NCBI GenBank assembly: GCA_030745655.1
Contig: JASLOE010000008.1
Location: 1-34,821, forward strand
Length of the DNA stretch: 34,821 nt
Direction of reading: 5' to 3'
From: Nitrososphaerales archaeon
GTDB taxonomy: Archaea > Thermoproteota > Nitrososphaeria > Nitrososphaerales > JACPRH01
Shown in pieces: positions 1 to 34,821 of this stretch (positions within the stretch are counted from its first letter, which is position 1; each line of letters opens with the position of its first letter). A program made the translations under genes and the position numbers. A model generated the notes under the pieces. That model saw only the letters and a program-made list of their open reading frames with translations, did no database searches and had not been told where the DNA came from.

Positions 1-627
1 CTGAGAGAAATTATGCAAAGCCAATCTGCTGTAGCGGAAATTTCTGCAAGTCTTCGAAACCTAGCATTGGAACTTACTAGAATTTCTAATGATCTTAGAT
101 TACTTTCCTCTGGACCAACTACAGGTCTTGCTGAGATACGTCTACCGGCAATTGTTGCAGGCTCATCTATAATGCCTGGAAAAATAAATCCATCCATTCT
201 GGAGATGCTGGGAATGGTTGGCTTCCAAGTTGTTGGAAACGATCTTACAATATCTATGGCAGTTCAAGCTGGGCAGCTTGAGCTTAACGTTATGATGCCG
301 GTAATGGCTTTCAATATTCTATTTTCAATTGAGATTCTTACAAACGCGATTCGTCTAACGCGGACCAAATGTATTGATGGAATCGAAGCTGATAAGGCAA
401 AATGCAAACATTATGCAGATACAACTCTTGGTCTTGCTACTATCTTAAATCCAATAATTGGGTACAAAACAGCATCAGAAATCGTGAAACATGCGATTAA
501 AGAAGAAAAAACCATACTCAATGTACTAAGGGAAAAACAGATTCTACCTGAAGAAGATATTACAAAACTTTTGAACACCTCAAAAATGACTAAACCACCT
601 CCAACCCAGAATAAAAAGAAAAACTAA
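1..627 (+). CDS. aspA: Aspartate ammonia-lyase (aspartase), C-terminal part
   Basis: The reading frame is open from the first base, so the gene is cut by the window edge and only about 208 C-terminal residues are seen. It carries the signature loop of the aspartase/fumarase superfamily (GSSIMPGKINP). The downstream stretch GNDLTISMAVQAGQLELNVM is closer to aspartases than to class II fumarases, which usually read GNxATVTxGG here. Aspartase reversibly deaminates L-aspartate to fumarate and ammonia in the cytosol. The C-terminal tail ends in a short lysine-rich stretch (TQNKKKN). Fumarase cannot be fully excluded without the N-terminal half, but the motif context favours aspartase. Confidence 0.85.
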   Translation: MREIMQSQSAVAEISASLRNLALELTRISNDLRLLSSGPTTGLAEIRLPAIVAGSSIMPGKINPSILEMLGMVGFQVVGNDLTISMAVQAGQLELNVMMPVMAFNILFSIEILTNAIRLTRTKCIDGIEADKAKCKHYADTTLGLATILNPIIGYKTASEIVKHAIKEEKTILNVLREKQILPEEDITKLLNTSKMTKPPPTQNKKKN

Positions 628-776
628 TCATTTAGCTGAGCAACGTCCTTATCGCTAAATTTTAACATAAAGAAATTCACGGCGTTTTGTAAGTCTTTTA
701 CCATCAAGGGTTGGGAGTGATTCCTGAATTCATCTATTGCGGTTTGAATTTTCTCAAGAAATATTAGTATGATCTT
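624..776 (-). other. Short open frame with protein-like composition, no good start
   Basis: The 211-base gap between aspartase and the mannosidase holds a minus-strand open stretch of about 50 codons ending in TAG inside the aspartase stop region. Its last part reads like a real protein (for example QNAVNFFMLKFSDKDVAQLN). The only ATG or TTG lies near 704-707, which would leave just 26-27 residues. It may be a remnant of a degraded gene or a very short protein; chance is possible. I do not recognise it. Confidence 0.2.
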
Positions 777-838
777 CTAGAAATAGATATATTCAAGTTA
801 TCAATTGAGTTATTCGGAATTAAAGAGAGAAGTATGTT

Positions 839-3277
839 TTGAGAAGTATAAATACACAAAGATACTATGATTTCTACGGCATAATTGCTGTATCCATATC
901 AATACTATTGTTTCTAAATATCGTAAATCCCGTTTTCAATCAAGGAGAAAAAGTAATCATAGGTAATCCGCCCAATCTTACTCAATTCGTAAATCCATTT
1001 ATCGGAACCGGAAGTAACTCTCCTTTTGGTGGAGGTAACACTTTCCCAGGAGCTGCATACCCCTTGGGGATGGTTCAATGGAGTCCAGATACTATCTCGA
1101 ATCCCCCGGGTGGGTACTCTTATTATGATTCTATAATTAAAGGGTTCAGTTTAACACATTTCAGTGGTCGAGGTTGTCAAGTCTACCAGGATTTTCCTTT
1201 CATGCCATATGTTGGCAAACTTATTTATTCACCTGCAACTAACGGTTCTCTTTACTACTCTAATTTCTCACATACTAGTGAGATCGCACATCCCGCCAAT
1301 TATCAAGTCCACCTTGATGACCCAAATGTTACTGTAGAACTGAGCGTAACTCCTCATACTGGCATCGGAAAGTTTACGTATCCTGCTTCAGCATTATCAA
1401 CAATGATTATCAATACTGGGGGAAGTATCAATGGAAATACAAATTCCAGTGTGACCATAACACCTACTAAAAACGAGGTTACTGGTTCAGCTGAAAGCAA
1501 GGTTGGCTGTAGCGACAAAAAATATAAAATTTATTTTGCTGCCCAATTCGACCAATCTTTTTCTAGTTATGGAACATGGAGTGGAGTTTTTGTTAATCCT
1601 GACTCAACATCTAGTAGTGGTATCCAAACAGGTGCTTTCCTCGTCTTTAATATAAGTTCAATCAATGTTGTTCATGTTCAGGTCGGAGTTTCTTTTGTAA
1701 GCATCGCAAATGCCAAGTTGAATCTTGCTGCTGAGAATGGAAACTTCAATATTGATGCTGTAGTAAAAGAGGGTGATACTGCCTGGAACAAACATTTGCA
1801 GTCTATTCAGGTGCAAGGAGGAACATCTGATGAAGTGATATCGTTCTATACAGCTCTATATCATATCTTCTTTCATCCTAACATTTTCAATGATGTTAAC
1901 GGAGAGTATCTAGGTTTTGATGGAGAAATACATAGAGTCTCGAATGGTCATGCCCATTATGAGAATATTCCCGGTTGGGACCAGTATCGTACCATGATAG
2001 TATTACTCTCAATTCTTGCACCATCAGTTGTTAGTGATGTTGCTCAATCACTTGTAGATGATGCACATCAGGGTGATGGTCATATTCCACGTTGGGCACA
2101 AGCTAATACTGACTCTCATGGAATGAGTGGTGACGGTGGCAGCATTATGATCGCGCAAGCATACGCATATGGAGTTCGTAACTTTGATAAGATTGGTGCA
2201 CTGAACGCAATGATAAACGGACAACCAAACATAAGAGAAGGATTTGAGAATTATCAGAAGATAGGCTATGTACCAATTGATTCAGGACTTCCAGGAGCTT
2301 CCATCACCCTTGAATATTCAACTGCTGATTTTGCTATTGCCCAGTTTGCTCTTGCTCTTGGTTTAGAAGATATTTCATTAAATGTTTTACCGTCAAAAAT
2401 AATTTCTTCATTTGGCGGCATTAATGATTACTTTTTGTTCCTTCAAAGATCAGGTAACTGGCAGAATCTTTTTAATTCCTCAAGTGGATATATTCAACCA
2501 CGCAATATAGACGGCAGTTGGGCTTCTAATTTCACTTCCATCAGTAATGAAGGTTTTCAGGAGGGTAATTCAGCACAATATTCTTGGATGGTTTCACATA
2601 ACTTACGTGGTTTATTTGATGAAATGGGTGGTAACTCGGCCGCTATTAGTCGTCTTGATAAATTCTTCACCAAACTTAATGACGGATGGTACAGCCCTTA
2701 TGCATATATGGGTAATGAACCATCCGTTCAAGTTCCTTGGGAATATTATTTTGCTCAAGCACCTTCACGTACACAGGAGACAGTTCGATATATCCAGACT
2801 TTCTTATTCAGCAACACACCTGAAGGCCTACCTGGAAATGATGATGCTGGCTCAATGTCCTCTTGGTTTATATTCTCAACAATAGGAATCTATCCTATGA
2901 TTCCCGGAGTTGGTGGCTTTGTTATCGCTAGCCCACTTTTTGATTCGGTGACATTGAACATAGCAGGTGAACATAAAATACAGATCAATGCAGATGAGTT
3001 AAAGATCAATGCGAATGAGCTGCCGATAAATGTGACAAAAAACTCCAACGTCGATGTCTATGGTCAAAACCTTGCTGATGTTCAAATCTCTACTTACGGT
3101 CAAAGATCTGCATATGTTCATAGTCTTAAGATCAATGGTCAAAATACTACAAGTTTATGGATTCCATGGGTAATGATCCAAAAAGGTGCTACACTCAACT
3201 TCACCTTGAGCAGTAACCCTTCCAAATTGGGAAGTAATCCAGAAGATGCACCGCCTTCATTTTCTCCCCATCCATAA
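839..3277 (+). CDS. Secreted GH92-family alpha-1,2-mannosidase-like glycosidase
   Basis: This is an 812-residue protein with a single hydrophobic segment at about residues 11-30, read as a signal peptide or anchor, followed by the GH92 N-terminal block (NPFIGTG then FGGGNTFPGAAYPLGM). The catalytic domain keeps EGNSAQY (E575, the position of the family's general acid), GNEP at 625-628 and GNDDAGSMSSWF at 666-677, whose aspartates act as general base in characterised members. GH92 enzymes are calcium-dependent exo-acting inverting alpha-mannosidases, so an extracellular role in trimming mannosyl glycans is likely. The start is TTG at 839, because the ATG five bases upstream meets a stop after one codon. 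Length is typical of the family. The SDR gene follows 26-41 bases after the stop. Confidence 0.92.
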   Translation: MRSINTQRYYDFYGIIAVSISILLFLNIVNPVFNQGEKVIIGNPPNLTQFVNPFIGTGSNSPFGGGNTFPGAAYPLGMVQWSPDTISNPPGGYSYYDSIIKGFSLTHFSGRGCQVYQDFPFMPYVGKLIYSPATNGSLYYSNFSHTSEIAHPANYQVHLDDPNVTVELSVTPHTGIGKFTYPASALSTMIINTGGSINGNTNSSVTITPTKNEVTGSAESKVGCSDKKYKIYFAAQFDQSFSSYGTWSGVFVNPDSTSSSGIQTGAFLVFNISSINVVHVQVGVSFVSIANAKLNLAAENGNFNIDAVVKEGDTAWNKHLQSIQVQGGTSDEVISFYTALYHIFFHPNIFNDVNGEYLGFDGEIHRVSNGHAHYENIPGWDQYRTMIVLLSILAPSVVSDVAQSLVDDAHQGDGHIPRWAQANTDSHGMSGDGGSIMIAQAYAYGVRNFDKIGALNAMINGQPNIREGFENYQKIGYVPIDSGLPGASITLEYSTADFAIAQFALALGLEDISLNVLPSKIISSFGGINDYFLFLQRSGNWQNLFNSSSGYIQPRNIDGSWASNFTSISNEGFQEGNSAQYSWMVSHNLRGLFDEMGGNSAAISRLDKFFTKLNDGWYSPYAYMGNEPSVQVPWEYYFAQAPSRTQETVRYIQTFLFSNTPEGLPGNDDAGSMSSWFIFSTIGIYPMIPGVGGFVIASPLFDSVTLNIAGEHKIQINADELKINANELPINVTKNSNVDVYGQNLADVQISTYGQRSAYVHSLKINGQNTTSLWIPWVMIQKGATLNFTLSSNPSKLGSNPEDAPPSFSPHP

Positions 3278-3312
3278 GTGGCACAAGTTTATCATCTATC
3301 TGATTGAGATGT

Positions 3313-4278
3313 ATGGAAATGGAAAGTAGTAAATTACCTTCTGGGTTAATTAAAAAGAAGTGGGCTACAACCGATATTCCAGACCTTTCTGGAAAGACGG
3401 CTATAATCACAGGTGCCAACAGTGGAACTGGATATGAAGTATCTAAGGCTCTTGCATCCAAAGGTGCAGAAGTAATAATGGCGTGTAGAAATGTTGAAAA
3501 AGGAGAATTAGCGGCAGCCAAGATTAAGGAAGAATTTCCCAAGTCTTCTTTAAAATTTATGGTTTTAGATCTTGCAGATTTATCTTCTATTAAGAATTTT
3601 TCTAACATATTTCATGAAAAAAATGATTCATTAGATATTTTGTGTAATAATGCAGGTGTTATGGCAACACCTCAAGTTAAAACAAAGGATGGGTTTGAGT
3701 TACAGTTTGGAACAAACCATTTGGGTCATTTTGCGTTAACTGGACTTTTATTGGATAAACTTCTTGGGACTTCGAAGTCAAGAATTGTGAATGTAAGTAG
3801 CATTGCGCATATGGGGGGTAAAATTGATTTTGATGATCTTATGAATGAGAAGAAATACAGTAGGTTTCCAGTATATTCTCAAAGTAAACTTGCTAATCTA
3901 TTATTTACTTATGAATTACAGAGAAGACTCAAGGCAAACGGGTATAACACAATAAGTGTTGGTTCTCATCCTGGTTTATCTCGAACAAATCTAGGATCAT
4001 CAGGATTTGGCTATGGGAAGGGAAATATTTTGAAATCGATAATAGGTTTCTTTGCTAAACTTACATGTCAAAGTGCGGCAATGGGGGCTCTTCCAATTCT
4101 CTATGCTAGTACATCTTTAGATGTAAATGGTGGAGAATATATAGGTCCTAGAGGTTTTAGAGAATTTTGGGGTTATCCTAAGAAAGTTGAATCGAGTAAG
4201 GATTCTCACGATGAGGAAATTGCAGAGAAACTGTGGAGTATATCTACAGATTTAACACAAGTCCATTATCATTTTTAG
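3313..4278 (+). CDS. Short-chain dehydrogenase/reductase, retinol dehydrogenase-like
   Basis: This is an NAD(P)-dependent Rossmann oxidoreductase of the SDR family. Visible motifs are TGANSGTG near residues 33-40 (dinucleotide binding), CNNAG near 113, VNVSS (catalytic Ser region) and YSQSK (catalytic Tyr and Lys). The block SSIAHMGGKIDFDDL is characteristic of the retinol dehydrogenase/WW-domain oxidoreductase-like SDR subgroup. The substrate cannot be read from sequence. The frame is open from a TTG at 3304, but ATG 3313 or 3319 is the more natural start. It lies just downstream of the mannosidase on the same strand. A clear paralog lies at 22145-23002. Confidence 0.9.
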   Translation: MEMESSKLPSGLIKKKWATTDIPDLSGKTAIITGANSGTGYEVSKALASKGAEVIMACRNVEKGELAAAKIKEEFPKSSLKFMVLDLADLSSIKNFSNIFHEKNDSLDILCNNAGVMATPQVKTKDGFELQFGTNHLGHFALTGLLLDKLLGTSKSRIVNVSSIAHMGGKIDFDDLMNEKKYSRFPVYSQSKLANLLFTYELQRRLKANGYNTISVGSHPGLSRTNLGSSGFGYGKGNILKSIIGFFAKLTCQSAAMGALPILYASTSLDVNGGEYIGPRGFREFWGYPKKVESSKDSHDEEIAEKLWSISTDLTQVHYHF

Positions 4279-4341
4279 GTTGGTATCTAGAAATAAAAGA
4301 GTTCCACTTTTACAGAATCTAATTTTCTATGAATGTGATAA

Positions 4342-4557
4342 TCAGTTGGTAAAGAAGTCTAGTAATTGTGCTGCCTTGCTTGCTCGTCCCATCTCATACA
4401 TCTCTACAAAACCACATTTTTCACATATTACAACATAATATTTATGCCGCTGAATATTCAGGAAACGAGAAATGCCTACACCAGTAAGTACATGTTTTTC
4501 GATTTTGTTTTTTTTATGTCCACATTTTAAACAGCTAAATTCTTTATTATTAGTCAT
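4342..4557 (-). CDS. Small zinc-ribbon nucleic-acid-binding-type protein (DUF2082-like)
   Basis: This 71-residue protein has two CxxC knuckles, C9/C12 and C45/C48, separated by a basic stretch. The pattern CLKCG, then TGVGISRFLNIQ, then VICEKCGFVEMYE matches the DUF2082 zinc-ribbon family annotated as nucleic-acid-binding. It probably folds as a single zinc ribbon; a biological role is not established. It starts at ATG 4557 and converges with the SDR gene upstream. Confidence 0.7.
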   Translation of the reverse strand: MTNNKEFSCLKCGHKKNKIEKHVLTGVGISRFLNIQRHKYYVVICEKCGFVEMYEMGRASKAAQLLDFFTN

Positions 4558-4691
4558 TTATCTCGGATTAAAATAATACACAGTTTGCATTTAAATTATT
4601 GCTTTTTAACTACAAGAACGTGTTTCATCTTCGTGCTTGATGTTAAACTATATCTTTAAGAGATATGTTTGATTTGTAGAAGGAATTGTAA

Positions 4692-5516
4692 TTGAAGACG
4701 ATCGTAATAGGGGCTCTAGTTGCGATTATAATTGTGAGTGCTGTAGTGGGCTTTCTTGTTTTAAATTCTAGAGATGACGTAGAAAATTTAACAACAACAA
4801 CTACATCGATCAAGACTGTGGTACAATCCCTTGACGAGCAACCTAAGTCTGAACAACCGGAATCGGAGAAACCATTGCATAGTTCTCCTCTCCTTGAGAA
4901 AATAACGTTAAACATTCCATTTGACCCTGAAGACCCTATTCAAGGAATAATGCCTATGGGTGAAACGATAGAACATCCGGATGATGGAGAATTTACAGGA
5001 GGTCATCCAGGTATAGATTTTCAATGGTATTATCATCCAGATGGCCGACCAAAAGTCTTTGCTTCCGCTGCAGGAGTAATTCATCTTGTAGAACCAGATG
5101 AAGATGGTGCATTTGATGTAACCATTCTTCATGATGATTTTAACGTAATAACTGATACTGTAAAAAAAACTTACTATACATTGGTTGGTCCAATTGACTC
5201 TGATTTCGAATTCAAAGTTGGTGACAGAATTGAGGCTGGCAGTTTCTTAGGCTATGTACATAAATATCCACCAGAAAAACTTCCTCCCAATGTTTACATG
5301 ATTCATTGGGAATTTGGATTTCTGGAAACGTGGATTTCAATGGAAAGGCCTCCGCCAGAAGGTTGGCTTCACAGAAATCGTCTTTGTCCTATGACATATT
5401 TCAATGAAGAATCTAGAGAACTCTTAGAAGAAATATGGTCTAGACCTGACAGCTATGAACATAAAGACCAGTTCCCTTACTTGTGCAACAATGTTTATCA
5501 TGGAAAAAACGAATGA
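4692..5516 (+). CDS. Membrane-anchored M23/LytM-like protein with altered metal motif
   Basis: This 274-residue protein has an N-terminal transmembrane anchor (about residues 4-25) and a Thr/Ser/Glu/Pro-rich linker to about residue 70. The outer domain looks like the lysostaphin/M23 fold. H105 and D109 form the HxxxD pair (HPGID), ASAAGVI and VTILHDD match the central strands, and VGDRIEAGSFLGYV matches the typical outer strand. The last motif reads H205-W-E207, where M23 peptidases have HxH. The Glu could be an alternative ligand or mark loss of peptidase activity. Archaea lack murein, so the target is unknown. The start is TTG 4692, with AAGGAA upstream. It converges on another lysostaphin-like gene, 14 bases apart. 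Confidence 0.65.
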   Translation: MKTIVIGALVAIIIVSAVVGFLVLNSRDDVENLTTTTTSIKTVVQSLDEQPKSEQPESEKPLHSSPLLEKITLNIPFDPEDPIQGIMPMGETIEHPDDGEFTGGHPGIDFQWYYHPDGRPKVFASAAGVIHLVEPDEDGAFDVTILHDDFNVITDTVKKTYYTLVGPIDSDFEFKVGDRIEAGSFLGYVHKYPPEKLPPNVYMIHWEFGFLETWISMERPPPEGWLHRNRLCPMTYFNEESRELLEEIWSRPDSYEHKDQFPYLCNNVYHGKNE

Positions 5517-5530
5517 TTGTTCTAAATAAT

Positions 5531-6499
5531 TTAGTTTTCTGTTTTTGTGTATTTGTAGTTTGGCTTGTATTGTTCAGTTGGTAATTGGTAGTTTTCGCAT
5601 GTGAATGGGTATGCAAGTACTCCTTTTGGATAGGTTGTGTTTGGGGTGTAGCATTTCCAGAAGAAGAATGAGCCTGGTTGTACCCAGTGTAGGTACTTGT
5701 TTCCTTGTTGTACAGTTGGGTTTATGGTTGTGTGTTGTACTTTGAAGCGAAATGGTGCCATACTGTGGTTACCTACACTTCCTGCATACCCAATTAGTTC
5801 TCCCCTTTTCACACTGTATCCAAGCAAAGCATTACAAGAATCAGTGTCTCCTTTATGCACCTCTGCATCTCTGAATCCTGAATATAGGTGTCCTTTTGCT
5901 TGCCTTGTTCCTTGCCACTCTTCTATTTCGCTACAATCAGGGTTTATGTTATGGCCAAGTAAAAGGGGTGAACTAAGTAAATGGTAGGTACATATTACCA
6001 TGTTTGGCCACTCAGGACTTTCTGATTCGAAGCATAACTCTAAATCATTGTAAGGAACCTGTGTTTCATTATCTCTACTACCTCTATATTCTGCGTTCCG
6101 GTTATCAAAACCGATAAATCTCATATCAATAGGTGCCAATACAGGTTCACCATGACCTAATTCAAACTCCATACTAGTCTTAGTAGCATAAGCCGGCCAA
6201 TCTGGTTGACCACCCGTTTTAGGGCCCAATGTAATCATACCGGGGTCAGCACCAGTACCAAAAACATGCGAATGAGTGTTTATCCCATCCATACTAGACG
6301 GCGCAAAAGTAACTGCAGATGCACTTGTATCTGGTACCCCACCAGGGGCGTCATCTTCAATATCATCTTCGATTTCTGGTATTTCAATATCATCTTCGAT
6401 TTCTGGTATTGATTCTTCCTGCAAACCAGACATATATCCTACAATTACAAATGAGAAAAATGCAGCAATAACAAATAATAAGATATTTCTTGCTTTCAC
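5531..6499 (-). CDS. Membrane-anchored extracytoplasmic protein, lysostaphin-like
   Basis: This 322-residue protein starts at GTG 6499. A hydrophobic anchor at about residues 5-23 is followed by an acidic linker that contains a perfect nine-residue duplication (IPEIEDDIE twice). The outer part has strands reminiscent of M23/LytM domains (GHGEPVLAPIDM near 115-126, MVICTYHLL near 167-175, VKRGELIGYAGSVGNHS near 230-246). I do not find a full HxxxD plus HxH metal site, so catalysis is doubtful. At least six cysteines in the outer domain suggest disulfides. It lies tail-to-tail with the other lysostaphin-like gene, which suggests related surface roles. Confidence 0.55.
   Translation of the reverse strand: MKARNILLFVIAAFFSFVIVGYMSGLQEESIPEIEDDIEIPEIEDDIEDDAPGGVPDTSASAVTFAPSSMDGINTHSHVFGTGADPGMITLGPKTGGQPDWPAYATKTSMEFELGHGEPVLAPIDMRFIGFDNRNAEYRGSRDNETQVPYNDLELCFESESPEWPNMVICTYHLLSSPLLLGHNINPDCSEIEEWQGTRQAKGHLYSGFRDAEVHKGDTDSCNALLGYSVKRGELIGYAGSVGNHSMAPFRFKVQHTTINPTVQQGNKYLHWVQPGSFFFWKCYTPNTTYPKGVLAYPFTCENYQLPTEQYKPNYKYTKTEN
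6357..6410. repeat. Perfect 27-bp tandem duplication in the acidic linker
   Basis: Bases 6357-6383 and 6384-6410 are identical. The unit is nine codons, so the frame is kept and the encoded linker gains a second copy of an acidic nonapeptide. No base differs between copies, which points to a recent slippage event. Confidence 0.95.
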
Positions 6500-6521
6500 T
6501 TAATGAAATAATTCGGATGTG

Positions 6522-6532
6522 ATGTATATATC
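6522..6532 (-). promoter_or_regulatory. TATA box for the lysostaphin-like gene at 5531-6499
   Basis: On the minus strand this reads GATATATAC, about 25-28 bases upstream of the GTG start at 6499. That spacing would place the transcription start at or next to the start codon, giving a leaderless mRNA, which is common in archaea. Confidence 0.5.
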
Positions 6533-6603
6533 TCTATTCATACCTCAAGATATTATATGAAAAACATATTTTGCTGTAATTAAATAAATCCAAGAAAAAA
6601 CTG

Positions 6604-6710
6604 TGCCGAGGGCAGGACTTGAACCTGCGACGACCCGGTCTTCAGCCGGGTGTTAAAGGAATTAAGCCCTCTCTCCTTAGCCTCGTAGGATCAGGCTGAG
6701 CTACCTCGGC
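6604..6710 (-). tRNA. tRNA-Phe (GAA) with D-arm insertions
   Basis: The acceptor stem GCCGAGG pairs perfectly with CCTCGGC, with A73. The anticodon stem CCCGG/CCGGG encloses CTGAAGA, with anticodon GAA at 6643-6641. The T-arm is GCAGG TTCAAGT CCTGC. The gene is 107 bases long; a normal tRNA is about 74. The extra 33 bases lie in the D-arm. Removing 6691-6677 (15 bases) and 6670-6653 (18 bases) restores AGCCTG+GGAGAG+CA, the usual archaeal Phe D-arm. A four-base pairing, TCCT with AGGA, spans the first site. Exact splice points are uncertain by a few bases, and an alternative single-intron reading leaves no G18G19. Confidence 0.85.
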
Positions 6711-6880
6711 GCAATCTAAGGTGAGAATAAGAGAGTTATTATTTTTATCGTATGTACAAATAGATTAATTATATCTGAATGATTCTAGTAAAGTAGTAAA
6801 TCTATAATTTAAATAAAGTACAGCAATATTCAAATAAATAATTAGATTACTAAAGAATTATTGTGCCATAGCATTAATAT

Positions 6881-7258
6881 CTATTCCTGCTGAATAAGTT
6901 CTATCCAAATATCATTTGGATCCTTGATAAAGGCTATTCTTTTTAGAGAATTAGCCAGAAAATAGGGTTCTTTCGCAATTTTCACCCCCTTACGTTTGAG
7001 ATCAGCAATAGATCTATCCATGTCTTTCACTCCTAATGCTAAGTGGTCTAATTGATCTCCCTCTGAATAATCTTGTTTGTTACACCAAAATGTGAGTTCT
7101 ATTCTGTAATCAGTTTGGTCATCTTCCAGGAAAGCAATCTCAGCATTATTTTCAGGTATTTCTCTACGATTTACAAGTTTTAATCCAAAATTCTCAGTAT
7201 AAAATTTTATTGTTTCATTCATATTCTTTACTGTAATAGATGTATGAAGAAGCTTCAT
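6881..7258 (-). CDS. Glyoxalase I-like VOC metalloprotein
   Basis: This 125-residue vicinal-oxygen-chelate protein has the two beta-alpha-beta-beta-beta repeats expected for glyoxalase I. The predicted metal ligands H5, E54, H72 and E120 sit at almost the same positions as in bacterial GloA. Glyoxalase I converts the methylglyoxal-thiol hemithioacetal to the lactoyl thioester. Archaea often lack glutathione, so the thiol cofactor, or even this exact reaction, is open. Methylmalonyl-CoA epimerase is a related alternative, but the length and ligand spacing fit GloA better. It stands alone between tRNA-Phe and the peptidase cluster. Confidence 0.75.
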   Translation of the reverse strand: MKLLHTSITVKNMNETIKFYTENFGLKLVNRREIPENNAEIAFLEDDQTDYRIELTFWCNKQDYSEGDQLDHLALGVKDMDRSIADLKRKGVKIAKEPYFLANSLKRIAFIKDPNDIWIELIQQE

Positions 7259-7325
7259 AATTCACTGGATTATTATCTGTCTGTAAAAGCTTTTTGAATT
7301 AATATTTTTATGTTCTCTTAGTTAG

Positions 7326-8147
7326 CTAATCTATTGTTTTACTTTCGCTTAAAGCTGCGCAAGCCTTTCTAAGTTTATCTTCCTCTACTGGATAATTAAG
7401 TTCAACCTTAAAACTTGTAGTCTTAGGATCAAATGTAAGAAGTATCCCATAATACGTCTCCCGTATTGTTAGACTCATTGCGTCTTTCCATTCCACACTT
7501 TTTAGGTAGCTATCCCATTCTTTTCCAGTTTCTTCTTTAGGTTTCTCAAGAATTTTATCTTTCGGAGCAAATAGAGTCAATTTATTATTAGATATTTGTA
7601 CAAAAGAAATTGTAGGTTGCTCATCATTTCCAATTGATGGGCTAAGTATTTTATTACCCAATTTATCTGAATTAGTTTCTATTTTGAACTTCAAGCTGGT
7701 CTCATCATCTAAAATATCTTTGATTAATGATATATCAGATATTGTTTCCTTCACTTTCTCTTCGATAATTGCACCGTAACCAATACAATTAACATATGTT
7801 AATTTGCCTACCTGTAACCCATGTTTTACAGAAGGCTCCAAAACTTTATGATAATGTTCTATCATACTGCCAAGGTCCTGGCCATAGATATTCTTGAATC
7901 TACTGTCCCTCAATTGATGACCATCTTGACTTTGAACAATAAAGTAAACTATCAAACTATCGATATTAGGTGATGAATACACCTTTTCCGAGGAAACATT
8001 CTTATCAGTATCGTCATTGTCGAAGAAAAGTTTCCTTTTTGTATCGAAACACTTACCTATCGATCCGGTTACCTTTCGCATCTCACCAAACTTGGTTTCA
8101 AATTCTTCAAGGTACTTCTCAGTTTCTATGATCTTTTCTTCATTCAT
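7326..8147 (-). CDS. Uncharacterised protein coupled to a Xaa-Pro peptidase
   Basis: I do not recognise this 273-residue protein. It is soluble (no hydrophobic segment long enough to span a membrane), charged and mixed alpha/beta by eye. A helical N-terminus (to about 30) precedes the main body, which contains QVGKLTYVNCIGYGAIIEEK near 113-132. A C-terminal region (SLTIRETYYGILLTFDP near 225-241) looks like beta strands. Its ATG overlaps the TGA of the upstream peptidase gene by four bases (ATGA), so the two are probably translationally coupled and act in the same process. Confidence 0.75.
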   Translation of the reverse strand: MNEEKIIETEKYLEEFETKFGEMRKVTGSIGKCFDTKRKLFFDNDDTDKNVSSEKVYSSPNIDSLIVYFIVQSQDGHQLRDSRFKNIYGQDLGSMIEHYHKVLEPSVKHGLQVGKLTYVNCIGYGAIIEEKVKETISDISLIKDILDDETSLKFKIETNSDKLGNKILSPSIGNDEQPTISFVQISNNKLTLFAPKDKILEKPKEETGKEWDSYLKSVEWKDAMSLTIRETYYGILLTFDPKTTSFKVELNYPVEEDKLRKACAALSESKTID

Positions 8148-9247
8148 ATCTCTAGCATCTCCCTTCCCGTGGATGTAAGGATTTCACAATCTCCCTTGCG
8201 TATCAAAACATCATCTTCAATTCTAACTCCTCCAAATCCTGGTAAATAGATACCTGGCTCAATCGTAAAAACCATTCCTTCTTCTAATGTGAACTTTGAA
8301 GTATTGCTTAAAGTTGCACCATCGTGTACTGCTAATCCAAGAGCATGTCCTGTTGAATGAGTGAATTCTTTCCTGAAACCTTTAGAGGCTATAGTGTTCA
8401 CAACTTTTCGATGCACTTCACTTGCTTCAATACCTGGTTTCAACATGTCTAGGACTACATTGCTTGCTTCAAAAACTGCATCATAAATCTGCCGCTGCTT
8501 ATATGAAGGACGGCCTACAACTAACGTTCTTGTTAAATCTGCACAGTAGCGACAATTTCGAGCTCCAAAATCGAATAATGCAAAATCACCGGACTTTAAC
8601 TCAGCATTTCCCCCTAGATAATGAGGTTCAGCAGTGTTTACTCCAAAAGAAGTAATCGGTTCGAATGCAGTGGTGGCCCCTTCCTTCTGAATTTGATAAC
8701 TTATCTGGGCCTTCACTTCACTTTCAGTCACATTATTTCTTAAGATTGAAGGAATATTCTTCCATACCTTTGTTGTTATCTCTGCAGCTGTTCTTAGTTT
8801 TTTTATCTCTTCATTATCTTTTACAAGTCTAGCTTCTGTAATAGCTTTACTCACATCCAATATTTTCACATTTGGTAATGTTTTTTTAAGAATAAGAAGG
8901 TCTTGGTAGGTAAGTTCACGTGAGTTTACCCCTATTTTATCTATGTTTGTCCCTATCTTCTTCAGAATCATTTCTTTTTCCTTTGAGTCTTTAAAAATTG
9001 TAGTTTTGAACCTGGTCGATCCTTCTTTTACACTTTCTTCTTCAAGCTTTGATGTATATAGTGATGCTTCGCCGTTTGGGTATGCAAGAAAAATCGAGTT
9101 CTCAAAGATTCCCGACTCGAGATTTGTAAAGTAGAAAAAAGAGAGATCTATATGTGGTTCTACTGAGTTTTTTATGAATATTGCATCTGGTCTTTCATTC
9201 TGTATTTTCTGGTAAACTCTTTGGATACGTCGAGAGGTTTGGTTCAT
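8144..9247 (-). CDS. pepQ: M24-family Xaa-Pro aminopeptidase/dipeptidase
   Basis: This is a 367-residue pita-bread-fold metallopeptidase. An N-terminal creatinase-like domain covers roughly residues 1-140. The C-terminal catalytic domain carries all five dinuclear metal ligands: D226 (FDFGA), D237 (ADLTRT), H301 (STGHALGL), E330 (TIEPGIY) and E344 (VRIEDDV). It cleaves Xaa-Pro bonds in peptides, either as aminopeptidase (PepP) or dipeptidase (PepQ); sequence alone does not decide which. It starts at ATG 9247, lies 100 bases downstream of aIF5A on the same strand, and is coupled to the unknown gene that follows. Confidence 0.92.
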   Translation of the reverse strand: MNQTSRRIQRVYQKIQNERPDAIFIKNSVEPHIDLSFFYFTNLESGIFENSIFLAYPNGEASLYTSKLEEESVKEGSTRFKTTIFKDSKEKEMILKKIGTNIDKIGVNSRELTYQDLLILKKTLPNVKILDVSKAITEARLVKDNEEIKKLRTAAEITTKVWKNIPSILRNNVTESEVKAQISYQIQKEGATTAFEPITSFGVNTAEPHYLGGNAELKSGDFALFDFGARNCRYCADLTRTLVVGRPSYKQRQIYDAVFEASNVVLDMLKPGIEASEVHRKVVNTIASKGFRKEFTHSTGHALGLAVHDGATLSNTSKFTLEEGMVFTIEPGIYLPGFGGVRIEDDVLIRKGDCEILTSTGREMLEI

Positions 9248-9347
9248 CTAGTTATCTTTACAATTCGGATATTAAAAAAGTGTTAAGTTTATTCTCAATA
9301 ATGCATTTAGAATTTGATATTGGCCAGTTCATTTTAAACAATATTAG

Positions 9348-9743
9348 TCAGTTGCGTATCCGAACTATCTTTTGTTTATTGAGGGCTTTCCAATATTCTA
9401 CCTCAACTCCATTCTCAAGCTTATCTGCGATATTTTTATCATCTGGTAAATTAGCTTCAAAAACCTCGAAAGTTTCCATATCCATAAGCTGGACACCTGA
9501 AGACGATCGTGATATAACTTGGCCAGTTCGCTTGTCTATCATAGGAATTTCAACATTTGCAGAGACAGGTGAAACTAAACTTCTCTTCACACCATCAAAT
9601 AATCCAATACCTACAACTCTAGCTTTGGCTGCACCATGCTTACCCGGTTTTGACTTATCAAAAGAAACTATTTTGCATGGTTCTCCTTCAATAATCAAAT
9701 AAGATCCTGTTTTAACACTTCCTAGATCTGCTGGTTTACTCAA
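9348..9743 (-). CDS. eif5A: Translation factor aIF5A (hypusine-containing)
   Basis: This 131-residue protein is the archaeal homolog of eIF5A/EF-P, which binds the ribosomal E site and relieves stalling, for example at polyproline. The loop SKPGKHGAAKARV carries K35, the lysine modified to deoxyhypusine or hypusine. An SH3-like N-domain and an OB-fold C-domain follow in the usual order. The start is TTG 9743, which gives the expected N-terminus; the only nearby ATG (9763) is out of frame. A minus-strand TATA-like CTATATAGG lies about 40 bases upstream, leaving a short leader containing AAGG. Confidence 0.95.
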   Translation of the reverse strand: MSKPADLGSVKTGSYLIIEGEPCKIVSFDKSKPGKHGAAKARVVGIGLFDGVKRSLVSPVSANVEIPMIDKRTGQVISRSSSGVQLMDMETFEVFEANLPDDKNIADKLENGVEVEYWKALNKQKIVRIRN

Positions 9744-9782
9744 ACCTTGATTCCTCTTATCATTGAAGGTTTTAAGCTCCTC

Positions 9783-9791
9783 CTATATAGT
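9783..9791 (-). promoter_or_regulatory. TATA box for aIF5A
   Basis: The minus-strand sequence reads CTATATAGG, followed upstream by pyrimidine-rich sequence. The centre is about 44 bases from the TTG start, predicting a leader of roughly 18 bases. It lies in the 98-base divergent gap shared with NAD kinase. Confidence 0.5.
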
Positions 9792-9813
9792 TTGTGTGCG
9801 ATTTCAAAGAAGA

Positions 9814-9820
9814 TTAAATA
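9814..9820 (+). promoter_or_regulatory. TATA box for NAD kinase
   Basis: TTAAATA lies about 25 bases upstream of the TTG start at 9842, so transcription would begin at or next to the start codon (leaderless). This supports the TTG at 9842 over the later TTG at 9857. Confidence 0.45.
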
Positions 9821-9841
9821 AAGTGTAGATTAGAAGGTATA

Positions 9842-10675
9842 TTGGTAACGTTACCATTGAATAATAAAGAGATATCCATAGCGATACTCAGTAAAAAAGA
9901 ATCCATTACAGTAATGGATGTAGTTACATCTCTGAGAAAAGATCTTGAACGTAAAAAATTCAAAGTCTACTCTGATGAAACATCTATACAAGATTCTGCT
10001 AATTGGTCGAAAGTTATAGATGATGTGAAAAAAATGAATCCAGATTATATTGTGTCAGTAGGTGGTGATGGCACTCTGTTATGGGTGATAAGATCTATGG
10101 ATGATGAGACTCCTGTTCTAGCTGTTAACGTAGGTGGTAGAGGAATTCTATCCGAAATCTCGCCGAATAATATCAAAGAATCAATTAAAAAACTCCGAGA
10201 GAATCAATATCTAATAGATTCACGCAATAGAATATCTGTATCAGTAAACGGAAAAACTCTTCCTCCTGCCTTGAATGAGGTCTATGTAAATAGAATATCA
10301 CAGACAAGAACTAGTACTTACACTATGACAATTGGTGGGTACAAAGTAAAACAAAGAATGGACGGGCTGATGGTTTCTACATCAACAGGTTCAACAGGAC
10401 ACTCCTTATCATTTGGAGGACCATACATTCATCCAGATTCAAATGCCTTTCTTGTATTGATGGTGGGTTCTATCGACCGATTACCTCCTATTGTCTTACC
10501 GACTAAACCGATAGAAGTAATTTCTGATCATGATTCAAGTGTTACTGTAGATGGTCAAGAAGAAATTCTCGTTAAAGCTTCGGAACAAATTGTGATTACA
10601 AAACATAATCGAAATGCCAGATTTATACGATTTGAAAATACAGGATTCCAACAACTTGAAAAGATATTTTTATAA
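9842..10675 (+). CDS. nadK: NAD kinase
   Basis: This 277-residue protein phosphorylates NAD to NADP with ATP or polyphosphate. Family motifs are all present: GGDGT at 74-78 (catalytic D76), NVGGRGILSE near 96, ALNEVYV near 143-149 (NAD-binding Asn-Glu), DG at 174-175 and STGSTGHSLS at 181-190. The C-terminal DGQEEILV block closes the beta-sandwich. Length matches the family. The start is TTG 9842. It heads a plus-strand run with Nob1 and MoaE, although the 221-base gap to Nob1 suggests a separate promoter for the latter. Confidence 0.95.
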   Translation: MVTLPLNNKEISIAILSKKESITVMDVVTSLRKDLERKKFKVYSDETSIQDSANWSKVIDDVKKMNPDYIVSVGGDGTLLWVIRSMDDETPVLAVNVGGRGILSEISPNNIKESIKKLRENQYLIDSRNRISVSVNGKTLPPALNEVYVNRISQTRTSTYTMTIGGYKVKQRMDGLMVSTSTGSTGHSLSFGGPYIHPDSNAFLVLMVGSIDRLPPIVLPTKPIEVISDHDSSVTVDGQEEILVKASEQIVITKHNRNARFIRFENTGFQQLEKIFL

Positions 10676-10896
10676 TTCATTTAAAAAATTAAATTAAAAA
10701 ATGTCGCGATTGCAATACTTTAAATTGGTTTGATTTATTTGATATTACAATATTACAACATTTTGATTTAACAGGCAAATTATATTGAAAATGAACACAA
10801 TACACCAATTCTTCGGAGGGATTTCAAGTAAATCCTGATTTACATAAGCGTTTACAAAAAGAAAATGCGCTAGTCGGATCATCAATTTCCAAAGAG

Positions 10897-11409
10897 ATGG
10901 TAGTACTTGATGCTACTGCCTTTTATGCTGATGTTCCATTTAGCAGTTTGGAAACATATTATTCAACCGATTCTGTTATTGAAGAGGTATCACATAAAAA
11001 AATTCGGAAAACGTATATTGAAGGACTTATTGAAGCAGGCAGACTAAGAATATATTCGCCTTCAGAACAATATCTAAAAAAAGTGAATAATGTTGCCAAA
11101 GAAAGTGGTGATTCATCAACTCTTTCAAAACCAGACATTACAGTTGTAGCATTAGCTCTAGAATTCCAGAAAAAAGGAAACCAGGTAATGATCATTTCTG
11201 ATGATTACTCTGTTGAAAACCTTTCTAAAATACTTGATATTCGAATTGTTTCAGTCATGACCCAAGGAATAAAAAAAATGGTGAAATGGCAGAAATATTG
11301 CTCTGGATGTGGCAAGGTCTTTCACAATGGCAAAAGTCGAGAGTGTGATGTTTGTGGGTCATCTCTCAAGAGGAAATTCAAGACTGCAAACAATTTAAGA
11401 CAAGCTTAA
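10897..11409 (+). CDS. nob1: Nob1-type endoribonuclease, PIN domain plus zinc ribbon
   Basis: This 170-residue protein starts with a PIN nuclease domain whose acidic residues (D5, E29/E30, D80, D102) fit the metal-binding active site. It ends with a zinc ribbon (C135, C138, C150, C153). This architecture is that of archaeal Nob1, which cuts the 3' end of pre-16S rRNA during small-subunit maturation. ATG 10897 gives the normal N-terminus (VVLDATAF). The same frame stays open about 34 codons upstream without an ATG, GTG or TTG. A strong GGAGGG motif at 10815-10820 lies in that leader with no start codon at the usual spacing. Confidence 0.9.
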   Translation: MVVLDATAFYADVPFSSLETYYSTDSVIEEVSHKKIRKTYIEGLIEAGRLRIYSPSEQYLKKVNNVAKESGDSSTLSKPDITVVALALEFQKKGNQVMIISDDYSVENLSKILDIRIVSVMTQGIKKMVKWQKYCSGCGKVFHNGKSRECDVCGSSLKRKFKTANNLRQA

Positions 11410-11428
11410 ATGATGGTATTGTTGCAAT

Positions 11429-11863
11429 ATGCTGAAACCCGGAGTATACGAAAAAGATAAAATAAATCTCGCGGACATAATGAACGAACTTCTTGAAACC
11501 AAACAACCAGAGGATGTGGGTGCAGTCCTTACATTTCAAGGTATAACAAGACGATCTGGAGCAGATGATAAAGTGGTTAAAATGATAGAAATGGAATCTT
11601 ATGAGGAACCAGCTAACAAAATGATTCAGAAAATTTGTGAAGAAGTTGAAAAAAAATATAGTGCAAATTTAGTCCTGATTTATCATCTTATAGGTAAGTT
11701 CAAGGTGGGAGAACCATTAGTACTTGTCGTTGTTACAGGTAAAACAAGAAGTAAATCTATTCCAGCTTTGGAAGAGGCAATTCATCGATATAAAACTGAG
11801 CCTGCCCTCTGGAAAAAAGAAATATACAGTGATGGGTCCAATCAGTGGATAAGTCATGCCTAA
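11429..11863 (+). CDS. moaE: Molybdopterin synthase catalytic subunit MoaE
   Basis: This 144-residue protein is the large subunit of molybdopterin synthase, which transfers sulfur from the MoaD thiocarboxylate to precursor Z (cPMP). Recognisable blocks are GAVLTFQGITR near 31-41, IYHLIGKFKVGEPLV near 84-98 and the active-site lysine region YKTEPALWKKE (K122, K129/K130). It begins 19 bases after nob1. No MoaD-like gene is visible in the window. MoaA, which acts earlier in the pathway, lies about 20 kb away. Confidence 0.92.
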   Translation: MLKPGVYEKDKINLADIMNELLETKQPEDVGAVLTFQGITRRSGADDKVVKMIEMESYEEPANKMIQKICEEVEKKYSANLVLIYHLIGKFKVGEPLVLVVVTGKTRSKSIPALEEAIHRYKTEPALWKKEIYSDGSNQWISHA

Positions 11864-11872
11864 ATTATAGAA

Positions 11873-12661
11873 TTAAGGGTTCAAAAGTTCCTGAAATTCT
11901 GCAACTTTTGGTTTGTTTGTTTCTTCCCATTCTGCATATCCTCTAGAATATAACTTAACTTTCTCGTATCCAAATATTCTTAACGCAGCATAGATGTATG
12001 ACGATGTCATTCCATCTTTGCAGTATATGTTTGCTTCATTACCTATGGATAATCCATGTTCCTTGAAAATTCGTTTAATACGCTCTTTTGGTAAAAAGTT
12101 TCTATCTTTCCCTAGGCATAAACGCCAAGGTAGGTTTATTGCCCCAGGTATATGTCCATTCAAAAAATCCATTCGTTCACCTGCATCAATTATCATTTCA
12201 TTTGTACTATCCAATATATTTGAGATGTGGCTAATCGATGAAGCAAAGTGTGCATTCAGCTTGGCAACATAAATTGATTTCTTTATTCCTGGGTTAGAAT
12301 GTGACACTCTTCCTTTGTCTCTCTTATAGATCAAAAAATTTCTATCTAGTAAATAGAGGTTTTTATGACCATATAAATCCAGAGTCCACAAAAGCCTAGA
12401 CGCATAAACTCCCCATTGGTCATCGTATGTTACAATAATAGATTCATTCTGAATACCAAACTTACTCATTAAATCTTCAAATTCTTGTGGGCCAAGGGCA
12501 TCTTTAAGACGGCCTATTGATTTAACGAAAATCGTTACAGGAATTGAAATAGCTCCAGGTATGTGTCCAGCTTCATAATCAACCCGTCTTCTCACATCGA
12601 TTATTTTCACATTTGGACCTGACTTCTCAATCCATTGTGGACCAACTAAAGTAATACTCAC
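11873..12661 (-). CDS. Two-domain sulfurtransferase (rhodanese)
   Basis: This 262-residue protein has tandem rhodanese domains. The N-terminal domain has the GHIPGAI motif but Asp where the catalytic Cys would be (TYDDQWG), so it is structural. The C-terminal domain holds C214 in the loop CKDGMTSS, which fits a persulfide-forming active site of the thiosulfate or 3-mercaptopyruvate sulfurtransferase type. It starts at GTG 12661 and is the last gene of the minus-strand cluster with the nitrite/sulfite reductase and a small protein. A role in handling reduced sulfur, alongside the reductase, is a reasonable inference. It converges with moaE nine bases away. Confidence 0.88.
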   Translation of the reverse strand: MSITLVGPQWIEKSGPNVKIIDVRRRVDYEAGHIPGAISIPVTIFVKSIGRLKDALGPQEFEDLMSKFGIQNESIIVTYDDQWGVYASRLLWTLDLYGHKNLYLLDRNFLIYKRDKGRVSHSNPGIKKSIYVAKLNAHFASSISHISNILDSTNEMIIDAGERMDFLNGHIPGAINLPWRLCLGKDRNFLPKERIKRIFKEHGLSIGNEANIYCKDGMTSSYIYAALRIFGYEKVKLYSRGYAEWEETNKPKVAEFQELLNP

Positions 12662-12677
12662 TTCAACATTTTCTCCT

Positions 12678-12842
12678 CTAAGCTGCGCATTCTCCTCTAG
12701 CTGTCTTTACCTTGTATGGACCGGTTAATCCCCAGTCAGTATATTCTTCTGGGGCATCTTTGTATGGCGGTAGTTGTGATACTTCCTCTAAAGCTTGGGT
12801 AACTTTCCTATGGAGACGAGATTTCTTTTTTAATTTATCCAA
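12678..12842 (-). CDS. Small protein between reductase and rhodanese genes
   Basis: A 54-residue reading frame fills the gap between the reductase and rhodanese genes. It starts at TTG 12842, overlapping the last eight bases of the reductase gene, and stops 16 bases before the rhodanese GTG. The protein has a basic N-terminus (MDKLKKKSRLHRKV), a helix-like middle, and a conserved-looking tail (YTDWGLTGPYKV, then RGEC with one Cys). I do not recognise a family. Tight packing between two functionally linked genes makes it credible as an accessory protein of the reductase or sulfur relay; this is inference from position. Confidence 0.65.
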   Translation of the reverse strand: MDKLKKKSRLHRKVTQALEEVSQLPPYKDAPEEYTDWGLTGPYKVKTARGECAA

Positions 12843-14454
12843 CTTTTTCCTCACTACCTAATCGTAATCTATTAATCCACGACTTAAATGTCTCGTTATC
12901 TTGTCTCTCTGAACGGTAGAGACTCATAAGTTTCGAAATTGCCTCAGGCACTTTCTTGGCTGGGATTCGTATGCTGTGCTCTCCGAACTTAACGTTTCCG
13001 TTTGTCACTGCTCCGCCTAATTGTAGTTGATAAAAAGGGGTCATTTGACCATTCACTCTTTGAGCCGATCCAAATAACCCAATTGTGGCAATATGGTTAT
13101 GTGCACATGCATTAGGACAGCCACTAATATTGATGTTTGCATCTTCAAATTCTTTGGAAAATATATCTTTCTCATGCTCTAATAAATGCTCGGATAACTT
13201 CATGGCTAGACGATGAGACCGAGTTACACCTAGATTACAAGTATCTGCTCCAGGGCAACCCAGAACATCACAAATTGTGTTTGCACCCAAAACTGATAAA
13301 TTTGACTTATTCAGCTCCCCGAAAATATTATTTAGATTTTTTTGGTCAATCCAGCGAAACACTACATTCTGTCGAATAGTTGTTCGAATAAGCCCATCAG
13401 AATAATTTTCTGCAATATCCGCCAAGATACGGAATTGTCTCGCTGTAACATCTCCTCCAATAAGATTTACAAATACAGAGTAAAACCCTACTTGTTTTTG
13501 CTGCTCAACATTAGTTTTCAACCATTTTTTAAATTCTTTATCACCACTAATGTTTTTTGTTGATATTGATTCGTTCTTCAATACATTGTTATCCTCTATT
13601 TGCATAATTGGATCAACTGTCTTTTTTGACATCAACAGTTCTCTTTCTTCGAATACGTATCTTCTAAATTCTCTAATTCCTATTTGATCTATGATGAACT
13701 TCATTCTTGCGCGAAAAATATTATTTCTGTTTCCAAACCTGTCGAAGATTCTGATGATAGATCCACAGGTAATTTTTAGATCTTGAACAGAGGTGAATTC
13801 TTCAAGGAGATGAGCCGCTCGTGGTGGAGATCCTAATCCGCCACCAACATATAGTCTAAAACCGTTAGTTTTTTTCCCATTTTTATTTTTCACAGTTGCT
13901 ATTGCTCCAATATCATTTATCATTCCTTTTACGCAATCATCATTGCAGCCAGAGAATGCTAGCTTGAACTTTCGAGGAAGTTTTTGAGTGAGAGGATTAC
14001 GCAGAAGATAATACGCCATATGTTTGGCATATGGTGTTACATCAAACTTCTCCTTGTTGCAGACTCCTGCCAGAGGGCATGCAGTAACATTTCTCACTGT
14101 GTTACCGCAAGCTTCTCTTGTTGATAATCCAACTTCGCCTAGTCGCCTTAGAGCTTCTGGAACTGCCTCTAATGCTACCCAATGGAACTGAATATCTTGA
14201 CGTGTGGTGATATGTCCTATTCCTGTTGAGAATATTTCTGCTATATTCGCCATAACACGAAGCTGGTCTGAATTTAATTCACCGAATGGTATTTTTACCC
14301 TAAGCATCTGGATATCTTTCTGGAAACGTATTCCATATACTCCATTCTTAAGGCGAATTCGTCTCCATTCTTCTTCGTCTAGCTCTCCAGCTTTATACCT
14401 GAGGGCTTCTTTTGTTAAATACTCAATATCTGCGTTAATCTTTTGATTTAGCAT
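12835..14454 (-). CDS. Siroheme nitrite/sulfite reductase (ferredoxin type)
   Basis: This 539-residue protein consists of two nitrite/sulfite reductase half-domain pairs. The C-terminal half has C400-x5-C406 and C446-x3-C450, the siroheme-[4Fe-4S] ligand set of assimilatory ferredoxin-nitrite and sulfite reductases. It performs a six-electron reduction of nitrite to ammonia or sulfite to sulfide. Sequence does not decide the substrate; the adjoining rhodanese hints at sulfur. Unusually, the N-terminal half also has a complete quartet with the same spacing (C126-x5-C132, C170-x3-C174). The start is ATG 14454. It heads the cluster continuing with the 54-residue protein and the rhodanese. Confidence 0.9.
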   Translation of the reverse strand: MLNQKINADIEYLTKEALRYKAGELDEEEWRRIRLKNGVYGIRFQKDIQMLRVKIPFGELNSDQLRVMANIAEIFSTGIGHITTRQDIQFHWVALEAVPEALRRLGEVGLSTREACGNTVRNVTACPLAGVCNKEKFDVTPYAKHMAYYLLRNPLTQKLPRKFKLAFSGCNDDCVKGMINDIGAIATVKNKNGKKTNGFRLYVGGGLGSPPRAAHLLEEFTSVQDLKITCGSIIRIFDRFGNRNNIFRARMKFIIDQIGIREFRRYVFEERELLMSKKTVDPIMQIEDNNVLKNESISTKNISGDKEFKKWLKTNVEQQKQVGFYSVFVNLIGGDVTARQFRILADIAENYSDGLIRTTIRQNVVFRWIDQKNLNNIFGELNKSNLSVLGANTICDVLGCPGADTCNLGVTRSHRLAMKLSEHLLEHEKDIFSKEFEDANINISGCPNACAHNHIATIGLFGSAQRVNGQMTPFYQLQLGGAVTNGNVKFGEHSIRIPAKKVPEAISKLMSLYRSERQDNETFKSWINRLRLGSEEKVG

Positions 14455-14636
14455 AACATGCCATTACCTCGAGGAAGAGTTAATCCATAAAGTCGTGAGA
14501 ATATAAAGTAAACCACTTTCTTCCTTCATCATCAAACTATAACACTGTTATATTATATATTTTTTATATTTGTCTAAACCTAGATATCATTACTACTACA
14601 AGCGGTGCCTTCCACTTTTGCCTTATTAGAAGGAAG

Positions 14637-14710
14637 TGGACCGGGAGGGATTTGAACCCTCGATCACCTCCATGCCAAGGAGGCATCCTACCAGACTAGA
14701 CGACCGGCCC
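14637..14710 (-). tRNA. tRNA-Ala (GGC)
   Basis: This is a 74-base cloverleaf without insertion. The acceptor GGGCCGG pairs with CCGGTCC, including the G3-U70 wobble that identifies alanine tRNAs, with A73. The anticodon stem CCTCC/GGAGG encloses TTGGCAT, with GGC at 14676-14674. The T-arm is GAGGG TTCAAAT CCCTC. The seven bases AAGTGGA at 14634-14640 are the inverse of TCCACTT just downstream on the minus strand (14611-14617), so the 3' trailer could fold back on the tRNA end. Confidence 0.95.
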
Positions 14711-14832
14711 TCAACATATTTTTTTTAGAGATGGATTAAAAGGTTGCCCCTTGGATAAATATCAAAAATATAAAAAAAGATACTTTTATATCGATTCATC
14801 ATTACATATTAAAAAAGAGAATGTAAATTTTT

Positions 14833-15894
14833 ATGAAAATAATGCTATTCACAGTATTCTTTATTATTATTCTATTCTTTCCAGTTACTCTTCTAGTAAA
14901 CCCAACCTTTGCAGAGGTAGATATGGAAGAGTTTACATCTTTTAATAAACCTGTGGGATTGGCTTGGACAAATGGATCTTTCATTGTATCTTCCAGAAAT
15001 GGTGACACACATCTTCTTAAGATAAGTTTGGATGGTCAGACAATAGAACCATTTGCACCTTCATTTTCAGGTGAAGGCGAAGTATATTTTGCTATCTCTT
15101 CTGGTAAGTCAGGGTTTCCAGAAGGATACATTTATGCCAGTTCAGGTAATTCAATATATGAAATAGATCCTTCAGGAAATGAAGTTAAACTTTTTTCAAC
15201 GCCTTATGAACAGATGGGCTTAGGTTACATCGCATTCGACACCGTTGGAACTTGGGGGAATCTTCTGTATGCAATCAATTATAATGGCCTACTTTGGTCG
15301 ATAGATTCAGATGGTAACGCAAATCTAGTGCTTGACTTGGGTAATGATCTTCTTCCTGAGCACATTAATTTTGCTCCATTAGATTTTGGTGATTTTGGTG
15401 GTGATATGATTGTTGCTTTGGAGATGGGTCGACGAGTTATCACATTATCAGCTGATGACCCAAGTAAAGCTACAGTTCTAATTGAATTCACTGACGAATC
15501 TCCTGAACGTGTTCTCGTAATTCCAGCTGATAGTGATTTGTATATCGCAAAATATGATGAGAATTTAGTTGTTAAACTAGCTGCAGGTTATTTTTCTGGC
15601 TATGAAGGAGGAATTGTTGTGATAACTGAAGGTGAATACGGAGAGAGAGGTTCAATAACTATTCTTGAGGCTGACGGCAATGTTATTGTTGTTACCAAGG
15701 TGGCTGAAGGTACTGTTAATCCTCATTTTGAGGGTGCGGTTTTCGTTAACCCCACCATTTTTGAGACTGTGACTGCTACTACTACTATCCAGGCTTTCAG
15801 TCAGACATCTATACTTTTTGTAGTATTCAGTATTATTGCAGTTATTGCTTTAACAGTTGTTTTTGTAAGAGGTCGAAAGAGCTCAAAAGAATAG
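14833..15894 (+). CDS. Cell-surface protein, beta-propeller-like, with C-terminal anchor
   Basis: This 353-residue protein has an N-terminal signal peptide (about 1-26, likely cut near FAEV), a long extracytoplasmic region, and a C-terminal transmembrane helix (about 328-346) followed by a basic tail (RGRKSSKE). The outer region has recurring short strands of the type GLAWTNGSFIVSS, IYEIDPSGNEVKL, LYAINYNGLLWSIDSDGN and ITILEADGNVIVV, which suggest NHL or SMP-30-like blades. A Thr-rich stalk precedes the anchor. The topology fits an archaeal S-layer-associated surface protein. The function is not known. ATG 14833 is preceded by AT-rich sequence. Confidence 0.7.
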   Translation: MKIMLFTVFFIIILFFPVTLLVNPTFAEVDMEEFTSFNKPVGLAWTNGSFIVSSRNGDTHLLKISLDGQTIEPFAPSFSGEGEVYFAISSGKSGFPEGYIYASSGNSIYEIDPSGNEVKLFSTPYEQMGLGYIAFDTVGTWGNLLYAINYNGLLWSIDSDGNANLVLDLGNDLLPEHINFAPLDFGDFGGDMIVALEMGRRVITLSADDPSKATVLIEFTDESPERVLVIPADSDLYIAKYDENLVVKLAAGYFSGYEGGIVVITEGEYGERGSITILEADGNVIVVTKVAEGTVNPHFEGAVFVNPTIFETVTATTTIQAFSQTSILFVVFSIIAVIALTVVFVRGRKSSKE

Positions 15895-16007
15895 GCCTAG
15901 GCAACATTTTTGTTCTCATTTTGACCAGTGAACTGGCAATTGTGATTGTCAAAATAGTGATATCACCAATAGCCATATCTGTAAATTATGTCTTTAAGAA
16001 AAATTAT

Positions 16008-16430
16008 TTACCTTTCACTATTTTTTCTCAGAAGTTCCATCAAACCTGGATGAACTGATATATACGGTTGTTTCTCAGCAACAATTTGAAGTGCCTCATC
16101 CACATCTAAACCCTCTTTCTCAGAAAGATAACTTACTGCAATGAATGGACTTCGACTCATACCGGCACAGCAGTGCACCAATATATTACCGATTTTCTTC
16201 TGCTCATGTACTATTTCTAGAATATGTATAATTGTTTTCCAATCATTTTCTTCACCATCTATAAGTGTAAAATGGAACTGTTCCACAGTATCAATTTTTG
16301 GATCGTAATGCTGGTGAACATTTACAATAGTTTTTACTCCGAGCTTCTTTAACATGTTCTGGTCTGAACCTGATGTGCAGCTTCCGATATAGAACCAAGG
16401 GAGAATTTGAATTATCAAACTGATTATCAT
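16008..16430 (-). CDS. Dual-specificity protein phosphatase
   Basis: This 140-residue protein has the Cys-based phosphatase signature HCCAGMSRS (nucleophile C87, R93), preceded by a likely general-acid region LIDGEEND around D58-D63. The order of elements (WFYIGS, then GVKTIVNV, the acid loop, the P-loop, a helical end) is that of small dual-specificity phosphatases. It should dephosphorylate Ser/Thr/Tyr residues or another phosphomonoester. Similar compact enzymes are found in many archaea. The start is ATG 16430; MIISLIIQIL could be a small extension. Confidence 0.88.
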   Translation of the reverse strand: MIISLIIQILPWFYIGSCTSGSDQNMLKKLGVKTIVNVHQHYDPKIDTVEQFHFTLIDGEENDWKTIIHILEIVHEQKKIGNILVHCCAGMSRSPFIAVSYLSEKEGLDVDEALQIVAEKQPYISVHPGLMELLRKNSER

Positions 16431-16533
16431 CTACTTAATTTCTGTAACTTATGAATATGATGAAAAATTTCTTGTTAAGATATTTATCTAATGTATTTAG
16501 CAGTAAAGTTGTCGATTTGACTCTTGTTTTGTA

Positions 16534-16549
16534 GTGGACCGGGGGGATT
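16534..16549 (-). repeat. Copy of tRNA-Ala 3' end, att-like
   Basis: GTGGACC followed by six G and ATT repeats the plus-strand sequence at 17919-17935, which is the 3' acceptor strand and part of the T-stem of tRNA-Ala(CGC). The copy has one G fewer. It has the same orientation and lies 1.4 kb beyond the tRNA 3' end, which is where an element integrated into that tRNA would leave its second attachment site. No full tRNA can be built around it. Confidence 0.6.
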
Positions 16550-16586
16550 AATACTTGAAAAGGGTATAAATCTCTTAATGAATGCA

Positions 16587-16704
16587 GGCCCACTGGGATT
16601 TGTTCCCAAACAGGTTCAAACCCACAACTGGTTGCAGTTAAATCAAACCAAGTAAGACGAAGATTAGAATTTGAAGCTAAATAGATTGTAATCCTAGTTG
16701 GGCC
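16587..16704. ncRNA. Possible structured RNA closed by GGCCCA/TGGGCC
   Basis: GGCCCA at 16587-16592 pairs with TGGGCC at 16699-16704. Inside are a perfect five-pair hairpin (TGGGA/TCCCA, 16594-16608), a second stem (TGGTT 16629-16633 with AACCA 16646-16650) and a weaker third (TTAG/CTAA). The shape recalls a multi-armed RNA, but no anticodon or T-loop fits tRNA rules on either strand. The strand is not determined. Confidence 0.3.
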
Positions 16705-16774
16705 GATATTACTGGCAATCCGATTCGAGTGTTTGACTGTCTCCGAATTAAGATGAGTGTTTCTTGTCAGAATC

Positions 16775-16793
16775 CTAGTTGTGCAACAACTAG
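16775..16793. terminator. Hairpin at the 3' end of the release-factor-like gene
   Basis: CTAGTTG and CAACTAG form a perfect seven-pair stem with a five-base loop. The TAG stop codon of the gene at 16790 lies in the stem. It could act in termination or mRNA 3'-end protection. Confidence 0.4.
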
Positions 16794-17812
16794 TATCTTA
16801 ACAGTGCCACCAGGTTGCCAAACTTATGCAGTCTTCTTCTTGCAGTAGCGTCTGTTATGAACTCGATGGTTGAGCCTTTTCTCTTCGCAAGTCCTATCAT
16901 TCTTCTAATTAACGTGTTTTCCTTCGATGAAGCTGCGTAATAGTCCGCAGCTAGGAACAACGTCTCCACAGTTCCCGCCTTGATTTTCTTCTCTATCTCC
17001 TCGTTACGAGTAATAACTAGACCATCCTTTGCCGGAGTAGCCAAATCTGCCAAGAGCTTAAGCTCATTCTTCTTCCGTACTTTGTCTAGAGTAGCAATTA
17101 CGAGTCGGGCAATCTCCTTTCTCGGGGTGGAGAAGCATATGTCATCGACAATTTTTGTCCTCTTTGCAAGCTTACTATCCATAACTCGATGGAATTTTTT
17201 TTTGGCAAGTCCATTTCCGCCTAGGAGAATGAGTTCTATGTTGTCATCTTCGAGGCCTGCCAGATGCTTCTTAACTTTGTTAAAGAAATATTTGATCTTG
17301 ATATCTCTATTCTGCTGGAATCTCTTCTGGCTCCAGCCACCCTTGCTGTGTCTACCTCTTAGGTATATTCTTTCATTTATCTCCTCGACAAGTTCACTTC
17401 CACTATAAACCTCGATCTTTGCTCTCTTATGATCCATTGTAATCAATACGACCCGGTAACCAATCTCTAGGATATTCTTTAGAGGCTTAAGGTATGGCTT
17501 GCGATAAATTACATGGAGAAGAGGAACATCTTTGGATATACTTACATGTTTTACAATATTCTTTTCTCCCTTAGACCATCCGAAGAAACATAGACTGCCT
17601 GCATGATACCTCATTTTAGCGAGTCTAAGCGAAATGCCATTCCGCACACCTACAAGACCCTTAACAATATCCTTTTCAAACAGAATCTTTGTTCCCTCAC
17701 CTACCTCATATGATGGCAAGTAGAGTGAAAGAACTGGTGATTCAAAGTCTTTCAATTGCAGAGCGAATCGGTTGACCTTGTACCATTCTTGAGCACTTAA
17801 TGTATCAAGCAT
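16790..17812 (-). CDS. eRF1-superfamily, Vms1/VLRF1-like peptidyl-tRNA hydrolase
   Basis: This protein has about 340 residues. An N-terminal domain (SPVLSLYLP near 26-34) resembles domain 1 of aRF1 but is short and lacks an obvious NIKS stop-codon loop. A middle eRF1-type domain contains GRHSKGGWSQKRFQQ near 154-168, where canonical aRF1 has GGQ; GGW-SQ is the variant seen in Vms1-like release factors (VLRF1), which cut peptidyl-tRNA on stalled ribosomes. The C-terminal part is an eRF1 domain-3 fold (IKAGTVETLFLAADYY). A rescue role is inferred, not termination. ATG 17812 is preferred over TTG 17815. By eye the gene is more GC-rich than its neighbours. It lies inside a possible tRNA-bounded segment. 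Confidence 0.7.
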   Translation of the reverse strand: MLDTLSAQEWYKVNRFALQLKDFESPVLSLYLPSYEVGEGTKILFEKDIVKGLVGVRNGISLRLAKMRYHAGSLCFFGWSKGEKNIVKHVSISKDVPLLHVIYRKPYLKPLKNILEIGYRVVLITMDHKRAKIEVYSGSELVEEINERIYLRGRHSKGGWSQKRFQQNRDIKIKYFFNKVKKHLAGLEDDNIELILLGGNGLAKKKFHRVMDSKLAKRTKIVDDICFSTPRKEIARLVIATLDKVRKKNELKLLADLATPAKDGLVITRNEEIEKKIKAGTVETLFLAADYYAASSKENTLIRRMIGLAKRKGSTIEFITDATARRRLHKFGNLVALLRY

Positions 17813-17918
17813 CAATCAACTTCTTTCTCTCCTTCCTTAAGTATCCTTCTTATCACCTGAAAATATTATGTACCTGTTTTTGGGAGCATTATTGCTTAGA
17901 TTTGTACTCTAATAGGAG

Positions 17919-17935
17919 GTGGACCGGGGGGGATT
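17919..17935 (-). repeat. tRNA-Ala 3' end, second copy of att-like repeat
   Basis: GTGGACC, seven G, ATT. It forms the native 3' end of tRNA-Ala(CGC) and is the partner of the copy at 16534-16549. Confidence 0.6.
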
Positions 17936-18012
17936 TGAACCCCCGACCTTCCGCGTGCGAGGCAGATACTATATCAGTTTCTTGACTGTTTCTACCACTG
18001 AACTACCGGCCC
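17920..18012 (-). tRNA. tRNA-Ala (CGC) with 21-base D-arm intron
   Basis: The acceptor GGGCCGG pairs with CCGGTCC, with the alanine G3-U70 pair and A73. The anticodon stem TCTGC/GCGGA encloses CTCGCAC with anticodon CGC at 17959-17957. The T-arm is GGGGG TTCAAAT CCCCC. The gene is 93 bases, 21 more than the mature form. The extra bases (about 17989-17969) interrupt the 3' strand of the D-stem after GAA, at about position 24/25. The insert contains CAGT/ACTG, able to form a small hairpin. This is a non-canonical position; exact ends are uncertain by a few bases. Confidence 0.88.
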
Positions 18013-18063
18013 ATATGTTGAACATTTGTCATTTGTGATTTACGGTTTCATATATAAACAGAA

Positions 18064-18150
18064 GAGGTTCAAAGTGTTCAGCACGTATTCTTCATCCCGT
18101 AATGCGGTCAGATTGCCCGTCGATGCTGCACTGAACACCTGAAGAACCTC
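18064..18150. ncRNA. Candidate structured RNA, long stem with internal loop
   Basis: GAGGTTC (18064-18070) pairs with GAACCTC (18144-18150), then an AAA/CTGAA internal loop, then GTGTTCAG (18074-18081) pairs with CTGAACAC (18131-18138). The 49-base apical region can form further short stems (CATC/GATG, CCG/CGG). It is more GC-rich than the flanks. It lies between tRNA-Ala(CGC) and tldE. I do not match it to SRP, RNase P, 5S, C/D or H/ACA RNAs. The strand is undecided. Confidence 0.45.
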
Positions 18151-18186
18151 AAATCGATAGATTGAATTATTTACTATTTACAGTTT

Positions 18187-19536
18187 TCAACCACTAGTAA
18201 CTGAAATGTCTTCTACCTTGATGTATGGTGCAAGAATGTTGAATATTTTCTCTCTATCCTTTGAAATACCTGAAATCTTAAATAATGTCTCGAAAATATT
18301 TCCTGCAATAAGGGTCTCCCTCAACGGATGAATTCGTTCTCCACTAATTATCAAGTGACCACCTTTTACTACTCCTGAAAAATCACCACTAACAGGATTA
18401 ACATTTCCGGAAAATCTCGTAACAAGAATTCCTTTCTTAACTTCACTTAGGATATCATCAAAATTCGAATTTCCTTCTTTGAAAATAAGGTTCGTTGCTC
18501 CAACACCGGGGGAAGACTCTTCATCTCCAGATGCATGACCTGTGCTGTTTACCTTATCACGGCAAGCAGTGTATGTGTTGTATAGATATGATTTGAGAAT
18601 TCCCTTATTGATAATGTCTAATTTCTTATGTGGAACCCCTTCACGATCAAAACTGGAAGCTGACAATCCATCAGACCAAGTTGCATCATCAGTTATTGTC
18701 AGTTCCTTACATGCAATTTCTTTTTCCATTTTCCCAACAAGACTGGATCGTCCTTTCTGAACATTATTCGAATTAACAGAATTAACTAGTGTTGGTAGAA
18801 TGAGTTCAGCAACTGCATGTGGACTCAAGATGAGTGTTCCTTTGAAAGGCTGGCATTTCTTTGAGCCAAGAGAATTTACTACATTTTCAGCAAAATTTCT
18901 TGCCGTACTCTCTACTTCAATATCTTTCAAATGATGACTTCCACCAAATTGAAAATCAAAACTGGAAACCTCTTCTCCATCTACCGCCATTCCCATAATA
19001 TACCAAGTGAAGCTACTGATCATCTCTACACATTCAACACCATTAGAGTTGACTACTGCAATTGAGTTAAGTGAGTTATTGAATGCACCACTGTCAACAG
19101 TTACCCGTTTATCATATCTTTTTGCAGTTTTCAGCATCTCAACAGCATTCTTAACTGAATCTTCTGATTTGAAGTATTGTGCCTCTCGATCATAAATACC
19201 TGATAATTTCTGTGGAACTGTCATTTTTGGAAGAATATTATATTGATCATATGAACCTTTGGAAGCGATCTTGATGGATGCATCTACAGCTTCATTAATT
19301 TCTTCTCGACATAACATATTCACTGATGAAAAACCAAGAGCTCCATTTTTTATGACCCTAATCCCTATCCCTGATCCTTGGTGAAACTTGCCAAGCTTTA
19401 CATCATTTCTCTCAATTGACACCTCACTCTCAACTGATGAAACACTATACACTTCAGCACTATCCACTCCTTTTTTGATGGCGGTAATAACTGCTAATCT
19501 ACATGATTCAATAAGTTCATTTTCTGATATCTTCAA
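18187..19536 (-). CDS. tldE: TldE/PmbA-type subunit of TldD/E metalloprotease
   Basis: This 449-residue protein is the non-metal-binding partner of TldD. It shows the family blocks RNDVKLGKFHQGSGIGIRV near 38-56, SASSFDREGVPHKKLDI in the second half, and HASGDEESSPGVGATNL. The expected HExxxH is absent, as in other TldE proteins. TldD/E is a cytosolic heterodimeric protease that removes peptides, known in bacteria from microcin and CcdA processing. It starts at TTG 19536, immediately after the tldD stop (TAATTG), so the two are one transcription unit with coupled translation. Confidence 0.92.
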   Translation of the reverse strand: MKISENELIESCRLAVITAIKKGVDSAEVYSVSSVESEVSIERNDVKLGKFHQGSGIGIRVIKNGALGFSSVNMLCREEINEAVDASIKIASKGSYDQYNILPKMTVPQKLSGIYDREAQYFKSEDSVKNAVEMLKTAKRYDKRVTVDSGAFNNSLNSIAVVNSNGVECVEMISSFTWYIMGMAVDGEEVSSFDFQFGGSHHLKDIEVESTARNFAENVVNSLGSKKCQPFKGTLILSPHAVAELILPTLVNSVNSNNVQKGRSSLVGKMEKEIACKELTITDDATWSDGLSASSFDREGVPHKKLDIINKGILKSYLYNTYTACRDKVNSTGHASGDEESSPGVGATNLIFKEGNSNFDDILSEVKKGILVTRFSGNVNPVSGDFSGVVKGGHLIISGERIHPLRETLIAGNIFETLFKISGISKDREKIFNILAPYIKVEDISVTSG

Positions 19537-20937
19537 TTATTGCATTCCCCCTATCAATGATTCACATCTTAGGTATGGTCCTCCACCATCGACCTTTGCA
19601 AGTTGTTTTTTCCCACAATAACCTGCACCAATATCGTATGAGAATTCTTTTCCAAGTGCATCTACAGTTTGTAGTACATCAAGTGCTCTACCACTAACAG
19701 TAACTCCCTTCAAAAGTTCACTCACTTCTCCCTTTTCAATAAGATATGCTTCTTGGGCTCCAAACATGAATTCGCCATTAGCATCCGCTTGGCCACTTCT
19801 GGGTCCTTTTAGGAGATATCCATGGTTTGTTTCATGAATCATCTCATCTAATTCATAGTCCCCTGGTTCGATGTACGTGTTTCGCATTCGGATTAATGGC
19901 TCATCTGAATATTCAAAAGCCCTTGCATTGCCAGTAGGTTCAACATCAAACTCTGCAGCGGTTTCTCTATTGTGGAGGTAAGATTCTAAAATGCCCTTAT
20001 TAATTACCACTGTTTTGCCAGCAGGTACTCCTTCATCATCCACAAGTATTGTTCCAGCTGCCCCTCTTACAATATCTGAGTGTCCACTGTCAACAAGTGT
20101 TACTAGATTACTTGCAACCTTTTCACCAATTTTATCTTTCATAATAGATCCTGAAAGAACGAAGTCTGCTTCAACAGTGTGGCCTACTGCTTCATGTGCA
20201 ATTAATCCAACCATTCCAGAATCTAGTATAACTCTTGAACGTTCCCCTTTTGGGTGTCTTGCATCAAGAATCTTCTTAGCAGTTTCTGCTGCCTTCCGAG
20301 ACATTTCTTCTACACTTCGTTTTTCAAATAAATCCTCCCATCCACCGGTTACACCTGCTGTTTCTGTTGCACTAACTCTATCTCCATTTCTTGCTGCAAT
20401 GGCAGTTATTCTAAATTCAGGTTTTGAATTAAATATTTCAACAGCTGCACCGTCAGAAGTCACTATGATTTTTTTGTCGATTATTTCTCTGTAGCTGCAG
20501 GAAGCAGCCTTTACTGTATCAAAATATTCTCTACTATTCAGCTCAGTTTTTGTTACTAGAGACATTTTTTCCTCCAAACTATGATCTTCTAGTGGACCAT
20601 TGATTTGCGGTTTGAAAACACCATTCGATAATTTTGTTTCTACCAATCTAGATTTGTTTTTCTGAGCAGTTGCAGATATCTTAGCCATTCTTACAGCATC
20701 GTTTAATGTATCTATCATTGCTTTAGGGACGGTTGTATTTGTACTGCTGAAACCCCAGGCTCCATCCACTAAAACTCTAAAGCCTAACCCTTCAATTCGA
20801 GTTGATTTTGCTTCTTCTACTTCTCCATTACCAACTATTATTTCGTTTCTGACTCTGTGTTGGTACCTTGCTTCAGCATAGCTAGAATGAATTGCCTTTT
20901 CGAGAATTTTTTGAAGACTATCTATAGATATTTGCAT
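19537..20937 (-). CDS. tldD: TldD metalloprotease subunit
   Basis: This 466-residue protein is the catalytic subunit. H248, E249 and H253 form the HExxxH motif (AHEAVGHTVEADF), and the C-terminal GYCGKKQ cysteine near residue 447 supplies the further zinc ligand known in the family. LVDDEGVPAGKTVVINKG and ATGNAR-like blocks (EPTGNARAFEYSDEP) are typical. It is a cytosolic zinc peptidase that works with TldE on unfolded peptides. It starts at ATG 20937. The gene order tldD-tldE with no gap is the usual archaeal arrangement. Confidence 0.95.
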   Translation of the reverse strand: MQISIDSLQKILEKAIHSSYAEARYQHRVRNEIIVGNGEVEEAKSTRIEGLGFRVLVDGAWGFSSTNTTVPKAMIDTLNDAVRMAKISATAQKNKSRLVETKLSNGVFKPQINGPLEDHSLEEKMSLVTKTELNSREYFDTVKAASCSYREIIDKKIIVTSDGAAVEIFNSKPEFRITAIAARNGDRVSATETAGVTGGWEDLFEKRSVEEMSRKAAETAKKILDARHPKGERSRVILDSGMVGLIAHEAVGHTVEADFVLSGSIMKDKIGEKVASNLVTLVDSGHSDIVRGAAGTILVDDEGVPAGKTVVINKGILESYLHNRETAAEFDVEPTGNARAFEYSDEPLIRMRNTYIEPGDYELDEMIHETNHGYLLKGPRSGQADANGEFMFGAQEAYLIEKGEVSELLKGVTVSGRALDVLQTVDALGKEFSYDIGAGYCGKKQLAKVDGGGPYLRCESLIGGMQ

Positions 20938-20962
20938 ATTCTTAGATAATAAATATTGATAG

Positions 20963-21667
20963 TTAAATTAATCTATTATATTTTTTATGTTGTGCTAGGT
21001 ATCTCATACTCATAACGAAACCTAAGAATAAGAAGACAGTTCCGGCAAGCTCAAACTCAAAGAAAATATCTGCGTTACCCATTATTCCTAGAAGGAATCC
21101 ACCTATAGATGGGAAAAGTCCTCCCAGTAGTAAAGGAATATTGTACGTTTTACGCCTATCAGCTACGAAGCTGAATAATGCACCACCGATCAAAATAATT
21201 CCACCGGTACTATTCAACAGAATAGACGGTAATCGAGCAGTTTCAAATGGGAATAACCGAACTGATTCTCTGAAAGCTTTGGGAAGATTTAGTTGGAAAG
21301 CTTCAGAAATTGCTTCTTCACTAAGATTAGCGCTTAATCCTCCAAAAAGCAGTACTGATGCCAGTATAATGACAATACCAAGATATATGTGAGCTATCTT
21401 TCTACGAACTAAAAGATATAGTACACCTGCACCTAACAAACCAACTAAAGGCGCTGCGCTAATATAGTATATCTTGATGAGTGTTCCACTAGGCCCCATC
21501 ACTTCTGGGTTTGCAAGGTACTCCATCAAAGCTGCTATTGCGAATAACGCCATTGCGACTGTCCAGATTGCCTGATGTATTTTTCTGCGGTTAAGGAGTT
21601 GCCAAATCAGAAGAATAGTGAATATTGATGCAACTATAGCTGTGATTAGTGGGATGAAATTTGTCAT
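20963..21667 (-). CDS. Polytopic membrane protein, about seven helices, unknown
   Basis: This 234-residue protein has hydrophobic segments near residues 5-22, 32-50, 64-85, 91-110, 150-170, 176-193 and 202-222. Short basic loops (NRRK, VRRK, DRRK) suggest the cytoplasmic side. One longer loop of about 35 residues (LSEEAISEAF then RLFPFETARLP) lies between helices four and five. I do not recognise a family. It ends 26 bases upstream of tldD on the same strand and may be cotranscribed. Confidence 0.75.
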   Translation of the reverse strand: MTNFIPLITAIVASIFTILLIWQLLNRRKIHQAIWTVAMALFAIAALMEYLANPEVMGPSGTLIKIYYISAAPLVGLLGAGVLYLLVRRKIAHIYLGIVIILASVLLFGGLSANLSEEAISEAFQLNLPKAFRESVRLFPFETARLPSILLNSTGGIILIGGALFSFVADRRKTYNIPLLLGGLFPSIGGFLLGIMGNADIFFEFELAGTVFLFLGFVMSMRYLAQHKKYNRLI

Positions 21668-21879
21668 TTTTACATTCTACAATCTTTGTATTAATATAAA
21701 TATTGCGTACTTGGCAATAATATGATTTTTGAATTACGAAAACCGTAAATACTTAAGTTGAATCAAGATTAAATTGAAACATAAATACAGAAAATAACAG
21801 AGAACATTTTTTGGGTTAAAAGAAGAAATAAATTAAATTCATGATATTTGTAATTGTTTGATTACCTTTTGTATAATTG

Positions 21880-21979
21880 TGGGGCCGCCGGTGGGAATTT
21901 CTACCCATAAACGGGTTCTCGAACCCACGACCTAGAGATCCACAGTCACTTATGCTAACCAGGCTACACCACAGCGGCC
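21880..21979 (-). tRNA. tRNA-His (GTG) with T-arm intron and encoded CCA
   Basis: An encoded extra G(-1) faces C73, the histidine identity pair, followed by an encoded CCA. The acceptor GCCGCTG pairs with CGGCGGC. The anticodon loop CTGTGGA holds GTG at 21943-21941; its stem AGTGA/TCTCT has one T-T mismatch. The T-stem is GTGGG/CCCAC, but 28 bases lie between the halves instead of seven. Removing about 21918-21898 (21 bases) gives TTCGATT. The insert holds ACCC/GGGT, a small hairpin. The position is non-canonical. Confidence 0.88.
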
Positions 21980-22144
21980 AATAGATGAGGCCAATCCATT
22001 AGGATTAGGTCATCGATAAGCTATCATTCTACTTAATGATTAAACCTTACGGTAATAATTAAGCTTCTAGTTTATTGAGATTAGATACTGGTTTATTTAT
22101 CTCATTAGAAGAATTAATAAGAATAAAGAATTGATTATACTAAC

Positions 22145-23002
22145 ATGGTGGAAAATAGCAAAGTATTGAAAGGCAAGGTTTGTATGGTAACTGGTGCCAC
22201 AGCAGGTATTGGGATAGTGACTGCTAAAGCTTTAGCTCAACAAGGTGCTACTGTTATTGTAGCTGGACGAAACAAGGAAAAAAGTGTCTCTACAGTTGAT
22301 CAAATAAGAAAGGAGACCGGGAATCATGATGTTGAATACATTTTGGCTGATTTGTCAGTCCAGAAAGAAGTTCGCAAGTTATCTGATGATTTTAAGAGTA
22401 AATTTAAACGATTGGATATATTAGTGAATAATGCTGGAGCCGTTTTTGATAAACGTTTTGAAACTGCAGATGGGCTAGAAATGACTTTTGCCCTGAATCA
22501 TCTAAGCTATTTTCTTCTAACAGACTTATTGCTGGACACAATTAAAGCAAGTGTCCCCTCTAGGATCATAAATGTCTCTTCAGATGCACATAAGGGAGCA
22601 AAAATAAATTTTGATGACATACAAGGGAAGAAGAAATATGGTGCAATGCGTGCCTATGGACAGTCTAAACTTGCCAACATCTTATTCACATATGAATTGG
22701 CGCGTAAATTGGAAGGGTCTGGAGTTACATCAAATGCTTTGCACCCCGGCTTTGTTGCTTCAAGTTTCGGATCCAATATGCGTGGTGCTTTTCGTTTAAT
22801 TTTGCGTTTTCTTCAATTATTTGCAATGAGTTCAGAAAAGGGTGCAGAGACAAGTATCTATCTTGCAACTTCACCAGATGTGGCGAATATTAACGGCAAA
22901 TATTTCGTAAAGAAGAAAGAAGTTCGAACTTCAGTTGAATCATATGACAAAAATGTTGGAGAAAAACTTTGGGAAGTAAGTGAAGAACTTACTAAAAAGT
23001 AA
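22145..23002 (+). CDS. Short-chain dehydrogenase/reductase, retinol dehydrogenase-like
   Basis: This 285-residue SDR has TGATAGIG at 16-23 (cofactor loop), NNAGAV, INVSSDAH (catalytic Ser region) and YGQSKLAN (Tyr and Lys). The block AHKGAKINFDDIQGKKKYG is shared in pattern with the SDR at 3313-4278, so the two are paralogs. The substrate is not predictable. It starts at ATG 22145. It ends 40 bases before a strong inverted repeat and is probably transcribed alone. Confidence 0.9.
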   Translation: MVENSKVLKGKVCMVTGATAGIGIVTAKALAQQGATVIVAGRNKEKSVSTVDQIRKETGNHDVEYILADLSVQKEVRKLSDDFKSKFKRLDILVNNAGAVFDKRFETADGLEMTFALNHLSYFLLTDLLLDTIKASVPSRIINVSSDAHKGAKINFDDIQGKKKYGAMRAYGQSKLANILFTYELARKLEGSGVTSNALHPGFVASSFGSNMRGAFRLILRFLQLFAMSSEKGAETSIYLATSPDVANINGKYFVKKKEVRTSVESYDKNVGEKLWEVSEELTKK

Positions 23003-23042
23003 ATATCTTTATAAGAAAATATTATTTTTCACATCTATTATC

Positions 23043-23095
23043 AACTAATGATAAATTGAGCTTGTAAATTATTTAATTTTAATTTATCATTAGTT
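23043..23095. repeat. 15-bp perfect inverted repeat between SDR and YCII genes
   Basis: Bases 23043-23057 are the exact reverse complement of 23081-23095 (core ACTAATGATAAATT), with a 23-base AT-rich loop. It lies 40 bases after the SDR stop. It could be an RNA hairpin terminator or processing signal, or a binding site; the sequence does not decide. Confidence 0.75.
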
Positions 23096-23107
23096 TTCAA
23101 CGTATTT

Positions 23108-23121
23108 TTTATCGCGATAAA
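23108..23121. promoter_or_regulatory. Palindrome TTTATCGCGATAAA upstream of YCII gene
   Basis: This is a perfect 14-base palindrome centred about 40 bases before the ATG at 23155 and overlapping a TATA-like AT run (GATAAATATT). The position suits an operator for a dimeric repressor acting on the YCII gene. No regulator gene is adjacent. Confidence 0.45.
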
Positions 23122-23154
23122 TATTAATCTAAGGGTTTTCATATTCTTTAAATT

Positions 23155-23418
23155 ATGTCTGAATATATTATCATATCAAATTTGGTCGTTGATCGTAAAA
23201 AGACTGCTCCTCATCGAAATGAACACTTGAATTATCTCATCAAATTAAAGAATATGGGAAATCTTAAGATGGCAGGTAAATTTTCCGATGGTTCAGGTGG
23301 TGTCTATATTCTTAGCGCTGAATCGCATAATCAGGCAATAGATCTAGCTAAGGCAGATCCATATCATTTTCTTGGATTTCGTAAATATACAATTAAAGAA
23401 TGGGAAATTAAACTTTAG
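23155..23418 (+). CDS. YCII-domain protein
   Basis: This 87-residue protein has the small ferredoxin-like YCII fold. Features are APHRNEHLNYL (the His near 19-24 expected in the putative active site), GKFSDGSGGVYIL and AKADPYHFLGF (the conserved Asp, with a second His). YCII proteins are thought to be small enzymes or accessory domains with His/Asp chemistry, but the substrate is unknown. It starts at ATG 23155 behind a TATA-like element about 30 bases upstream. Confidence 0.85.
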   Translation: MSEYIIISNLVVDRKKTAPHRNEHLNYLIKLKNMGNLKMAGKFSDGSGGVYILSAESHNQAIDLAKADPYHFLGFRKYTIKEWEIKL

Positions 23419-23458
23419 AATAGAGTATCTTTTCAGTGTAAATGTGATGTAATTCAGC

Positions 23459-24283
23459 TTACTTAGACTTCTTTTCTTCTTTTAATTGATTAAATAATTG
23501 GAAAGCTTCGTTTGCGTTTGCATTATCGTGTACGATTGATCGGACAGCTTTAATCATAGATACAGGTGAATCGGATTGAAAGATGTTTCTTCCCATATCT
23601 ACACCTACAGCACCAGCATTGATAGCATTAAATGTTAGTTGTAATGCCTCTTTTTCAGGTATTTTCTTTCCACCTGCCATTACAATTGGCACTGGACAGC
23701 CTTCAACAACTTTTTCAAATCCTTCGCAAAAGTATGTCTTGACGATATGTGCACCCAATTCTGCAGCAATACGACATGCTAAACCTAGATAACGTGCATC
23801 TCTAACCATTTCTCTTCCAACAGCAGTAACAGCTAAAACTGGCATTCCATATCTTTCACCTTCATCCACAAGTTTTGATAAACTTAGCAAAGTCTGTTTC
23901 TCATATTCTCCACCAACAAAAATTGATAATGCAACTGCCGAAACATTAAGACGAATTGCCTCCTCCATCGAAGTGGTTATTCCCTCGTTAGACAATTCCT
24001 TGAGAATGCTTGTTCCTCCTGAAACTCTAAGAACCACTGGTGTTTCTATTCCAGCGTCTATGGATGTACGCAATATTCCTCGAGTAAGCATAAGTGCATC
24101 TGCATATGGAGCAAGTGGCTGTATTGTTTTTCCAGGTGTTCTTAATCCTGTAGTTGGACCTTGAAAATATCCATGATCAACTGCTAACATTACTGTATGG
24201 CCTGTATTAGGTTTAATTATTTTCGAAATTCGGTTTTTAAGACCCCAATCCAATTTTATTAATACACCTTTTTTGATACACAA
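23459..24283 (-). CDS. LsrF/DhnA-type class I aldolase or thiolase
   Basis: This 274-residue TIM-barrel protein belongs to the DhnA aldolase family. Its closest visible match is LsrF, the thiolase that processes phospho-AI-2: KLDWGLKNRIS, DHGYFQGPTTGL and GGKKIPE all follow LsrF. K182 in IVKTYF corresponds to the Schiff-base lysine. No other Lsr genes are here. An archaeal role in sugar-phosphate metabolism, as fructose-bisphosphate aldolase or an amino-sugar aldol enzyme, is therefore as likely as AI-2 processing. It starts at TTG 24283, or possibly TTG 24253 just before DWG. The zinc dehydrogenase gene lies 57 bases downstream on the strand. Confidence 0.82.
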   Translation of the reverse strand: MCIKKGVLIKLDWGLKNRISKIIKPNTGHTVMLAVDHGYFQGPTTGLRTPGKTIQPLAPYADALMLTRGILRTSIDAGIETPVVLRVSGGTSILKELSNEGITTSMEEAIRLNVSAVALSIFVGGEYEKQTLLSLSKLVDEGERYGMPVLAVTAVGREMVRDARYLGLACRIAAELGAHIVKTYFCEGFEKVVEGCPVPIVMAGGKKIPEKEALQLTFNAINAGAVGVDMGRNIFQSDSPVSMIKAVRSIVHDNANANEAFQLFNQLKEEKKSK

Positions 24284-24339
24284 GTAAAATGTATCTCTAT
24301 CTATAAAGATAACTGTCAGGGTCTGATAAATATTGACAT

Positions 24340-25362
24340 CTACGGAGTTATTATTATTTTCATACCCCCACCTTTTGTAGCTTTGCTAACTGCTTCTTCA
24401 AACTTGTCTATTGTAAATCTATCTGTAATAAGTGATGCTGGATCCACTTTATGTGTTTCAATTAGTTCCAGTGCTTTCTTAGTTTCAGTTTCTGTTGCTC
24501 CATAGCTGGATATTATTGATATTTCTGAGTTGAAAATATCGCTGAAATCATAATTTAAAATTGAACCTATAACTGGAACTCCAAAGAGACAAATCGTTCC
24601 TCCTTTCCTTACCGATTTCAACGCTTGAATAATCCCCTTAGGGTTTCCAGTTGCTATTAAAGCAACATCTACACCTAAGCCATCGGTATCTACTCTAACT
24701 CTTGTAGGAATATCTCCATCTGCAATATCATATATTTTTTTTGCCCCTTGTATTTTTGCTATATTGAGCCTTTTCTTATTGATGTCACTTATCAATGTAC
24801 TCGACCCAATATCATTCAGTAACTGAAGATGGATAAGTCCTACTGGTCCTGCACCAATAATTAAAACCGTGTCATCTGCTGAAACCTTGGACCTAGATAA
24901 TCCTCTTATGCAGCAGGCAATTGGTTCTATGAAACTAGCCTCTTCGAAGCTAACTTGTTTAGGAAGTTTGAGAACACCACCTTGTTTAATATTCCATGCT
25001 GGTACCCTAAAGTATTCCGAGAAACCAGAAGGGTCTAAATTGCTAGATCTATATTGTGTACACATCGTTTCATTTCCTTTCTTACAGAACTTACAATTGT
25101 TGCATGGAGTATGGTGATGAGGAAAAACTCTATCCCCAATGGCAAATTGCTTTGCCTTTTCGCTTGTCTCCACAACTATTCCAGCAGCCTCATGACCTAA
25201 AACTGGTTTTGCTGCAGTATATTGACCATGCATTTTTTCCAAATCTGTTCCACAAAGACCACATGCTTTCATTTCAACTAAAATATCACCATTTTTGACC
25301 TTAGGCATCATCATTTCTTTTATTTCTATTTCATCTACGTCATTCATCAATACAGTCTTCAA
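24340..25362 (-). CDS. Zinc-dependent medium-chain alcohol/polyol dehydrogenase
   Basis: This 340-residue protein belongs to the MDR family, in the sorbitol/threonine dehydrogenase branch. Catalytic zinc ligands are C37 (CGLCGTD), H57 and E58 (GHEAAG). The structural zinc loop has C87, C90, C93 and C101. The Rossmann motif is IIGAGPVGL near 168-176. It oxidises an alcohol or polyol with NAD(P). It has full family length. It lies upstream of the LsrF-like gene on the same strand, so the two may act on consecutive steps of a sugar or polyol pathway (inference). Confidence 0.9.
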   Translation of the reverse strand: MKTVLMNDVDEIEIKEMMMPKVKNGDILVEMKACGLCGTDLEKMHGQYTAAKPVLGHEAAGIVVETSEKAKQFAIGDRVFPHHHTPCNNCKFCKKGNETMCTQYRSSNLDPSGFSEYFRVPAWNIKQGGVLKLPKQVSFEEASFIEPIACCIRGLSRSKVSADDTVLIIGAGPVGLIHLQLLNDIGSSTLISDINKKRLNIAKIQGAKKIYDIADGDIPTRVRVDTDGLGVDVALIATGNPKGIIQALKSVRKGGTICLFGVPVIGSILNYDFSDIFNSEISIISSYGATETETKKALELIETHKVDPASLITDRFTIDKFEEAVSKATKGGGMKIIITP

Positions 25363-25546
25363 TCAGATTTCACTTCTCCCCTATTCATTTCTAAGTAAAT
25401 AATTTAAGCACTTCATTAATTAAACCATTTTTCGTACATTTAATCTTTTTTGGTGAGTACCTGGAATTTATCTTTAGATTTGATAGAGATTTATTGAAAA
25501 CCTTTTTATTCTTTTTATCTTCCGATTTGGCGAAGGAGCGATTTCT

Positions 25547-25687
25547 ATGAGCAAAAAAGAAGGTTCCACAACTGGAAGTGGATGGAAATATTCTTGTAAC
25601 TGTGGTTATGAGACATTAAAAATCTCTAGTGCCGTTGGGCATGTAAACTCCAATAAGGACCATCAACTACAAAGGATAGAACTTTAG
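25547..25687 (+). CDS. 46-residue protein with CxC and two histidines
   Basis: This short gene starts at ATG 25547 with GGAG eight to ten bases upstream and a TATA-like TTTTTATT further up. The product has WKYSCNCGYET (C17, C19) and H32 and H39 (GHVNSNKDH), a plausible single zinc site. The first eleven residues are polar and probably flexible. I do not recognise the family. The clear ribosome-binding site, protein-like sequence and own promoter support a real gene between two minus-strand neighbours. Confidence 0.65.
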   Translation: MSKKEGSTTGSGWKYSCNCGYETLKISSAVGHVNSNKDHQLQRIEL

Positions 25688-25737
25688 ATATTATCTACGA
25701 GTAAGTAACTTAATCGTGAAGAAATGTTATTTTAATC

Positions 25738-27435
25738 CTACTTTTGAGATGGATTTTTAGATTCTTCTAATTCAAAATCTGGATCACTTAGGGTTGCTAG
25801 CTTAAATGCAAGGTTCAACCCCATCATCATTTTCTTATACTCTTGATTACCTAACCAGCCATCTTTTTTTAGAGTGTCTAATCCATTACCAAATATTTTA
25901 CCGCGCCCCTGTCCAGATTCTTTAAAGAGATTTGTTGAAGCATCTTCAAATATCTTGTCAGGAGTAATAGAGTTCTTGAAGCCCTTAGTGAAAAATTCTT
26001 CAAAGTGTGGTCCCACAGGTGTTCTCAGATGTAACAGTTTTGATTCTAAACCTGTAAATGCTCTACGAACTTTCTTAAAACTGGCATAACTTTTTACAAT
26101 TGCAGGGGCAAATACTTCATATCTAGTTTTATTTCCATTTTCATATTTTGCAAGATATAATGGAACCAGGATCACACAATTATTTTCTGGATTCCAAGAT
26201 GATGTCATTTCAATTAGTTTTGATTTATCTTTTTCTTTAGATGTACATAATTTAGAAATCTGAGATGTTATCAATAAATTTCTATATTCTAATTCATTAA
26301 TGATTTTGTCCTTCATATCTGATTCTGTGTCACGTTTAGTTTCAATATCATTCAATCTTTCTTCTTCAATTCTGATCTCTTTTTCAGATTTCTCATTAAG
26401 CCGTTTGAGACTTGCATCAAACCTGAATTGAATCTTCTCTATTTTTTCTGAGGCTGTTTTTATTGCTTTCATAAGGTCAGTTGCAGTGTCTTTACTTTTA
26501 GTTGATTCTTCACTCCAGTACTTTTCTCCTACACTATCACCCCGTAGACTTAATGCCTTCTTCTCTGCATTTACTTCATCTACTATTAGATTCATTTTCT
26601 TAAGATTTTTCTCATAGATATCCTTCTTTTCATATATTCTCTCAGATTCTTTATTCTTTGTTTCTGTTAAATCCTGAATATCTTCTTTATGCTTATTTCG
26701 CATTGCTTCTATTTTATCCTTCACAATTGGCTTGAGATTTTCAAATTTTTCATTAAATTTCTCAAAATCTTTCTGCTTATCTTCAAGAATCTTCTGTTTT
26801 GCTCTATCGGTACTAGACCTTAGACACTTGTTTAAATTTTCTAGAGAACCTAATCCGGTCTCCACTTTATCTATAAGGTCATTAAAACCAGAGACTGTCT
26901 GGTCTATCTCTTGATTATTCACCCCCCTAATTACTGTAGAAGGGTGGTCCTTGGTAGGTTTTTTTTGTTCTGTTTTCTGAATAAAGTCAATCATCTCAGA
27001 CAAAAGCATCTGTTTTGAGATAATGTTGTTAATTCGGACACTTCTACTTCCCTTGAAATTACTAAATGTCATAGCATGTCTCGTTAGGAATGCTCTCAAA
27101 GGACCAACTTTTGAAATAGTGGAGAGCTCTTTTTTAAATTGCTCCAAATCAATAATAGTTCTATCAAGAACGTTTTCAGAAATCGATCCTAATCCATCAA
27201 GAAAAATACTACGTTGTCGGAATACCTTTTGAATCTGTATACAACTCTTCATAACATATATTGGATAATTTACTTTCAGAAGAAAAACCAATTGTTCCTC
27301 ACTACTTAAGAAACCCTTCTTCTTTCTCCTATTTTCTGCCAGACAAAAAACTGACGCTACCTCAGTATCCGAAGAAAAGGTTTCTTTGTCAAGAGAACCT
27401 GAAGAAAATGGTAACTGAATATGTTCGTGCGTCAT
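25738..27435 (-). CDS. Large coiled-coil protein of unknown function
   Basis: This 565-residue protein has no signal peptide or membrane segment. Three parts are visible. An N-terminal globular region spans about 1-160. A long charged region rich in Lys and Glu (about 170-400, for example KQKDFEKFNEKFENLK) is typical of a coiled coil. A C-terminal domain (about 410-550) has strands NNCVILVPLYLAKYE and YEVFAPAIVKSY, then FFTKGFKNSITPDKIFEDA. It looks like a filament- or complex-forming protein; the family is unknown to me. It lies 50 bases downstream of the PEPCK gene on the strand. The start is ATG 27435. Confidence 0.8.
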   Translation of the reverse strand: MTHEHIQLPFSSGSLDKETFSSDTEVASVFCLAENRRKKKGFLSSEEQLVFLLKVNYPIYVMKSCIQIQKVFRQRSIFLDGLGSISENVLDRTIIDLEQFKKELSTISKVGPLRAFLTRHAMTFSNFKGSRSVRINNIISKQMLLSEMIDFIQKTEQKKPTKDHPSTVIRGVNNQEIDQTVSGFNDLIDKVETGLGSLENLNKCLRSSTDRAKQKILEDKQKDFEKFNEKFENLKPIVKDKIEAMRNKHKEDIQDLTETKNKESERIYEKKDIYEKNLKKMNLIVDEVNAEKKALSLRGDSVGEKYWSEESTKSKDTATDLMKAIKTASEKIEKIQFRFDASLKRLNEKSEKEIRIEEERLNDIETKRDTESDMKDKIINELEYRNLLITSQISKLCTSKEKDKSKLIEMTSSWNPENNCVILVPLYLAKYENGNKTRYEVFAPAIVKSYASFKKVRRAFTGLESKLLHLRTPVGPHFEEFFTKGFKNSITPDKIFEDASTNLFKESGQGRGKIFGNGLDTLKKDGWLGNQEYKKMMMGLNLAFKLATLSDPDFELEESKNPSQK

Positions 27436-27485
27436 TTAGATGTATGTTATTCGGCAGGTTACATATATGTTATCTATGATATAAC

Positions 27486-29231
27486 TCAAGATTTCAACCT
27501 TGATTCAAGATTAGATAACTCATCCCAGAGTTCATTAGGTAATTTCTTTCCTAAGGAAGTGAAAAACTCCCTTATTACTTCCATCTCCTCCAGCCAAGCT
27601 GTATTATCAACTTTGAGAATTTCATCTAAATCATTAGAAGATATATCGAGATCTTTGGTATCTAGCGCGTCAGGTGTGGGTATATACCCAATTGGAGTCT
27701 TTATTGCTTTTCCTCTACCCTTGACTCTGTCCACAATCCACTTGAGAACACGAATATTATCCCCAAATCCAGGCCAAATGAATTCACCATTATCATCTAG
27801 ACGGAACCAATTTACATGGAATATTCTAGGCGGATTAGACATTGAACTACCTATTTTAATCCAGTGACTGAAATAATCTGCAATATGATATCCACAAAAT
27901 GGTCTCATAGCCATTGGATCTCGACGTATTACCCCCACTTTTCCAACAGCTGCAGCGGTAGTTTCGGCCCCCACTGTAGCGCCGATAAATACTCCATGAA
28001 CCCAATTGAAGGATTCATAAACAAGAGGAGTCAACTTAGCCCTTCTTCCTCCAAACAACATAGCTGACACAGGAACACCTTCCGAGTCATTCAGATTAGG
28101 GGAAACTGATGGTGTTTGATTTATCGAGGTTGTAAACCGAGAATTTGGATGAGCTGCTTTACCGTTTCCTGGCTTCCAAGGTTTGCCATGCCAATCTGTT
28201 AAATTGTTTGGAGGATCATCAGTTAAACCTTCCCACCAAGGAATTCCTTCAGTAGTTACTGCAACATTAGTAAAAATGGAGTTCTTTTTCAGTGATGCAA
28301 TCGCATTTGGATTACTTTTCACATTGGTTCCAGGTGCTACTCCAAAGAATCCTGCTTCGGGGTTTATTGCCCATAATCGATTATCTTCACCCTTGTGGAA
28401 CCATGCAATATCATCACCAATTGTGGATGTCTTCCAGTCTTTGTATGATTCTGGTGGCTTCATTAATGCAAGATTTGTTTTTCCGCTAGCGCTTGGAAAA
28501 GCACCCGAAATATAAGTTAATTCACCATCTGGGCTTTCGAGTCCAAGAATAAGCATATGTTCAGCTAACCAATCTTCTTTACTTGCAATTGCACTTGCTA
28601 TCCTGAGCGCATGACATTTCTTACTAAGGAGTGCATTTCCACCATATCCTGAGCCAATACTCATAATGAGACGCTCCTCTGGAAAATGACCTATATATCG
28701 TCGATCTGGGCTTAGGTCACCAGTTGAATGTACCCCTTTAACAAAATTATTCGATTCACCTAAGTGATTCAATGCTCTATTTCCCATTCGAGTCATTATA
28801 CGTAAATTAGCTACTACATAGGGACTATCTGTTATCTGAATCCCTACTTGTGAATAAGGTGACCCTTCGGGTCCCATTAAGTAAGGCACAACATACATCG
28901 TCCTTGTTTTCATGACACCATCAAAGAGATTATTGAGTTTTGCTTTAAACTGATTAGGTTCAGACCAATTATTTGTTGGACCCGCATCATCCTCTTTTTT
29001 GCTGCAAATAAAAGTGAGATGTTCAGTTCGTGCAACATCATTTGGGTCACTTCTATGGAGGTAACTATTAGGATTCTTTTCTTGATTTAATTTGATTAAT
29101 ATGCCTTTTTTGATCATTTGGCTAATGAGTTTTTCATTTTCTTCCTCAGATCCGTTACACCAAAAAATATCATTTGGTTTTGTTAGACTTGCAACATCTG
29201 AGACAAATTTTTCTAAGAATAAATTCTTCAT
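27486..29231 (-). CDS. pckG: Phosphoenolpyruvate carboxykinase (GTP)
   Basis: This 581-residue enzyme converts oxaloacetate and GTP to PEP, CO2 and GDP, the entry to gluconeogenesis. Key parts are HLTFICSKK, GPTNNW, RTMYVVPYLMGP, the P-loop AFPSASGKTN (near 244-253 from the ATG) and TIGDDIAW (metal-binding aspartates). Most GTP-type enzymes have Cys in the P-loop (FPSACGKTN); here it is Ser. The frame opens at TTG 29252, but ATG 29231 gives a normal N-terminus. Length agrees with the family. Confidence 0.95.
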   Translation of the reverse strand: MKNLFLEKFVSDVASLTKPNDIFWCNGSEEENEKLISQMIKKGILIKLNQEKNPNSYLHRSDPNDVARTEHLTFICSKKEDDAGPTNNWSEPNQFKAKLNNLFDGVMKTRTMYVVPYLMGPEGSPYSQVGIQITDSPYVVANLRIMTRMGNRALNHLGESNNFVKGVHSTGDLSPDRRYIGHFPEERLIMSIGSGYGGNALLSKKCHALRIASAIASKEDWLAEHMLILGLESPDGELTYISGAFPSASGKTNLALMKPPESYKDWKTSTIGDDIAWFHKGEDNRLWAINPEAGFFGVAPGTNVKSNPNAIASLKKNSIFTNVAVTTEGIPWWEGLTDDPPNNLTDWHGKPWKPGNGKAAHPNSRFTTSINQTPSVSPNLNDSEGVPVSAMLFGGRRAKLTPLVYESFNWVHGVFIGATVGAETTAAAVGKVGVIRRDPMAMRPFCGYHIADYFSHWIKIGSSMSNPPRIFHVNWFRLDDNGEFIWPGFGDNIRVLKWIVDRVKGRGKAIKTPIGYIPTPDALDTKDLDISSNDLDEILKVDNTAWLEEMEVIREFFTSLGKKLPNELWDELSNLESRLKS

Positions 29232-29344
29232 TTCAGTAACCCAAAAAATCAATTTTACGCATTAATATACTCATCGTTCTATATCCATTTGGAACGAAAA
29301 AATCATTAAGATTAAATCTTTCAACAAACAATTAGGTGAATAAT

Positions 29345-29512
29345 CTAGAGAACATCAAATTGTGCTTGCTTTAATCCAAGTTCTTTTTGAAGAGTCTGTA
29401 TTCTTGTTGCATATTCTTTCATTTTTGCATTATCATTCTGAACTTTAGCAATTTTATATGCTTTCCAATTTTTCTTCAAAGCTCCCCACGTTTGACCTTT
29501 AGTATATGCCAT
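29345..29512 (-). CDS. 55-residue helical protein
   Basis: This small gene starts at ATG 29512 and ends at TAG 29345. The product is basic and almost certainly helical, with a heptad-like C-terminal half (MKEYATRIQTLQKELGLKQA) and aromatic residues near the start (TWGALKKNWKAYK). No cysteines or membrane segment. It lies between the CDF transporter and PEPCK genes on the same strand. I do not recognise it; it may be a small nucleic-acid or protein-binding factor. Confidence 0.65.
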   Translation of the reverse strand: MAYTKGQTWGALKKNWKAYKIAKVQNDNAKMKEYATRIQTLQKELGLKQAQFDVL

Positions 29513-29620
29513 AAATAATCTCTACCGAATACCCATTTTATCGGAGAAGCTATTTAAGCGTAACTCTGAGAATTATTGAAATAAATATTGCGAATTTATT
29601 AATATTTTTAGTCTAAATTA

Positions 29621-31009
29621 TTAATTGTCTGTAGGAGGTTCTGTATGTACGAATACTTTAGTGACATCATTCTCTGAAGCAATTATTTGTGTTTCTATCT
29701 GTTCTGACACATTATGTGCATCTTTTACTTTCATATCTTTCTTCAGGGTACAGGATATTGACAGATGAATTTCTTTATTGAAGCGTTTTATATTAATTTG
29801 TCCAAGACTCTTCACTTCATCAATATTTGCTAATATATTCTCTATTCTTCTTGTTAATCCAGGTATTTGGGTCTCTCCAGACTTCTGATAAATTATCTTA
29901 TCAACTTCTGCATCTATGTGGATGGTTATTGTTGAATCTTTCATAAATTCTTCTTTTAATCTATTCTCAAGCTGGGAAGCAGTAAAATGTGCTTTACTTA
30001 AGGCAATTTCTGAGTTCATTTCGATATGAACATCAATTTCATTCAAGTTTTCACCTTTTCTAATCCATAAATCATGAATTCCTTTTATTCCGGGTATTTC
30101 AGTAGCAATTAATCGAATCTTATCTTTTATTTTTTCATTTTCTTCATCAGCCTCAACATGAACTAGGACATCTACATCTGGAATGACATTCTTGACTTTC
30201 TCTTCAACTTCAGAGGCAATATTGTGTGCCTTTTCTAAAGAAAAAATTCTTGGAACATGAATTCGCATATCCACAAAAGTTTGTGGTCCTGAAGTTCTGA
30301 CTCTCAGATTCTCATATTTTGTTACCCCTTCTACTCCTTCTATGGCAATTTCTATTCTTTTTACAAGATCAATTGGTACCCTATCTAATAGAACACCAAT
30401 AGATTTTGAACCAATTTTAATACCGAGATATGCAATATATACTGCCACCAGAATCGCGATTAAAGAGTCAGCGGTGTTATACCCTAAGTCTACTAGGATT
30501 AATCCGATTATAACTACGCTTTGCGTCCATATATCTATCCTGAATTGAAGAGAATTGGCTTCTAACACTTGGCTATTATATTGAATAGCGGTTCGTTTCA
30601 ATTGCCAAGATACTACTATTTCAATGGCAATACTGAGTATAATCCCAATTATTCCTATAAAGCTAAATGAGATGATTGTACTAGTGTATAATATTCTATT
30701 TATTGATTCGTAAACAAGAACACCTACCGTTACTATTATGATACCTGTTATCAAAAGGCCTCCAAAGTTCTCAATTTTACCATGTCCATATCGGTGCCCT
30801 AAATCTGGAGGTTTTCCTGATATTCTCACTGAGATGTAGGCAGTTCCTGAACCAGCTATGTCAAGGATAGAGTCGATTGCTAATGCAAAAATTGCGAGGC
30901 TATTTGTAGTTAATGCTAATGTGATTTTTATGAAAGTAAGCAAGATTGCAGACGTTATTGAAAGTGTGGCCGCTCTCTTCTTGGCCTTTTGCGCCACATT
31001 ATCAAGCAT
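29621..31009 (-). CDS. CDF-family metal cation transporter with three C-terminal domains
   Basis: This 462-residue protein has six predicted helices (to about 205), with D46 and D50 in AIDSILDIAG and GHRYGHGKIE after helix 2. In the fifth helix the expected His is Q155 (NSLQFRID), with D159, so the site reads DD/QD. Three ferredoxin-like C-terminal domains follow (about 208-288, 290-370, 380-460), where most members have one. CDF proteins export divalent metals such as Zn, Mn, Co or Fe by proton antiport. The altered site suggests a different metal. It lies 28 bases downstream of htpX on the strand. Confidence 0.9.
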   Translation of the reverse strand: MLDNVAQKAKKRAATLSITSAILLTFIKITLALTTNSLAIFALAIDSILDIAGSGTAYISVRISGKPPDLGHRYGHGKIENFGGLLITGIIIVTVGVLVYESINRILYTSTIISFSFIGIIGIILSIAIEIVVSWQLKRTAIQYNSQVLEANSLQFRIDIWTQSVVIIGLILVDLGYNTADSLIAILVAVYIAYLGIKIGSKSIGVLLDRVPIDLVKRIEIAIEGVEGVTKYENLRVRTSGPQTFVDMRIHVPRIFSLEKAHNIASEVEEKVKNVIPDVDVLVHVEADEENEKIKDKIRLIATEIPGIKGIHDLWIRKGENLNEIDVHIEMNSEIALSKAHFTASQLENRLKEEFMKDSTITIHIDAEVDKIIYQKSGETQIPGLTRRIENILANIDEVKSLGQINIKRFNKEIHLSISCTLKKDMKVKDAHNVSEQIETQIIASENDVTKVFVHTEPPTDN

Positions 31010-31037
31010 AGGTCAGTATCCCTGTATTAGTGATATT

Positions 31038-31997
31038 TCATCCAATTCTTTGAAGAGCTTTTAGTCGTTTCACCATATTGGGATGAGTTGAAAATAACTC
31101 CAAGAACCGATCAAAACCAGTTATAGGTTTAGTAAGTATCTTGTTTACTAAATCTCTATCGTTAAGATGTCCACTATACTTTGAGAGAGTGGAAGCATCA
31201 CTTTTTGCAGTATCCGGATCATTTATGAACAAACTTTTGAAGGAACTAGAACCACTACTCCGTCCTTTACGCATTGTTTTGGTTTCAGAGGTAGCTATCT
31301 TAGCTAATGCCTCTGATAGCTTACGTGCACCATCATCTACAGTGTTTACTGCATGACGATCAGCATAATATTCACGAGTTCTACTCAGATTTAGCACGAA
31401 GATGCTTAAAATCCAATAAAGTACCATTGCAGCTATTCCAATAATGATGGTTCCACCATTATCTCTTCGTCCACCACTATAGAAACTCGAAAGCATGAAT
31501 GTAAAACCAATATAATAAAAGATTGCAGGAAGAACTGAAGCAAACATCATAACCTGAACATCTTTATTCTTCAGATGTCCTACTTCATGTGCTAAAACAG
31601 CCTCAACTTCCTCGGATTCAAGACTATTCAGTAAACCTGTAGTGACAGCTATTCTATTGCCGTAACGGGGGGACCCATAAGCAAATGCATTTGGTAGTGG
31701 AATGTTAGCCAACATTATTTTAGGTTTCTTAAGAGAAGATTTACGACATATACTATCAACCATTCGGTGAAGTTTTGGTTGCTCATTAGGTGTGACTTCT
31801 TTTGCTTTATATAATGAATCTATCAATCGAGGTGAAAAAATCCATTGAAGGAGATTAATTAAGACGACAAAAATGATGATTGAATATAGGTTGAATGTTC
31901 CAGTTAGGGTTAATAGGATTGTAAATGCTAATGTAGATAAACCAATAATGAATGCAACTGTTCCAATTATTGAGAGCCGCAATTTCAATAGATTCAT
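31038..31997 (-). CDS. htpX: HtpX-type M48 membrane metalloprotease
   Basis: This 319-residue integral membrane zinc protease has H137, E138 and H141 in AHEVGH, and a later Glu in TREYYADRHAV as third ligand. Two helices lie before the active site (about 10-30 and 38-58) and two after it. HtpX degrades misfolded membrane proteins. Family blocks PNAFAYGSP and GLLNSLESEEVEAVLAHE are clear. The start is ATG 31997. Confidence 0.93.
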   Translation of the reverse strand: MNLLKLRLSIIGTVAFIIGLSTLAFTILLTLTGTFNLYSIIIFVVLINLLQWIFSPRLIDSLYKAKEVTPNEQPKLHRMVDSICRKSSLKKPKIMLANIPLPNAFAYGSPRYGNRIAVTTGLLNSLESEEVEAVLAHEVGHLKNKDVQVMMFASVLPAIFYYIGFTFMLSSFYSGGRRDNGGTIIIGIAAMVLYWILSIFVLNLSRTREYYADRHAVNTVDDGARKLSEALAKIATSETKTMRKGRSSGSSSFKSLFINDPDTAKSDASTLSKYSGHLNDRDLVNKILTKPITGFDRFLELFSTHPNMVKRLKALQRIG

Positions 31998-32091
31998 TTC
32001 TTATCCGAACTATCAATCAAAAATTCCGATTTAAGTCTTAGGTTTATTATTTCTTAAAACATTTCAATAAATTAACATGCTTATCTCTAAT

Positions 32092-33072
32092 CTATTTAGT
32101 CGATTTGAATCTTGTATCAGTTAATTTTGTATTCTCAATTTTGAAGAAAGGTTCTCTAATCGATACTGCCTTCTTGAAGATCTCTCTAATCTTGGCATCA
32201 TCAGCTCCTAATCTCATCGATGATAGAAAATCTATATGATTATGATTCCGAAGTAAACAAGGCTTAAATTTTCCATCATAAGTTATTCTCATTCTATTAC
32301 ATCCCATACAGAATTTGGTATTATGCATAGGTCGTACAATCTCTACAGTAACTCCGTTTTCAAGTTCATATTTCGGTCTTCTGTGGGAAACACGTTCAGT
32401 AGATGCAATAGCTCTATTTTTTAGGCCATTTTCAATTGAATCCAAAGAGATGTTATACTTCCTGTAAAATAATGATTCATTGGGTACAAGTTCAATAAGT
32501 TGCAGTACATTGGTTTTTGAACCACCTATACTTCTGGAAAATTCTATTAGATTATCTATCTCTTCATCATTTATACCTCTCATAACAGTCGTATTCATCT
32601 TAACTGGAAGTAATCCTACCTCAATAGATTTCTTAATTGCTTCAATTGTCTCATCTAATCGGTTAGATCCAGTTAAAATTTTGAACCGTTCACTATTGAG
32701 AGTGTGAAGACTAACATTTACTCTTTTTAATCCATTATCCTTAAGTTTAGAAGCCAGCCTAAAAAGATGAGTTCCATTTGTGCTGATAGAAATCTCTTTC
32801 ACATCTAACTTATTGATACGCCCAACTATTTCTACAATATCTTTTCTAAGGAGAGGTTCTCCACCTGTTAGCTTAATTATGGATATACCGAAACTAGTCA
32901 AAATACGTGTAATTCTTTCTACTTCTTCTGCCCTAATAATATTGTTACTAGCTTCTTTGATACCTTCCCTATGACAAAATTCGCAACTGAAATTACATTC
33001 CGTCGAGCTATTGAGTGATATGCGTGCCTGAGTTACTGGTCTGCCATAAGGGTCTCGAATGGTCAACATCAA
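32092..33072 (-). CDS. moaA: GTP 3',8-cyclase MoaA
   Basis: This 326-residue radical SAM enzyme begins molybdopterin synthesis by converting GTP to 3',8-cyclo-H2GTP. The N-terminal SAM cluster motif is C26-x3-C30-x2-C33. GGEPLLR near 70-76 binds SAM. The C-terminal cluster uses C255, C258 and C272. The terminal GG motif seen in many MoaA proteins is not present (the end is TDTRFKSTK), which may affect activity or just reflect the archaeal branch. MoaE is at 11429. The start could be either of two adjacent Met codons. Confidence 0.93.
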   Translation of the reverse strand: MMLTIRDPYGRPVTQARISLNSSTECNFSCEFCHREGIKEASNNIIRAEEVERITRILTSFGISIIKLTGGEPLLRKDIVEIVGRINKLDVKEISISTNGTHLFRLASKLKDNGLKRVNVSLHTLNSERFKILTGSNRLDETIEAIKKSIEVGLLPVKMNTTVMRGINDEEIDNLIEFSRSIGGSKTNVLQLIELVPNESLFYRKYNISLDSIENGLKNRAIASTERVSHRRPKYELENGVTVEIVRPMHNTKFCMGCNRMRITYDGKFKPCLLRNHNHIDFLSSMRLGADDAKIREIFKKAVSIREPFFKIENTKLTDTRFKSTK

Positions 33073-33177
33073 ATATTGCGTATTTAGTTGGCTATATACC
33101 TGACTATCTACCGGATAATTCTATTTTAGATTTATATGCTGTACTTATTTCTGTCATTGAATAGAAGCTAGATTATT

Positions 33178-34821
33178 ATGGGTTTTGAAGAAGCTGAGAT
33201 ACCGCCCGAACCACAAGAGATACCTCGTAAGTTTATCTGGTTAATAGGTATTGTAATTAGCTTATTTCTTGTTTGGGCTGCCGGTGCTCAACTAATATGG
33301 TTCTGGTTGAATCTTATAGAATTTGGAGAATTATTCGTACGACCTTTTTACTTTGAGATTCTTGGAGGATTGATCTTAGCATCTCTAGCATTATTCAGAG
33401 TAGATTTTAAGAATCGGCGTTCAATTACTTGGTGGCTTACTCGATTAGTTTTGCGAGTCTTAAAAAGTTCCAGGACAGAAATATTAACCATTCCTCCAGA
33501 ATATTTGGAATTTACATACTTCAAACTCACAAAAGGGAAGTTCCTTCTTTGGCAAGTAACAAAAGTTCTTGTTGGAATGATTATCTTCTCAAACATAATA
33601 TTTGGCATGAGCATTCATGCAATGTTTAATGGTTGGGACTCAAACATCTTGAGTATTCCTAATCTATTTGCACTTCCTTTTGTAACACCATCTCTTTCAA
33701 TGACTTACGCTGAACAAACTGTTATACCACTAGTACCAGCACTAACTCTTCTTCTAACCCCTATCTTGACCGTATTAGGTGTTAGATTAATGATTTTAAT
33801 TGGTTTAACCCAAGTAGTTAAAGTAGGAACTTCTATATTCCTTCAATCAACAGAACCTGGGCAACCTGTAAATATTCCAGTAGCAACGATTGAAGCTCTA
33901 ATATCCTTAGCCCTTTTATGGACCGGTGTAAACCTATTCTTTCCATCATATATTGACTACAACACCAAATTCGTTATTGGTGGAGTATTTAGCGTTGGAC
34001 TATTATTTGCAGTATTCTCTTTCTTAGATAGTTCAAGAAGAAGGCGTGTTACACTCAGAACTGGACGTGGTATTCTTCTTCGGGTTGTTACTATCTTGAT
34101 TATTGCAATAATAGCAGGTTCAGCTGTAGCTGTCCAGGATAGTATAGCTGATGCTAGGAAAGTTGAATGGTTGGGTCCGTATACAGCTCAAGAGATATCC
34201 ATAAATCGATATCTTGGCCAAATTGACGAAATAAATGAAGTCCGTTATAATTTTAGTATCTCTCCAGTTGCTCAAAATCAAATAGGTCGATATGTAGCGA
34301 ATCAGAGTAGTCTTCTCAGTAAAATTCGACTCTGGGATTGGCAAGCAGCTTTTGCCAAACTAAAACCAGAAATAGGGCTTATCCCATATGTCGATTTTGA
34401 AGACTCAGATATCCTTCGATTTAACAACACGCTTTATTGGAGCGCTTCAATGAAACCTGTACTCCCAGAAACTATTGAAGAGGGTAATATCTGGTTCAAC
34501 GAACACATGTTTTACACTCACGTTCCAAATGGATTCCTTCTCTTAGAGGGTCAAGATGGTGTGATTGTGGATTCATCAGACTTCTTCGCGCAGAGAGAAA
34601 TATACTACGGTGAAGGAGGCTTATTGGAGAATACATGGGCAGCATACCCAATCGGAAGTGGACGAAGTGCTGAAGTTCCTGGGGACGTATTTTATAATGG
34701 TGAAGGTGGGGTCAATATGCCTCCTCCTCTTAGCTGGATATTTGATTCAACATTCATAGTATCATTCCCAGGTGATACAATTCATTCGCTTAGGTATAGA
34801 GATGTTTATGATAGAATGGAA
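33178..34821 (+). CDS. UPF0182 (COG1615) membrane protein, N-terminal part
   Basis: The frame is open from ATG 33178 to the window end (548 codons), so the C-terminus is missing. The N-terminal half has about seven transmembrane helices (from 21-43 to about 300), followed by a large outer domain (VEWLGPYTAQEISINRYL, then IRLWDWQAAF and GGLLENTW). This matches UPF0182, whose members have seven helices and a long soluble domain; their function is unknown. It lies 105 bases from moaA, divergently. Confidence 0.85.
   Translation, partial: MGFEEAEIPPEPQEIPRKFIWLIGIVISLFLVWAAGAQLIWFWLNLIEFGELFVRPFYFEILGGLILASLALFRVDFKNRRSITWWLTRLVLRVLKSSRTEILTIPPEYLEFTYFKLTKGKFLLWQVTKVLVGMIIFSNIIFGMSIHAMFNGWDSNILSIPNLFALPFVTPSLSMTYAEQTVIPLVPALTLLLTPILTVLGVRLMILIGLTQVVKVGTSIFLQSTEPGQPVNIPVATIEALISLALLWTGVNLFFPSYIDYNTKFVIGGVFSVGLLFAVFSFLDSSRRRRVTLRTGRGILLRVVTILIIAIIAGSAVAVQDSIADARKVEWLGPYTAQEISINRYLGQIDEINEVRYNFSISPVAQNQIGRYVANQSSLLSKIRLWDWQAAFAKLKPEIGLIPYVDFEDSDILRFNNTLYWSASMKPVLPETIEEGNIWFNEHMFYTHVPNGFLLLEGQDGVIVDSSDFFAQREIYYGEGGLLENTWAAYPIGSGRSAEVPGDVFYNGEGGVNMPPPLSWIFDSTFIVSFPGDTIHSLRYRDVYDRME

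Follow-up and report, generated by a model that had tools for sequence, protein, structure and literature searches.

In the DNA of a Nitrososphaerales archaeon, a relative of the ammonia oxidisers, the 3' end of a tRNA-Ala gene occurs twice with a gene for a release-factor-like protein in between, and the question raised by this locus is how that gene came to stand there. The window, i.e., the whole stretch of 34,821 nucleotides that was analysed, is contig C64 of a 65-contig MAG (G000), compared here with a genome of the same genus (G001) and with three of the same family (G002-G004). The segment from 16534 to 17931 is probably a relic, left by a small tyrosine-integrase element in the tRNA-Ala 3' end, in which a single laterally acquired cargo gene survives. 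The observations behind this reading are the repeats, the absence of the gene in relatives, the junction of a tRNA-Ala and a dual-specificity phosphatase (DSP) gene in G001, the integrases at the tRNA-Ala ends of relatives, the codon usage of the gene, and the loss or retention of motifs in its protein.

The 13 bases of GTGGACCGGGGGG occur without a difference at 16534-16546 and 17919-17931, in identical orientation and 1385 bp apart from start to start, as described in a sequence-only reading of this DNA, which had noticed the tRNA-Ala(CGC) 3' end repeated 1.4 kb further on; at up to one mismatch, the only other match in the whole window is the 3' end of tRNA-Ala(GGC) at 14636. None of 100 dinucleotide shuffles matched the pattern by chance and none of 3000 simulated 5-kb stretches held such a repeat, which rules out a chance origin. 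The flank just past the 16534 copy, on the host side, displays a weak similarity that 55 of 2000 shuffles equalled. The same reading had held the shortness of the repeat to be its weak point, a reservation that can be withdrawn, since published thaumarchaeal att sites start at 8 bp, with a median of 17 bp, and make a repeat of 13 bp ordinary; moreover, 39 of these 68 sites lie in tRNA genes and, with a single exception, at their 3' ends (PMC6563490). Only one sizeable gene, the release-factor gene, stands between the copies (Table 1), and neither a three-frame reading nor tblastn with nine integrases detected an integrase or other mobility gene in the segment, both as that reading had it; therefore, what remains would be a relic and not an intact or working element. 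An Rfam search across the segment returned tRNAs only.

Table 1. Features of the segment and of its flanks, by position in the window.
Feature	Position	Strand	Basis
Host flank: dual-specificity phosphatase (DSP)	16008..16430	-	G001 orthologue adjoins tRNA-Ala(TGC)
Boundary copy 2 (attR-like): truncated tRNA-Ala 3' end, 13 exact bases, then ATT, one G fewer	16534..16549	+	sequence, shuffles, G001 comparison
Non-coding rest of the segment	16550..16789	.	no match in the loci compared
Three-domain aRF1 paralogue (VLRF1/baeRF-like), 341 aa, without NIKS and YxCxxxF	16790..17815	-	ORF, profile searches, alignment
Release loop GGWSQ, protein residues 159-163	17327..17341	-	alignment
Leader from the tRNA to the release-factor gene, with TATA-like AGTACAAATCTA	17816..17918	-	resembles the integrase-gene leader on C27
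Boundary copy 1: GTGGACCGGGGGG, tRNA 3' end plus one base	17919..17931	+	exact-match search, shuffles
tRNA-Ala(CGC) with intron-like insertion; 3' end is the boundary (attL-like)	17920..18012	-	sequence; kept behind TldE in G001-G004
Host flank: TldE (PmbA/TldD family)	18187..19536	-	always upstream of tRNA-Ala(CGC) in G001-G004

The enclosed gene looks foreign by its GC3 and codon usage. Specifically, its GC content is 41.4% against 36.7%, its GC3 is 43% against 26.6 +/- 2.5% (z = 6.5), and its codon usage is the most deviant in the window, the reference for both GC3 and codon usage being the 25 other ORFs of the window; the impression of a more GC-rich gene, first gained by eye, was well founded. 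The gene is present in one copy in G000 and is absent from G001-G004, where the only matches (E about 1e-6 to 1e-10) are at the level of the aRF1 paralogue. Several families of the order do have orthologues, as expected if the gene were ancestral to the chromosomes of the order, stood beside the tRNA by accident and had been lost from the sister genomes, but its absence from four family members and its outlying codon usage render this history highly improbable, as does the tree, in which family f14 holds two distant versions, one of them (possibly mis-binned) 82% identical to a copy from f9, a family read as Nitrosopumilaceae on account of its size and gene content, and 33-34% identical to those of its own family.

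The two flanks of the segment lead to different places in the sister genome. In all four of G001-G004, the gene after TldE is the intron-bearing tRNA-Ala(CGC), interrupted at the identical place by the intron-like insertion because of which ARAGORN and Rfam misname the gene; G001 thus has this pair without the release-factor gene and, beyond it, two Lrp/AsnC-type regulators and a D-3-phosphoglycerate-dehydrogenase-like gene, not DSP. The DSP side is instead collinear with G001 contig C55 (sulfite-reductase-like gene, tRNA-Ala(GGC), h14833, DSP; about 80-95% protein identity), where an intact tRNA-Ala(TGC), oriented like the 16534 fragment and with a 3' end that reads GTGGACCGGGGGGGATT, precedes DSP by about 300 bp, so that the fragment occupies the place of a whole tRNA-Ala gene. 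On contig C62 of G000, tRNA-Ala(TGC) has the G001-type upstream neighbourhood (tRNA-Thr, tRNA-Pro, a DtxR-like regulator, and synthetases) on one side and the regulator/dehydrogenase genes on the other; relative to G001, the flanks in G000 are reciprocally exchanged exactly at the 3' half that tRNA-Ala(TGC) and tRNA-Ala(CGC) have in common, 35 identical bases. As a separate observation, the presence of introns in tRNA-Ala(TGC) varies within the genus, an extra intron-like insertion near the 5' end being present in G001 and on contig C27 and absent in G000 (L101:10274-10346, L117:7863-7935). The interval between TldE and tRNA-Ala(CGC) encodes a conserved structured RNA in five of the five family genomes (window 18050-18165, minus strand; L064:5950-6070, L065:2885-3010, L066:5545-5665, L067:6540-6660), with a 12-bp closing stem in which three pairs are maintained despite changes on both sides and with an invariant core, ATCGACGGGCAATCTGACC, that is kink-turn-like by eye; an Rfam search with it gave no match.

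Because the TGC and CGC flanks are exchanged, a single plain insertion into the CGC gene, matched by one collinear empty site, does not describe the locus. The proposal of an integration into a tRNA gene is upheld by the absence of the gene in relatives, by the intact tRNA-Ala that adjoins the 16534-side flank in G001, and by the integrases that use tRNA-Ala 3' ends, while its choice of the CGC gene as the target is at odds with the position of the fragment at the tRNA-Ala(TGC) site of the sister genome. No single collinear empty site was found among the genomes compared, G001 pairing the flanks differently, and the tRNA-Ala(TGC) loci of G002 and G003 yielded no shared neighbours that would polarise the exchange. 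Recombination between attL and the free end of the other tRNA-Ala, homologous recombination, or an assembly mis-join would each give the pattern; chromosomal inversions caused by tyrosine recombinases are documented in archaea (PMC8371274).

Homologous recombination between the TGC and CGC genes, together with an illegitimate break that left a tRNA end by DSP and a gene that came separately to the breakpoint, would need no element at any time and would fit both an exchange that coincides exactly with the 35-bp shared 3' half and a segment without an integrase; it is unlikely, however, because the gene is a GC3 outlier with copies of the tRNA 3' end on either side, exactly in the arrangement of att sites, and because the same tRNA genes bear integrase elements in relatives. 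A mis-join of C62 and C64 at the tRNA-Ala repeat, with a true order of X, tRNA-Ala(TGC), release factor, fragment, and DSP, is in keeping with an exchange that falls exactly within the 35 bp common to both tRNA genes and with a MAG of 65 contigs, at least one of which (C27) is a stray, but the final k-mers of assemblers are usually longer than 35 bp, and we consider this artefact quite unlikely. It is in any case compatible with a relic, as it bears only on which tRNA-Ala precedes the gene; if true, it would make the locus a straightforward insertion into tRNA-Ala(TGC), which would strengthen the integration reading.

The 3' ends of tRNA-Ala genes are integrase sites in this clade. An integrase ORF starts about 60 bp behind tRNA-Ala(TGC) on contig C27 of G000 (L116), and the contig ends 225 bp further. 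On the upstream side C27 has 99.7% identity to G001, whereas its identity to C62, which it duplicates, is about 83%; because C62 is G000's own orthologue, C27 is best read as a stray contig from a G001-like strain. The leader of the release-factor gene aligns with the leader of this integrase gene with a score of 21, reached by 6 of 5000 shuffles, against scores of at most 15 for the other tRNA-Ala flanks, although shared promoter sequence may account for part of the likeness. At the window's own tRNA, G004 differs from the near-empty G002 by a 2.1-kb insertion exactly behind tRNA-Ala(CGC), the two genomes being 90% identical up to the tRNA end and 86% identical from about 70 bp past it, and the insertion holds a stop-broken integrase fragment, a membrane ORF, and a VapBC-like pair. 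This toxin-antitoxin-type pair, at L067:8221-8859, is recorded here as an observation in its own right. In G017, a 9.07-kb integrase element behind tRNA-Ala(GGC) is bracketed by a 12-bp repeat in the same orientation, CCTCCCGGTCCA, with the core seen in the window, and carries ATPase- and helicase-like ORFs (named by eye) between the repeats; this element looks complete (L169, G017:C7, about 2258-11401). The integrases were assigned to one family by PHROG integrase matches of about 1e-4 to 1e-7, by sub-threshold Phage_integrase matches, and by conserved catalytic-type residues (R, RPYxLR, GH, and Y), and 5 of the 13 members lie just behind a tRNA (Ala in three cases, Gly, and Leu).

With an integrase so placed, the segment might be a satellite or cassette that still moves in trans through elements like that of C27. 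Both att-like ends remain, the tRNA genes concerned carry a matching integrase on C27 and in G004, the window leader resembles that of the C27 integrase, and the gene family often changes place; on the other hand, the two copies differ by one base (G6/G7) and have only 13 bp in common, the genome holds one copy, and no phage, plasmid, or viral-contig form was found, which makes continued movement very unlikely. Among the three possibilities raised at the outset, namely a relic, a satellite served by an integrase in trans, and a mobile cassette, the relic fits best, and mobility of the gene family finds its support elsewhere, at loci without att sites.

For the relic, we infer the following course. 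A small tyrosine-integrase element would have entered a tRNA-Ala gene at its 3' end, with the complete tRNA remaining at attL and a fragment of its 3' end at attR; the integrase gene would later have been lost, whereas the single cargo gene, a laterally acquired aRF1 paralogue, would have survived, and the flanks of the TGC and CGC loci would also have been exchanged at their shared 3' half, via the integrase, homologous recombination, or an assembly mis-join. The segment resembles the integrated and cryptic integrated elements of Thaumarchaeota (Krupovic et al. 2019, PMC6563490) in its site at a tRNA 3' end, in the direct repeat of the same orientation, in the short att (13 bp here), in the use of intron-bearing tRNAs, and perhaps in having relatives without the insert, G001 pairing the flanks differently. 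It differs from them in its size of 1.4 kb and its one gene without an integrase, the smallest element of that survey being 2.6 kb long and having an integrase.

The protein is predicted to be an aRF1 paralogue that is blind to stop codons and has retained the release loop. The eRF1_2, baeRF10, and acVLRF1 profiles match all 16 aligned homologues and eRF1_3 matches 11 of them, the window protein scoring 25.1 bits against a cut-off of 25.8. Its best relatives of solved structure are aRF1 (1.8e-15) and Pelota (2.6e-13), whose three-domain layout it has, followed at a distance by Balon (1.2e-5), and it matches Balon-type profiles more weakly than those of aRF1, Pelota, baeRF10, and acVLRF1. The Pfam acVLRF1 model is exceeded (50.5 bits, cut-off 27.1), while the scores fall below the cut-offs of the NCBIfam acVLRF1 model (27.3 against 125), of TIGR03676 for canonical aRF1 (64 against 235), and of the NCBI Rv2629 family for Balon (21.8 against 320). 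Alignment of the homologues with the aRF1 of the same genome revealed the absence of the NIKS segment, of YxCxxxF, and of the zinc minidomain, which, together with a patchy distribution and changes of place, sets the family apart from aRF1; the C-terminal part aligns to the aRF1 C-domain and an N-terminal extension is missing. The AF2 model was poor (pLDDT 58, pTM 0.42). The release loop varies among close orthologues (window 17327-17341, minus strand; L073, L074, L075, L077), with GGWSQ in the window and G014, GGQSA in G067 and G077, and GGQSQ in Nitrosopumilaceae; a Gln is kept throughout, and the candidate catalytic Gln would therefore have shifted place.

The label of Vms1/VLRF1-like eRF1 homologue given by the sequence-only reading is approximate. 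The aVLRF-1/Vms1-like clade (Burroughs and Aravind 2019, PMC6514570) shares with the protein the eRF1 domain 2, a GGxSQ loop, an archaeal range, and a place accessory to aRF1. However, aVLRF-1 proteins have an N-terminal coiled coil and lack the C-terminal Pelota domain (PMC6514570), whereas the window protein keeps a C-terminal domain of the Pelota/eRF1_3 type and has no long N-terminal coiled coil, so that its layout is related but distinct; moreover, its close orthologues include GGQSA besides GGQSQ. The hibernation factors Balon/Rv2629 are likewise aRF1 paralogues without the stop-codon motif, with matching profiles, but Balon has neither NIKS nor GGQ (PMC10901736), unlike the window family, which retains the loop Gln and scores far below the NCBI cut-offs. 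To judge from its homology, the protein would most likely bind the A site of stalled ribosomes and hydrolyse peptidyl-tRNA, i.e., act in ribosome rescue; hibernation is the second-best candidate role.

Within Nitrosopumilaceae, the family has a patchy distribution and an unstable location. It is present in 82 of the 250 genomes of f9, some copies being stop-broken, and 244 of 300 pairs of f9 loci have no flanking gene in common. For aRF1, in an almost identical set of genomes, this is so for 21 of 231 pairs, although its flanks were taken shorter; being an essential gene, aRF1 is a strict control for place-changing. Among 20 copies from the Nitrosopumilaceae family, 5 have a same-strand tRNA within 170 bp before the start (Ser in three cases, Arg, and Lys), a post hoc count that is at most suggestive of an association with tRNAs, although no tRNA-repeat brackets and no integrase of the same kind were found within about 8 kb of any of the 20. 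Mobility of the family is thus supported by other genomes in which att sites are absent. A broader reading, in which the stop-codon-blind aRF1 paralogue would be cargo of tRNA-site elements across Nitrososphaeria, would land repeatedly behind different tRNAs (Ala here; Ser, Arg, and Lys in Nitrosopumilaceae), and would help cells or elements to survive stalls caused by attack on tRNAs or ribosomes, is tentative and on balance doubtful.

Elements at tRNA sites are already known in this archaeal group, and the published survey mentions no release factor as cargo, the term "release factor" being absent from its main text (PMC6563490). To judge from the flanks exchanged between two tRNA-Ala ends, integrase sites may also shape the order of the chromosome in the group, and the natural change between GGQ and GGW in close orthologues would allow the catalytic Gln to be identified directly. 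Lastly, if the family is mobile, archaeal ribosome rescue would be in part an accessory and exchangeable trait, in agreement with the proposal that ribosome-directed conflicts are what drives rescue factors (PMC6514570).
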